Below the pieces are notes generated by a model. That model ran no database searches. It was not told the origin of the DNA and was given only the letters and a program-made list of their open reading frames with translations. The translations under genes were made by a program, and so were the position numbers. From Sinohyriopsis cumingii (taxonomy: Eukaryota > Mollusca > Bivalvia > Unionida > Unionidae), in the NCBI GenBank assembly GCA_028554795.2, contig CM068825.1, positions 153,590,053-153,654,052 on the forward strand: a stretch of 64,000 bases of DNA. Reading direction: 5' to 3'. Of the stretch, positions 1-64,000 are shown one piece after another (position 1 is the first letter of the stretch; every line of letters starts with the position of its first letter).

Positions 1-1
1 A

Positions 2-430
2 GAGCTGGTGAAAATACAAGTGAAACGTAAAGAACAATTGCATCCGTTACGTCACCAGATCTTTAACCACTGGTACCTGAATAGTATAAGAGAACTGATT
101 CGTCAGAAATTGTTTCAATGGTCAGACATTGTTCAAAACTTTGAGGTCGCCAATGATCGACATGTTCATCATTTTGGTTACTTCGACATTCACCTAGTGC
201 AACGCATTGAGGAAGACAAGTTAAAGGATTACCAACATTTGTTACGTGGAATCTGCTTAGCGGAAGGCGAAACATCTAGACAAACTCTGACGTTTCGGTT
301 ACAGTATGTAACATTTAGATTCCCTACTGGAGAACGAAGATCTCTGGCTAGAAAGTACGTGTATTGCATCCGAAAAAAAGAGAATATAAAAACAGGCTGC
401 CATGCCACGACTTATGTCACATGTCATTGA
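2..430 (+). CDS. Unrecognised Polinton protein, partial at window edge
   Basis: The frame is open through the left edge, so the true start is probably outside the window; the first in-frame GTG is at 8. The visible ~142 residues are basic and rich in His, Arg and aromatic residues, with no membrane segment or familiar motif. I do not recognise the family. A TATAAAAA sequence at 385-392, inside the end of this frame, may serve the next gene. Position and strand match the rest of the element, so it is probably one of its genes rather than host sequence. Confidence 0.5.
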   Translation, partial: ELVKIQVKRKEQLHPLRHQIFNHWYLNSIRELIRQKLFQWSDIVQNFEVANDRHVHHFGYFDIHLVQRIEEDKLKDYQHLLRGICLAEGETSRQTLTFRLQYVTFRFPTGERRSLARKYVYCIRKKENIKTGCHATTYVTCH

Positions 431-1123
431 ACAGATTCCGTGGAAGGAACTCAATGACCATATTCAAACCGTGGATCATTACCATCGATTATTACAAGAA
501 CTGTATCCATTCAATTTGGGTCGACAAGTGGTGTGTGTCTTAGTGACTTGTTTCTGGGATTTCGTTTACCAGCCGATTCTTTGTGGACTCTTTACGATCA
601 GTATTTACCACCTCAATGGCCTTAAATGGTCACGAAAAGCTCCTTTTGCTCAAAGCCTTGCGTTTTCATCTGGATACTTCTCGACCTCAACAGGAAAAAA
701 AGATTCGTCAACTTTTAGCTACCCAAGACGTGTATGACGATGTGTGTGTAGCTTGTGACTTACATCCCCATTGGACAGATGTCCGTGCCTGGAAAGAATG
801 GGATTTTGAGGCTTGGACCCAAGAAGTGGCCCAGTATGCACGAGAGTTGTTCAAGGAAAAAAGTTACTTTTCAACCCGTGTTAGTAACGGTGCCAGAAGA
901 ACCCGTCACCCAGGACGGGACTGTCGTGGACAGGCCTGAAAGACCCTTTCGGGAGGACACTTGTGTGACCTTACCCCCTACTATAGAACTGGTTAGAACA
1001 TTACCCAAAACATGTTGTACAGACACTTGTGTTTATTCCACGTTAATGGTTATCATGTGCCTTTTATCCTTGTACTTAAGCCTTTGGCTTTTATGTATTT
1101 TTGTCTTTCGTATTCATGTTTGA
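402..1123 (+). pseudogene. Decayed or unresolved Polinton gene region
   Basis: This stretch holds several overlapping open segments on the + strand. The first begins with an ATG at 402. The last ends in a long hydrophobic stretch rich in Leu, Ile, Val and Phe that looks like a membrane anchor, so one product may have been membrane-bound. No family is recognised. It sits directly upstream of the packaging ATPase and is followed by an AATAAA at 1136. It is best read as one or two element genes that are no longer whole. Confidence 0.5.
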
Positions 1124-1135
1124 TAAAAAACACTC

Positions 1136-1141
1136 AATAAA
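1136..1141 (+). terminator. Poly(A) signal AATAAA
   Basis: An AATAAA lies 13 bases past the last open segment of the preceding region and 16 bases before the TATA box of the ATPase gene, as expected between two compact polymerase II units. Confidence 0.5.
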
Positions 1142-1156
1142 CGTATTCTGAAAAAG

Positions 1157-1164
1157 TATATAAA
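1157..1164 (+). promoter_or_regulatory. TATA box of the ATPase gene
   Basis: TATATAAA lies about 50 bases upstream of the first ATG in good context (CACCATGG at 1210-1217), between the upstream AATAAA and the ATPase frame. Confidence 0.55.
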
Positions 1165-1294
1165 CTCTTGTCTTGTTTGTTTTTCGTGTCACAAGTGACA
1201 TTTCTCACACCATGGATACTCTGCTCTCTCTGCTCCCTCTTCCTCTACTGTCAAAGTCATCGATGAACACTTAGATCGTGCCAGTTGGGAGGCT

Positions 1295-1954
1295 TTGTAT
1301 CTTCGCCATCCCTTTAACATGCTCATTGCTGGACCTAGCGGTTCAGGCAAAACCGAATTCGTCAAACGTTTGATCGAACATAAACATCATTTGATCGATC
1401 GGCCACCTCAACGGATCGTGTGGTGTTACAAAGAGTGGCAATCGGCGTACAACCTCTTGCGAGAAAGTCAAGGCGATTCCATCGTGTTTGTGGAAGGCAT
1501 TCCTAAAGAAGACGACGGCATCGTCTCTGACTCCCGTCAAACCCATTTGGTCATTTTCGACGACATGTTAGGAGAAGACGAAGAAGAAATTAAACTGTGG
1601 TTCACGCGCAAAGGGCATCACCGTAATGCCAGTGTCGTTTACATCACCCAAAATTTGTTTCAACAAAGTAAAGCCCATCGCACCATCAGTCTCAATGCGC
1701 ATTACGTGGTCTTGTTTAAAAGCCCTCGAGATAAATCGCAAGTGCAAGTCTTAGCCAAACAGTTAGGAACGCCTTGGCTGACTCAGGCGTACGACGATGC
1801 CACTCAAACGCCACACGCCTATTTACTCGTTGATTTGAAACCTACAACCCCCGAGGATTTGCGATTTCGTACCCACTTGTTTCACCACTGGTACCAAGAC
1901 GGAGGGCCTGTCCTGTACACGTCTCCGTCCTCGACTTCATTTCACTCCACATAA
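1295..1954 (+). CDS. Genome-packaging ATPase (FtsK/HerA type)
   Basis: This is the Polinton packaging ATPase, which in related viruses pumps the genome into the capsid. A Walker A motif, GPSGSGKT, lies at residues 13-20 of the open frame. A Walker B, LVIFDDM, is at 85-91, and a sensor-like strand, SVVYITQN, at 113-120. The size (about 220 residues) fits the family. The start used here is simply the first alternative start in the frame; the sequence just upstream also reads like family N-terminus, so the real start is unsettled. A TATA box lies at 1157. The stop is followed within 10 bases by the next TATA box at 1961. Confidence 0.93.
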   Translation: MYLRHPFNMLIAGPSGSGKTEFVKRLIEHKHHLIDRPPQRIVWCYKEWQSAYNLLRESQGDSIVFVEGIPKEDDGIVSDSRQTHLVIFDDMLGEDEEEIKLWFTRKGHHRNASVVYITQNLFQQSKAHRTISLNAHYVVLFKSPRDKSQVQVLAKQLGTPWLTQAYDDATQTPHAYLLVDLKPTTPEDLRFRTHLFHHWYQDGGPVLYTSPSSTSFHST

Positions 1955-1960
1955 AAAATC

Positions 1961-1968
1961 TATAAAAA
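1961..1968 (+). promoter_or_regulatory. TATA box
   Basis: TATAAAAA lies a few bases after the ATPase stop codon and about 45 bases upstream of the next ATG (2007), matching the arrangement at other genes of the element. Confidence 0.5.
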
Positions 1969-2039
1969 CCTCAGACCCTTTTTCGTCTGTCTCACACAAC
2001 GTCAACATGACGTCCCTTTAGTCGCATCTTCCCGTCAAA

Positions 2040-2303
2040 TTGATTCGTGCCTTGTATGGAATCAGTCGAGAAAAAAATCCACAAACACGAGCTCGTGTCT
2101 TAGAAGCTAGTCTCAAAGAAGTCTTACGATGGTTCACGGTGACGGCACGTCAAATACTCCAAGGAATCATTCAGATTCCTCATCAAACCAAACGCTTTTT
2201 CGATCGAAACAAAGTCGGTTTGGTCCAACTGGCCGATCCCCGCATCGACACTCAAACTAAAAAACAAATCATTTTGAAACCTGGAGGGAGCGGTACTCTA
2301 TGA
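2040..2303 (+). CDS. Small basic Polinton protein, unrecognised
   Basis: The open frame gives about 87 residues, Arg/Lys/Gln-rich, with a predicted helical centre and no membrane segment or catalytic motif. There is no ATG at the frame start, so the 5' end is unsettled. It sits between the ATPase and the highly basic protein. Small basic proteins in this position of Polintons are often virion components, but I cannot assign one. Confidence 0.4.
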   Translation: MIRALYGISREKNPQTRARVLEASLKEVLRWFTVTARQILQGIIQIPHQTKRFFDRNKVGLVQLADPRIDTQTKKQIILKPGGSGTL

Positions 2304-2340
2304 GGGGTCATCATTCGCTCTCTCTTAAGATGGGATCCTA

Positions 2341-2937
2341 ATGCCCCCAAAGTTATACCCAAGAAAAAAGTCCAACGAAGCCCCAAGAAGAAAAAGACCA
2401 GGTCCCCAAGGAGAACTTCTCCAGTGGCGGGACCCTCCTCTTACCAGACACCACCCCGGAAAAAGAAAAGAAGCCCCCAGAAAAAAAAAACAGAGAAAAA
2501 GTCCCCAGAAAAAGAAAAGTCCACAGAAGAAAACTAGTCGCAAGAGAGGCACTTCGGCCAGGACGCAACTTTACACTCGCAAACCAGTGACTGCGTCTCC
2601 GGCATCCTCACGTTCATCCACTTCTCCGTTGATGACACCAAGAACTGAAGAGTACTTGGAGACGTTGATTACACCAAGAAGTTCTCCGTTGATGACCCCA
2701 AAAAGAACTTCCCCAGTGGCAGGACCCTCCAATTTAGTGGCAGTGGCTGCTGCTCACAAAGTACCTTCTCCCAAGATCAAAGTCCAAGAAAGATCGGGCA
2801 TGTTACAAAGTTTACTGGATTTGTCCAAGCAAGAACTGGCTCGATTTAGTCCGTTACGTACCCCTGCACGACGTGTCATGCCTGTCCTCAAACTAATACG
2901 ACGTAAAGACAATCAGTGGCGACGCGTTCCAGTATAA
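2341..2937 (+). CDS. Highly basic core-like (putative DNA-condensing) protein
   Basis: A 198-residue protein begins at ATG 2341. Its first 80 residues are dominated by Lys, Arg, Pro and Ser with repeated SPQKK-type blocks. The middle carries repeated SPLMTP motifs (residues about 96-120), and the C-terminus is basic. The composition resembles adenovirus core proteins such as pVII or protamine-like proteins, so packaging or condensing element DNA is the likely role; this is inference from composition only. The stop codon overlaps a TATAAAAA box that probably serves the next gene. Confidence 0.65.
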   Translation: MPPKLYPRKKSNEAPRRKRPGPQGELLQWRDPPLTRHHPGKRKEAPRKKKQRKSPQKKKSPQKKTSRKRGTSARTQLYTRKPVTASPASSRSSTSPLMTPRTEEYLETLITPRSSPLMTPKRTSPVAGPSNLVAVAAAHKVPSPKIKVQERSGMLQSLLDLSKQELARFSPLRTPARRVMPVLKLIRRKDNQWRRVPV

Positions 2938-2940
2938 AAA
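2933..2940 (+). promoter_or_regulatory. TATA box overlapping a stop codon
   Basis: TATAAAAA contains the TAA stop (2935-2937) of the basic protein and lies 56 bases before the ATG at 2996, a spacing similar to the TATA-ATG distance in the three right-end cassettes. Confidence 0.6.
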
Positions 2941-2995
2941 AGGCCTGTGACCAAGTCGAGGTATCAGTGTTTTTGTTTCTCCTGAAGACTCAAAG

Positions 2996-3382
2996 ATGTC
3001 ACCGTCCAGAAAACCCCAAGGAAAGAAAAGAAAAGGACTACCACCACGTTTAGTCAAACATGGAGACATGTTATCTGTCCTGTCCAAAGCTTCTCCACCT
3101 CTACGAAAAAAACTCATTCAATCGGCCTCCAAAGAGGTCATCGATACCGTGTGCGAATGTTGTTTGAACGTCTTGAAAGGCACGATCCCTTTGTCCAAAC
3201 ACCAGAAACAATGCTTAGGCAAACATCGTTACGTTCTTCGCCAAATGGTTCAAAAGAAAATTCCCATTCGTCAAAAAAAGAAGATGTTGGTCCAACGTGG
3301 AGGCATTTTACCCCTCTTGTTAGGTCCCATACTGAAAGGAGTCTTGGGAACCATGTTGGAAGGACTGGTGGGAGCAAGATAA
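2996..3382 (+). CDS. Polinton virion-type protein with hydrophobic C-terminus (pX-like)
   Basis: A 128-residue protein begins at ATG 2996 (AAAGATG). It has a Lys/Arg-rich N-terminus, a Cys/His segment near residues 53-75 (CECC, then a spaced His and Cys) and a C-terminus that turns hydrophobic and glycine-rich after LVQRGG. This basic-then-GGxLP-hydrophobic layout is common in uncharacterised Polinton proteins and recalls small adenovirus core peptides. A role in the virion is inferred from layout. ATAAAAAG follows the stop and may drive the next gene. Confidence 0.65.
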   Translation: MSPSRKPQGKKRKGLPPRLVKHGDMLSVLSKASPPLRKKLIQSASKEVIDTVCECCLNVLKGTIPLSKHQKQCLGKHRYVLRQMVQKKIPIRQKKKMLVQRGGILPLLLGPILKGVLGTMLEGLVGAR

Positions 3383-3431
3383 AAAGGCCCTCGGAAGTCC
3401 CAAGATCTCAGAATCGGCCCCTGACAACCCC

Positions 3432-3863
3432 ATGGAAGGACGAAAACTGGCTTTAGTGCCTTACAAACGATGGATGGAATACCATCGGTGGCAAGAACAA
3501 CGCACCCCGCATTTACCTCCCAATCCCAATTTGAGCGAGATGTCCCAGTTACAACACGAATTGCAGTCCTTAATGGATCGCCAAGATTTGTCCGAAACAG
3601 AAAAAAAGCAAAAGTACGGTCAACTCTTGCAACGACTGCAACTCTTTCACCAGAAAGCTTTAGACGAAACAGCTCTACCCACTTTGAAAGATTTTAAGAC
3701 CTTGATGAAAAGTCCAGCACCATCACCAGTACCAGTACCAGTACCAGTACCACCACTACCAGTGACCAAGACAGAAAAAGGAGAAGAAGAAGAAGACGGG
3801 TTTCAAACCAGAAAAAGTACGCAAGTTAACAACACCACCTACCTCCAGAATTGGATGGATTAA
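3432..3863 (+). CDS. Conserved Polinton protein with LVPY motif and coiled coil
   Basis: A 143-residue protein begins at ATG 3432. The N-terminus carries LVPYKRW, a motif seen near the start of many Polinton and adintovirus small proteins. Residues about 35-85 form a Gln/Leu-rich predicted coiled coil. A Pro-Val repeat follows at about residues 97-112, encoded by a short CCAGTA tandem repeat, then an acidic and basic tail. It probably has a structural or scaffolding role, but no function is known to me. It ends only four bases before the next ATG, so the two may share a transcript. Confidence 0.6.
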   Translation: MEGRKLALVPYKRWMEYHRWQEQRTPHLPPNPNLSEMSQLQHELQSLMDRQDLSETEKKQKYGQLLQRLQLFHQKALDETALPTLKDFKTLMKSPAPSPVPVPVPVPPLPVTKTEKGEEEEDGFQTRKSTQVNNTTYLQNWMD

Positions 3864-3867
3864 AAAG

Positions 3868-4071
3868 ATGATGGCCACCCCTTCTTCATCACAAGAGAAA
3901 AAGAAAGTGAAGACAGAAGTGAAGACAGAAGTGAAACAAGAACCGATATCCCCCGCTCAGACATCCTCCTCTTCAACACCTATTGCCGGTCGCACACGCA
4001 AAGCATTGCAATCCAAGAAAATACCCCAAGAGAAAAAGAGTAGCATCCTCCAAGAGTGGGTGCCTTATTAA
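3868..4071 (+). CDS. Small Ser/Lys-rich protein with SUMO-type motifs
   Basis: A 67-residue protein begins at ATG 3868, four bases after the preceding stop. It carries tandem VKTEVKTEVKQEP motifs that fit the psi-K-x-E sumoylation consensus, a Ser/Thr-rich centre and a C-terminal ILQEWVPY. Such motifs suggest a nuclear or assembly role, but this is inference. No homologous family is named. An AATAAA at 4091 follows, just before the integrase ATG. Confidence 0.5.
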   Translation: MMATPSSSQEKKKVKTEVKTEVKQEPISPAQTSSSSTPIAGRTRKALQSKKIPQEKKSSILQEWVPY

Positions 4072-4090
4072 CACACAAACAAACACAAAA

Positions 4091-4096
4091 AATAAA
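4091..4096 (+). terminator. Poly(A) signal before the integrase
   Basis: AATAAA lies 20 bases after the preceding stop, in an A-rich stretch that also leads straight into the integrase start codon. Confidence 0.4.
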
Positions 4097-4098
4097 AA

Positions 4099-5208
4099 AT
4101 GGAAAAAGTCTTAGCCAGCATTTACTACGATCCCTCGCATCCTGCAGGTTACGCAGGAGTTCAAAAATTGTATCGTGCTGCCAAAACGCGACTGAAAAGT
4201 CTCCGTTTACCTCAAGTGCAACGATGGTTACAAGAACAAGCTACCTACACTTTACACAAACCCATTCGACGCAAGTTTGCCAGAAGTCGCACCCGAGTGG
4301 AAGGCATCGATCATCAATGGCAAGCCGATTTAGCCGATGTCTCTCATTTGGCCAGCTACAATCGTGGCTACAAATATTTGTTTTGTGTCATCGACGTCTT
4401 TTCCAAATTTGCCTGGGTCGTGCCCTTGACTTCCAAATCGAGCAGTGAGTTAGTGCGAGCCCTGCAACGGGTGTTGAAACAAAGCGGTCGTCACCCTCTT
4501 CGATGGCAAACGGACAAATGCACCGAATTTCTAAACCAAGCTTTCCAAAAAGAATTAAAGAAACGTGACATTCATTTTTTTACCACCGAAAATCCCGAAA
4601 CCAAAGCCAGCATCGTGGAACCTTTTCAACGCACTTTGAAAGAACGCATGTGGAAATATTTTGCGCATCACCACACTCTGAAGTACATCGACATCTTACC
4701 GCACCTGGTGCAAGCGTACAACCAATCTTACCATCGAAGCATTGGACGTGCCCCGCAAGAAGTGACTCCCGACAACGAAGTGTTGGTGTTTGAGCGCCTG
4801 TTTGGTACGTCCCCGACGAGGGCTGTCCCCAAGAAAAGTGGAGAGTTGACCGTAGGAGATTGGGTGCGCATTGGCAAAACCAAACGCACTTTCGACAAAG
4901 GTTACTTACCTAACTGGACGACCGAATTGTTTCGCGTCACTGGACGAGTGCATGGCCGTCATCCTACCGTCTATAAATTGGAAGACATGAACGGAGAAGT
5001 GCTCAAAGGAACGTTTTATTTGCACGAGTTACAACGTGTCACCAAAAAAGAAGACGACGTGTACGACATCGAAAGCATTCTCGAACGCAGAACCCGTAAA
5101 GTGGGCAAACGACGTGTCAAAGAAGTCAAAGTACGTTGGAAAGGATACCCACCCAGTTTTGATTCTTGGATCGACGCTTCGCAAGTCATCGACTATAAAA
5201 AGAAGTGA
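4099..5208 (+). CDS. Retroviral-type DDE integrase with chromodomain
   Basis: This 369-residue Polinton integrase inserts the element into host chromosomes. The N-terminus has the family motif YYDPSHPAGYAGVQKLY. The rve core shows Asp at about residue 77 (WQADL), Asp at 139 (QTDKCTEF) and Glu at 174 (SIVEPFQ), a D,D-34-E spacing. A DNA-binding SH3-like stretch follows. A chromodomain lies at about 315-366 with the aromatic core WKGYPPSFDSW, which in related integrases may steer insertion toward modified chromatin. The ATG at 4099 gives the expected family N-terminus. The stop overlaps the region just before the membrane-protein ATG. Confidence 0.96.
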   Translation: MEKVLASIYYDPSHPAGYAGVQKLYRAAKTRLKSLRLPQVQRWLQEQATYTLHKPIRRKFARSRTRVEGIDHQWQADLADVSHLASYNRGYKYLFCVIDVFSKFAWVVPLTSKSSSELVRALQRVLKQSGRHPLRWQTDKCTEFLNQAFQKELKKRDIHFFTTENPETKASIVEPFQRTLKERMWKYFAHHHTLKYIDILPHLVQAYNQSYHRSIGRAPQEVTPDNEVLVFERLFGTSPTRAVPKKSGELTVGDWVRIGKTKRTFDKGYLPNWTTELFRVTGRVHGRHPTVYKLEDMNGEVLKGTFYLHELQRVTKKEDDVYDIESILERRTRKVGKRRVKEVKVRWKGYPPSFDSWIDASQVIDYKKK

Positions 5209-5213
5209 CCATC

Positions 5214-5630
5214 ATGCCCTTTCACACAGACGCAGCTACGTCGACCACTCCTTCACCTAGTTCTTCTGTGCAAGATTTACAAAAACAACCTTTGTGGGTG
5301 TGGTGTGGAGAACGTGTGCCTAAAACGCAAATCGTCTTTTTCTGCCAAATCTTCGTGGTGTATTGTGTCATCGGGGCAGCCATTGCCAATTTGAGTTTGC
5401 AACAAGGAGACAAACAATTGTGGACCATTTTATTGAGCAGTTGCATCGGTTACCTGCTTCCCAATCCCTCCCTGAAATTCTCTTCCAACGGGAACCACGG
5501 GAACCTTGTGTCCAGTGCCAGTGTCAGTCACCACTCCAACCACAACCACAACCAGAACCCCATTTTGGGCGGAGACACGCCTCTGACGTCCAGTAACCCC
5601 TCGGAGAGCCACAGAACTCTGGAATTATGA
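5214..5630 (+). CDS. Two-pass membrane protein of Polintons
   Basis: About 138 residues begin at ATG 5214, chosen over an in-frame GTG at 5205. Two hydrophobic segments, roughly residues 40-60 and 70-85, include FFCQIFVVYCVIGAAIANLS and the conserved LLSSCIGYLLPNPSLK. This pair is a recurrent unnamed protein found next to the capsid genes of many animal Polintons. A Ser/Asn/His-rich tail follows. A role in a virion membrane or in entry or exit is possible but unproven. Its stop codon overlaps the penton start as ATGA. Confidence 0.75.
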   Translation: MPFHTDAATSTTPSPSSSVQDLQKQPLWVWCGERVPKTQIVFFCQIFVVYCVIGAAIANLSLQQGDKQLWTILLSSCIGYLLPNPSLKFSSNGNHGNLVSSASVSHHSNHNHNQNPILGGDTPLTSSNPSESHRTLEL

Positions 5631-6562
5631 GTCACCAAAACCAGTTTTACTTAACCTTACCCAGTGACATTTCCATGGAGGTGTTTCCCAACAACACGTT
5701 GTGCTGTTACACGGCCAAATTACCTCAGGCCATCCCCTTAGATCACGAAGCCCATTGGGAAGTGGCTTTAGTAGAAATGATTCACCCGACCCAAGTCCTC
5801 AATGTCCTTCCCAATCAAAATAAATTTGATGTGGAAGTTTATGACGAGCGAGTGCAACAGTACTTGGATACCCAGGGCAAATATGACAAGAAAACCCGTA
5901 CACAAAATCAAAAGTACACCACCTATCACTTGTTCATTCCCCCAGGCTATTATTTTAGTGGTCAACAGTTGGTCAACACCATAGCCACCAGGTTTAATGG
6001 CGTGTTTCTGAAAGCTTTGGAGGATGCCAAAAAAGGTGTTGTCACCCTGGAATACCACAAAACAGCTCGTCGCTTCCTGACAAAATTTCCTGAGGGGGGT
6101 AAAATCATGTCTTTCTTATTTTGTCCAGAATTGTTTGACATGTTGGGCGGAGACATAAACATAAGAATGACCATGATGAAGAAAAACGAATTACCCATCG
6201 TTTACGATAACGAGTCTTTTAGCAAGTTATTTCGTACCCCAGTAGAACTGAATCAAGGACTGAATTTGATGTTCGTGTATTCCGATGTGGTGGAGTTTAA
6301 CGTGGTGGGACACACCTCCGTACCGTTACTGCGTGTCATTCCTTTGAAAGTGGATTCTGCCACGAACGCTGACGAGGAAGGTGGAAACACTTACCACGTT
6401 CACCGCGAATTTGTCCATCCTCACTATTTGCCTGTCAGCAAGTCGTATTTGGACACGGTCAACATTACTATAAAAGGAGATTTGGGACAAAATATTCCAT
6501 TCACCAAAGGAAAAGTCACGGTGAAACTCCATTTTCGAAAACGATTCTCTCACGACTCGTAA
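5627..6562 (+). CDS. Minor capsid (penton) protein
   Basis: A 311-residue protein begins at ATG 5627, overlapping the preceding stop. Its opening, FYLTLPSDISMEVFPNNT, followed by a WEVALVEM segment, is the signature of the Polinton penton-type single-jelly-roll protein that would occupy capsid vertices. It is predicted to be mostly beta structure without membrane segments. Length fits the family. The gene sits in the standard order before the pVI-like and major capsid genes. Only three bases separate it from the next ATG, which suggests co-expression. Confidence 0.88.
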   Translation: MSHQNQFYLTLPSDISMEVFPNNTLCCYTAKLPQAIPLDHEAHWEVALVEMIHPTQVLNVLPNQNKFDVEVYDERVQQYLDTQGKYDKKTRTQNQKYTTYHLFIPPGYYFSGQQLVNTIATRFNGVFLKALEDAKKGVVTLEYHKTARRFLTKFPEGGKIMSFLFCPELFDMLGGDINIRMTMMKKNELPIVYDNESFSKLFRTPVELNQGLNLMFVYSDVVEFNVVGHTSVPLLRVIPLKVDSATNADEEGGNTYHVHREFVHPHYLPVSKSYLDTVNITIKGDLGQNIPFTKGKVTVKLHFRKRFSHDS

Positions 6563-6565
6563 GTC

Positions 6566-6982
6566 ATGTATCCAGTGTACCGAGGGGTTGCTCGACAGCG
6601 GGGACACGGTTTAGGAGATATGTTAAAATCGGCCTTTCGTTCGGTGGCCCCGGTGTTGAAACCGATGGTGACACGTGGATTGCACGCCTTGAAAGATGCG
6701 GCACTGACGCAAGGCAAAGAATTTCTCCAAAATGTCATCATCGACAAACAAAACCCTAAAGAAGCCTTCATGAGGGCAGGCAAAAATGTCTTGCTTCAAA
6801 CGGGCAAAGACATTTTGGGCCGACGAGACACACCTATAAATACCCTGCACGCTACCGAGTCAAGCATTGAGCAAGGACAAGGCAGAAAGAGACGACGAAG
6901 AAAACACCCTTTCACCAGACCTCAAGCTAGAAAGGCCAAGAAAAGAAGAATAGTTCGAGACTTAGACGTTTTCGATTATTGA
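6566..6982 (+). CDS. pVI-like minor virion protein
   Basis: A 138-residue protein begins at ATG 6566. The N-terminal segment YRGVARQRGHGLGDMLKSAF is followed by amphipathic helices and a very basic C-terminus (KRRRRKHPF; KKRR). This YxG...QRGHGLG opening is typical of Polinton proteins compared with adenovirus pVI/pX, internal proteins that bind hexon and disrupt membranes during entry. The glycine-rich opening may be a processing site for the adenain-like protease encoded downstream. Function is inferred from layout and position between penton and major capsid genes. Confidence 0.72.
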   Translation: MYPVYRGVARQRGHGLGDMLKSAFRSVAPVLKPMVTRGLHALKDAALTQGKEFLQNVIIDKQNPKEAFMRAGKNVLLQTGKDILGRRDTPINTLHATESSIEQGQGRKRRRRKHPFTRPQARKAKKRRIVRDLDVFDY

Positions 6983-6999
6983 AACACAGAAGAAAAAAA

Positions 7000-8313
7000 A
7001 TGATGCACCGAGAATCTTGCGCTTGTTCCAAGTCGGAACTGGATCTGTTTGCCATGCCCCCCACCATGATGACGATGCAAGAATCGCAGTGGGTGGAATT
7101 TCACCCCGTCTCCTCATTGACAGCCTCAGATCCCATCGAGTTTGAAATCAAAGGACAGCCCGAAGATTACATCGATCTGAATAGCAGTTACTTGTACTTG
7201 AAAGTCAAAGTTGTCGATGAGGACAATTCGACCCTAGATGGCGATGAGGTAATAGCTCCCGTCAACAATTTCATGCATTCCTTGTTTAGCGGAGTGGACT
7301 TGTACTTGAACAACAAACTGGTCAGCAGCAGCATGGATACTTACCCTTATCGAGCGTATCTGGAAAATCTCTTGACGTACGGAATAGACGCCAAGAACAC
7401 TCATCTCAATGCCTGTGTGATATGGGAAGCTGACGAAGCTGACAAGTTTGAAAATTTCGAAACTAATGCTACCAAAGACAACAATGACGGATTTGTAGAA
7501 CGAAGAAACAGAATCATAGAAGCCAACACAAGTTTAGAACTAATGGATCGTTTGCATTTGGACATGTGGTTGCAAGAGAAATATTTGCTGAACGGAGTGA
7601 ATGTTCGCCTGAGACTGAATCGCAGTAGTGCCACTTTCCATTTGATAGGTACTACCGCTTGCAAAACTGTCATCGAGGAAGCCAGGCTCTACGTACGACG
7701 CGTGGAAGTGTTACCTAAAGTGGGTAACGACATCAGTCAGACGTTGAGCAGAACGACCGCTAAGTATCCGATCCGACGCGTGGAAGTGAAAACCTTCACC
7801 ATTCCCAAGGGACAGCGATCCATGATCGAAGATCATCTGTTCCAAGGACAGCTACCCAAACGTTTGATCGTTGGTATCGTCGAGAATGAAGCCTTCAACG
7901 GAGCTTTGGCTAAAAATCCTTTCTACTTTCGACACTTTGGCGTGTCCAAGATCGAAGTCAGTCGCGATGGCAAAACCTTGTGTACCCGACTCTTTGAGCC
8001 TGACTTTGAGAAGAAGAATTACTTGAAATCGTACTTGTCCCTGTACCAAGCCACGGGACAGTTAGGAACCAACACCAGTCACGGCATTACGTACGACGAT
8101 TATGCAAAAGGCTATGCTTTGTGGGCTTTCGATTTCACTCCAGACCAAGGCAGCGACGAGGGACATTTCCACCCTATAAAATCTGGCCAAATTCGTGTGG
8201 AAATTCAGTTTGCAAACCGAGACCCTGATGTAACGGTGAACGTCATCCTGTATGCAGAATTCGATAATGCCATAGAAATCAACAGTTTGAGAGAAGTCAT
8301 TCTAGACTATTAG
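7000..8313 (+). CDS. Major capsid protein (double jelly-roll)
   Basis: About 437 residues begin at ATG 7000, chosen because the seven upstream codons lack an ATG. The conserved region DYIDLNSSYLYLKVKVV near residue 60 and the downstream FSGVDLYLNNKLVS segment are hallmarks of the Polinton hexon-like major capsid protein, the family often annotated as F54H12.2-like in animal genomes. It would form the trimeric capsomers. The frame is open throughout with no membrane segment. It is the longest capsid gene and stands in the expected place after the pVI-like gene. Confidence 0.93.
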   Translation: MMHRESCACSKSELDLFAMPPTMMTMQESQWVEFHPVSSLTASDPIEFEIKGQPEDYIDLNSSYLYLKVKVVDEDNSTLDGDEVIAPVNNFMHSLFSGVDLYLNNKLVSSSMDTYPYRAYLENLLTYGIDAKNTHLNACVIWEADEADKFENFETNATKDNNDGFVERRNRIIEANTSLELMDRLHLDMWLQEKYLLNGVNVRLRLNRSSATFHLIGTTACKTVIEEARLYVRRVEVLPKVGNDISQTLSRTTAKYPIRRVEVKTFTIPKGQRSMIEDHLFQGQLPKRLIVGIVENEAFNGALAKNPFYFRHFGVSKIEVSRDGKTLCTRLFEPDFEKKNYLKSYLSLYQATGQLGTNTSHGITYDDYAKGYALWAFDFTPDQGSDEGHFHPIKSGQIRVEIQFANRDPDVTVNVILYAEFDNAIEINSLREVILDY

Positions 8314-8318
8314 AAGCC

Positions 8319-8804
8319 ATGGAAGACTGTTATCCCTCTTTACCTAGTGGAGAAACTTTGGACATGAAATGTGAAGAGACCATGGAAAAAGAAGAAGTGA
8401 TCATGATGAAGTCGAGATGGCCAGAACAAGAAGCCCATTTAGTCTGCTGTTTTGCCAAACACTTGGCCGAAAAAATGACGGAGTTGATCAAGAAAAATTG
8501 CTATGGATGTCAAAACGATCATCCCAGTCAAATTCAACACGATAAATGCCTGATGTTGAGTCAAGAAGAAAAATTGGACGAGTATCTGGACGAAGCTTGG
8601 AGTCTCATCTCGGACGAAGACGTGTGGCACCAGTGGTATAAAGACTTGCGTGAACATTCTTGTCCACCATTAACCACTCAAGAGATCCATCGTATCGAAG
8701 CTCTCCTGAATCAGAGTGAGGAGACGAAACGAAGAAACGGTTATTTGTCAGACATTTTCAAGCAAAAAGTCAGGATCGAATTGATGACATATTATTACCT
8801 GTGA
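8319..8804 (+). CDS. Conserved small Cys/His protein of Polintons
   Basis: A 161-residue acidic protein begins at ATG 8319. It contains a Cys-x2-Cys-x3-HPSQ-x4-H-x2-C arrangement (CYGCQNDHPSQ, residues about 61-71) that could bind a metal. The same motif recurs in unnamed Polinton proteins between the capsid and protease genes. The flanks are Glu-rich and helical. I know no function; a regulatory or assembly role is possible. It begins five bases after the capsid stop. Confidence 0.6.
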   Translation: MEDCYPSLPSGETLDMKCEETMEKEEVIMMKSRWPEQEAHLVCCFAKHLAEKMTELIKKNCYGCQNDHPSQIQHDKCLMLSQEEKLDEYLDEAWSLISDEDVWHQWYKDLREHSCPPLTTQEIHRIEALLNQSEETKRRNGYLSDIFKQKVRIELMTYYYL

Positions 8805-8848
8805 AGAAAAAAAACACACAAATGGATACCTGGGAACTTTAATACCTT

Positions 8849-9382
8849 TTGAACCACAGTTCGTATACGGCTTCTTGGAATCCCGTCGCCTGTGCTAAAG
8901 ATGAACTCCGTCATCGCAAACCTCAAGACCATCAAGCTTATGTGATCAACACGGACGACAGTCATCTCCCAGGAACCCACTGGGTAGCCGTTTACTTTCC
9001 TCAAGAAGGATGTGTGGAATATTTCGATTCGTACGGATTGCCCCCTTTGGAAGACGATATCATCGACTTTATGAGAAGAAATGCTCAGACCACCCGATTC
9101 AATAATGTGAAATTACAAGGCACAGATTCCTTGGTGTGTGGACAATATTATGTGTATTTTCTGCATCATCGCAGCCTGGGCTATTTCTTAGAACAGTTAG
9201 TAACTCATTTTGATCCTCGTTCTTCTTCTAGAAACGATGTGAAAGTAGATCGATGGTTTTGTGATCATTATGCCTATCTTTTGTCTCAAGCTAGGAAACG
9301 TAGTGTCCATCAATGGCCTAATGACTTCCAACAGTGGAAATCACAATTTCATTCACAACGTTGTCAGCCCTGTTTAAAGTAG
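8849..9382 (+). CDS. Adenain-like cysteine protease
   Basis: This is the Polinton maturation protease of the adenovirus endopeptidase (C5/Ulp1-like) clan, expected to cleave capsid precursors. The catalytic set is visible: His at about residue 44 in PGTHWVAVYF, Asp at 60 in EYFDSYG, Gln near 90 and Cys at 97 in LVCGQYYVYF. About 177 residues are open, close to family size. The extreme N-terminus and start are unsettled. It is the last gene of the conserved block and is followed by an AT-rich stretch with AATAAA at 9492. Confidence 0.88.
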   Translation: MNHSSYTASWNPVACAKDELRHRKPQDHQAYVINTDDSHLPGTHWVAVYFPQEGCVEYFDSYGLPPLEDDIIDFMRRNAQTTRFNNVKLQGTDSLVCGQYYVYFLHHRSLGYFLEQLVTHFDPRSSSRNDVKVDRWFCDHYAYLLSQARKRSVHQWPNDFQQWKSQFHSQRCQPCLK

Positions 9383-9491
9383 AGTATGAATTGAAACAAT
9401 GTTTGTGATTTGAAAAAAATGTTTGATGTTATAGTGTTGGATTATTGTTAAAAAAATGTTAGAGTTGTTGTTTAGTGTTAAGTGATTTTTG

Positions 9492-9497
9492 AATAAA
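9492..9497 (+). terminator. Poly(A) signal after the protease
   Basis: AATAAA lies about 110 bases after the protease stop in AT-rich DNA with repeated ATGTTTG/ATGTTG words. It marks the end of the ordinary polyadenylated genes; the three genes that follow have a different type of 3' end. Confidence 0.55.
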
Positions 9498-9624
9498 AAT
9501 GTTGTGTTTTGAAAAAATGCCTTTGTCTTTTGTTTGACTATAGGAATGTTTGATTCATGCTCTTTGACTTCTTACTATCCCTCTCATGACACTCATTGAA
9601 CGTTGCAACTCGAAAACCGTAGAG

Positions 9625-9660
9625 GGATGTTTTCCTTCACGTCCGCGCTTTGACTTTAAG
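9625..9660 (+). promoter_or_regulatory. Cassette 1 promoter: 24-bp element plus TATA-like box
   Basis: A 24-bp element (GGATGTTTTCCTTCACG... ending GTCCGCGC, 9625-9648) is followed by CTTTAAG at 9654-9660. The element recurs at 10508, 11311 and 11379. The ATG at 9715 lies 66 bases past the element's end. Confidence 0.7.
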
Positions 9661-9714
9661 AACCGGGGAAGTTTCCAGTCTAACCATCCATTGTCGACTC
9701 ATCCTCCTACGAAG

Positions 9715-10086
9715 ATGTGCTCCAAACTAGCTAAGCTAAACGAAGCCTACGTAAATTTGCATAGGGTCAGACACAGTCTGATACCGAAGCCAGAAGAGAT
9801 AGAGAATGTGAGAATGTTAAAAGTCACTGAAGACCTGATAGAAGAGCTCTTCAGAGAAGAAGTGAACAGGGAGAAAGAAGAATGGACAGAGAAGTACAGA
9901 CTTCAGAGACAGCAGCAGCAGCAACAGCAACAACAACAACAACAACAGCAGCAGCAGCAACCTGAACCTGACAGAGGCTTTGTCGATTGTCGTATCGACA
10001 CCAAAGAGTTCTTCTTCTCTTTCCGAAGAAGCAGACCTATCGCCAGAAAGTCCATCCTCAGAGGACATCGCATTCTTAGAAACTAA
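9715..10086 (+). CDS. Cassette gene 1: coiled-coil protein with polyglutamine tract
   Basis: The ATG at 9715 is chosen because the frame upstream of it crosses the promoter element. The 123-residue product opens with Leu/Ala/Glu heptad-like helices, including DLIEELFREEVNREKEEW, which echoes modules in cassette gene 3. A run of about 17 Gln (mixed CAG/CAA, 9911-9961) follows, then a basic tail. No family is recognised. The gene ends 38 bases before a histone-type stem-loop. Similar promoter, size, helix content and 3' end tie it to cassette genes 2 and 3. It probably belongs to the element's accessory region; function unknown. Confidence 0.65.
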   Translation: MCSKLAKLNEAYVNLHRVRHSLIPKPEEIENVRMLKVTEDLIEELFREEVNREKEEWTEKYRLQRQQQQQQQQQQQQQQQQQPEPDRGFVDCRIDTKEFFFSFRRSRPIARKSILRGHRILRN

Positions 10087-10124
10087 AAGATTGCCATAGC
10101 AAACAAAAAAAACAGACAAAAAAC

Positions 10125-10163
10125 AGCCCTTTTCAGGGCTACCCCAATACTCTAGAAAAGAAA
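10125..10163 (+). terminator. Histone-type mRNA 3' stem-loop and downstream element 1
   Basis: A 6-bp stem AGCCCT/AGGGCT closes a TTTC loop (10125-10140), followed by ACCCCA. The purine-rich block AGAAAAGAAA starts 13 bases past the stem. This matches the replication-dependent histone stem-loop plus U7 site layout. It lies 38 bases after the stop of cassette gene 1, with no AATAAA between. Confidence 0.82.
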
Positions 10164-10473
10164 TAACCATCAATATGCCAATGTGTGTAGGTAGAGTAGT
10201 GTGAATATAAACACTAACTCTTTTTTATAGTGTGAGGATATGTGTTTGTGTATAGGATTGTGTGTTTGTAAGTGCTCACGTGCGTTGGTGTGGATAGTAG
10301 ATTAAGATGATTTTTTGGTGTTTCAGGTGTGGGGAGAGTAGATTTAGGGTTCGATTGGATTGCTTTGCGTATGTGAATAGTATATTATTTGTTTAATAAA
10401 ATTTTTTAGAATAGTGATGGGTAGCATAAAAAGTGAGTGAGTGTTTCTTTTAGGTCTGCGCGTTGTTTGGTCA

Positions 10474-10490
10474 TGATCTAGGTAAGATCA
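10474..10490 (+). promoter_or_regulatory. Palindromic operator-like site, copy 1
   Basis: TGATCTAGGTAAGATCA is an inverted repeat with perfect 6-bp arms around a 5-base centre. An identical copy is at 11347. It lies 17 bases upstream of the 24-bp promoter element of cassette 2, so it may bind a dimeric regulator. No binding protein is known. Confidence 0.45.
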
Positions 10491-10507
10491 ATTTTATGTT
10501 TTTAGGG

Positions 10508-10543
10508 GGATGTTTTCCTTCACGTCCGCGCTTTCACTATAAC
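10508..10543 (+). promoter_or_regulatory. Cassette 2 promoter: 24-bp element plus TATA-like box
   Basis: The 24-bp element at 10508-10531 is identical to that at 9625 and is followed by CTATAAC at 10537-10543. The ATG at 10594 lies 62 bases past the element, the same spacing as in cassette 3. Confidence 0.72.
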
Positions 10544-10593
10544 TTGAAACTCGCTGGACAGTCTAGCTACCCTGTTCATTCGTTGACAAAACA

Positions 10594-10908
10594 ATGAATA
10601 CCAGAATTGTGAAACTGCTAGAACTCCAGATGCACCTGGAATATGCCAGGCGCATACTAAATGAACTGGCCGCGGAGGCCATTGTAGAAGAAGCAAGAAT
10701 GAAAGAGGAGGAGGAGGAAAGAAGAAGAAAAGAAGAGGAGGAGAGAAGAAACAAAGAAGAGGAGAGAGGAAATTTCAGAATCCCAGAGACAGAAAATTGG
10801 GATTCTGAAGCCACATATCCCGCCTCTGCACTCCCAAGAAGAAAGGTGAAAGGAGACTGGGGAAAAAGATGCGTGTGTGGCGCCAGGCCAGGAAGGTGCC
10901 ATCATTAG
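10594..10908 (+). CDS. Cassette gene 2: charged helical protein
   Basis: A 104-residue protein begins at ATG 10594. The first 60 residues form an amphipathic then highly charged Glu/Arg helix with EEEERRRKEEEERR repeats. The C-terminal part carries a Cys-x-Cys near the end (CVCGARPGRCHH). No family is recognised. The opening KLLELQMHLEYARRILNEL resembles the helical opening of cassette gene 1. It ends 35 bases before a histone-type stem-loop. Function unknown; kinship to the neighbouring cassettes rests on promoter and 3' end as well as helix pattern. Confidence 0.6.
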   Translation: MNTRIVKLLELQMHLEYARRILNELAAEAIVEEARMKEEEEERRRKEEEERRNKEEERGNFRIPETENWDSEATYPASALPRRKVKGDWGKRCVCGARPGRCHH

Positions 10909-10943
10909 ATAGGTGCATCTGGAGTTAAAAAAAACAAACCAAC

Positions 10944-10981
10944 AGCCCTTTTCAGGGCTACCCAATACTCTAGAAAAGAAA
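10944..10981 (+). terminator. Histone-type mRNA 3' stem-loop and downstream element 2
   Basis: The stem AGCCCT/AGGGCT with TTTC loop at 10944-10959 is followed by ACCCA, and AGAAAAGAAA begins 12 bases past the stem. It is nearly identical to copy 1. Confidence 0.82.
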
Positions 10982-11310
10982 TAACCATCAATTTGCCAAT
11001 GTGCGTAGGTAGAGTAGTGTGAATATAAACACTGACTCTTTTTTTATAGTGTGAGGGTATGTGTTTGTGTGTTTGTGTTTGTAAGCGCTCACGTAAGTTT
11101 GTGTGAATAGTAGATTATGGGTTGGTTAATTGTTTCTTAGCGTATGTAGAGAGTATAATTTGGGTTATGTAAAAGATAAAGTAGGATTGTGTGGATAGTA
11201 GATTATGGATTAGGTTTTAATGATTTGCGTGTGTAAATAGTAGATTTGGGGATTGTTCATTGATGGTTAACGTATGTGGATAGTAGATTATATGAAATCA
11301 GAAAAGTAGG

Positions 11311-11334
11311 GGATGTTTTCCTTCACGTCCGCGC
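11311..11334 (+). promoter_or_regulatory. Orphan copy of the 24-bp promoter element
   Basis: An exact copy of the 24-bp element lies 45 bases upstream of the cassette 3 copy, separated from it by the palindrome at 11347. It has no TATA-like box or ATG at the usual spacing, so it is probably an upstream duplicate. Confidence 0.6.
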
Positions 11335-11346
11335 GTTGCTTGGTCA

Positions 11347-11363
11347 TGATCTAGGTAAGATCA
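11347..11363 (+). promoter_or_regulatory. Palindromic operator-like site, copy 2
   Basis: This is an exact copy of the 17-bp inverted repeat at 10474, lying 15 bases upstream of the 24-bp element at 11379. Its conserved spacing supports a role in transcription control. Confidence 0.45.
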
Positions 11364-11378
11364 ATTTTATGTCTTGGG

Positions 11379-11414
11379 GGATGTTTTCCTTCACGCCCGC
11401 GCTTTTCGTATAAG
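11379..11414 (+). promoter_or_regulatory. Cassette 3 promoter: 24-bp element plus TATA box
   Basis: The 24-bp element at 11379-11402 differs from the others at one base (CGCCC for CGTCC). TATAAG follows at 11409-11414, and the ATG at 11465 is 62 bases past the element. Confidence 0.72.
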
Positions 11415-11464
11415 AACTCACCACGTTCGTCGTTCGAACCATTCTACGGAATAACAGATACAAG

Positions 11465-12046
11465 ATGGAAGTGTCCGCGTTGTTTAATGACTTAAGAAAT
11501 GTTTACTTTTGGATGATAGATGGAGAATATACTATTGAAAGGATAGAAAGAGAATGGAGGTTGAGAAAAAGTCTTGACTATGTCAATGAACTAAAATTAG
11601 CGAGGAAGATGATAGAGGAGATGATAGAAGAAGAAGTTAAGAGATTGAGAGGATTGATTCAACCAGAGTATGTAAGAGTGGGGACTATAAAAGAGTCTAT
11701 GGACAAGGTAAAAGGAGTGAGATGTTATTTAGAAGAGCTAGAGAAATGGTCAGAGTGGAAGTTGGTGAAAAGGGGCAGTGAACAACTAAAGAAAGCGGAA
11801 GAAAAGATGAAAAAGATAATAGAGGAAGAAGTGCAGAAAATTAAGGACAGGTGGGCAAAAGATAGAAAAGAACAAGAGAATAGAAAGAAAAAAGAAGAAT
11901 ATGAGAGACTGAACAATAACTGGATAAAAATCCAACAGAAGTTCCGAGCCATGGGTCACCCGGACTGGATACCGGAAAATGAAAAGAAGAAGAACAAAGG
12001 AATTTGGGGAAAGATTAGGGGCTGGATGATGAAATGGAGGAAATAG
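11465..12046 (+). CDS. Cassette gene 3: long coiled-coil protein
   Basis: A 193-residue protein begins at ATG 11465 (ACAAGATGG). It is almost wholly helical and highly charged. Two related modules, ARKMIEEMIEEEVKRLR (about 46-62) and AEEKMKKIIEEEVQKIK (about 111-127), resemble a segment of cassette gene 1, suggesting internal duplication. The C-terminus, GIWGKIRGWMMKWRK, is tryptophan-rich, basic and amphipathic and could touch membranes. No family is recognised. The stop lies 12 bases before the best-matching histone stem-loop in the window. Function unknown. Confidence 0.68.
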   Translation: MEVSALFNDLRNVYFWMIDGEYTIERIEREWRLRKSLDYVNELKLARKMIEEMIEEEVKRLRGLIQPEYVRVGTIKESMDKVKGVRCYLEELEKWSEWKLVKRGSEQLKKAEEKMKKIIEEEVQKIKDRWAKDRKEQENRKKKEEYERLNNNWIKIQQKFRAMGHPDWIPENEKKKNKGIWGKIRGWMMKWRK

Positions 12047-12058
12047 AAGAAAGCCAAA

Positions 12059-12097
12059 GGCCCTTTTCAGGGCCACCCATATTTCTCGAAAAAAGAA
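12059..12097 (+). terminator. Histone-type mRNA 3' stem-loop and downstream element 3
   Basis: GGCCCTTTTCAGGGCC at 12059-12074, preceded by CCAAA and followed by ACCCA, equals the metazoan histone 3' consensus at every position I can recall. A purine block GAAAAAAGAA starts 13 bases past the stem at 12088. Confidence 0.88.
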
Positions 12098-12164
12098 TGA
12101 CTTTCCATTGCCTACCCCTTTTTTTAAAAAAAAATTTATTTTTAAAAAAAAAAATCCCATATTC

Positions 12165-12420
12165 AATTTCCCTTGACGCTAGACAGTCCCACGATTTTTT
12201 CTCCATGTTAAATTCCCCTTGACGCTAGATTGACCCAGGGTTTTTCTCCATGTTAAATTCCCCTTGACGCTAGATTGACCCACGATTTTTCTCCATGTTA
12301 AATTCCCCTTGACGCTAGACTGACCCACGATGTTTCTCCATGTTAATTTTCCCTTGACGCTAGATTGACCCGGGGGGGGGGTCTGTAATTCTAATTCCCA
12401 TTGATGCTAGGGTGACCCTA
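12165..12420 (+). repeat. 45-bp tandem repeat at the right end of the Polinton
   Basis: Five copies of a 45-46-bp unit containing CCCCTTGACGCTAGATTGAC and CTCCATGTTAAA have GACGCT at 12175, 12221, 12266, 12311 and 12356. A weaker sixth copy is near 12403, after a G-run. It may mark the element's terminal region, but this cannot be tested without the left end. Confidence 0.75.
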
Positions 12421-12671
12421 TTCACTACTCACGTTATTGACTTTGTAATGAAACTGACTTCCAGCTTTCTTTCCTTTTTAAAATTAAAACGCTTAACATT
12501 TATTAATGTTGACGATGGTAATATAAATCTTACAACAACAACCAAAAAAAAAAACCCGCTTAATATCTACTTCCATTTTGTTGTTATGTAGTCTTCTTTC
12601 AACTTGTTAGTTCTAGTATTATTGCATCCGAAAATGACTATAATATTTTGGTGGATCTAGCATGTACAAAC

Positions 12672-12757
<86 letters not shown>

Positions 12758-13098
12758 TGGCTTGTTTTTAAAGCCATTTTATCAACTCGTTATCAATTAG
12801 GAGTTTTTCAGTTATTTCTTTGTATGTTCCAATTATTAAAATAATTTTTAATTCTTGCTTGTAGTCCTCTGTTATTTCTTCCTTTGCACAGCAGTCGTCC
12901 TGTCACGCCATATCTTGCTTACATTCTAAAAAAGAAAAAATCTTCTTCAGGTTGATTTTAGTTCATTTAAATATTTAACTTATGTGACTGAAAGTGGCTC
13001 TATTGAATCCAATTTATGAAGGTTTTGGTGAATATTTTGTAGAGGATATTTGTAGATCAGACCAACGAAATAGTTAGAGTAGATTAAATGTTAATAAA
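12421..13098. other. AT-rich non-coding DNA with (AT)n
   Basis: No gene is seen. A pure (AT)n microsatellite spans about 12673-12754. Base composition changes here from the denser element to AT-rich host DNA. Confidence 0.6.
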
Positions 13099-13204
13099 TG
13101 ATGAAACTGGACCTATCGACCATTAATTACATGTGTAACTGATAACTTCAATGATGGAACTGGACCTATCGACCATTAATTACATGTGTAACTGATAACT
13201 TCAA
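13099..13204 (+). repeat. 53-bp unit duplicated in tandem
   Basis: Two adjacent copies of a 53-bp segment containing GGACCTATCGACCATTAATT differ at only one or two positions, so the duplication is recent. Confidence 0.8.
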
Positions 13205-14439
13205 AGAATTTTCCTTTAATACATTAGATATAGAAGAAACAGAATATGATATGCTTAACCCTAATTTAGGGTATTTAGGGTTAAAATATAAAACCCTATT
13301 AAAAAAGTTCTTGGATCTTATATTCGTCTTTCTCAAACGAATAAACCATTGTATTATGATCAATACGCTGCATTAGTTGAAGTGAAAACGTTGAAGTAAC
13401 GTTTTGAATACATTAGAGTGGAAAAGAACAAATATAGAAAAGACTGACGTGCATTTTTACAACTGCTGGCGGGCGGAAGTTGCAGCTACAGAGAAAAGCA
13501 ACTGCCCGAAATTAATAGAACTAAACCATTTGACGAGGAAGGTGAAACAGCAGCAACTTTGATGAAGAGCATGTTAACATCGATAAGGAAGAACGATCTA
13601 GATAACTTAATCTACGAGAAAAGAGACATTTAGGAGGTAGTGCGTTTGCAGTGGAGGTAGTTAAATAAATCTTTAATCAATGTTAACAGAACTTGAATTG
13701 TTTCAAAAAGAGAAGATGAAAACAAATTGAATGACTAAAGAGAAAGATCTAACTACAAATACTAAATTGGATGAACATTAGGACATATATAGCAGATATG
13801 GTAAGTAACGTTAGAAAGGATGTCATTATGTCAAGTTAAAAGGCTGTTCAAATGAAACAGTGTAACAATTAATTGTTTCAAATAACTGTCACATGGCGTC
13901 TTGAACAGCAGAAACATGCCGGGTAATACATGTTCTATTTTGTACGTGACCATCTAAATATATATCACAGATGCATATTACAATGCCCAGTTTAGATGAA
14001 TGTACCAACATTTTATATCACACTGTGCGCTATATCTGTTCATTCAAGCATTAGTTTAAACATTTTACCCTATTCTTGCCCACCTGAAGCTACTAAAAAC
14101 GTAAACCTAAAATGTCCAGAAAATTCCCTCTCTTAAGAAGGGAGGGTCTCTTTTACAAAACTAATCCCTGCTACCATAAAGTCCGGGAATACTGCACACT
14201 CTGACGTCTGTTCCTAGAAATTGGCTAATTATTCGGGATGAGAAATATTAGGGCTCAGGTCACTACTTACTTTGTTATAGATTATCCGTATACATTTCTC
14301 CCATCTAAACTCAGACCAACATTCCAATGACACTAGGATTCCTTGGGGTGACAGTGCCATTATAGTACATTGACACACGTTACAACTTTTCAGGTGTTTA
14401 CCTCCGGTTTTTTATAATCACAATGAAAAAAAAAATCTA
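13205..14439. other. Non-coding host DNA
   Basis: I see no supported gene. Scattered short open frames are interrupted, and there is no recognisable protein or RNA. Part may be decayed mobile DNA of unknown family. Confidence 0.4.
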
Positions 14440-14690
14440 CAGAGGTCATTATTCCATTTCCGGGTCAATGAAACAAGAGTTCTTGACCATATTTCATACT
14501 TACTTTACATGTGCTCTTCCACCACATCGTTTTCACAATCACAGCAAAAGGCATCTCAAAGTAAAGAATAACTCCCTTTCCCATAATTCCATATTAAAAA
14601 ATCAATTCCTGTCGACAATATTTCACTATGCAAGGCACAGCCAAACAACACCTCTAATATTAGATAGATCTACTTGGATCACATTAAACC
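14440..14690 (+). repeat. Dispersed repeat X, copy 1
   Basis: This stretch is similar to split sequence at 52424-52473 plus 53883-54080. Shared words include CCATTTCCGGGTCAATGAAA, GTTCTTGACC and GGCATCTCAAAG. It is the uninterrupted copy that reveals the nested insertion at 52.5 kb. The family is unknown. Confidence 0.65.
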
Positions 14691-15540
14691 TGAAACCATT
14701 TTATCCTGGTCTAACCCCATCTACCCAACGCCGATTTCCCATAATCAAACAACTTATCACTAAAATCTAATAAAACGAAAAATTGACACGAAAATAAAAA
14801 TGGCATGTATCCTAGTCTTATTACAATAGATAGATAAACAGATATGCATATCTGAGATATAAAATTTAATAACTACAGGTATATCACAATTATCTGTGCG
14901 TATCCTTCATGTGTACCATTTTTGTTGTTGGATATTTATTTTCGTTTAGAGATGGAGACAAGTTTCATTGAAGTTTGCATGCTACTATGCAACTGGGCCA
15001 TCTACTTACAAAGGCATTCCAATGTATGTTAAATAAATGATGATGGGTGCTTACAGCTCTTAGTACAGTCTCTTTATTACACCTATGTGCGGAAATATTG
15101 GATTCGACGAACACTGTATGAATGTAAGCCGGCAGATAGGTGATAATACGTACGTATTTATGTGTACGATAGCGGGAACAAAAGAAAACAAAGACCTATT
15201 GAACCACAGGTTCACTATAGTTTTCACTTATGAGTTAGATTTGGACTAGACCCAAAGGTATATATATGCACGTGTGAAGAAATTCGTACCGTGATAATAT
15301 CTCGTGCAATTGTGATCCTACTTTTCTTGTCTTATGTCGTTATCTCGGGTAGGATGTCTGGTGTCTGGGTCTCCTTCTAAAGAGTAGTAACTTGTAAACA
15401 AGAGACCAAAGTGCGCCTGAGATGGCTAAACGGTTAACATCTGCCTGATAGACATTTGCATGAGCAAAATATGAGTCAGGAGCATGCTTTCTGTAGAAAA
15501 TTCCTCCAATGCTGTTGATTGCATATGCTGCTTAAATAAC
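14691..15540. other. Non-coding host DNA
   Basis: No gene, RNA or clear repeat is recognised in this AT-rich stretch. Confidence 0.4.
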
Positions 15541-16008
15541 ATTTTTCTTCTGTTTTTTAGTAACGGCGGCCTAATTCTATATCACATCAGCATCATTTGT
15601 ACAAATCTATAAGGCATTTAAGCTAAAGTACTGTTAAATTTTGTAAAATTCCATTAAGCGTTTTTGAGACGAATTTTTTAAAAAGTTTTTAAACTTTTAG
15701 CAACAGCAATCATTCTTTTATATCTGTTCAACATCATTCGTACAGATTAAAGCCATTCATTACAGACTATTTTCTGTCCAGTTTAGTTAAATTATGTTGA
15801 GTGGTTTATGAGAAGAGGTATATTAAAAGATTTTCTTTTTTAGTTATGATGGTCATAACTGAGGGCAAAGCGGCACCATTTGTATCAAGCCATTCATGTC
15901 AAGATATTTTTGTGCGTGTCAAAATCTGGTAAAATATTGTTAGCGTTTTAAAAAAAATAAGTTGTTTAAAGTTTGTTTTTGTCTCTTTCTTTTAATTTGT
16001 TATTTATA

Positions 16009-16080
<72 letters not shown>

Positions 16081-17000
16081 TGATGGCATAATCAGCATAA
16101 ATCTGAAAACCATTTATGTCAAGATGCTTTTTTGTCAGATTTGGTCAAATTCTGTTAAGCGTTTTTTAAAAATGCTGTTTTAAAGATTTTCTATTACACA
16201 CACAGATAGATAGATAAATAGACAGACAGGCAGACAAATAGATAGATAGATAGATGGACATATAAGTATTGACAGACATATCCGACGGCGGCTCATGATC
16301 ATTTGTAAGAAATTGAAAGACTCGCGACACTAAATACACAGACATAGGGAACTAGTCAAGAAATGGTATAAAATTTGAGTATATTTGGAGGGTAACTAAA
16401 AGTGAAAGTTTAGTAAAAAGATTCGAGAGAGAGTTTATCTTATTCGTAACTATCACAAACAGAAACAATGTTCTCTACATGCAATTTCAGTCCTTTACAG
16501 ACCTGAGTTAGATGCACTCAGTACTGAAAGAAGCATCGTATTCTTCACTTAAGGAATTGGAAATGCACGTCTCATACAAATGTCGATCATAAAATAGCCG
16601 TGATTCATATGGTTTTCTCCACACATAAGCTCCCATCATGGATGGGTCCATCCTGACAGATATGGGTTTGATCAGAATATTAACAACATTTTAAGTTATT
16701 GAATTTTTAATATTGTGGTGTTTCCATAGGTTTATAATGGGAGTTGAATGAGTACCACGAGTACTGAAAGCCCTTAATGGAATAATGCTATCTGTCAAAT
16801 ACTTTTGATGCGATTTTGTGAAAAGTCGCATAAAAGTTTTCTTAATTTTGTTTATTATCGGAGGCCTTGTTTGATGGCGGATCAACATCATTTGTATGAA
16901 CTTGAAAATCCGTAATGCTAGGATGCTCGCTGCCAAAATGGTAAAAATTGCTCCAGTGGCTTTTGAGAAGTTAATTGTTGATTGGCGCAAGGCCGTAACA
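15541..17000 (+). repeat. Array of degenerate ~150-230-bp repeats
   Basis: At least four decayed copies share the order CATCATTTGTA / AAGCCATTCATGTCAAGAT / GGTAAAAT.TTGTTAAGCGTTTT, for example near 15580, 15730, 15880, 16090 and 16890. An (AT)n tract lies at about 16008-16079, with short GATA/GACA runs at about 16203-16257. No intact gene lies here; open frames on the minus strand are chance. Confidence 0.55.
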
Positions 17001-17164
17001 TAAGCTGCAAAAAATTCGTAAAACCTTCGGTTTGTTTGTACCGCACGACCAATTTTTAAAATAAAAGGTATCAAGGATATAAAAATGCACAAAACTTCGT
17101 AAACAATTTATCAATTCTAACCTGATTGTCGACGGGGTGGTTGGGGGTGGGCAAACACTTTCAA

Positions 17165-17503
17165 TTTCTTGGCGTTTCCAATTGAACGAGACTTTGTTAT
17201 AACGCGGTAGCCATATTTGCTGGGTGAGTCTGTGTTTGCAAGCAGTAGATGTGATGCAGTTCACTGTCTTTATAAATCTTAATAATTCCATAAATTTTGG
17301 AATTACTGCTCTTTGAAAACATGTATACAATAGTTCATCCTTTTCATTTGTCCTATTTGTTTTAGAAATTTTAAAGCTAGACACTGCAAAAACTGGATTC
17401 AAACGACACCGGTTAAAAAAAAAATGTACTATTCTAGAAACCAAAAAAGAACTGAGCAGTCTATCTGCTTGTTTACATCCGTTTGGTTTGAAACGCCAGT
17501 AAG
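17165..17503 (+). repeat. Dispersed repeat Y, copy A
   Basis: About 340 bp aligns in the same orientation with 27835-28165. Shared phrases include AATTCCATA.ATTTTG, AACACATGTATA and GAGCAGTCT.TCTGCTTG. Family unknown. Confidence 0.65.
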
Positions 17504-18240
17504 TTGACACTGTTAGATACCGCCTCGCGACAATCAAGTTAGAAATTATATATTGAGAATATAATGACAACGTTTTTCGCATTTGTTATATTTCTGATGG
17601 ATTTGTTTTCTGTTTTTCAAATCGACAGAAGTTACAAACAAACTGGAGGGTGTGCGCATCGCTTGGCCTTACGGCCAGGTGAGAACAAAATGCAACAAAT
17701 GACTAGTAAATTGAACCCAATTTCCAATCACTTTCATGAAAGATTGTGCTACTTTTGTATTAAATGGGCACGTCTATTGATTTAGTTTGATGTTTTACGG
17801 CACAGAAACACAAGTAAATTATTTTCAGTGCAGAAGCAGTGGCATCACAATGCCTATTTTAAAGAGCCATGGGCAGCGACACACTACGGGTAAATGGCCT
17901 CAGGGGAGACGATGATGGCTCAAAGGAGTTTGGCGCCCCAAAACATCTGGCACCCATGGATTTTGCGCCCCAAAACCTCTGGCACCCATGGCTTTGGTGT
18001 CTCAAAACTTCCGGCGCCCGTTTTAACAGCCCCGTCTTCCCCATCCCCTCTCCGTTAGTATGCTACCGGTCATGTACACCATGGTAGCCAATCTGGGCTG
18101 ATACGATCGTACGATTCAAACCCACAACATTTGATCGCGAGTCCAGTTCTATATCAACCGAATCATTCATTTTGGATTTCAGCAAAATATACGTCATAGA
18201 AGTAATTCATAACATTAACTGATAAAATGAGTGAGATATA
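17504..18240. other. Non-coding DNA with a short GCGCCCC repeat
   Basis: No gene is recognised. At about 17930-18020 there are nearly three copies of a 33-bp unit built on GCGCCCCAAAACCTCTGGCA. The 73-codon open frame at 17564 has no supporting features. Confidence 0.5.
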
Positions 18241-19154
18241 TGTTATGTATATTTAATTTATATTTGATTTAATTCAATTGTTTGTTTGTTAGTTTTAATT
18301 TTTTTTTATTATTCCAGTACATGTTATAGTAATTTAATTTTGTTAACTGGAATTTGACATTTTCCAGAAATTAGTTTAATCTGTTTTTTCGTAAACACCT
18401 GAAAATATAACTTTGTATCTTTATGCTGACCTAGTTCCTGACCTTGATTGAGAATCAAGTAAACAACTTTTTTTTAATTATTCATTCGTAATGTTGGATT
18501 GATAAGAGTGAAATTGAGGATGACTGGGAGTACGTGATGTTAAGCAGTTGAACTTTCGATCTGCTTCTAGAAAGGAATTACGTGATCCCCATACGGGTAT
18601 CTATTTTGCGTCTTACTTAGACTGTATAATCGGTTTCTTGAAATAAATCATCCAGTTGTGTTTTTTACCTTTGACACTGAAAGGTGTTTTTCTCTGTTGT
18701 GACCAGTTCGAGTTACATTTTAATTTTTCTTCAGATTATTTGGATTCTAAGAGATTAATTCTTTTCCTTGGAATATTAAGTGCTAATACAGAATTTTTGG
18801 ACAAAGACATTTACTGAAATTTTATTCGGAATTCAAACACCGGATTATTTTCTGTGGTTCAACAGAGAACTGTTGACACTTCAGTGCTATAAAGGCTACA
18901 TTATACGTCATCGCCTTCCATTTTGGAGTTTCGTCGGGACTGGAACGCAAATTTATTAGAACATTTTATTACTTCGACTAATTATTTATAATTCTTGGAT
19001 TATTCTTGGATTATTTTTAGACTTGATTCTTAAAACCGAAAGTTCTTTTCCTCATTTTTACCTTGTTTTTTTTTCAAGGGAAATACATTATTTGTTAAAT
19101 TTGTTGTCTTCACTTTTTTCTTGTTACTGTTTATTAGAGTCTCAACACGTAACA
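18241..19154 (+). mobile_element. Solo LTR, Gypsy-like, + orientation
   Basis: This 914-bp unit begins TGTTATG and ends CGTAACA, with near-inverted termini typical of LTRs. It is the inverted relative of the unit at 39624-40500, sharing among others TTCGGAATTCAAACACCG and TTTATTAGAGTCT near the 3' end. No internal retroelement genes adjoin it, so it is a solo LTR. No target duplication is evident and divergence from the other copy is substantial, so it is probably old. Confidence 0.75.
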
Positions 19155-19513
19155 CACGTAGTACTTGGTTGCGAGAGAAGACAATTTTTTAAGTTGAAGG
19201 GAAAATTATATTGACTGCTTAACAGACAATTCAACTTATAATGTAACCCTTTCACAGCGATTTCCTGATTTCCATAACCTCCTTATTTAGTTGCGATTAC
19301 CTCATGTATGAAAGTCCTTTGTTATTTTCAGAGTCCCTATCACGAGTAAAACAGCATGGGACTTGTAGAGCCAAGTTAATTTAAGCTAGGTAATCCTCTG
19401 TACCATACAATCCAAGAGATTGCTGATGCTTTAAAAAAAAACGCATTTATGTAGGTTGTTTTTTTCCTAATATAATTTCTAAAACAATTTCAAACGTCAA
19501 TTCTGTTTCAACC

Positions 19514-19555
<42 letters not shown>

Positions 19556-21569
19556 TGAGAGAGAGGTGGGGTAAGAGTTGTTAATCAAAAGTAAATATAT
19601 GTATACATTATGAAATGAAAACTAGAAATGTGTTCATGCAACAGAGATACACACCATAATGACTGAAATAACCTGAACACAAACATTGCACAGGTGTGAC
19701 ATAGAGACATATGGACAAGTACATTGCTGTATGCCCCCACTGTTGTCAACATGGGGCATACATAAAATGCATTTTAACATAGTAATCTGTATTATGCATA
19801 AAATAATAAAACAATGACTTTTACTAAAATAACTATTTATTTTGAATGAAAAAATATACCAGGCAAAAGTAACAATGTGTAAAAATGTAATTAGTTGACA
19901 ATAATCACAGAATTTTGTTCACTATGTTTGATTTCAAGGTATGGTAAAATGAAAATATTGACTGGCCAAAATAATGCTAACACTGAATCACATGAGACTT
20001 GGAATGGTACTGCTGATGAAATTCAAACAGATAATGAATAAATCAAGATGGAAAACAAATAAGCATTATGGGAAATGAGATCTAATGCTGAATATACTAT
20101 GCAAGCTGGATAGTACAAAGGAACAAGTACAGCTGCTGTAAAACAAACAGCAGGCTTGTTCATAATAAAACTTTACTCAGCACTACATGAAAGAAATATT
20201 ACAGGGGACTTTGAAGTACTACTTAAAATTAACAAATCCTGGCAGCTCTTTGATTGACAAGAATATTTTCAAGAAAAGATTTGAATCCACTTTTTTATGA
20301 CAGTAAGCTGGTGCCCATTTGAACAAATAAGTAAGTCACATTCCTATTTAAACAAGTATTAAAATACTAAATTTGGCTGATCCAAATTTCTAAATGAAAA
20401 TAATTGTTCCAATTTTGGTACACAATTTATGGAAAAAATTGTTTATGTTGACTATTTTTCCAAAGGCATGAATACATATAACCCTAAATACCACAAACAT
20501 AACAGTTTCTGTGAATGCCATATGAAATGCAAACCAAAGTAAGAAAATTATTTGGGGAATATTATCTCAAGTAACTGTTTTTTCTCATATAGTTACCCCT
20601 TCTTCAAAGGATTTCAAAGATGTTGTGATACTGAAATAACTGACACCATACTGCATCCATTTACTTAATCTGAAGTACTGTACTGGTGTTTTGTGCATTC
20701 AAGATTTTTAAAAACAAACTGAAAATAATAAATAAAAAAGCTGACACATTTTTAAAGAAAGCCTACATGTGTATTTTTAAAGTAATGTCAAGTTTTTTAT
20801 GATAAGAAACTTGCAGTTGTACCACAGAAAAAATGTACATAATGATTCATTCGAAGTATGAACAAATTCCATCAAGGAGTTTTGGAAAAAATAAGCAAAT
20901 TAAAAACTTTAAATAAAACCTCGAGACAAATTTTATACAACTGTCACCTTAACCCAAAGGTAAAAAGGGCAAACAAGTATGTCACAGAATGAATGGTCTT
21001 AGCTTTGTCATGATTCATTCCAAGTATGACAAGAATCTATCAAGGAGTTTACAAACTATATGCAAATTAAAAACTTTTAAACTCAAAACCTCCACAAATT
21101 AGTTACTGCCACTGCTGGCATTAGAAAAGTGACTTTTAAGTCTTGCTTAGCCATTAACATGGACTCAAGCAAAACTCTATATAATGATTGTTCTAAACAC
21201 TAAAAATGCTACATTCACAATGGTAATGGTAGAGTGATGACAATATTTAATGGCATGCACTGTCAAGAGGATTTCATATAATTTAAAATTAAGCACATAT
21301 GTAACAGTTAACTCGACCCCTAAACAAACAAACAGGAGTCAAGCACTTTCTGACAGGACAAGGAGTTGCAATTGTGAAAAACAACTTTATAAATGACAAC
21401 AGACAGTAAAAGATTTATCATGGTATGATAGAATATTCATTTAATGTATTTTGCTTTTATCTTTTGATTGACCAGACTACTGATGATTATAATCACAGAT
21501 CGGTACTATTTACAGTTAACGATAGCAAATGAATGAGGCAACCTCTCATCCATAACATGCCATATATAC

Positions 21570-21750
21570 CTGCTTATAAGTCAAGTCAGACTGTAGAAAA
21601 CAAACTTCATGATCTGCCATAGCATAATGCGCCTGCAGATCAGGGTCTATGCTGTTTGTTCTACTGATTACTTATAACAAACTACACAGACCCAGATCTG
21701 CTGGTGCATTATGCAATGGCAGATCTGGGTCTGTGCAGTTAGACTTGCCT
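21570..21750. mobile_element. MITE-like inverted-repeat element, copy 1
   Basis: The unit opens CTTATAAGTCAAGTCAGACT and contains inverted copies of GATCTGGGTCTGTGCAGTT around a short centre. It is related to 57465-57665. No coding capacity. The superfamily is not identified. Confidence 0.6.
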
Positions 21751-22366
21751 TAAAGTAAATACATAAAATATTAACAATCAAGCTTATCAGTCATTACCAC
21801 AAACTTACTGGTGGCAAAATGAGTGCATTTATAGTATGCTGAGCATTACAGCTTCCTCTCATTAGCCTACTTGATTTCCTTTCAAATTGTTGACAATTGT
21901 CAAGGTCAATTTGTTCAGAAGTCAACGGAAAAATATTATAATGTATATCCGGCAGAATTTCCTTATCCATAAGAGTGATTCATATAAATTATAAATCAAT
22001 AGAATTATCCTTTTTGGGATTGACTTGCATCTCTTGCCTTTATAATGGTACTCCACCATCTGCTTTCCAACTACTGAGATTCCAAGAATAAATTCAAATT
22101 ACACAACCACTGATAAGTAAAATGAAAGGTGTTTTAGCCATTTGGTATGTACTTGTACCTACCATTATCAAAAAAAAAGTATTTCTGTTAAAAATGTTCC
22201 TTGACCTTCAATATCTCAAAACGTGAAATGAGTGGAATCTAACACCAGTACCTAGCACAAAACTGAGTACATTATCATCTCCTTTATCTGACCTCTGCTT
22301 ATGCGACAACTTTTATAATCTAAATCTTGTGATAACCTTATCTGAAATTACTGAAAATGATATCCA

Positions 22367-22431
<65 letters not shown>

Positions 22432-22629
22432 TCATGGCCTCAAATTACATTTTTGAAGGCAAGAACAGATGAATCCTACATACTATACATCTTCTACCAG
22501 TCCTCTGTAAACCATTTATTCAAATTTTAAATGGACTGCTTGTAAACTGTGAACTATTAGGTAATCATGCCCGTTGTGTCAGACTATAAAGCCATCTGAT
22601 GCACTAATGGTTTAACATTGACAATAAAC

Positions 22630-22752
22630 ACTACACAAAATGCATTAATTTCACCTACACAAAATGCAATAATTTCACCTACACAAAATGCATTAATTTA
22701 ACCTACACAAAATGCATTAATTTCACCTACACAAAATGCATTAATTTCACCT
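22630..22752 (+). repeat. 24-bp minisatellite
   Basis: Five tandem copies of CTACACAAAATGCATTAATT plus TCAC are nearly identical. Confidence 0.85.
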
Positions 22753-24379
22753 CTAATAACTTTATTCATTTAAACTAACTTTCAATCCCAACATATTCAC
22801 AAGAATTTTTTTTTAATATCAAATGGTATGCTAATAAGTATGTGTCTCTAGCCAGCTATTTACGCCATGGTGTACCTCCACATTTTATCACTTGCAAAAT
22901 GTTTAACAAAGAATTTTAACATTGATGTTTCTGTATTTGAAAGTGATACAGGAGTCTCACTATCTTCTTAACTGGCACTCTAGCTAAGGATGCCTTAGAG
23001 CTGAACAGTGTACTTGACCTCCTCATTTTTATATTTGGCCTTAATGCTCAAGTTCAATGCTATGAAATCTTGCAGGATTCCCAGAACACTTAGATTCGGA
23101 CATTTCCAAATAGGATAGTCATTAATGACATGTACAAGGGGTACCATCAGGAAACTTGACTGATATTTTCCAATCTTTTCTCAGCATATGGATCAGATAT
23201 GTCATGTCTGAGGGTTGAGATTATAAACCATGTGAGACTGGAAAAATCTGCAGTGTATATGAATACTAAAATTAGGTAGTCAGACTAAAATTATTGTCTC
23301 TGGCTCAATTAGCAGCTCAAGTACTATAATTAAGAACCGTGATGTCTCTGTACCATAGATCTACTGAGAAATGGTTGAAAAAGATACTGTAAATTTTCTT
23401 CATTTCTTCATGGTTTATTATTTTAAAGATTGCATCATATCAGAAAACTCCAGATATGAGTGATCTGGAAAATCTGCAAGACTTTTATGCTACTGTTGAT
23501 CCTCAAAATTGAAAAGTAGAAGATTAGTGGTTTTTGATGAGGCTGCCTTAGTTTATGAGGCTCAACAACAACTTTGTTCTTGAGATGATGATGAAAGTGG
23601 TGTAATATCTAGCAATTATATATCCTGGATGGTAAATGTGATAGACATTGATTTCCCTCTCAATGTTTAAGAGGTCATTACCATACATATGAATGATGTG
23701 CACATTTTAAAACTGAAACACTACAGTAATTCAACACTAAATGTTTTGTTTTAAATTGCTAATGGGAAGTTTTAACTTTGTTTTATTGGTGTAATATATC
23801 CTACCATGAACAAAACATAAGATTTAGCACAAAATCACCAGAAATATACAAAACTATTGCAACATTTACATACAAATCATCTTCATATACATGCAGACAG
23901 CATCAAACAACTGACTCTCTAATGCCCTATTTAGCTTGTGTATATATTTAACCTCGCCTATAAGTCAAAATAGTAACAACAATTAAGTTTTGCTTTTTAA
24001 AAAAAATGGGAAACTGCATCAAGATATTTTCATGTTTAAAATTTTGTATCTTGTACAAATAAATTTACTTACTACTAAACTTAGCGAGCCACGTCTGGAA
24101 TTTGTCTTCATTGTGAAGCATCATTTTCTGGTATTTCATGGAATATTAATGATGTCTTAAACATAATTTGACCAATATGGGTATATTTGAACAGGGGGTT
24201 ACTGACATATCAGCACAAGCCAGGCAACATAGTGCTCCACAAATCTCAGCCATCCCAAATAAGGCATACAAAATGACAATAAATGAACAAATGGTAAAAT
24301 TATTAAAATACAAATCATTTACATTTACCAGCAAACAACACTCATTAAAAAATGTCCAAGCCCATCCCTGTTGAAACAT

Positions 24380-24545
24380 CATCACGGACCCTTCTCAGCT
24401 GGAACATCATCACAGGATGCATCCCGTGGCAACAAGGTTGCCTTTATTAGTTGCCTCTTATGACACACAGGAGTGTGCACTGGGACTATTCTACATCTCT
24501 GACCCTTCTTGGTAGGTGAGGGGAACCTGCTGAGGGAGGTGATTA
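24380..24545. mobile_element. SINE-like fragment
   Basis: The phrase GTTGCCTCTTATGACACACA followed by GTGCACTGGGACTATTCTAC recalls a conserved domain of invertebrate SINEs. A related phrase appears at 60340-60390. The ends are not defined. Confidence 0.45.
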
Positions 24546-25155
24546 TTTTCCAGATAAATACATTTGAAAGAGTATTAAAAATATTCCCAAGTTTTGCATA
24601 TTTCTAAATCGCAGAACACAAATTCTGGTTATTCATGCCATGATTTAATTAATTAATCAAAATAATCCCAATCATTATAAATGGAATGCTTCAAGCTTTA
24701 GGCAAATCTTGTCCAGTGCCAATTTTATGTCCAACTTTTTATGACAGCATCCAGCCACCCCCCCTCTTCAGCATATGATGAAAGAATTACATTACGTTGT
24801 AGGAGATGTATACGATATGGTAAAATAGTTCCCACAGCGTAATAAATGAGTTCTTTTGTAGCTACAATATTTGCAAGCAGAATATAACTGGTGTTAATCT
24901 ATTTCTACTTTGCTTCTACTATAACAGTATTATTATCAAAGATGTTCATGAATCACATTGGTTACATTACATTTCCAAACCACATGAAGTATATGGGAAC
25001 ATTTTCAACTACTGTCTTTCAACACTGTCACATATACATGTTGTATAACTATTATGAAATTGACATGCAACATGAATAAAACTAACAAAAAATTCACAAC
25101 AAATCTGGTATTCTGCTGAATTCTAACCAGCAAACTGGGTTAAACATTAGTCAAG

Positions 25156-25631
25156 CTAACTGTCAGTTCTATATAATTTCTTTTTCTCTAACTTGTATCC
25201 TAGGCATAGTAATTTAGGTGACTGCGTCCATTTTGAGTCTTTGAAACAGCCTGTGATTGATATGACAAGTTTCTTAACAGTGCACCAACTCCTAGTGTCT
25301 TCTTGTAAGGTAAGATGTACCTCAAAAGTTGACACTGTTAAAGGATCACATGCAACCTGCACCAACTTTCGACATACATTTCTCTCTTGCAGACTGATAT
25401 GCAGACAGCAGCCCCGAATCCCACAAGGTTCATTGTCTGCCATGATCAAAATGTCTCTTGCTATCTTGGATGTAAGCCCACATGGAATCAGAATTTCACA
25501 ATGCAAGTGCTTGTCTCTGGCCTCTCGTAAACGTCTTTCTATTAGACTTGCTATTTCATTGGTCCTGGACAATTCAATAGCATCAGGTTCGTCGAATGTT
25601 CCATAGGACAGAGTCTCTGAGTAATCGTATA
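25156..25631 (-). CDS. DDIT4L: DDIT4/REDD-like stress-response protein, exon 2
   Basis: This is the last coding exon of a DDIT4 (REDD1/RTP801; scylla/charybdis in flies) homologue, a cytosolic stress-induced inhibitor of TORC1 signalling. Minus-strand exon 2 starts at 25631 after the acceptor ATTAATTTCAG and encodes about 158 residues. Family hallmarks are EPCGIRG, then VACDPLTVSTFEVHLTLQED with a Trp four residues on, and the C-terminal KKKLYR. The last two match human REDD1 (ALDPSLVPTFQLTL...; KKKLYSS) closely. Joined to exon 1 at 30017-30182 the product is 213 residues, near the usual 190-230. The frame is intact. A minor mismatch could exist in the splice choice, but phase and consensus agree. 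Confidence 0.93.
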
Positions 25632-25800
25632 CTGAAATTAATGAGCAGATGTTAGTTGGTGTACAGTTCTTTTTCTACTACAATATTTACTTTCGAGAGA
25701 CAAGAATTATAAAATCTATGTCATTTATCTACTTTGCAGTTGCTGATTGTGGCAAAAGCCTAAAATAATGACCAGTGCAAGAAAAGAAGATCACTGTGAC

Positions 25801-25859
<59 letters not shown>

Positions 25860-26789
25860 GTCCTTGAATGAATAAATTAAATCATGTTGGATTATATAAC
25901 ACTATTAATCTAAATAGCCGTGCCTTGAACTGAGACTCTTATTAATATAAAGATGCATTTCAAATTTTCTTCAAACTCAGCATAACTTGGTTTAAATGTA
26001 GAAAGCCTAGAGAATAGGCAATAAGCGGCCATAACGCTTACAAATATTTAATGTGGAATGTTAAAAATCAAAACTAAGTTAAAAAAAACCCATCAAAATA
26101 TAAAGATAATGCCGAATTTGGACAAAATCCTATAATTTGTAGTAAATTATGCCACAGAAATAATAATAAAAAAACATAAGATGACGGTAAATCAGGGGCG
26201 ACAACTACCCAAAATGATGTTGTGAAATGCTGGAAATAAAGCTAATTTAAGATCTCATAAATAGAAAAAATAACTATGTGTCAACTTTGGTTGAAATCAA
26301 GCAGTCCTTGGGAAACCAATCCAGGTGAATGGGCAAACAGGGGGCATAACTTGTGTAAATGCAGTTATGGACTGCTAAAAAAAAAGTTGAACTTATTCAA
26401 GGTCTCCTCATTATCGAGCTGCATGCCAAATTTGGTTGAAATAAATGAAGTTATGTAATGGAAAGCAAAATCAGGTGTTGTTTACTCTAAAAGATTATAT
26501 AAAAGCTGGAAATTAAATTCTTGTTAGTAAAATGCTAAACTTTGGTTTAAAAAATCCCAGTAAAGTAATATTGTTGAAACCAAATTGATGATGGATGGAC
26601 AGACTAATATATGCAGAGCCTTCCATTAGATTTAAATTGCAGAGTGAGTTGCCAAAGCAGTCAGGGATTTCAGGGGACCTCTCGCAACAGGGATATGATT
26701 TTTTTAAAAGTACACGTAGCTGGGTGTAAAGTAAAAGTAGCCAGGTAAATCATCCAGCCCCTGGTTGATAAAGAAAGCCATGTATATTG

Positions 26790-26940
26790 ATCTGATAGGC
26801 TATACATGGTGGCCAGTAAAACTCCAGTAAGAACCACTGACCCATGGGAAGCTACTGGTGGCCTTCTCACATACCTACACTGGCCAAGCCCAAGACTCGA
26901 ACCAAAGCAGACAGAGGTGAGATGGCAGTGATTGGTAAAA
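26790..26940 (-). mobile_element. tRNA-headed SINE, decayed copy
   Basis: This shares with 33123-33381 the phrases CTATACATGG.GGCCAGTA, ACCACTGACCCA.G.GAAGCTACTGG and GCAGACAGAGGTGAGATG.CAGTGAT. The box B region is decayed (ACTCGAACC on + strand). Confidence 0.7.
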
Positions 26941-27834
26941 GCATGTCATTTAAAAAACTTGGCCAACTTGGGCACCCATGAATGTCTGAGATAACAATAT
27001 GTTTTTTTATGTAAGCATTCAATATGTATCAGATGTATGTAAATTTAGCTTACTATAATTAACACAGCTCCAAGTTTATAAACTCCTGATTGTCGAAGGA
27101 GCTGCATCTTAAAAATTGTCAAAAAGTTTCCAAAAGAAAATTGTTGATCACTATGGACCTTTACAATTGTAGCTAAGTACTAAACTGGGTAGAAAAAATA
27201 TGAAAACATCAAGCTTTCATTGTGACATCACAGCACATCATATTCAATCCAATTTTCACTGGATCACACCTTTAAGTTGACCTTGTCCAAAAATGTCTAT
27301 GCAATTTAATATTGATTTTGCCACAAGTACTTGTCAGGGTGTGCAAATAGCAATGTTCTAAAGGAATATAGATTTATAAGAATCCGATAACAGGAATAAC
27401 TGCCATGCAAAGGTTGTACCTGTGTAATCAAATTCTAAGAAATAACACCCATCACTGCTATAGTGCTGGATGTCTACATGACCTGTGTGACTTTTACGGT
27501 AAAAAGCCATTCAATCAGATGAACATCTTGAGTTGCTGTCACAACTCGTAAATATGATCAGAAGAGTTTATAGTCATGAAGGTTAAAACGTGAAACTATG
27601 CATTTAGAGGAAACACTCACTTTAGAAGAAAATACATGTACCAAAGTTTTTAGATGAAATTAATTTATGCTAATTCAAATAGTGGATTTAAATGCATATA
27701 GAAGAATTCTTCTGACTTAAAACCACCATAGAATCACCCGCAACACCAATAGAGAATTTCATTTCTGCTTCTATAACATTAAAATAACTATGTTGCTAGA
27801 GAATCCTAAACACTGTCAACTTATTGGCATTTTC

Positions 27835-28165
27835 AATCAAATGGAAGTTTCCTCCAAGTAACAAGGCCTCCATATTTGCATGGTGAGTCATTTTTCAAGG
27901 AACAGGTGGTGATGTAGCACACTGTTTTTGACCATCTCGATAATTCCATACATTTTGAAGTTACATCTTTTTGAACACATGTATAAGAGAGTTTCCTTTT
28001 TTTATTTGTTCAATTATGTTTTTAAATATTAAAACTAGAGACTGCAAATACTGGACATAGATAACAGTTTTTACTGAATGGACTGTTTTAGGAATGGGAA
28101 AAGGACAGTGAGCAGTCTGTCTGCTTGATTACATTGAGAGTTTCCATTTGATTTGAAATGCCATT
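27835..28165 (+). repeat. Dispersed repeat Y, copy B
   Basis: This is the second copy of the repeat at 17165. Its right flank continues into a 29-30-bp minisatellite that is single-copy in copy A. Confidence 0.65.
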
Positions 28166-28342
28166 CAGTTAATAGTTTTAGGAATACCAATCAGTTCACA
28201 GTTTTAGGATACCAATGAGTTGACAGTTTTAGGGATAAGAATGAGTTGACAGTTTTAGGGATATCGAGGAGTTGACAGTTTTAGGGATACCATTGAGTTG
28301 ACAGTTTTAGGGATAAGAATCAGTTGACAGTTTTAGGGACTC
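28165..28342 (+). repeat. 29-30-bp minisatellite
   Basis: Six to seven copies of a unit built on GAGTTGACAGTTTTAGGGAT vary at a few positions. Copy A of repeat Y has one related unit (AGTTGACACTGTTAGATACC), so the array grew from sequence inside the dispersed repeat. Confidence 0.8.
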
Positions 28343-30016
28343 CCTGGCAACAAGCAGGTTTAAAGAAATTATAAACTGATGACTGAAATGAATTTCTTTT
28401 GTAGAGGGCCTCAAGGAAGATGCATTGTATTTAACTGAGTTATCCTCTTTAAATAATCCTCTTTAAATAAAGACATTATTATTGTTATTAAATTTACTTT
28501 TGTGGATTATTTTTATATCATAAATGCCTTTTATTTTTAAAATCAGTAGGAGGATACAAATCAATAGGACGGTGTGCAAATGCTATATATGCTGTTGTTT
28601 CAATCCAGATCCTAATAAACACTGCTAAACCTGAAACCCAAAACAAAGCCTGACAGTCATGCGAAGTCATTACAGAAAGATGTATTTATATTGTGAATGA
28701 TACAGATATGCCCTTCTAAGATGCAACACATTTGGATTTGTTTCCTAATTACCAGTCACGCTTTAGGGTATATGATGCAAATATCATACTTTTCATTTGG
28801 TAATTTTTGCGGCAAAGACAAAAAAAATAAAACAATGAGTTTGTCTACACGTTTAGTAACTCAGCAAGTCAAACTTAGAGATATAGCCTTTATTTCCATA
28901 GTTTATCCAGTTAACACATTTTGAAGTAATAATAAACATTTCACATGTGTCTTTGTTATTATCCAAATTCAGAATTTTTCTCCTTACGTTTGCAGTCAAT
29001 GAATAGGGCATATATTGAACCTAAGTATTTCGGTTTGGTTGATTTAATCATCAAACTCGTATTGCATCATGAGGCAAAAAAGTCCTTAATACTGCACCAG
29101 TCATCATGAAAACAATATTGTATACCCCTACATACTGATGCAATCTCTGATATTTTCAACATCCTGAAGGTGTGTCTGTAAACTGTGATCAAAATAGTGG
29201 GAAAAAAATTCTTCCTCCTGGCATGCTATGGTAAGAAATAGTGACACATGACTCAACAATCTATGCCAATGACTGTACAGTAATGTCACCGAAAATTACC
29301 TTAATGAAAAAGAAAGTTAAAAAAGAAAGATCGATTACCTAGCCCCTTAGTAAGTATAATCGCAAATCTAAGGCCCATTGAATTAAGTTTAGGAGTAAAG
29401 CTGGGAAGGAAAATGATATAACGTGTATTTTACTTATATAGTATATTTAATATCGTATGAGTCATTTGTGTTCTTTTCAACATTCTTAAAGAGTGCGTGT
29501 GTAAAATGATTTACTTTTCCTCTTGACATGCACTGGTAGGTACCAATGATACATGACTCAGCCATGTCTGCTAGGTACTGTCATGTGACGCAACAATGCT
29601 TACAAGAAAGGGGAAAAAAACACAAAAATACGGGGAAAAATTAATGACAAAAATATATGAACAAATTAAATAGTTTGTAATATATGATACCTACGATTGC
29701 TTACAAAGTGAGCCGAACAAAGCTTGCGGCTCTGTAGTTACCGATCAGCTGTTCGCTCAAGAGGGATTTACTCAAACGGTTTATAAAAATTGGTATAGTC
29801 TCTGTAGCATCAGCCTTCAATCAAACCTAAAGGTCACCGAAATTACTTGTATAAGTATACAAATTACATACATCCCTCAAAATGTTTTAGGATAATAAAT
29901 CTCAAATAAATGACTGGGCACTTGTCCAATCTTTTTAAATCTTGAGACAACCCCCACATACGAACGCCATGACAGAATTTGTGCCTACATAACAGAAGAA
30001 AATTTAAATATCTTAC

Positions 30017-30182
30017 CATCCAAGTCATTGCGCCTATCATGGTCCGTCTCTATGATACATGCAGGCTCAAAGGTCTTTTCCTCTTTTCTAAACATTTTGT
30101 GAAATGTAAACTTCATTTTGTGCATCAGTTTTGTAAAGTCTGTGTTTGATTGTACCGTCTCACCAGCCACGGAAAATTCCAT
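30017..30182 (-). CDS. DDIT4L: DDIT4/REDD-like stress-response protein, exon 1
   Basis: Coding exon 1 on the minus strand starts at ATG 30182 and ends at 30017 before a strong donor (GTAAGA). It encodes 55 residues, MEFSVAGETV onward, plus one base that joins exon 2 to give an in-frame Val. The N-terminal part of this family is variable, so identity rests on exon 2 and the clean splice. An in-frame TTG six bases upstream is not preferred. The segment is Lys/Phe-rich in the middle (MKFTFHKMFRKEEKTFEP). Confidence 0.85.
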
Positions 30183-30350
30183 TTTCAAGCAGACGACGGT
30201 AGTCCGGCTTAAGTAACTGCAGGAATTATTTGTATTTATAACCCAACAAAATGAAATTAAGTTTTATGTAGCACAGTCGAGATTGATCAATATATGAATA
30301 TATAGCTAACACTGTAAAAACGATTCAAGTATCACATCAGCACTTCAACC

Positions 30351-30414
30351 TGACGTCCCATCAGCTGATCGAAGCCGAATGACTTTTCACTATGTACATC
30401 CATTCCTTATATGG
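30351..30414 (-). promoter_or_regulatory. Candidate promoter sites of the DDIT4-like gene
   Basis: About 170-230 bases upstream of the start codon are TGACGTC (30351-30357, a CRE/ATF-type half or full site) and CCTTATATGG (30405-30414), a perfect CArG box for serum response factor. Both suit a stress- or signal-induced gene. No TATA box is clear. Confidence 0.45.
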
Positions 30415-33122
30415 CACGGACGAGTCGATATTTATGGACTGTTCCACTTTAAAGAAAATTTACGCCTTTGTTGTTTTAATAATTATCAAATTTGCTGACC
30501 ACAAAGTTGACTTAAATAAACATCTGCAAGTCTCAACATCAGAAGAATATGGATTTGGTTAAACAGGATATAATTTGGCAGGTTTATCCGAATACGTTTT
30601 ATCATCAAAGCATTTCTCATATCGCGTGGGGGGGGGGGGGGGGGGAGAAGGGGGGAGAAAAAAGGTAACAAAGAAAAATCATTATAATTTGTGGAATCAG
30701 AACACCAAACATACTAAACATGAATGCCAAAACAATAAGGCTACATGATTGAATAACACTGTCTTTTTTATATTCTGGTTGGATATATATTAATAGAATA
30801 ATAATTTATTAAATGTATAAATGTTAGATTATTGCTTTACATGGTAACATTGGATAGTGTGAGAAATAAAATCTATTCGTTATGTGTATGCAACTGATCC
30901 AAAGCACAAATGTAGGATTCATACAAAATGACACAAAATAAGATTATTGATCGTATTTCCCTACATACTGTCCATAAAAGTTGCATTCCGTAAGCACCTC
31001 TACACATGCACTGTATTCGTTACAAGTACTTAGCTTGTGGACTTCTCGTTCCAGTTTGCGATAGATATTTAGTTTAGGTTTATAAAAAATTATACATATG
31101 TTTTTCATAGCATATCACGGGTTTTACACATTAAAAACGTCAAATTGTCAACCAGTTATATTTAACATATGACTCACTCAAGCACTGGTAAATGTTTTTA
31201 TTTCTTATGCATTGTAAATGTCTTTAATTACAGGAGTATGACAATCTTAATATATGCTATAGGTATAGCGGTAATATACAAAATGAGGGGTGGGATGTCT
31301 GTAGAGGGTGCTACTCCTATATGATAACATTTGGGGACATTCATACTTCGTTCTTTTTTTTTGGGGGGGGGGGGGCACCATACATCCCCCCCCCCCACTT
31401 CTTGGGTAAATTATTCAAGCCTAATGGTACATCAACAGCTGCCATTTACAACAGCAACAAAAAATGTACATTGTTCGGCCATACCTCAGATGTAAGGTCC
31501 ATAATGGACCTGTCGGGTTTCAGCTCACTTGTCAAGCACAGACAAAGAATTGTCAAATCAAACCAGGGGTTTTATGTTCGACAAGCCCAATTAACCTTAC
31601 ATAGATTGGACAAGGTCCGGCCCGACCATAAAGGCCAGCTAGGTGGTCGCCTAGGGCGCCAGGCTATAAAAGACGGATGTGATGTTTGTTTCGGGTGGGG
31701 TGGGGTGGGGGCGCAAGTGTAATAGTTCACCTTGGGCGCAATAAACTTTTGGGTTGGACAGTTAGAACATTTGATTGTTTTGTTTGGTATTTTTTTGTAA
31801 ATATGTAGCACGTTTAGATTCAAATATCTTGTAGGTTATTGCTTCAAAACGTATCTGTTTTTGAGAGTTAGTTTTAAATAATGCAAGCTAAAACTGATAA
31901 ATTTCTTTTATGAAAATGTGAAATGAAAAATAATTCATAGGCAGATAGCACTGGCCTTGATCCTATATATCAATTGATAGTCTTTATCACTACTAATTGT
32001 GTAATCTGTTTGAACCTTGACGGCAAGACAAGATAAATGCCAACCTGCCTTCAGTACCTTGACTTGAATATGTTTGCATAAAAGTAAATACTTTCCGTCA
32101 GGCAGGTTCGTCGAGTGCTTTTACTTGCAATTAGTACATGACTACTAGTACATGAATTAAATTTGACTTGAGCACATTGCGTACAATTTTGCCAACCAGG
32201 GTCGTACATTTTTATCCAAAATGACATGCGTACTTGTAGATGAAATCGAAAAGTCCCTTTTTCTTTCTCTAAAACTGCAAATTTAAATTTAAACTCTACC
32301 AGTGAAATAATCATTTTTTAACAATATATATAACATAATAATAAATGAATACATTTCAAGTATATCATGACCATGTGTATAGACAGTATATAACTAGTCC
32401 AAAATAATGGCAGCATTTTTTCTGCTGGTATGTGTTTATTTGCTATATTGATGTAAAAAGAGATACAGGGAGTCTTTGTTGTGAGCGTGGGTTTTTTTTT
32501 TTTGGGGGGGGGAGTGTTGTTATTTTTTTTTCGTATGACGAGCGTAGGTGAACTGTGATATTACGTTTGCACTATTGACGATTATTACGTTAAAAGGTTT
32601 ATTAATACACTTTTGTCGTTTCATTTTACGTATCAGAGACCAGCCTCGCATATTTGCAACAGTTAAATCCTTTGTGTGATTTATGCAGACTCAATAAAAA
32701 ATCATTTGAAGGTAAATCAGCTGATTAGTTCAAGGCCACCCGCTTGATGTTTACAATGGTCACCTGGGACGTTGCCTTGGATCTAATGGTCGATTCGGAA
32801 CCTCACAAAATGTCAGTAGGTTGTTGACATCTCACTCAAGCCTCATAATTAAACCATAGGCCTTATATATCCATATTATAAACCACCATTTAGTATGCGT
32901 AGCATAGGCTACAACCTGATGAACACTGTGATTCCTTATGATATTAAATGTTGCTTTTGGATACACGTAGACTGTGCAGTAATGGTCGCATGTGAGGACT
33001 CTTAACTGAAATACCGAAATACCAGTCATGTCAAATCTTTCCGAACACCCAGTATGGACCACCACTGTCCTGGTCTCGTACAGTTTAAAGAAATAATCCA
33101 CCGGCCACTCACCTATGACAAG
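30415..33122. other. Non-coding DNA with poly(G)/poly(C) runs
   Basis: No gene is seen. Long G runs occur at about 30629-30646 and 31362-31376, the latter followed by a C run at about 31387-31397. A stretch near 31590-31740 (CTAGGTGGTCGCCTAGGGCG) looks like a fragment of an inverted-repeat element. Confidence 0.4.
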
Positions 33123-33381
33123 CTGTTGTTGTTGTTGTTGTTGTAGGGTTTCACGCCATTTCTCAGCACAAGATAGACTATACATGGCGGCCAGTATAAC
33201 TAGTGGAGGAAGAACCCTGGAAAACCCAGGGAAGAACCACCGACCCACGAGAAGCTACTGGCAGGCTTTCCCACGTACCCACGCTAGCCGAGCCTTGGAC
33301 TCGAACCCACGCAGACAGAGGTGAGATGACAGTGATCCGGAACAGTGAACGCTTTAGACCACTCGGCCACTCGGGGCCCGA
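33123..33381 (-). mobile_element. tRNA-headed SINE, well preserved
   Basis: On the minus strand it starts near 33381 with a type II tRNA-like head: box A TGGCCGAGTGGTC (33357-33369) and box B GGGTTCGAGTCC (33298-33309). A body follows with CTTCTCGTGGGTCGGTGG and GGCCGCCATGTATAGTC. It ends in GGCGTGAAACCCTA and a CAA repeat (33123-33143). This architecture is common in bivalve SINEs. Related pieces are at 26790 and 58838. Confidence 0.85.
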
Positions 33382-34993
33382 CAAGCTGTTATATGATTAT
33401 TTGTTTTTTTCTTCCCACATACGTTGTATGCTTTTTTGTTGACATATCAAAGAATGAACTGAACACATAAACAAAGTAAAATAGAAAATAAGAAAATTGG
33501 AGTTCCCTAGATTAACTTACATTTTCCCTTGGGGGTGGGGTTATGGGGGGTGGGGGTAAACCGAAGTTCTAACAGTCTTGACTCAAATGATCAGTGCATG
33601 CAATTCGTTTGGTTGGTATATATTTAAAGCTGATAATGAAATGAAAGAATAGTCAACACATAACAGAATTTCATCTGCTACTTAGCGAATTTTAAAACTC
33701 GATGTATATTTATTTGTTTTAAAACTTGTTGCAATATTTAATGTCGGCTTTGTGCTTTTGGCTTTTTTATTGATTCAAATGATTTCAACAATGTTTTGAT
33801 TGAATAATATTCGCTGGATCTATAGTTAGGTGAGCTCTAAATAAAATTCGACATTTTCCACGCATTTGATTAAATTAGCAATGCTGCAACTAAACCCTAC
33901 ATCTGTTTTTATAGAACAAAGCATGACAGGTCATCCGGGGATGTGTTTGTAGCTGTGTACCAGTCATAGCTGTGATATATTAAGTAGACTCCACTCTAGC
34001 CTTTTATGTTAGAATCTGTAGAAAATCAGCATCGGGTATATTATTCATGGTTTCAGGCAATTATTAGCTAATTTGAATTTCATTGTTTTATATCTTATCG
34101 AATATTTTATCCAAATTTTATTGATAAAAAGTTTGTTTTACTTCTGTGGATAACCCGTTATAGATTGTACTTTCTTCGCCTTTGTATCTGAAATCCGTCG
34201 CTTTGCATACCAGCTTGACTGCCTTATTTTTATTTCAAATTTACGTTCTTTGCAACGTTTTCAGTGTCTTCTTGTTCGCCACCTTATTGCTTCATAGTAG
34301 TTTCATCAATGACGCACATTTTTTTTTATCTTTGTATTTTTGCTAAGCCTCCACTGAATTCATATCCGAGACTGTACTGGATACGTAATATTTTTCCTTA
34401 TTTTCTTATTGCCTTTCGTAATACCTAATTAGGTATAGACCATTTTCGGAATGTATTCATGTATTGACGTGACCCTGGGTCAACGAATCCAATACGAGTC
34501 TAAGCTAGGCACCAGCTTCATTTTACCTCGCAACCATGGCTGCTACAAGGGAAAAAAATCGTGACGAATATTGTTGTGTTCCGTAGTGGAATGGTAATGC
34601 TACAATTCACATAAATTTAAGCTTTCACATAAATTTAAGCTTTCACCATATTCCATCAGTGAAGAAGATGGAGCTTCGTAGAAAATCGATTGTCGTAATG
34701 AGGGGCCGAATTTTAAGATAAGAAAATGGATAATTGTCGGTGTGCATGTATTTTCTTGCAACTGAATGATGTAATAAATAGAAATCCAACCGCATAAAAG
34801 GTTCTGTCGATGAAGCAAATGAGTGTATGTATGTGTGTTTTATAATGGTAGGTTTCTAAAAATGTTACCCCATGTCCTATTCCACAAAACGGGGTCATCG
34901 AAATCTGCGTACCTCCACGCAGCGCATTCGTATCATGAATTGATGTACGAGTAGTAATTACAGAAAAAGCGAACTTTATTATCTCGTTGAAAA
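33382..34993. other. Non-coding host DNA
   Basis: No gene or well-defined repeat is recognised. A 16-bp duplication (CACATAAATTTAAGCT) occurs at about 34610-34640. Confidence 0.4.
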
Positions 34994-35035
34994 TTAACCC
35001 TAATCCTAATCCTAACCCTAAACCCTAACCCTAAC
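34994..35035 (+). repeat. Interstitial telomere-type repeat
   Basis: About seven units of CCCTAA or one-base variants (CCTAAT, CCCTAAA) match the TTAGGG telomere motif used by molluscs and other animals. It is short and degenerate. Confidence 0.75.
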
Positions 35036-35335
35036 TGCCTGAGGTAACGTATCTTTTGAGTCACCTGAGCTGACTATCTATACTTATATCGTTGCTCACT
35101 AGGGTGTCATAATTGTCAACTTGCCATTCGGTCACTTCTGCTATTTTCGGCGTACAAAGTTATCACCCTCTCGCATTAGGTATTGACTACATCCGAAGGT
35201 AATTAAGCTGCTGGACAAGAAGATAACTGCTATCGTCACTTATGCACCTGTCTTTGCTCTGTGTTTTGTATTTGATTATGTTGACCAAAACGCAGTTGTG
35301 GGTGATTTCTAACCAGTCTCACATTATACAATTAC

Positions 35336-35607
35336 CAGGGGCGTATTAACCATTAAGCAGACTAAGCACGTGCTTAGGGCACAAGGGCCAAAGAGGGCAC
35401 CACAAAGTTGAGAAAAGGGTGAAAAGAAAAAAAAAAACGAATGAAAATTTGTAAAAAAAATTGATAAAACTAGTGCAAATTGATCATAATGTTCTGTTTC
35501 TTGATCATGGTGCACCCTAGGGTTATCTTCCCAGGTGTACGTGGAAAGGAGGGGGGCACCAAGATGTGTCAGTGCTTAGGGCACCAGTGAGCCTTAATCC
35601 GCCCCTG
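35336..35607. mobile_element. hAT-type MITE with perfect 8-bp duplication
   Basis: The 272-bp unit is bounded by CAGGGGCGTATTAA and TTAATCCGCCCCTG and flanked by exact ACAATTAC duplications (35328-35335 and 35608-35615). CAGGGGCG termini with 8-bp duplications are typical of hAT elements. It has no coding capacity and carries A-rich internal sequence. The perfect duplication suggests a fairly recent insertion. Confidence 0.88.
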
Positions 35608-35615
35608 ACAATTAC

Positions 35616-35658
35616 TACAGGGGAAAGGTCTGGGCAAATATGTATAAAGCGATACAAT

Positions 35659-35698
<40 letters not shown>

Positions 35699-37079
35699 AG
35701 ATCGCTAAAATTTAGCGACCATGATATAGAAATTAGAAACGAGTTCTAGTGTCTGAGGGAAGTACATGTTATAATGAAATAAACCGGGAAGTAAAACAAA
35801 AGGACCAGTTCTTGGCACCTTGTGAGTACGACACACCGTACAAGAATAAAATGCAAAAGCAAAAAGCAACCTCTGAACAATAATACTAAATACGTTTTTC
35901 TTTTCTTCCAAATTCTTTTTGATTTGTGACAGAAAACAAAAGCCCCACACTAAGGGGAATGAAGGAACGCATAAAAGCCTTTATAAGTTTGGATGGCGGG
36001 GTGGGGGGGGGGGCACTTTAAAAGCTGATAGCGTAACATAGCTAAAGGACGTAGAAGTGTCCACAAATAAAACTGTATACAATTCACCATTTGTAAACTA
36101 ACTTTGATAAACGGTCGAGCTCTTGCGGAACGTAAGAGCTGTGGCTTATAGATCGGTATGACTAAAATGCGCAATATAAAATGGAATGCAATGGAAATAA
36201 AAAAATTGTTTTTAATTTTTGTATTGAATTTTTTTTTGATCATCAGATTCAAACATATCTGTTTGAACTGCACAAAAGAAAATAGAATTCGTTTTCAAAA
36301 CTTAACGATAATAATTGTATGAAACGTGCCCTTTTGAGAAAGTATGCAATCGTCATATTGAATTGGAAACAATCATATTAAATAATGTTAAGTGGCGAAA
36401 TATTCAACAGTATACAGCTTTAGGGCAACGGAAAGAAAGTACGCAGTGGAAATTATTTATTTTATTTGTAACTGATTTTTGTAATTAAGGCAACGGGGCT
36501 AGTATTCTTGCTTACAAATAGTTATTACATAGGTACATGTATGACAGGTCAATTGTAAACAACGATACGAGCCCCTGTGAATTAAGGTAGATTCACAGAG
36601 GGGTTTTATCATCATATCATGCATATTCTAAGCGTTTTGCACATAACATAATCATGAATAAAGGCCCATAATCATGAAAGAAGGCCCATAATCATGAATG
36701 AAGGCTCGTAACTGACTTACGTAAATAAAATGCTACTTTCAATATTCAGTTTGACTTGAATTGTTTGTGTTGTTAATGTTGTTGATTTGCCAAGGTATTG
36801 TGTGCTCAATATTTTATTATTCCCAAATTATCTTCTTCTAATTTATGTTTCTAATACAAATTCAACTACAAGTGTATGCACAGGCTATACACATACCCTT
36901 TGATATGTGATTGTATATATTGTACCTCACAATTATCCGTTAATTACTTTAACGCCCATTTATTTAGGGCGTTTAATTGGAAAGTTTGCCCATGGCGAGA
37001 AATATAATTTCATTCACTTCGTTCCATTTATCTATCAGTGAATATCGACCAGCGGCAATATCTACTGAAAATGCTTCTA
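35616..37079. other. Non-coding DNA with microsatellite and short repeats
   Basis: (CT)n lies at 35663-35697 and a G run at about 36000. Three copies of a 22-bp phrase containing GGCCCATAATCATGAA lie at about 36663-36710. No gene is recognised. Confidence 0.45.
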
Positions 37080-37759
37080 GCGCAAGCAACCTCCATACAC
37101 TAATGAGTTCCAAAAGAAAGGGCTTATAATGAGGTTACCCAAAGCGGCTTATAGCTTGATTTGTCCTGTTGAGAAGTCTATACCGATTTTGGAGCCATTG
37201 TTTGGAATTGTTAAATTACACATTTTGGCCCATTTTTCTACTGTTTTTCCTTTAAAGGTTATGTTTACCTCTTTGTTTTTTGACTTCCTCGTATTTTATT
37301 GTGGGCATTGAAGTCCCGCATATTGGTACCGACTCCCCCAAGTCCCCTGTTAGCCTTTTAAATTCTTCTAAGTTGATGTGTTGCTTTTCGTAAGTTTCGT
37401 ACACGTTGACGATAACTATAGTGGTTCTGAGTTTGGGTTTTTATTGTCAGTATTTCTAATTCGCAGTGTGTGATCTTTATTTGGATATAACTCTTTTTCT
37501 ATTATTATACGAATTTTTATCATAAAATCGCTAGTCCCTCTTCCTGAGCGGTAGTGGAGCGATGTTTTATATATTTGGTATCTTACAGCCTTTTAGCTTA
37601 GTGATGTTTGTAGAATCATTCAGATGCGATTCCTAAATGTATATTACATCGGGTTGTCTGGCAGTCTCTTTTATTTTTATATTTAATTGGCTGGCATGCA
37701 TTGCATTGACAGATAACTGTTTTTCTGTGTGAAATTTGTTTAAATTGCGTTTCTGCTTA

Positions 37760-37797
<38 letters not shown>

Positions 37798-38560
37798 TGC
37801 CCGCAGAATTGTTTCCCGGGGTGGGGGTGGGCAAACATATAGTGGTCAACTATTAATATTTACGGATCTAGGCCAAACCTTGATTAAAGGTGAAATCCCC
37901 CCTCCCCTTTGCCCCTATGTGCGGGCGCCCATGTTATTGTTATTCCCTTCCTGTCCATGTATTTATTATCTATTCAGTTTACTCTACCCTTTGCTACCTT
38001 GGTTTTTATTAGTCTGGAGCCTGGCTTCAGTATTGTAGTAACCATGTATTCTATTGTCGGGGCCTCTCCTATGGCCTTTGGGCATTCACAATTGGTTGGT
38101 TTATGGCTGCCATTTGGTAGCGCCGCAGTATTTCGTGTTTGAAGGGTGCAAACCAGTGTTCGCAACTGTACAGGTTCACAGGTTCAGGCAATTTCTCGAG
38201 AAATGCCCCCATCCGTTGCAGTGTCTTCAGAAATTTGACTTGTTTTTAAAAGGGTATATCTTGCTGCTACCCTTTCGGCTGTTTGAATAAATTGTGGCTT
38301 TTACGCTCTGAAAATAACACCAAAGCAGTGTCTTTCCCCTCTTTGTTCTTCGAGCCGACGGCTTGCTCTATTTCCTGTCCGTTACTGCGTATTTAGGCGT
38401 GTATTTTGATTTTTTCAAAAATAGGGTTTGTGTATATTACGTCTTTTTTGTGTTGTTTGTGGTGTCCTGTGTTGTTCGTGGTGTCTTGTCTTGTTTTGCA
38501 ACTTGATTACATTGTGTCTGGATATGATTACTTTAAATCGTCTTAATTTTTAAGTTGCGG
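37080..38560 (-). mobile_element. LINE remnant: zinc-knuckle ORF1 and endonuclease
   Basis: Minus-strand translation shows, around 38290-38150, a knuckle-like CNGWGHFSRNC and following Cys-rich sequence as in ORF1 proteins of Jockey-like LINEs. Around 37710-37290 it shows an apurinic endonuclease: NAMHASQLNIKIKETA, a DVIYI-x-ESHL stretch, VNVYETYEKQHINLEEF and GDFNAHN. The frame changes several times (for example just before GDFNAHN) and there are stops, so it is dead. The reverse transcriptase part is missing. An (ATT)n tract at 37763-37797 interrupts it. Confidence 0.72.
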
Positions 38561-38824
38561 GAAGTTGAACGATATTTTGATGATGATGTGCCAACCCGGG
38601 TATATCGCATTGAGAGTTCTCCCTGGCGTATTTTTATCAGTTTGACCACAATACTTTTTCTGCCGCTTTTATTATTATCTATCTTCCGCCTTAACAAAAT
38701 CTGTTATATCCCTCATTTGACTGTGTTGGGGTATATCATTTTTTAGGGATTTCCATTTTGTATTTAGGGCAGCTTTCTGGCGTGTCTTTTATTCTTTTTA
38801 TAGGTTGTCTTATCTAGGTGGTGC

Positions 38825-38873
<49 letters not shown>

Positions 38874-39623
38874 GTCTTTGTGATTGATCGGATGGGTTTT
38901 AACTGACATCTTCTGGCCAAATGCGTTGTTACGGCTGTGCGAGCCCGAAACTAATTGAAAAAGTTAAACAAATACCTAAAGATCTTGTACAATCTGTTAA
39001 CATTGCTCACTATTCCATCCAATCACTTTTAACAAACACATTAAGCCTACGGGTAAAATTACAGTTCGGAAGGAAGGCCAGCTTTGAATGGTCTGGAAAG
39101 ATCAGATGGGAGAACAGCCCCCCCCCCCCCGAAAGAAAAAAAAAATTCCATCGAGCGATGTTGACAGTCAGTAGAGATCACATCAGTCTGCTGATGAAGT
39201 CCTTAGCGTAAATTCGAATGCAAATTACAACACATGGGGTTCAAGTGGATTAAGAAACTTTCAAGAAACAGTTTCAACACCTTTTACAATTTCTTGAGAT
39301 TTGGCCTCATTCGCATAGAGGCCTCCTTTCCGGAGCCTGAGTTCGAAAACCTTTGTCTCCTACTGGCAGCCGAGTACAAATACGTAATCTGGTTTAAACG
39401 CGTTCGATCCTATTATCACAAAGAAACCATAACAGTGAACTCGCTACTATCCTTCTTTCTCTTGAGACTAAAATGAAGGATAAAAGCCGACTTTCACAGA
39501 TATAATCCTGTTGAATTCCTTGACAAATGTGTCTAGCAGGCATTTTCTGCAGCCTCCATAACTTCGAATTTGCCATCGACTTTGATACGCAATACATGGT
39601 TATGACTTCTTACATCGGCCTAT
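38561..39623. other. Non-coding DNA between LINE remnant and LTR
   Basis: A (GC)n/(GT)n microsatellite lies at about 38826-38872. Open frames at 38921-39211 and 39234-39476 on the + strand have no recognised domain and may be decayed mobile-element sequence. No supported gene. Confidence 0.4.
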
Positions 39624-40500
39624 TGTTACGTGTTTAGACTCTAATAAACAGCAACAAAAGAAAGAGTGAAAGCAACAAGCTTTGAAAAAGTTAACAAATA
39701 ATTTATTTCCCTGGAAAAACTCTGTAAAAAGAAAAAATAAGAACTTACGGTTTTGAGAATCAAATAAAAAAAAATAATCAAAGAATAATCCACGAATCAA
39801 ATTTTAGAAGTCCGAGTAATGACGTGTTCTAATCAGTTCAAGTTCGAGTCCCGACGAAAAATCTAAAACGGAAGGCGATGACGTATATTGTAGTCAGTAT
39901 AGTACTGATGTTTACAGTCCTTTGTGAACCACAGAAAATAATATTTCGGTGTTTGAATTCCGAATAAAATTGAAATAAATTGTCTTTATCCAAGAATTCT
40001 GTATGAGCACTCAAATATTTCCAGGAAAATTAAAATGTAATTCCCAAACTGGTCACAAACACACACTTTCCAGTGTAAAGAAAAAAGTTCCAGCTGAGAA
40101 GTATCTCTGTAAACAAAGGTTATACACTGACTTGAAACGCAAAACAGATTCCCAGATGAAGTTCAACTCTCCAGAAGTTTCGAGAATTATTTACGTCTAA
40201 AAGCACGTTTTCCAAGTATGACCTTGACAAAAACAAATCATTTTACTCTAAGAAGAAGATAAAAAATAAAAAGTTGTTTTCATCTCTCACTGATTTCTAA
40301 ATCAAGGTCGGGACCTAAGTCAGCTTTAGGTGTTTACAACTGAAGAGTCAAGGTCAAACAATTTTCTGAAGAAAAGAAAAAAGTTCCTAGTAAACAAAAC
40401 TACATTATTTTGACATATAATGAAATTAAACATAAAAAGATTTTAAAACTTACTAACAATAAATTAAATCAAATATAAATTAAATCAAATATACGTAACA
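39624..40500 (-). mobile_element. Solo LTR, Gypsy-like, minus orientation
   Basis: This 877-bp unit is bounded on the + strand by TGTTACG (39624) and CGTAACA (40500), with a 4-bp CTAT duplication on both sides (39620-39623 and 40501-40504). It is the inverted relative of 18241-19154. No internal genes adjoin it. The intact flanking duplication suggests it is the younger of the two. Confidence 0.82.
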
Positions 40501-41036
40501 CTATGTACGAAAGATTTAGTTGCATGCCATATATGGAAAAAAAATATTCCATACAGTAGTAACTTTTATTTTTGTGGGCGCAATTTTAGTTGTTTTGAAA
40601 AAACAAAAGTTTCAAGGATACTTAAATTTGTGCTTTTGCCTGTAAAAGGTTTCATCTTAATAAGTATTTATTTTCGGGGTTTAACCTCTACAAATACCAA
40701 AAATAAAGAATACACAAGAATAAAACTATGCCGATGCAAATGGCGGTCACTAGGATGTTTAAAATAGTAATAGTACAAATCAATGAGCACAAATCAAAAA
40801 GACCTGACAAGTTCAACAGTGTTTTCGTCGGAGTGGAAGCCGACGCAATGAACTACACTAAATCGATATTACCATCTCTATGAGCACAAATAAAACACCT
40901 ATCAACATCTATCACTTAAGCCGTGTTTTTATCTGAGTGCGCAACATCAACAGAGTCCGGTGCAACCAAAGCAGAAATACGCTAACTAAATTGAAAGACT
41001 GGAATCACTCTTGTTTGTGCCTCTATTTTGGGTAAC
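40501..41036. other. Non-coding host DNA
   Basis: No gene or clear repeat is recognised. Confidence 0.4.
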
Positions 41037-43395
41037 GGGTCAGAAAGGAACGGTACGGAAAAGGCCCAGTCTAGAAAGGCCAGTAACGGATCAGAAAGGA
41101 CCTGGATATAAAAGGCCCGGGTTAAAAAGGACTGTTTAAAAGATTGATTAATAATAATAATAATAATAATAATAAGAAGAAGAAGACAGCTTTTCTACAA
41201 TGCACATATCTATTCACTTCTAAGTCAATGACATTTTTACATATATTGCTAAAACACTGAGCTTCAAAAACTGAAGCACTGGTAAGTGAGGAATAAAACC
41301 TTCACTAAAAAAAGCACTGATAGCAAACAGCAGACCGTTACCGATTACGCAGACTGTAGTATCTATATCAGGAAAGAATCGTGATCGCATTGTACTTTTC
41401 ACACATCCTTTACTTGTATTCTATCTTAGATTTATTTAACATGTTAGGAGACTTTGATAATCACAATTAAAACGCGAAAACATGTCTCCACAATCACAAC
41501 TCTTTCCCATGTCTCCAATCTCAACAGAGCTTGATGTGTCGTACAATTTTAACAGTTTTTGTAACGATTACTGAGACACTCCTGACTGAACTACCCCAGG
41601 CGATTATCTGTAATCTTCAGGTGTATGGTACTTGTGCCTATTTCTTCTCTTCACTCATAACATTTTATTCATCATCATTTATACTATATTTCCATTACAT
41701 ATATATTTTAGAGAACTTTCCTTATGTTACGTTTTCTGATATTTTCAATATCTTCAACATGAATAATTTATGTATCTTTCAAAATTATCGTGACTTTATC
41801 TAAGGATGAAGATTTTAAAACTACTGACCTTGGATTACATACTTATATAATGAAATCATTACCATTTTGTTTAAAAAAAAGAGAAAATATATCAATGAAA
41901 ATATTCATAGATTTCACATTATAGTTTTTGGACCCACAATGGAGAGATGCTCGATTGCTTTCATGTAATTTTCTTACAAATGTTCAATTGCGCCATACAT
42001 TTCTGTAACAGTTTTCGATACAATATTGCAGTAAACTGACTTCAAAATTTGGTCCTATATGTAGTATTAAATCAAAACGTTTGACCTTTGCGTCACAAGT
42101 ACAGTTCCATAATTGAACTTTTATTTAAGCATGTATTTATGATAGTGTATGTAATTGTTTTCTTTTCTTGAATGTGCAGTAAAATCATCTGTTCTTATGA
42201 GACTTTCTGATTGCCACATATTTGATCTCGAGCTGTAACACCGTGTTTCAACATTAGTTTCTACCCAGCTTTTTACGTTTTGTGATCTTCACTAGAAAAA
42301 CAAAGGCTTGGAAATTATGAATTAACTTTGACGGCCGCTGTGTGCAATTTTGTTGTTGTAAGTTTTTTTTTGTTGAAAAGTTAATATCTGTGTATGTATG
42401 TTTTTATAGTTCTGTGATTATTTGTTGCTGTTACTGTAGAATTGTTTACTATATTTTGCTGTTAAATTTATCTGACAGCCATGATGTGCAATTTTGTTGT
42501 AGTATTTTATATTAGATTTTAATATTCATGTATCAGCAATAATTCTTGTTATTATTAACAAATTTATAAATCTGAAATGGTATTAGCGTTTGTTTGTCTT
42601 TTGTTGCTTATGCTAGTTAGACGTAATATATTTTCTTTTTTATGTCTTTCTATCTCACCATAAACATTTTTTGTGTTATATTTTAAAATAAAAATAAAAT
42701 TAATTCTCTTCCAATTTTGACTTGACTTTCATTTCAACCACAACGCAATAATGGTGCCTACAAGGCATATAATTTAGCAAATGTCTATTTGAAGCATAAA
42801 TTATAATCAACAAAAATAAATTACGCATGTATTAACAACATTTAATGTGTGTGAAACAGGTAGAGTCAATAGTCTTCACAAATGAAAATATTCATCCATC
42901 ATTAATGAAATCGTCATTACATAATTAAGGCATTACCATGATAAAGTTGGTGCGCAAATGGGTGACACTAACTAGTATTCGGTCTTGACATGTTATCACA
43001 AAGATATATTACTGATTCGCTTTACTTCCAATGTTTTCGTGCACAATTAGTATTTGCCTTCTTTTAACTTTCTCACATTCAGTAAACTGCGTTATTTTCA
43101 TCCTTGTTCATCTTACGTAGAACAAGAAGTAGCGTGTCGCAATTAATTTCATGATCACTCAGGTACGATTGTGGCATACTGCACAGTGATTCTCTACTGT
43201 ACATTATTTATAGACATCTAACAGTAAAAAAAGGATTTTATACTTACGTATTAGTTACTTTTAGTAGACATGATACTAGTAATTGGTAATTGATACATAA
43301 ATGGGCCATTTGGGGTCGGGTTTTTTCTGACCTGGCCTTTTAAGCATTAGCCCGTTTTGGTCGTGGGCCTTTTTGGTACCGGTCCGTTTTGACCC
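41037..43395. mobile_element. 2.36-kb element with ~90-bp internally repetitive TIRs
   Basis: The left end, GGGTCAGAAAGGAACGGTAC followed by GGAAAAGGCCCA, is matched inverted at the right end by GGGTCAAAACGGACCGGTAC followed by CAAAAAGGCCCA (read on the minus strand from 43395). Each TIR continues with further AAAAGGCC and TCAGAAA repeats for about 90 bp. The interior is AT-rich with no transposase frame; the longest open frame, 90 codons at 41531, is unremarkable. It is likely a non-autonomous DNA transposon. No target duplication was found and the superfamily is unassigned. Confidence 0.7.
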
Positions 43396-45066
43396 TGATC
43401 CCTATCTTGTACAGACCAAGTTTAACCAATAGACTTGACAGTAAATAGAGTACAAAGAAGAATTAAGATTTCCATTCAATAACTGGTGTGCTGAATAGGT
43501 CATGGAGGCCATCACGAAAAAAGCTGTTACTGGCGACGATTAGTGCATTGTACTAGAAGACCGTGCTAACTAATTAATCAAGCCAAATGCCCGCTGAACG
43601 GATAATTGCAGCTCACGCAGCAATGAATGAAAGATGGGATCTAAATATCAGTGGTTTTAGAAAGCTGGACTTGTTTAACTGGTTAATTTGTGGATTACTT
43701 ACCGGACGAGCATTTGTGTGCACCACGAGACTCAATTGACACGATATTGACACAGTAATTTATGAAAATCAGTGAAGTGTGAGGTTTAAAACTCATCTGT
43801 GATTAGTGTGTGTACCTGACGTTTCATTAATAAGACTGCCTGAATCAATAGCTACAGTATGTTACAGGCTTCATATTCTTTTGGATTAAAAATGCATGAA
43901 TAAAATGAAACTTGCTTTCAGAAGGATTTAAATTTGTTATCAGTTCTACTCAAAGAAGGATTGATTTTAATAAGTGTTACATTTAATTGTCATATGGTAG
44001 TGTTTGTTATTATTCATTATTTCGCTTTCAGTATCACTAGTGTTTGAAAACCGTATGCTCTTTCTCATTTCTCTCCTTACTTATCTCACATTTAGATTTA
44101 AGGCAGTGAATGGAAATTACAGCTACCGGATACCTTATCGATAAGTGTACATTGAAACAATATAAAATGTTCTATAATTCTTTCTTCAGCTAGTTAAAAT
44201 AAAACAAACAAGTGTAAAATCACCTATTGCATTATCAGATCACAGCATAGAAACTTTGTTAAGCGCTAAGAACAAAACACAGCAAAAAATATGTGCAGGG
44301 GAGGGTCCGCTTCATACGTGGTAAATTTTGTCAGCGGGTCTTTAAATTCGTGGTCGGGGCAACAACGAAAACAACGTCAATTTCCGATACTGCAGTATTT
44401 CAAATTTTATAGTCTAGTTATCGCTAAAGCAATTGAATGTGACAATTAGTTACTTCAGTTTCCTCCCTACCTTATAGTTAGTTTGTATGCCTAAACATAT
44501 CCCCTATTGTCACCACTCGAGAATGGCTATGTGGAATCTAACAAAATATGCTAAGAACAAACACCATAACGAGACAGACGAATAGGACAGGTTCCGAATT
44601 CCGAATTAGGTGGATGTGACGCCAAGCATATTGATCGTATGCCAAAAAATAGCCCCGTGCAGAGAGTGTCTTAGGAACTATTGGTACTAACTCAGCTTTC
44701 ACAGTAAACCTATGCAAACTCCACGGTGTTTAAAGTTCAATAACTTTAACTTTTTAATATTCATAATGGAACCTATATTTATCAATATAGACATATCCTT
44801 GATGACAGCGTTTGTGTAGAGAAAACCTTATGAGCCACGCCATTTTCTGGATCTTCGTGTGGTTGAAACACATGATTTCAGTTCCGCACTAAAGAGTCAG
44901 GTGCTAATATCAGTAAGGGGATTTCCATATTCAAGTCTATAAAATGACTGAACTCCCGTCAACAAAACATTGCCTCTATGGTTACTATTACTAAGACAAG
45001 CTCGCCAAAAAAAGTATTTTTAGTGAAATTCTACTTTCATTGTCAACCAGTCCTTGCCTGTCAAAC
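43396..45066. other. Non-coding host DNA
   Basis: No gene is recognised in this AT-rich stretch, nor any defined mobile element. Confidence 0.4.
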
Positions 45067-45463
45067 GGACATAGAACACAATTCATTTTACTATATATTC
45101 TCTACATTTGTTTTTCAGTACTGACCTTTCTACTGTGTGACAATCAATACAAATCATATGTTAATCTAAAAATCATTCAAAGATGACTTCACGGTGAAGT
45201 TCTCGTCAAAGGTTGACCTGCTCTTTTTTGAGATGCTGGACTGTCAACAGAGCAACATGTAAACAGAACACAGATTTCACTTCCGGATCATCACCAAGGC
45301 TTTATTACTCACTGTGTACTGTCGCCGAAATACACACAGACAACAACAACCTGAGCTCATATTCTCAAGAATAAACAATTACCTTTAAATCCCTACCAAA
45401 AAAGCATAAATAAAACTCTTCTATCACCACCAAAATGAGAGAGGAACAAATGTTCTAAAAATA
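45067..45463 (+). repeat. 397-bp direct repeat, left copy
   Basis: From GGACATA to GTTCTAAAAATA this matches 51964-52359 at roughly 95% identity by eye, in the same orientation. It contains the perfect palindrome ACTTCACGGTGAAGT. The ends are not TG...CA, so an LTR identity is not supported. Confidence 0.85.
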
Positions 45464-46511
45464 GACTAGAACTACATTCGTGGGTACTGAACTGGAACTA
45501 TTAATTGTAACCCGATTCCTGAAAGGGTTCGACAATTTCACTTCCATGGACAAAACTTCCATCTGTGATCAAATCAATGTCTCTTAAATACTGCTGCAAA
45601 GATTAAAGGAATTTCATCCATGAATAGAACAGTTACAGGCTTTTAGCTGACACCACTGTAACACAAGCACAAGCCAATTCCAAATGGCCGAATTTCAAAA
45701 ATGCGCAAAACTTAAAGTTTAATTGTGATTTTGCTAATGAAGATAAACACTTCGAATATACTGTAAGTAATTTTTAGTTCTAACACCAATCTGGAAATTA
45801 CTAGAAATTAAACTTGGCTGTTTAACTTTCTTAGAAAATTCAAATTTAAAAAATGATACATATTTTTATATGAAAATTTAAATTTAACTTAAATTTTAAT
45901 GAAAATTTAAAACCTGAAGTCGACAAATTTTGTTCTATGGCAAAGTCTCTCCATTCCTTTGTCATAAACATCAATGGTTTTCCTTATCAGGTGTGAAGCA
46001 ATTAAACCAGAGCCTGTCAATCAAAGATAGCACCTGAAATCTGGTAGCATCTAAATACGCAAGCTAGGTCTAACCAACTACATGACATCATTTCCACCCA
46101 TGAAGGGGAGGAGTCTTCAGATGTTAGGCTTCCAGTAGTATTGAAGAGTTGGTGAAGTTCTCTGAAACCATGCTAGCATGCCTTCTCCTAGTTATATAAG
46201 TGAAAGAGAGAGGCTAATTCTTGTATTTTACATGCAGTTATTGTAAATGAAACCATGAAAGGGTACAAGAAGAGGAAGAGTACAATGCCGCCTAAGCAAG
46301 CTAGTGATTCTTATACTCCTTCTTGAGAAGTACAGTCCGTTCTTTTATCGTCTGAAAATGGCAAGGACAAAGCAAACAGTTTAGAAGTACTGGACCCCCA
46401 GACAGGACTATCTTTACTGTCCATTACGGACTCCATATCTTAGAAAGGATAAGAATCAACTTATATCTAATATCGAATGTACAAATACAAATATAAAGGA
46501 AATAAGATACC
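45464..46511. other. Leader region upstream of the gag/ORF1-like frame
   Basis: No gene is seen. A TATATAAG near 46193 could serve the following frame. Short inverted and direct repeats of AAATTTAA type occur at 45840-45910. Confidence 0.35.
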
Positions 46512-48542
46512 ATGGAAAACCAAACAGGCGAGACCAGAGCACGTGCAACACGAGGCAATATGGCAACTAGAAGAGAAGTAAAACAACTCGAGAAATTCTT
46601 TAAGCTTAAAAGGATAGACACGCATGAAGGGAGCTATCTGCAATGCACATATAGGGAAGGGACACAAGAGATAGATATGAGCCACATACAAAGGGAAAAA
46701 ATACCTAGTCTTACTTCGGTAATGATATCAATGAAAATAGCGCATCCAGAAAGTATAAACAGAGTGTACTCCATAAACCCTAACGGATACAAAGGTTACA
46801 TCATAAGACCGAGAGGGAAGACACCGATTTTGCCGTATGGAGAGATGATAATGGGGAAAGAAACAGTGATAGTTAAAGAACCGGAACCTCTGCGAAGGAA
46901 AATAAAAAAACGAACAGGAGAATTACATGTGACTGATATCCCACTTGAAATTCCAATAGAACAAGTAGTAAAACGCTTTGAGGAAAAATTCCACATTCCA
47001 GTAATCTCAGCAAGGAATAGAACTATCGAAACAACAACAATACTAGACGGCACACGAATACCGGAAATTGAAAAAAATTACATGAAGAATATCAAGAGAG
47101 CATTCTACATGTTCGGCTTTCTAGCCAAGTCGTGGTATAAAGGATGTATATACGACTGTACATGCAATAGATGTGGAAAAATAGGACACACACCTTTTAA
47201 ATGTCCCCAAAATCAAGGAACGACAGCGGTACCAACAACGACAACAACAATAATCACACCCATTAGACAAATGGCAACAGAAAAGATACAACAAATACAG
47301 GCTAAAGCAACAACAACAGCAGTTACAACTACAGATGCAGTACCAAACAACAAAAAGATTGATCAAATACAACCACAACAACAACAAGGAAATATACAGC
47401 AACAAGAAAGACAAAAGTCACCACAGAAAGAAATTACGAATGCAAAACAAGGGCAGAAATTTCAACAACAACAACACCAACAGACTCAAGCCCAAATTCC
47501 AGTAGAAAATAGACAACAAGAATGTAAGCAAAAAGGACAACAACAACAAAAACAAACACAGATACAAGCAAGGAATAAAGACGTACAGGCGACAATAAAC
47601 CCAAGGCAACAACAACAGAAACAACTAGTCCAAACACAAGAAGAAAAAAGCCAACAACAAAAAACCACACCAAGCCAACAAGTTATTGAAACCAGACAAC
47701 AACATCAGCAACAGTTACAAGTATTGGAAGCAATGGAGAATAACCGACAAAGTACCAAACAACAAAAAGAACGACAACAAATACAAGAAAAGAAAGTATC
47801 GATACAAACAGCAAAAACACAAAGAATCGATCAAATACAACCACAACAACAACAAGGAAATATACAGCAACAAGAAAGACAAAAATCACCACAGAAAGGG
47901 CAGAAGATTCAACAACAACAACACCAACAGACGCGAGCCCAAATTCCAGAACAACAACAACAACAACCAATACAGATAAAAACAGGAAATAAAGACGTAC
48001 AACAGAAGAAAAAAGCCAACAACAACAAAAAAAAAAACACACCAAGCCAACAAGGTATTGAAATTAGACAACAACAACAACAAAGAGACCAACCACAACA
48101 ACCAACTCTACAAAGTTTACAAGGAACAGAAATTAGACTAATACAACTACAGCAGCCACATAAAACCAAGTCACTACACCAAGGTATAGAAATTGAAAAG
48201 CAACTCCAAGGACAGCAGCCTTATATAAAGAATCTAAAAAAAGACTCTTTGCAAGAAGAGATTACAATCTTCCAATTACAACAAGTTCAGAAAACTCAAG
48301 TGCCTCAACTTCCAGATGGAAACGCAAACCCGCAGAAACATCCATATATAAGGAGGATAAGAGAGGAATCGCTGATAGAAAATACAAAACAAATACAAGA
48401 AGAAGTATTACAAACAACAAAAACAACAAAAGATGAACAATGGAAGACAAGTCCAGAAGTACGGGAAACACTCAGGGAATTAACGAAGAAGAAAAGAAAA
48501 GACAAAAGAAGACAACAACAAGAGGAGGAGAAAAAAGAATAG
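46512..48542 (+). CDS. Gag/ORF1-like zinc-knuckle protein with long Gln-rich domain
   Basis: This intact 676-codon frame begins at ATG 46512 (ACCATGG). Residues about 1-215 are globular and basic and include VTDIPLEIPIEQVVKRFEEK, an RRM-like segment seen in retroelement nucleic-acid-binding proteins. A CCHC knuckle lies at residues 218-231 (CNRCGKIGHTPFKC). Residues about 250-560 are dominated by Gln, with a duplicated block starting IDQIQPQQQQGN near residues 282 and 438. The C-terminus is Lys/Glu-rich. It is probably the first gene of a retroelement (LINE ORF1 or gag-like), but no reverse transcriptase follows within 2 kb, so it is an orphan. A domesticated gene is possible. Confidence 0.7.
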   Translation: MENQTGETRARATRGNMATRREVKQLEKFFKLKRIDTHEGSYLQCTYREGTQEIDMSHIQREKIPSLTSVMISMKIAHPESINRVYSINPNGYKGYIIRPRGKTPILPYGEMIMGKETVIVKEPEPLRRKIKKRTGELHVTDIPLEIPIEQVVKRFEEKFHIPVISARNRTIETTTILDGTRIPEIEKNYMKNIKRAFYMFGFLAKSWYKGCIYDCTCNRCGKIGHTPFKCPQNQGTTAVPTTTTTIITPIRQMATEKIQQIQAKATTTAVTTTDAVPNNKKIDQIQPQQQQGNIQQQERQKSPQKEITNAKQGQKFQQQQHQQTQAQIPVENRQQECKQKGQQQQKQTQIQARNKDVQATINPRQQQQKQLVQTQEEKSQQQKTTPSQQVIETRQQHQQQLQVLEAMENNRQSTKQQKERQQIQEKKVSIQTAKTQRIDQIQPQQQQGNIQQQERQKSPQKGQKIQQQQHQQTRAQIPEQQQQQPIQIKTGNKDVQQKKKANNNKKKNTPSQQGIEIRQQQQQRDQPQQPTLQSLQGTEIRLIQLQQPHKTKSLHQGIEIEKQLQGQQPYIKNLKKDSLQEEITIFQLQQVQKTQVPQLPDGNANPQKHPYIRRIREESLIENTKQIQEEVLQTTKTTKDEQWKTSPEVRETLRELTKKKRKDKRRQQQEEEKKE

Positions 48543-48900
48543 AAAAAGAAGTTTGGTTTAGCACAGATGAATACATTGAATCCTAATTAATTTATAAAAA
48601 AAAATAATAATAATACAAAAATATAAAACAATAACATGATACCAATTAAATATTAAAAAACAATAACGTGATACCAATACATACAATATAACAACCAAAA
48701 CATGTAGGGCAGGAGGGCATCCCTAAATGGTATGTGAAGATCAAAAGAAGAGAGAACCCTCCAAAAAAAAGAAAAAAAAAAAAGAAGAGGAAGACAACTT
48801 TTTAAAACCTGGATATATTCCACATAACAAAGGAGTCACATACCTGACTGATGATACTCTACCAATTTCCAGTGCTGCATCTGTTCCAGTGACCTGAAGA

Positions 48901-50649
48901 ATGGATGCAGTCAAGTTCTCTCTCATAGCAGTGACAAAGCCAACACATGGGGGTCTCAAGTCAGTTCAGGCACCAGACTGTAATGCCACATCTGGGTCTG
49001 CAATAATTCTACGACCATCATCCAAAGCAAAACTGGACCTGAAAGAGACAAATTTGAATGAGCACGATGGGACACGTATGATCTGTATGGAAAAAATGTT
49101 GAAATGTGAGAATGATATCATTCGTCGCCATGGTAATCAAGTCAACATATTTGGCAGACCAGAGTTCCAAATTGCTAATGAAATAAAATGGGGACTTCCT
49201 TGGAATCGTATTATGATGTGCAAAAACTGCACCTTTAAGTCACCATAGTATAAGTTGTATGAGGAGATAAAAACAAATAAACCTGGGCCAAATCCTGCTG
49301 CTGTAAATATGATATTTCAAGCTGGACTACAAGATACACCAATGGGCAACACCAGGGCTAGATACTTGCTTGCAGCCACTGACATTCCGCCACCTAGCAG
49401 AACATCTATGCAAAGGGCCTCCAACCTTGTAGGCAAATCAGCTGTGGAGCTCAATGAAATGGACATGACAGACAAGCTGAAACTAGTCAGACAGGTTAAT
49501 GTCATGCGTGGTGTTCAGCACCCTGAGCAAATAAATGTTGCTTTTGATGCAAAATACAATGCCATTAGCTTTGGACATGAAATGAAACCTGGTCAATGTT
49601 CATCACAAGCTGTTGGAATTGCCTGCGAAACTGTTACAGAGAAGCAATACATTGTGGGGACTACAGTAGAAAACAAGGTGTGTTGGACTAGAGCATGGCT
49701 GAAGGGGAAAGGTTTTGATGTGCAATGTCCAGGTGGCCATGTTGACTGCACATCAAATCTGTCACCAGTTGCACCACATTCAGAGTTTGAAATGGCAAGA
49801 GAAATGGGAAACAAGTTTGTGCTGCAAGAGATTCTCATTGGACATGCAACAACAGATGGAGATGCACAGGCTGCTGCTGGCTTCCAAAATACTTACACCA
49901 TTCTGCATCCAATGTGGAAAGTAGAAAGACTGTCGGATCCCGTCCATTTGGGTCGTTTACAGTTCAAACGGTGTAATTCTGCAATATTTAGTGAAAACAT
50001 GTTTCCAGGAATAAGAACAAGAGAAGGAAAAAGGCTCAAACAGAAAATTGTCAGCCAAGACATTAAAGCAGGTTGCGGTTTGATCTTCAAGCAAATGATG
50101 GAGGACAATAGTGGTGATGTTAAAAAAATTAAATGTCAACTTCCCCATTTGCTGGATACCACTCTGCGCTGTTATTCAGGGGACTGCTCAAAATGCCGGC
50201 ATTATTCAAAGGTCTGTGGGGGAGGAAGTACTAACAGCTGGTGGATGCGATCAGCATACCTGGGCCCTCATCAAGTGACTCATCTCAACATGACAGAAAA
50301 TGATAAGAACATCCTGCTAGTAGTTCTGAAAATGAAACTCTCCTGTGATGTTGTAGAAAGACTGCGACTGAACACAAACACACAGAAATGTGAGGCGGTG
50401 AACAGATCAATCAGTGTTTCATTACCATAAAATGTGAACTATTCCAGAAATTTTGAGGCAAGAGTGCATTCAACAAGACACAGACACAATAACAGCATGG
50501 GATCATCATTGAAAATAAAAGGGACACACTTGGGAGGTAAACTTTCAACAAGGACTCTGAGATCACTGGAGACAATGGATAAAGACTGCACTTACCATCA
50601 GTTGTATCAAAAGCATCCACAAACCAGGAAATGTACTCTGGCAAGATGA
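48901..50649 (+). pseudogene. Transposase-like protein, disabled by two in-frame stops
   Basis: One frame is open for about 580 codons apart from TAG at 49246-49248 and TAA at 50428-50430; coding similarity reads straight through both (CKNCTFKS, then YKLYEEI; VSLP, then NVNYSRNF). Features are a CKNC pair, GLQDTPMGNT, IPPPSRTSMQ, an Asp in NVAFDAKYN, TTDGDAQAA and a Cys-rich CYSGDCSKCRHYSKVC. I recall this layout from transposase-like proteins common in cnidarians and molluscs, possibly of the Mutator-like group. The Asp in NVAFDAKYN and those in TDGD are candidate catalytic residues. Two stops in an otherwise intact frame point to recent loss. Terminal inverted repeats were not found. Confidence 0.65.
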
Positions 50650-50779
50650 GGAAATATGATACAGGCCCATCTGAGGTACAGGACACAGCAAGGCAATAGG
50701 AAGTCTGACTACTGCAAAGGACTGCTAGACACCAAGGGCGATCACTCCTATGCAAAGGTTTAGCAGGAGCCAATGGACA
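50596..50779 (-). other. Minus-strand exon-like segment with strong splice signals
   Basis: On the minus strand a 184-base open segment lies between an acceptor TTTTCTGTCTGCAG (just above 50779) and a donor GATG|GTAAGTGC (50596). It encodes CPLAPAKPLHRSDRPWCLAV onward, ending WFVDAFDTTD, about 61 residues. I do not recognise the protein and found no partner exon that splices in phase. It overlaps the last codons of the + strand pseudogene by about 50 bases. It may be an exon of an unseen minus-strand gene or coincidence. Confidence 0.35.
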
Positions 50780-50862
50780 CTGCAGACAGAAAAGATTATC
50801 TTAATTTCATGTGCAAAATGACAGTGCTCAAAGACACCATGAATAACACATTGTACAGAAGG

Positions 50863-50967
50863 GAAAACTGTAGTGGGGAAATCCGTAGGTAACACAACGC
50901 ATGTTATGTGCAGTTGTGTTACTTACTATCACCTGATGAGACTTATGGAGAGGTCGAAACAGTTTTC
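50863..50967 (+). ncRNA. Hammerhead ribozyme, type III
   Basis: All core elements are present in order. Stem III 5' strand is GAAAACTG (50863-50870), with cleavage triplet GTA (50870-50872). Stem I is closed by GTG/CAC at its base plus a 14-bp upper helix (50885-50898 with 50913-50926, one G-U) and a 14-base loop. Core CTGATGA is at 50933-50939. Stem II is GACTT/AGGTC with loop ATGGAG (50940-50955), then GAAA (50956-50959) and stem III 3' strand CAGTTTTC (50960-50967). The internal loop in stem I could supply the usual loop-loop contact. Open stem III makes it type III. Predicted self-cleavage is after 50872. An A-rich stretch follows. Confidence 0.88.
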
Positions 50968-51069
50968 TCTGAATGTGAATACACAAATAAAGAAATTAAA
51001 AAGCAAAATAAATAAAGATTAAAAAATTCAAAATTAAAATAATATGACAAGACATGACTTACTAGCTGA

Positions 51070-51130
51070 ATGAATGAATGAATGAATGAATGAAAGGAAG
51101 GAAGGAATGAAGGAAGGAAGGAAGGGAGGA
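51070..51130 (+). repeat. (GAAT)n/(GAAG)n microsatellite
   Basis: Tetranucleotide runs of TGAA followed by GGAA lie between the ribozyme and the endonuclease gene. Confidence 0.85.
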
Positions 51131-51241
51131 ATGTATTTAAGAAAGCACTGTCATACCAGCATGGTTTACTAAAATAAAGACCACACTCTTTCCTTTCTCC
51201 TTGTTACTCAACACATCCATCCATCCTTCATTCCTTCCATG

Positions 51242-51694
51242 CTATACATAAGTTGATATGGATGTGGGTGGGTGTAAAGGATATATCATGATAATTGAAT
51301 TTATTCCATATTGCAATTTCAACTTTATCATGCAGCCTGGATAGTCACCATGGCCAATGCAATGACCATAACCTTTGCAATACTGCCTATTATTGTTAAC
51401 GGAATGACGCTCTAGAATCAGATGATCCGCATTCAAACACAAACTATTATGGCATACATGGGATGCATCTAGCTCCTTTGGTATAGTCAGACTTCTCAAC
51501 TTCACCATCAGTGCCAGTCTGTGAACATGTTTTTTCTTCCAAGTGTTTGTCACGGGATCCTTATATGACAATAAGCCATATAATCCACTGGCTGTTACAT
51601 TTCCTGTCCATATTTTACAAACACTATTATGTGCTATCACAAAATTTAAAGAGATTTTTGCTGATAGGCTTTGAAAAAAAATCCTCGATTGCAA
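51242..51694 (-). CDS. I-PpoI-like His-Me finger (HNH-type) endonuclease
   Basis: About 150 residues on the minus strand carry a complete His-Me finger fold. CKIWTGNVTASGLYG and VHRLALM are followed by DASHVCHNSLCLNADHL, VNNNRQYC and GHCIGH with a final Cys. The ASHxCHN...C...HL...NN.R..C arrangement parallels I-PpoI (ASHLCHNTRCHNPLHL), including the zinc-binding Cys/His, the likely catalytic His and the metal-binding Asn. Such nucleases cut DNA and drive homing. The frame has no break; the start at 51694 is the first available and could be shorter. It converges on the + strand ribozyme and pseudogene inside the same direct-repeat bracket. Confidence 0.85.
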   Translation of the reverse strand: MQSRIFFQSLSAKISLNFVIAHNSVCKIWTGNVTASGLYGLLSYKDPVTNTWKKKHVHRLALMVKLRSLTIPKELDASHVCHNSLCLNADHLILERHSVNNNRQYCKGYGHCIGHGDYPGCMIKLKLQYGINSIIMIYPLHPPTSISTYV

Positions 51695-51963
51695 CTTCTA
51701 TATGGTGTAGGAATACATTGCTGCTAATAATAATGAGTGTCATCTCTAACAGATACCATTTCTGTGAATTTATAGGGAAAAAATGATTTTTTAACTTTTT
51801 AATTTTTTAAATTAATTAAAAAAAATTTAATTAAATTTTTAAATTTTAAGTATAGTTTCTAATTGCTACAGTCAATATACACATGGTGTGAAAATCTCAT
51901 GTGTCTATCTTTAATAATAAAATTTTTATAGCAATTTAAAGTTGATTCAATACTGCCCTGACA

Positions 51964-52359
51964 GGACATAAAACACAATTAATTTTACTATATGTTCTCT
52001 ACATTTGTTTCTCAGTACTGATCTTTCCACTGTGTGACAATCAATACAATCATATGTTAATCTAAAATAACTTCAAAGATGACTTCACGGTGAAGTTCTC
52101 GTAAAAGGTTGACCTGCTCTTTTTTGAGATGTTGGACTGTCAACAGAGCAACACGCAAACAGAACACAGATTTCACTTCCGGATCGTCACCAAGGCTTTA
52201 TTACTCACTGTGCACTGTCGCCGAAATACACACAGACAACAACAACCTGAGCTCATATTCTCAAGAATAAACAATTACCTTTAAATCCCTACCAAAAAAG
52301 CATAAATAAAACTCTTCTATCACCACCAAAATGAGACAGGAACAAATGTTCTAAAAATA
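51964..52359 (+). repeat. 397-bp direct repeat, right copy
   Basis: This is a 396-bp copy of 45067-45463 in the same orientation. The pair brackets about 6.5 kb holding the gag/ORF1-like frame, transposase-like pseudogene, ribozyme and endonuclease. Confidence 0.85.
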
Positions 52360-53490
52360 CTAAACCTGGCCAGGTCTTACCCTGCACTTAAAAAAAAAAA
52401 AGGACAGTTGATCAAAACCTACTGGAGTCAGGATTCCATTTCCGGGTCAATGAAAACTTAGTTCTTGACCTTATTTCAAGAACTAAAACAAAGTGTTTTC
52501 ATGTATTTTTTGTATCCCCCAAGATGTGTCTGCTTGTTTAAATTTTAAAAAAGAATTTTTATCAAATGTTAGTTTATAACTAAATTTTGACTGGGTATTT
52601 ATTGAGTTCTAGTGTTTTTTAAAGGTTAGTAGTCCGAAACATGGGTCTCATTCCCATTGTCAGATTTCCTATCCTTAACGTTTGGTGATCTTTGCCAAGG
52701 ATCTCCTATGTCCCGTGTATGCTATGTTTATTAATGCTATAGTGTGTGTATGCTATATAGCCTGTATGTAGGGACGGCAAAACTATTTGTCAAATTTTTC
52801 CCAGTTGTCTTAATATATATTTTTATATGGACTTTTCAAAATCATGTGTTGTCCTGGTACAAAATTAAGATGTTTTTGCAATTATTTACAATTTAGAATT
52901 TTGGCGAGAGGAACGGTGTACTAAAAGTTGAAATTAAAATAAAACTTAGTGTTTTATGTGAGTGGCTATAGTGTGGCGTTACTCGCATTATAATCTATTT
53001 CCAGGAAGGGGCAGGCTGTATTCGAGTTGGGGTCCGCACTTTATTTATTTGTGTTTCTCCCGATTCGAGTTAGGCCTCCACTCTAATATTTAATTTATGA
53101 TGCAAAAGAAGTTCCAGAATGGTTTAGAGACTTCTTAGTTGGTTAATAGAGGGTAACTTATTAGTCCCAGTGTTTTTGTTGTATTGTTTAATTACTTCAT
53201 GTGGGGTTTTCTGATACTCTTTCGCAGGCCTGTCCACTTCGCGAAGCGCCTTGTGACATAGCCCTGCGACGTCTATGCATCGTACTTTATTCACATGAAG
53301 GTCCCACGTTTCCCTCCTAATACTTTAAACTTTCTATTTTCAATTTTGTTAGTCCTACGCTATTTAGTTACCCTTTATATTTTAAGAGTGTTGGTTAGGG
53401 GGGAGAAAAAAAAACAAAACAACTATATTCTTACAACTTTAAAGAAAGTTTAGTTATGATCAAAGGGAGTTGGAAGCGTATGTCCGAGTT

Positions 53491-53577
53491 GAGGGATGAG
53501 GTGAGGGCTCCAGCCCGCGCTCTGGCGGTGGCACACCCCTAGTGGGTAGCAAACCGAAACCTCTCCTCTCATCCCTC
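53491..53577. repeat. Foldable GC-rich repeat, copy 1
   Basis: Outer arms GAGGGATGAG/CTCATCCCTC pair perfectly over 10 bp. Inside are GGCT/AGCC and CGGT/ACCG pairs. It shares AGCCCGC and AAACCGAA landmarks with copy 2 at 53780. Confidence 0.65.
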
Positions 53578-53779
53578 CCCTCGTTCTCGTTCAACCCCCC
53601 AAAGCACTTTACATTTAAGTATTTAATATCATTTAAATAATAGCCTAATTTTGAAATTAGTGGCAAAGTTCCAGTTTGTATAATTGTTTACCAATGGCCA
53701 AGTAGTATTGAGGCACCGGTGGGCACCCTATAATTTGATTCTTTTGGCAGATAAAAGCCAGAAAAATGTTTCCTAAGGT

Positions 53780-53864
53780 GAGAGGTGAGGCCGGGGCTCT
53801 AGCCCGCATTTCGCGGTACACGTCCCTACGCGGGCGGTAAACCGAAGCCCCTTCCCCACCTCTC
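53780..53864. repeat. Foldable GC-rich repeat, copy 2
   Basis: Outer arms GAGAGGTGAGG/CCCCACCTCTC pair at 10 of 11 positions. GGGGCT/AGCCCC follows, then CCCGC/GCGGG and a CGGTAAACCG hairpin, giving a branched fold like that of copy 1. Confidence 0.65.
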
Positions 53865-54080
53865 CCCCCTGGTTAATAGTAATGACCTTACTTTATACTT
53901 GCTTTGCCTGTGCATTACCACCACACTGCTTTCACAGCCACAGTAAAAGACATCTCAAAGAATGACTCTTTGCCAATCATTCCATGGTAAAAATTAGCCA
54001 CTGTCATGAATACTTCACAGCAAAAGGCACGGCCAGAGAACACCTCCGAATTTAGGCGGAACTACTTAACTACTTAACTT

Positions 54081-54780
54081 CATACAAAATCCAGGGGACT
54101 GACAACATTTCAGTAATACCTTGCAACATGGCCGTTAAGTTTTAATAGGTAGAGTTTACGGGCAACGATGTTCCCAGTGTGAAATTACCTTACAGCCTAA
54201 TATAAAGTCAATCAGTTATACAACTGAAAGGTTGGATACAATGTCATCTCCCTACCAGCGGAAATCTAATTTAATACATTTGTTTAAACAGTATTCAGGA
54301 AAAATTCTCATGTCTCATTTATAACATTATAATATATATGGAGAACCAGTAGAATGTTAGTAGTTGTTGAAAATCTCCTTTATTACAAAGAAATTTTAAC
54401 AATCAACAATAATAAAGATTCATCATATATCAATATAAAAGTATACTTGTTCATTTCTAGTATATATAATTGCTTTAAAGATCATTTAGTGGTAAAAATG
54501 ATGGAATACACTTGTGTGGTTGTGATCTGTGTGTTCGGTTGAAAACCGTTTTGATAATTTTATGAATGTTTGTACTGCCATAAATATTTGCGTATTAATT
54601 TCATCAGACTACATCGGACTGCCGGATAATAATTTCTTAATTGTAAATCGGATCGGTAATGCGAGAGAGTACAATATCTTAGAGTTGTATCATTTTTTTT
54701 TTCGTTCGTACAGAAAGTGTTTAACTGTTCGTACGTGCAATACCTATTGTTAAAACATGCTTTAGTGATAAATCATTAAG
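54081..54780. other. Non-coding AT-rich DNA
   Basis: No gene is recognised; open frames at 54354-54753 have no supporting features. Confidence 0.4.
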
Positions 54781-54789
54781 CTAACGCAT

Positions 54790-57000
54790 TTCGTTCTCAA
54801 TGCGTATATTGAACTTGATCCAAACCATTACCAATAAAATAATACGAATAAATATTATCCCTGTCCCGATTCAGGTAAGTTTTAAAATTTTGAATGGATG
54901 ACTTACTAATTATTTCATTCAGCAACGTGTTGCACACGTGAATTGTGGAAGGCATTAATGACTTTTGATAAAATGTCAATCTGCATAAAGGAGGTCGAAT
55001 TGTATTCGATGGTCGAGTGGTGTAGGTATCCTTGGTAACAACAAGAAGCTGAATTATATTTGTAAGTAATTTGGAGCAAAACCATGGTACATTTAAAATA
55101 ACCGAATTAATATATTCTAATAGCGTTGACGATTCAGGCTATCCCGCCCTGTTTCCTCATATGATAATGACCAAGCCGCACTCTTGGTAGCGCCTTTTAC
55201 TATTCTCATAGACCCCAAAATATATTTTTCCAGTGATCCATTTTCTTGCATAGTAAGTACACTTATCCCAGACACAGTCAGCATAGTCAAGCATGGCAAT
55301 TATAAATTCTTTCCAGGGACAAGAGATTTAATCTATATTTCCAATGTTTCAACATATTAACTTCCTCTTAAGCCTTTCAGACAAATCCTTGACAAGACCT
55401 TGCCGGACGCTAATAAAATGCCTTTATTGGACAGATGCAGTATAAGATGGTTATTTGAATTTCGTTTTCGTGTTATGAGCATTGACTCTGTTTTGTCTGG
55501 GTAAAAGATCATTAGACAAAGACGGGAATAGTCCTTTAATTTGTGAATGTCCAAATTTAGGATTTGGTCAGCATCATTTGAATTTTAAACGATTATAAAT
55601 AGTGTGGTATCGTCTGCGAATAGTGTTAGTGGTGACTGTATAGCAGCTGCAATATTGGTTATGTATACTAAAAAAAATGGTCCAAGGTTCGATCATAGAG
55701 GGACTCCTGCATCTATAGATTGAATTCATGACAACTCTTTCTTTTCTTAATGACAAGTGATGTTCCAGCTAAAACAATAAACCGAACGCCGATTTTCTTA
55801 AGTTTAATAAGTAAACCGAAATGACAAACACGATCAAACGCTTTACTTATGTCAAGGAAAACAATGTTAACTACCTTTCCATGGTCTAGATTCTCTAGAA
55901 CTAAACAAGTCGTATTATACATATCTAGATTCTCTAGAACTAAACAAGTCGTATTATACATATCTAGATTCTCTAGAACTAAACAAATCGTATTATACAT
56001 ATCTAGTAACTAATTTCTTTCAGAGTCAGCAGGTATGAAGCCTGATTGGTTAGGTTAAATCAAATTATGTTAAATAATATAATTATGCAAATAGTTGTTG
56101 ACACGTTTTTTTTCAAACACCTAAATAGAAAGGAGTGATATCGGGAGATAATTAGAAACATTTGTTCTATATCCTCTTTAGAAACTGGAAATCTTGTGTA
56201 CTAAGAGAAATGTTAAAGATCCGACACAGTGGATACTCAACTGAACATGTAATTCTTTTAAGTAACTTGGGATGCAAGAAGTCTGGACCACACGGCTTGG
56301 ATTGATTTAAACCAATAAAATTGTATACATCGTCTTCACTAATGTTGTTGTAAGAGATACCGGAGTATGGCAACTGATGTACGTCTTGTTCAACAAATTG
56401 TATTCTAGACTGCTTGCAAAAGAAATCTTTAGACATTATAGCTTTTTCTCCATTTTTACATTAGCCCCGTTTGTAATCAGATAAGCACACGATTTCTTTT
56501 AACAAGTTTGTACCACTTCTAAGAATTACCTGAGCAATTTTTAATCTTGTCACCCATCCGCTGAGTGTGTAATATTTAGATTCTCGTATTTCTCTAATTT
56601 TATTTCTTTTTGGATTATATAACATCCAGTGTTGTAGTGTTTGTGTGCGTTTTGCTCCATCGTAAAGCCTTTCTCTTCGCGTAATGAGTTTTCTAATTTC
56701 ATTCTTTATCCAATGTGTCTTTGGATAGTAGAATAACCCTCTTTTGAGGCACAGTTTTACTTACTGCATCCCAAAGTAGGCTTGCAAATTTAGTAACGAT
56801 ATCATTAATATCGTTATTTTCAAATATTTCATCCCAGAGAACAGTCTGCAGAAGTGGATTTTACAAAGTATAGTCTCCCTTATCAGATAACCATGTCACT
56901 CCCCTATAACACTCGAATTTTGGACCAGTACATTTTAAGGTGGCATCTATTGGGCAATAGTATTTGACAACGCTAGAATGAAATGGATCAGGGACACAAG
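54790..57000 (-). mobile_element. LINE reverse-transcriptase remnant (Jockey/CR1-like)
   Basis: Minus-strand translation shows the expected order. The pre-RT linker is near 56840-56740 (SLLWDAVSKTVP). RT motifs follow: SKPCGPDFLHPKLLKRI near 56300, VVNIVFLDISKAFDRVC near 55850, and the catalytic FADDT near 55610. After these come NPDKTESMLITRKRNSNNH near 55470, LDYAD near 55280 and a C-terminal KTYLNRD near 54870. The fragments lie in different frames with several stops and shifts, so it is inactive. The endonuclease is absent or unrecognisable upstream of 57000. Confidence 0.82.
55887..56006 (-). repeat. 39-bp triplication inside the LINE
   Basis: Three nearly identical tandem 39-bp units, each reading MYNTTCLVLENLD or a one-residue variant on the minus strand, sit just before the RT motif VVNIVFLDIS. 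The length keeps the frame. Confidence 0.85.
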
Positions 57001-57464
57001 CATTAGATAAAAATTCAGAGTCTGTCACTTAAATTGATATCCTTTATTTCAGTAATTTAGGCTACCGTCATGCAGTAAGGTCACTATAGGCCCTACGAGT
57101 ACGCAATTCACTTCTGTTTGTCAACTGTTAAGTGCAAGTTTTTGTGTACATAATAAATGGTATATACACTATGGACTTGGAGACAAAATAATGGTATGGA
57201 AGTTTATTAGGATGGAATGGTACTCCAATGTTTATCTTAGCATTGTCCTTCTCTAATGTATCCTTCTCGAATGTAGTGAACATTTTTTTGTAATTGATCT
57301 GTTTGTCATGAATTAATACTTCAAGAACAGAAGTTACAAAATATCTTGATAAATTGTTTCAAAATATGAAGTGTTTGCCATAAATTAATATTTTGGAACA
57401 GAAGTTACTACCCCCCCCCCCCACAACACTGAAGCAATATTACCTTCATATCTACCGTCTTTAC
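57001..57464. other. Non-coding DNA with a C run
   Basis: No gene is recognised. A duplicated phrase (GTTTG.CATGAATTAATA.TT...AACAGAAGTTAC) occurs at about 57300 and 57370. A C run lies at about 57411-57422. Confidence 0.4.
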
Positions 57465-57665
57465 TAGCTTATGAGTCGAGTCGAGTCGAACTACAAATTG
57501 CACAGATCCAGTTCTGCCGGCGAATTATATGACAGCAGATCTGGGTCTGTGCAGTTTGATAGGAGTAATTAGAAGAAGAAAAAGAAAAAACATCTACCCT
57601 AATCTGCAGGCGCATTATGTTACAGCATCTTTGTTATTTGCAGTTTGGTTCGACTAATAAGCGAC
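57465..57665. mobile_element. MITE-like inverted-repeat element, copy 2
   Basis: It opens CTTATGAGTCGAGTCGAGTC and closes, inverted, with CTTATTAGTCGAACCAAACT read on the minus strand. Inside is CAGATCTGGGTCTGTGCAGT, as in the copy at 21570. No coding capacity. Confidence 0.65.
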
Positions 57666-57715
57666 TAATACGGTACCTGGGTCGGAATAAGTTTAATATG
57701 AGCATCTAAATATAG

Positions 57716-57833
57716 AAAGGTCCAGAGGCATGGAAAGAGGCAATCCAATACATAGAGGTCCAGAGGCATGTGAACAGGCAATCCAATACATAGAGGTCCA
57801 GAGGCATGTAAAGAGGCAATCCAATACATAGAG
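57716..57833 (+). repeat. 39-bp tandem repeat, three copies
   Basis: Three units containing AGGTCCAGAGGCATG and GGCAATCCAATACATAG differ at a few bases. Confidence 0.85.
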
Positions 57834-58837
57834 ATTTCACAATATTCAATAATGACGTGTATTCTTTAGAATAAATATATTTTTGACTAATTAACCTTTT
57901 CATGCCAATTTGTGCTAGTACAATCGTCTTAATGTCGGAGATTATTGAGCCATAAAAATATTTAATCTCTAATATTTCTTAGTTGGATAAACATTCAAAT
58001 AATGTTCGAGAGAATTCCCTTACCACGGCTGTATCAATTTAATTATTACTCGCTGCCTTAATAATTTTATGTCGACTGATTACTTCTAACTTGCTAATGA
58101 GATTGCCAATACTAATCTGCTTATTTAGCTTTCAGTCTTATAATTGACTGGAGTACACAATGCAATTGACGAACGAACAGATACGTGCATATAAGCTGGT
58201 AAGAGAAATAATGAACGTGATAATAAAATAAATGAATGAAAATGAAAAAACAAACTTCGAATTTTCTGGTACTTTCACCACATTATTATGTGATGATAAG
58301 TTAAAGTAAAGTTCTTTTCATCTTACCCAAATTATTGTCGGGACTCATTTAGATCGATATAAAATGATAGAGTTTGTTTCTAGTTTACAGAGGTCTCATC
58401 CCTGGCGATGACGGTGTTATTTTACATCGCTGGGGTGGGGACAGAGTTTAATATATGTAAATTAGAATGTCAAACATGCAAAATTAAGCCTTTATTTCAA
58501 ATGTGTAGAGAATCTTTTCTTAGATATATGAAATGAGTAAGGACATAATTTAATAAAGACAGAGTTGGACCATAGCTACACTTGAAAGAGCACGGACTTG
58601 CTCTTATAATGCATCATTAAACCCAGCACTTGAACACAGTGTAGTACAGGATTGTTGGATTTGAATGCTCTTATTTGCTTTTGGCTGTTACAAAATGACG
58701 TGTATACGAATTTGATTGTAACAAACTGTTGCATTTGCAAGCTACTGGATGTAACAAACTGGCCCATTGGTAACACGTTATATATTAACTAGATCTCTGA
58801 GCTGATGTTCAGTTTCGAACAATTGGCTGCTATTTGT
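57834..58837. other. Non-coding host DNA
   Basis: No gene or defined repeat is seen in this AT-rich stretch. Confidence 0.4.
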
Positions 58838-58921
58838 TGTTGTTATGGGTTTAACGCCACTTTTAAGCACACGATATGATTATAATGGCGGCCAGTATAA
58901 CTTGGGAAAACCGAATAACAG
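58838..58921 (-). mobile_element. SINE 3' fragment
   Basis: TTGTTGTTAT, GGGTTTAACGCCACTTTTAAGC and ATAATGGCGGCCAGTATAAC match the tail end of the SINE at 33123. The tRNA head is absent, so this is a truncated copy. Confidence 0.7.
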
Positions 58922-60110
58922 TTGAATGTAAACCATGAATCAAATGAAAGACGTTATAATCAACTTCTATCATTTAGTAATCGACATAACGTTCATCGTG
59001 TGGTACAATATGTTGGTAAACAATTTTTTTATATTTCAAGATTGGGCCACCCAACATACGAACATAAAGAGTTAACGAAGCTAAATGTACCTGTAAGTTT
59101 TGCCAAGTTAACCAAGGACTATTTTTGTTTTCTGGCAAGGGTCTACGTTAGTTATTCACCAGAGATGCCAAGGAAGTATGTAATGTATACAATACACTCG
59201 TTGTACCAAGGGCAACAGTTGAATCGCTGATATACATTTCTGGAATAAAATTTGAAAGAAATCGCATAGACTTTTTCGTGATAATATTTGCTCATTTGTG
59301 TTTACCCCTTATGACCAGAATGTTACTTTTCTACAGTATCTTTTTTCAGTTTGTTTTAAACGCAATTAAAATCAATTCGTATTTCCAGTCTGCCTATTTA
59401 CATTTTCGTATGGTCGAAATTGACATTGGTTATAATGTGACCATCTTGTAAAACTGACCAGTTCTGGGAAATTCGTGCATCTACTGCCTAATTTTCAATG
59501 CAAAAGTGTCTCCTGTGTTTTAAAATATCGCCAGATGAATTGGAAAATACTTGGGAAATGATTGATACATCAAATGTTTTAGTCAACCTCTATCGAGTTC
59601 ATTAGTGATTTCCATTTACTGACGATAAGAGAAAACTTTTATCATTGTATGTCAGAGAGAGAAATTGAAAATGTTTTTAAACGCATGTCATCTCAGCCTG
59701 TAAATCCACTATTTACTCCACGAGCGATCTATGTGTCCGTCTGTCTCTTTTTCTACATGTTTCTTTCTCTTGACATTAATGTTTCAACCCTGAAACGATG
59801 TACATTTAGACCAAATTAGACCCAGCCTCTTTGTTAGGTCCGTTAAACAATTTTGCACGGGGGGGGGGGGGGGGGGGCGAGCGCTGATGAAATGAAAATG
59901 AAGATGCTAGCTATTACAATTATTCCCTCTTTTGTGCCCAGCCCTATCACGTCTATGACATGGGTCATTGTTACACTTTCCATTTTCGGAATAAACAATG
60001 TCGGTCATAAATTACAGTTTAGATGACAAAAAAATAGACTTTATATTGTTTTTTTTTTGGAGAACGACAGTATTTTTACTTTAACCTGATGGAAAGTCGA
60101 GTAATTGCTT

Positions 60111-60158
<48 letters not shown>

Positions 60159-60254
60159 TTTCGTCTTTCATGACACAGCGACACAAGTATAGGTTATTCA
60201 GCGAGAATGGAACTGGAGTAAAGGGCCGTGTCCATCAAATCATCACAGTAAACA
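58922..60254. other. Non-coding DNA with simple repeats
   Basis: The 102-codon open frame at 58922-59230 starts just inside the SINE fragment and has no recognised domain. A G run lies at about 59860-59877 and (GA)n at 60115-60152. Confidence 0.4.
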
Positions 60255-60405
60255 AGCCAGTCCGATCCGATGATAGGATTTGAACCTGAACCGTTTCGTT
60301 CGCGAGTCCTGCACGTGAATGATGGAGCCATCGCAGTTCATTTGGTTGCCTTTTACAACATGCAGGAAGGAGCACTGAGCCCATTTCGAATGCCCCAGCC
60401 CGTGA
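60255..60405 (-). mobile_element. tRNA-related SINE fragment
   Basis: A clean box B, GGTTCAAATCC, is present on the minus strand near 60277-60287. On the + side, GGTTGCCTTTTACAACATGCAGG recalls the SINE-like domain at 24380. A G run follows the fragment. Confidence 0.5.
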
Positions 60406-60765
60406 GGGTATGGGAGGGGGGGGGGGCGAGTTTAGTTTTAAAAACAAGGTCACCAAGAATACTTTTCCGAACTTACGAAAATAAAATTTATGTCTTACAC
60501 CCTGCACACTGACTAATATGGACAGGTCTATTGTGAAATCTGTTGTGAAAAAAAATAAAATCGTAATATTCAAAGCATCATCGCCATCATCATCGTCGTC
60601 GTTTCATGATCATCGTCGTCGTCGCATTTGGGAATGAACGAACTTTGTCAGATGAAGATTCCTTTATAAAATATTGCTCCACTTTTTTTATTTCACGTTA
60701 ATGACTACACAAATCACCTTAAATTTGTATGGAGCCGTTCCACGTGCGCTTAAGGTTATATGCCG

Positions 60766-60766
<1 letters not shown>

Positions 60767-60801
<35 letters not shown>

Positions 60802-61215
60802 TTTGGATTTTTAACGTAGCTTTAACAATTGTTCAGTCTTACCACTACGATGTCTGCAGTGTGGCAGGTTATAGTGATGTCTAGCACTGGGGCATCATGC
60901 CGCAGACATGTAGCATGATGTCCCACCCAATCACATTATCCTGACACCAGGCCGACTAATCCTAACATTAACCTCTTAATGCTGAGCGCCAAGCGAGGCA
61001 GCTGTTAGTATCATTTTTTTAAAGTCTTTGGTATGACTCGGCCGTGGATCGACGCCACGACCTCCCGCATCCGAGGCGGACGCTCTAACCACTAGACCAC
61101 CGGAGCGGTGATATGCCGTTGTAATAATTATACACCTAACTTGCACCGGTGTCCTGAAAAACAAATAAATTAAAAAAATTAATAAAAGGAACATGAACAC
61201 ACACACAAAGAAACA

Positions 61216-61246
<31 letters not shown>

Positions 61247-61262
61247 ATAATAATAATAATAA
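60767..61262 (+). repeat. (GT)n and (CTA)n/(ATA)n microsatellites around the SINE
   Basis: (GT)n spans about 60767-60800. (CTA)n followed by (ATA)n spans about 61218-61262. The open frames across the latter are simple-sequence artefacts. Confidence 0.8.
60970..61112 (-). mobile_element. tRNA-headed SINE, second family
   Basis: On the minus strand the head has GGTGGTCTAGTGGTTAGAG (box A region), CGCCTCGGATGCGGG as an anticodon-arm-like hairpin and GTCGATCCACGG (box B-like), then ATACCAAAGACTTTAA and a GGCGCTCAGCATTAAGAGG tail. The cloverleaf is imperfect and followed by a SINE body, so it is not a working tRNA gene. Confidence 0.75.
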
Positions 61263-61716
61263 TGATAATTAATAATGATAATGACAACAATAATAAAAAA
61301 GCGGTGAAAATGCAAGTTATAGAAGAGCAAATTGCAAAATTGCACGAGCGTTCGGTGGCATCACATTTTAGGTGTATGTATCAGTTTTGTTGTGGAGTGG
61401 AACAAGTTAGGATACATAATTGCACTCTTGTAGGAGATAATAAAACAATGAGATATAAATGAAGTGGTTCACATATATTGATCCTTTCAACGCAAAACGC
61501 TTGGAGACGATTAATGGTAAGCTGTCTTCAAATCTAAGTTTCCATTATTTAATCGATGGTCTCACTTTGACCCCTGGAAATCGGAATGTTAGAGATGGAC
61601 GAAACTATAGATTTTCTGGTAATGCATTATACATTGCAAATAGAATAAAACGCAAGGTAATGTGCAACCATTATGAATAAAATATACCGATTGCAGAATA
61701 CTTTGTGCATATTTTC

Positions 61717-62035
61717 AATGTTCGTACATTTCAGGCTGACTTACTATTTACTGTTCGTACATTCCAGGCTGATTTACTATTTACTGTTCGTACATTCCAG
61801 GCTGATTTACTATTCAATGTTCGTACATTCCAGGCTGACTTACTATTCAATGTTCTGACATTCCAGGCTGACCTACTATTTACTGTTGGTACATTTCAGG
61901 CTGACTTACTATTCAATATTCGTATATTCTAGGCTGACTTACTATTTACTGTTCGTACATTTCAGGCTGATTTACTATTCAATGTTCGTACATTCCAGGC
62001 TGATTTACTATTCAATGTTCGTACATACTAGGCTC
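61717..62035 (+). repeat. 33-bp tandem repeat, about ten copies
   Basis: The unit is built on GTTCGTACATTCCAGGCTGA plus TTTACTATTTACT with scattered substitutions. Because the unit length is a multiple of three, more than one + frame stays open across much of it as an 11-residue repeat, which explains two overlapping open frames. No evidence of expression. Confidence 0.9.
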
Positions 62036-64000
62036 AGTCTTCAACAGGATAACATGTTTACTAAATATCTCTCGTGTCAAAACAACTTCTATAGAAAGCA
62101 GTATAGTACGACTTTATCAAAATGTTGAACTTGCTAAAATATGGGTGGTGCGTCGGTGTTTGTTTTAAATCGATATTTTGAATAAGTCTGCCATAAGACA
62201 TATTGTGCTATGGTGTCCATCTATCCGTCCGTCTCTTACTTATTTCGTTGCCGTACATTTGCTCGAGTTCTGCACTATCTTCAGTCACAAAACTTTGCGG
62301 ATAGTGTTGGAGAACAAAGAAGCATATCGATTTTGTGGTCAATAGTTCTGACCTCAAGATCACTGTGAGTAAAAGTATGGCTTCCCGATAATAACATTCG
62401 TTCTGTGTCACATACCAGGACCTAACATGGTGAATGGAGGGTTCTGACCTCAAGGTCACTGTGAGTAAAAATATGGCTTCCCCCCCCAAAAAAACATTAG
62501 CTCTGTATCACATACCAGGACCTAAAATGGTGCATGGAGGACTTCTACTTAAAGTATGCAATGGTAGATAAGCGGAACGTGTTTTAGATTAAGCTGTCTT
62601 CATAGTTAGAATGTTGAAATGATAACCTATAAACACTTACTATGAAGGAGATTATGGCGTTTTGATGCAATTACCAGAGTTTTAATCTCGTACCCCCTCA
62701 AGAAAGAAAAAGATATTCCTGGATCCACCCCTGTTATGGAGGAGGTCTGTTGTTCTGTAGTCTAAATATCAAGGTCATTCTGCAGCAAACAAAACATGGC
62801 TTTGCAGAACCTTTCTTGTTTAAGAGTAAGTTCCTTGACCAAACATTTTGGTTGGCTTGCATTTGGGGTAATAAAGAAGCCTGTATATTCTAAGTTCAGA
62901 GGTCACGTCATTGTAAATCTAGTAAGAAAATAATGATTTCTGTCGAGCATGCGTAGATCAAGACCTCATATATTGACAATAGGTCCGTATTATTCAGACC
63001 AATTGGTCCTTTTACTATAGAAAGAACAGTTAAACAATTTACTCGTATATCCGAGTGAAGAATTCGTCCAAATTTGATATTTTTCTGCTTAACTGATTTT
63101 TCGTTTTATATTATAAGTTTATATCAGCTAATTAATTCTGCCGTGACGGCAGTGGTTTCTTTGCTCACATGACTTTCTTTCTTAAAGTACAAGACTTCGT
63201 TCCCACAGGGTTTCATGTAGCACAAAATATGATACTGATACCAACATGGGGGGGGGGTATGTGTAGTGTAGAGGCTGAAAATAATGTCCATTCACAAGAA
63301 TGCCTTGGCAGTGTTGAGAGTTGTAAATACACTGCTGTACACTGTCTTCATTGCTGTTTCGATTATATCTTATTTAATATCTTTATCCCATCGGACCCCT
63401 ACCTAAGAACTGTTTTAACTGACCATATATTTTGTCGCAACGAAGTCGGACTTTTTCGTCAGTATTATTTAAGGATTTTCTCACTGCTGAAAACAGAGTT
63501 AATAAGCTGATTTATCGATTTTTGTGTGAGATGAGATCATTAATTAGGTACGAATCCTAATGGGAATACCTAAGAACAGGTTAAACTATTACAATTTGTA
63601 TATGGGCCGTCAAATCAAAGGACGAGTGCCGTTTTTTTTGGAACTATATTCTGCAGGAACATACTAATATTTTGAGTCAGACGTTCTCTTTATATTTGTT
63701 TAACAATGTTAAAACTATCGTGTATCGTTTATTTGTCAATAGTATTTGCGCATGGGTGTTGTATATATGTGTGTTTCTTTACATTTTCTATTGTATCTTT
63801 CTTTAATGTTACGTTAGCTTAGCCATGTTGATTTTTGCTTGTTTCATTGAAATGCCGTTTATTTTGTTTTCGTCGTTTGCTTGTTGTATTTGTGTTTTGT
63901 TTGTATGTTTTGGTATTTGTTTGTTTCGTTTTTGCCTCCTGTCAGGAGATGGTGGAAATATGTTATCTAACATCCTCTTTAACTGTTAGGTTATCGTTAT
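62036..64000. other. Non-coding host DNA
   Basis: No gene is recognised. A pair of ~90-bp related segments (TTCTGACCTCAAG.TCACTGTGAGTAAAA.TATGGCTTCCC followed by CACATACCAGGACCTAA) lies at about 62345 and 62442. A G run lies at about 63248-63257. The 113-codon frame at 63169 has no domain. Confidence 0.45.

What the first reader, a model, noticed from the sequence alone, without database searches (positions are those of the whole stretch)
9625..12097. Three Polinton accessory genes end in histone-type 3' stem-loops instead of poly(A) signals
After each of three small genes (12-38 bases past the stop) is a 6-bp stem with a TTTC loop, flanked by ACCC(C)A and followed 12-13 bases later by a purine-rich block. 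The third reads GGCCCTTTTCAGGGCC in full consensus context. In animals this layout is the SLBP/U7 processing signal of replication-dependent histone mRNAs, which are non-polyadenylated and made in S phase. No histone gene is present. A virus-like element borrowing this pathway would couple these genes to host DNA replication. I do not recall such a cassette being described in Polintons.
Basis: partly seen in the sequence, partly recalled or inferred. Interest (0 to 1): 0.93.

Follow-up and report, generated by a model that had tools for sequence, protein, structure and literature searches.

The report
Histone-style gene switches on virus-like element
A virus-like mobile element in what is probably a mollusc genome carries, around several of its own small genes, the on-switch and the unusual RNA-ending signal that its host uses for histone genes, which suggests that these genes are made when the host cell copies its DNA.

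Summary
Observation confirmed and extended. Three small genes at the right end of a ~16.8-kb Polinton end in histone-type 3' stem-loops; the third passes Rfam's histone 3' stem-loop cut-off (41.2 bits), the others fall just below it (31.7, 29.3). The host's own histone repeat has the same kind of stem and a GAAAA purine block at the same distance, 13-14 nt. The element has further stem-loops after a left-end gene (g0) and after an outward-facing gene (gL), because the terminal inverted repeat carries one. Among 83 gene copies not chosen by their own stem-loop, 70 keep all six pairs and 81 keep the block at 13-14 nt. New here: g1-g3 also carry a promoter block found before the host's H2B and H1 genes (1 and 2 mismatches in 24). 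Exact genome counts: 13,559 stem-loops, 31,228 promoter blocks, controls 0. Best reading: the element borrows the host's S-phase histone programme. No RNA evidence; U7 not found; six distant relatives lack both signals, so it is probably a lineage-specific invention.

The parts
9626..9649 (+). histone-type promoter block of gene g1
   Evidence: 0 mismatches to the 24-nt query block, which was taken from the window itself; the same block lies upstream of host H2B (1 mismatch) and H1 (2)
9715..10086 (+). accessory gene g1, 123 aa, no family over its cut-off
   Evidence: median dN/dS 0.29 from only 3 sequences
10125..10140 (+). stem-loop SL1 (AGCCCT TTTC AGGGCT)
   Evidence: RF00032 29.3 bits, under the cut-off; g1 copies not chosen by this signal: 5 of 6 perfect
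10155..10164 (+). purine-rich downstream element GAAAAGAAAT, 14 nt after the stem
10444..10464 (+). second block upstream of g2, like the host H4 promoter block
   Evidence: 1 mismatch in 21 to the host H4 upstream block
10509..10532 (+). histone-type promoter block of g2, TATAA shortly after
   Evidence: 51 of 65 blocks have a TATA-like word within 20 nt, loose word list
10594..10908 (+). accessory gene g2, 104 aa, highly charged, no family over its cut-off
   Evidence: median dN/dS 0.22 (14 sequences)
10944..10959 (+). stem-loop SL2 (AGCCCT TTTC AGGGCT)
   Evidence: RF00032 31.7 bits, under the cut-off; g2 copies not chosen by this signal: 15 of 20 perfect
10973..10982 (+). downstream element GAAAAGAAAT, 13 nt after the stem
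   Evidence: block mean pairwise identity 0.95 in 20 copies
11312..11335 (+). distal histone-type promoter block of g3
   Evidence: 1 mismatch
11380..11403 (+). proximal histone-type promoter block of g3, TATAA shortly after
   Evidence: 1 mismatch
11465..12046 (+). accessory gene g3, 193 aa, all-helical model (pLDDT 81), no family over its cut-off
   Evidence: three environmental relatives at 54-57% identity; median dN/dS 0.19 (5 sequences)
12059..12074 (+). stem-loop SL3 (GGCCCT TTTC AGGGCC), at the inner end of the inverted repeat
   Evidence: RF00032 41.2 bits, over the cut-off
12088..12097 (+). downstream element GAAAAAAGAA, 13 nt after the stem
12055..12434 (+). right terminal inverted repeat; the left copy lies outside the window (L031:5593-5975)
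   Evidence: 94.8% over 386 columns, reverse complement
1319..1954 (+). A32-like ATPase of the element
   Evidence: PF04665 E 6.8e-5, 22.9 bits, cut-off 22.8
4099..5208 (+). integrase with chromodomain
   Evidence: PF00665 and PF00385 over their cut-offs
7000..8313 (+). probable major capsid protein
   Evidence: no Pfam match of its own or of 33 aligned relatives; a relative 42% identical (P0116) matches the double jelly-roll-like domain PF21738 over its cut-off

Best explanation
A Polinton lineage that is very abundant in this genome runs its terminal accessory genes with its host's replication-dependent histone programme. Upstream of g1-g3 lies a block shared with host histone promoters, followed by a TATA-like box; downstream lies an SLBP-type hairpin followed at 13-14 nt by a U7-type purine block like the host's own. 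Inferred course: transcription in S phase by the host's histone gene factors, cleavage by U7 snRNP just after the stem, a non-polyadenylated mRNA held by SLBP and degraded when replication stops. Shown: the signals, their conservation, their match to host histone genes, and protein-level selection on the genes. Inferred: processing, S-phase timing, and the purpose (timing element gene expression to host DNA synthesis).
For: RF00032 matches. One host histone repeat: five of five genes have this kind of 3' end, GAAAAG 13-14 nt after the stem. Element signals after g0, gL, g1, g2, g3 and g3b keep that spacing; the first stem pair is G-C after g0, gL, g3 and A-U after g1 and g2, one compensated change, since the g1 and g2 tails are themselves duplicates (84% over 118 nt). 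75 of 75 scored RF00032 hits have an element gene upstream on the same strand; 0 histone hits in those loci. Copies not chosen by their own signal: 69 of 83 perfect by regex, 70 of 83 with all six pairs, 81 of 83 with GAAA at 13-14 nt. In gL (26 copies): stem-loop 0.99 and block 0.97 mean pairwise identity against 0.81 upstream and 0.66 downstream, while the gene's median dS is 0.97. Promoter block: H2B 1 and H1 2 mismatches of 24, shuffles of those regions reach at best 8; 13 of 61 element blocks equal the H2B 24-mer. Genome counts 13,559 and 31,228, controls 0 and 0. An environmental gL relative has codons compatible with stem-loop, 13 nt and GAAAA; 1 of 20,000 shuffles is.
Against: No RNA data. 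No U7 gene found by Rfam or by pattern; SLBP not searched. SL1 and SL2 are below the Rfam cut-off. An AATAAA at 10395 could give g1 a poly(A) end. Copies share descent, so conservation counts are not independent events; around g0 the flanks are nearly as conserved (0.88, 0.77), g2's downstream flank is 0.90, and gL's ACCC stretch is only 0.80. The host H3 promoter lacks the block, and H4 has it only loosely (8 mismatches). The g0/gL promoter shows no clear likeness to a host histone promoter (best of 10 comparisons: 0.037 of shuffles). Six distant Polinton fragments lack both signals.
Confidence: 0.82

Rival explanations
1. Decoy or sponge: the signals mainly act in trans. Thousands of histone-type stem-loops and promoter blocks draw SLBP, U7 snRNP or histone transcription factors, or draw the element itself to the histone locus body, and orderly 3' ends are a by-product.
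For: 13,559 exact stem-loops and 31,228 exact promoter blocks against 150 scored histone matches (a lower bound).
Against: The signals sit just after conserved genes, with fixed spacing, and g1-g3 also have the promoter block in front, as a role in cis needs; copy number may only reflect amplification.
Confidence: 0.08
2. Captured and carried along: a histone 3' end and promoter were once captured from the host and amplified with the element without function.
For: The host H2A tail past the purine block aligns to the g2 tail better than all 1000 shuffles (best of 25 comparisons); copies are related by descent.
Against: Stem, block and spacing are more conserved than the flanks in gL while synonymous sites differ by about one substitution each; one stem pair has a compensated change; signals occur after six gene types.
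Confidence: 0.05
3. DNA-level role: the hairpin belongs to the inverted repeat and serves replication, integration or packaging.
For: SL3 lies at the inner end of the inverted repeat, and the left repeat carries it in mirror orientation.
Against: Three more copies (SL0, SL1, SL2) lie outside the repeats, each just after a stop codon and on the coding strand; the left repeat's copy follows a conserved outward gene, gL; a DNA hairpin needs no purine block at 13 nt.
Confidence: 0.03
4. Mixed 3' ends: the genes use the stem-loop only partly and are mostly polyadenylated downstream. This can hold beside the other explanations, so the odds given here need not add up to one.
For: AATAAA at 10395, between g1 and g2.
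Against: No AATAAA between SL2 and g3, or between SL3 and the element's right end (plus strand only). In C. elegans, histone genes that have both signals end after the hairpin (PMC1924863, passages seen).
Confidence: 0.1

Closest known systems
Metazoan replication-dependent histone genes (SLBP/U7 3' end; Rfam RF00032)
   Same: hairpin class, loop, purine block and its spacing, distance from the stop codon; for g1-g3 a promoter block shared with the host's H2B and H1
   Different: the genes are non-histone genes of a mobile element, with no Pfam family over its cut-off
Polinton/Maverick elements (adintovirus-like; the latter name recalled)
   Same: size ~16.8 kb, inverted repeats, integrase, A32-like ATPase, polymerase B piece, capsid-type gene
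   Different: histone-type control signals on terminal genes; none seen in six distant relatives; no description in the paper listings
C. elegans histone genes with hairpin plus poly(A) signal (PMC1924863, passages seen)
   Same: hairpin followed by a conserved downstream block
   Different: histone genes; their poly(A) signal follows at once, whereas here an AATAAA occurs only 255 nt past SL1 and none follows SL2 or SL3 before the next gene or the element's end

Membership tests
Histone 3' UTR stem-loop (RF00032) | covariance-model score at or over the gathering cut-off of 34 bits, SL3 | tested here: met
   41.2 bits; 75 of 75 scored genome matches are over it too
Histone 3' UTR stem-loop (RF00032) | same cut-off, SL1 and SL2 | tested here: not met
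   29.3 and 31.7 bits; filed as like it, not as members
Replication-dependent histone-type 3' end | hairpin followed by a purine element at the host's spacing | tested here: met
   13-14 nt in element and host alike
Replication-dependent histone-type 3' end | base pairing of the block with the host's U7 snRNA | tested here: inconclusive
   U7 gene not found
Replication-dependent histone-type 3' end | non-polyadenylated RNA ending just after the stem; SLBP bound | not testable with these tools
   no RNA data held
Replication-dependent histone gene | encodes a histone | tested here: not met
   no Pfam histone match; 0 tblastn hits of five host histones in the 75 loci. Not filed as histone genes
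Host histone-type promoter (g1, g2, g3) | the block found before host H2B and H1, followed by a TATA-like box | tested here: met
Host histone-type promoter (g0, gL) | likeness to a host histone promoter | tested here: not met
   best of 10 comparisons reached by 0.037 of shuffles
Polinton/Maverick | inverted repeats, integrase, A32-like ATPase | tested here: met
Polinton/Maverick | protein-primed DNA polymerase B | tested here: inconclusive
   only a C-terminal piece in this copy, PF03175 20.1 bits, under the cut-off of 25.8
Polinton/Maverick | double jelly-roll capsid protein and cysteine protease | tested here: inconclusive
   capsid through a relative only (0 of 34 aligned members match Pfam; no solved structure); 8843-9382 matches a viral cysteine protease weakly, E 0.0017, the next matches being antibody chains at 0.019

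The most novel reading that the evidence does not exclude
A virus-like DNA element has taken over the complete histone gene expression programme, promoter and 3' end, for a set of its own non-histone genes, so that they are expressed from the histone locus body during host DNA synthesis as non-polyadenylated mRNAs. By copy number (13,559 stem-loops, 31,228 promoter blocks) the element family may compete with the host's histone genes for SLBP, U7 and promoter factors, which would force the two to co-evolve.
Probability: 0.45. Interest if true: 0.95.

Novelty: new variant of a known kind. Interest (0 to 1): 0.9.

Why it matters
A 2007 paper calls replication-dependent histone genes the only genes known to make mRNAs that lack poly(A) tails and end in a hairpin (PMC1924863, passage seen). 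A non-histone, virus-like gene set with the same signals would be a natural experiment on that pathway, would explain why such genes could be missed in poly(A)-selected RNA data, and would show one way for an integrated DNA element to time its genes to host replication. It also gives a simple test: look for these transcripts in total RNA of dividing tissue.

Tried and rejected
Rejected: chance hairpins (Rfam E-values; fixed spacing). Rejected: nearby histone genes as the source of the 75 matches. Not supported: a histone-like promoter for g0/gL. No result: U7 gene by Rfam (where the control genomes also gave nothing) and by pattern (40 matches against 29 backwards; 15 of the 40 read, none with a convincing hairpin). 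No result: fold of g3 (AlphaFold pLDDT 81, all helical; 0 matches at E <= 0.001 in the viral and PDB libraries). No result: relatives in viral contigs. Not obtained, tool busy: genome count of the AGCCC-type stem-loop, of the stem-loop with fixed spacing and of capsid genes.

Rows dropped: before filters, copies whose C-terminus aligned and that had a perfect stem-loop within 150 nt were g0 44 of 50, gL 53 of 54, g1 5 of 7, g2 16 of 22, g3 14 of 15, g3b 18 of 29 (these include the signals that brought the loci in). In one search I dropped matches under 40% identity, short tails, near-duplicates, and g3b matches without a partial loop in the first 60 nt; that last filter favours g3b, so its 2 of 2 carries no weight. 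Ten of the eleven g3b rows without a stem-loop look like chance Glu-rich matches; I judged that by eye. dN/dS used only stretches without a stop, at least 40% identical and covering at least 60% of the gene, which favours intact copies.

Full report
What is there. The window's first 12.4 kb is the right three quarters of a Polinton: an A32-like ATPase and a chromodomain integrase, a probable capsid gene with 1184 relatives among the 8000 candidates scored, named ones in Mercenaria, Crassostrea, Saccostrea, Ostrea and Littorina, then three small genes g1, g2, g3 without a family over its cut-off. The capsid gene itself has no Pfam match; a relative 42% identical, P0116, has a double jelly-roll-like domain. 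The 10 kb to the left of the window (L031) holds the left inverted repeat (L031:5593-5975 pairs with window 12055-12434), a small rightward gene g0 whose frame is broken in this copy, a polymerase B piece and a BIR-domain gene. The host is taken to be a mollusc from the capsid relatives only; the genome (2.905 Gb, 1138 contigs) is unnamed.

The 3' signals. One search finds one match over any Rfam cut-off in 64 kb: RF00032 at 12054-12099, after g3. With E-values allowed, 10939-10984 (after g2) and 10120-10164 (after g1) follow, below the cut-off. Stops to stems are 38, 35 and 12 nt, stems to GAAAA 14, 13 and 13 nt. In L031 a fourth signal follows g0 (21 nt after its stop, block at 13 nt), and the left inverted repeat carries a fifth on the minus strand (L031:5956-5971), 24 nt after the end of an outward-facing reading frame, gL. 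SL3 lies at the inner edge of the inverted repeat, so the repeat supplies the 3' end for the last gene on each side.

Genome-wide. The search tool scored 75 of 589,472 first-look candidates for RF00032, all over the cut-off. I fetched all 75 loci. Each has an element gene on the same strand ending within 700 nt upstream; by nearest gene gL 29, g0 23, g3 12, g3b 11 (g3b is taken to be an alternative right-end gene). Tblastn of the five host histones gives no hit in these loci. In 74 of 75 an AAAAG-type word stands 13 nt after the stem. These 75 were chosen by score, so they do not say how often the signal is kept. For that I used gene copies in the same loci, L031 and the window whose own signal had not brought the locus in: perfect stem and loop by regex in g0 21 of 27, gL 25 of 26, g1 5 of 6, g2 15 of 20, g3 1 of 2, g3b 2 of 2 (filters told under Tried and rejected). 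All six pairs stand in 70 of 83 copies, counting G-U; a GAAA word is at 13 or 14 nt in 81 of 83. The exact 21-mer GGCCCTTTTCAGGGCCACCCA occurs 13,559 times in the genome, its backwards control 0 times. This counts signals, not elements.

Selection. Median pairwise dN/dS (own NG86 script on frames as they stand): g0 0.37 (32 sequences), gL 0.12 (50), g1 0.29 (3), g2 0.22 (14), g3 0.19 (5), g3b 0.22 (7). So these behave as protein genes, gL included; gL also has two environmental relatives at 75-77% identity. Mean pairwise identity around the gL signal (26 copies): stem-loop 0.99, purine block 0.97, ACCC stretch 0.80, upstream 0.81, downstream 0.66. For g2 (20 copies): 0.94, 0.95, 0.95, upstream 0.70, downstream 0.90. 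For g0 (27 copies), where copies are young: 0.95, 0.96, 0.96, 0.88, 0.77. The first stem pair is G-C after g0, gL and g3 and A-U after g1 and g2; the g1 and g2 tails are 84% alike over 118 nt, so this is one compensated change. Host H1 differs from the other host genes by a pair of this kind at the third position.

The host's own histone genes. Histone matches (150 of 662 candidates scored) lie mostly in an 8.3-kb tandem repeat. One unit (L083) holds H3, H4, H2B, H2A and H1, and cmscan finds five RF00032 matches, 35.0-39.4 bits. Stop to stem 27-38 nt, stem to GAAAAG 13-14 nt. Four of five have the stem GGCCCT/AGGGCC, as the element has after g0, gL and g3. CTAGAAAAGA is found in H3, H4, H2B and H1 and after g1 and g2; H2A reads CCCGAAAAGG, SL3 CTCGAAAAAAG. 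The H2A tail beyond the block aligns to the g2 tail better than any of 1000 shuffles, to the g1 tail in 1 of 1000; the other 23 comparisons lie at 0.024 or above. This hints at capture from an H2A-like gene, no more.

The promoters. Comparing upstream regions showed long shared words. The block GATGTTTTCCTTCACGTCCGCGCT stands before g1 (0 mismatches), g2 (0) and g3 (1, twice). In the host repeat it stands before H2B (1 mismatch) and H1 (2), reversed before H2A (5) and loosely before H4 (8); a chance match of 8 also lies inside the H2A gene, and H3 lacks the block. In 300 dinucleotide shuffles of each upstream region the best match is 7-8 mismatches; H4's 8 is reached by 0.7% of shuffles. 13 of 61 blocks in element loci equal the H2B 24-mer, and a second block before g2 matches the H4 promoter block with 1 mismatch in 21. 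51 of 65 blocks have a TATA-like word within 20 nt, with a loose word list. The pattern GATGTTTTCNNTCACGTCCGCGC occurs 31,228 times genome-wide, control 0. ACGTCCGC resembles the recognition site of HINFP as I recall it; this comes from no call. A review says that HiNF-P binds the H4 promoter and recruits NPAT, and that NPAT drives S-phase histone transcription and is needed for 3' processing (PMC5706932, passages seen). The divergent g0/gL promoter shows no clear likeness to any host histone promoter: the best of 10 comparisons is reached by 0.037 of shuffles.

Outside this genome. Viral contigs held no relative of the capsid gene and no exact match to one stem-loop pattern. Six stretches in five bacterial genome records encode distant capsid relatives (27-44% identity); three of the titles name an animal host, so they are probably contamination from hosts or other eukaryotes. 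None has an RF00032 match at E <= 1 or the promoter block (best 8-10 mismatches). Several are short, so the accessory region may be missing from them. One gL relative from ENA (P0125) reads on past the usual end, and its codons fit stem-loop, 13 nt and GAAAA; 1 of 20,000 shuffles of its tail does so. Its DNA was not seen.

Mechanism. Shown by sequence: host-like promoter block and host-like 3' signal on conserved protein genes. Inferred from established biology: S-phase transcription, U7-dependent cleavage, SLBP-bound non-polyadenylated mRNA. There is an AATAAA at 9492, after the gene at 8843-9382, and one at 10395, between g1 and g2. I made no chance estimate for these words and draw nothing from them beyond a possible poly(A) end for g1.

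Literature. Searches for histone stem-loop with Polinton (0 papers), histone stem-loop with SLBP and viral mRNA (1), SLBP and U7 with non-histone and transposon (1), histone downstream element with viral genes (0), adintovirus with accessory genes and histone (1), and Maverick, Polinton and histone mRNA (136 with two of three terms; the 20 listed hold no 'histone mRNA') gave listings, and nothing listed describes this. PMC11071308 has no occurrence of histone, mollusc or stem-loop. A clam histone paper reports such hairpins in Lucina histone genes (PMC6210712, passage). The library holds only openly licensed papers, so a description elsewhere is not excluded.

Verdict. The finding is real and larger than reported: a histone-type programme at both ends of the right-end genes, and at the 3' end of the left-end genes. 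RNA evidence is the missing step.

Noticed in passing
L031:8529-9194: Reading frame with a BIR (inhibitor of apoptosis) domain inside the element, E 5e-23.
   Followed up: partly
L033:2065-3063 (minus strand): In one copy the gene that corresponds to window 8843-9382 (probable protease, weak match only) runs on in frame into g3, one reading frame of 332 aa that ends 23 nt before the stem-loop: probably a deletion derivative.
   Followed up: no
window 12151-12371: 45-bp tandem repeat inside the terminal inverted repeat.
   Followed up: no
window 49309-50430: Mutator-like transposase gene, PF20700 E 1.4e-54, outside the Polinton.
   Followed up: no
window 12000-12043; L020:1557-1946; L074:1592-1981: g3 and g3b, which have different bodies, share a basic, tryptophan-bearing C-terminal tail.
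   Followed up: no
G000 genome-wide: Among the first 100 places listed for the 21-mer, minus-then-plus pairs about 1.06-1.09 kb apart recur, as expected for element left ends; a possible way to count copies.
   Followed up: no
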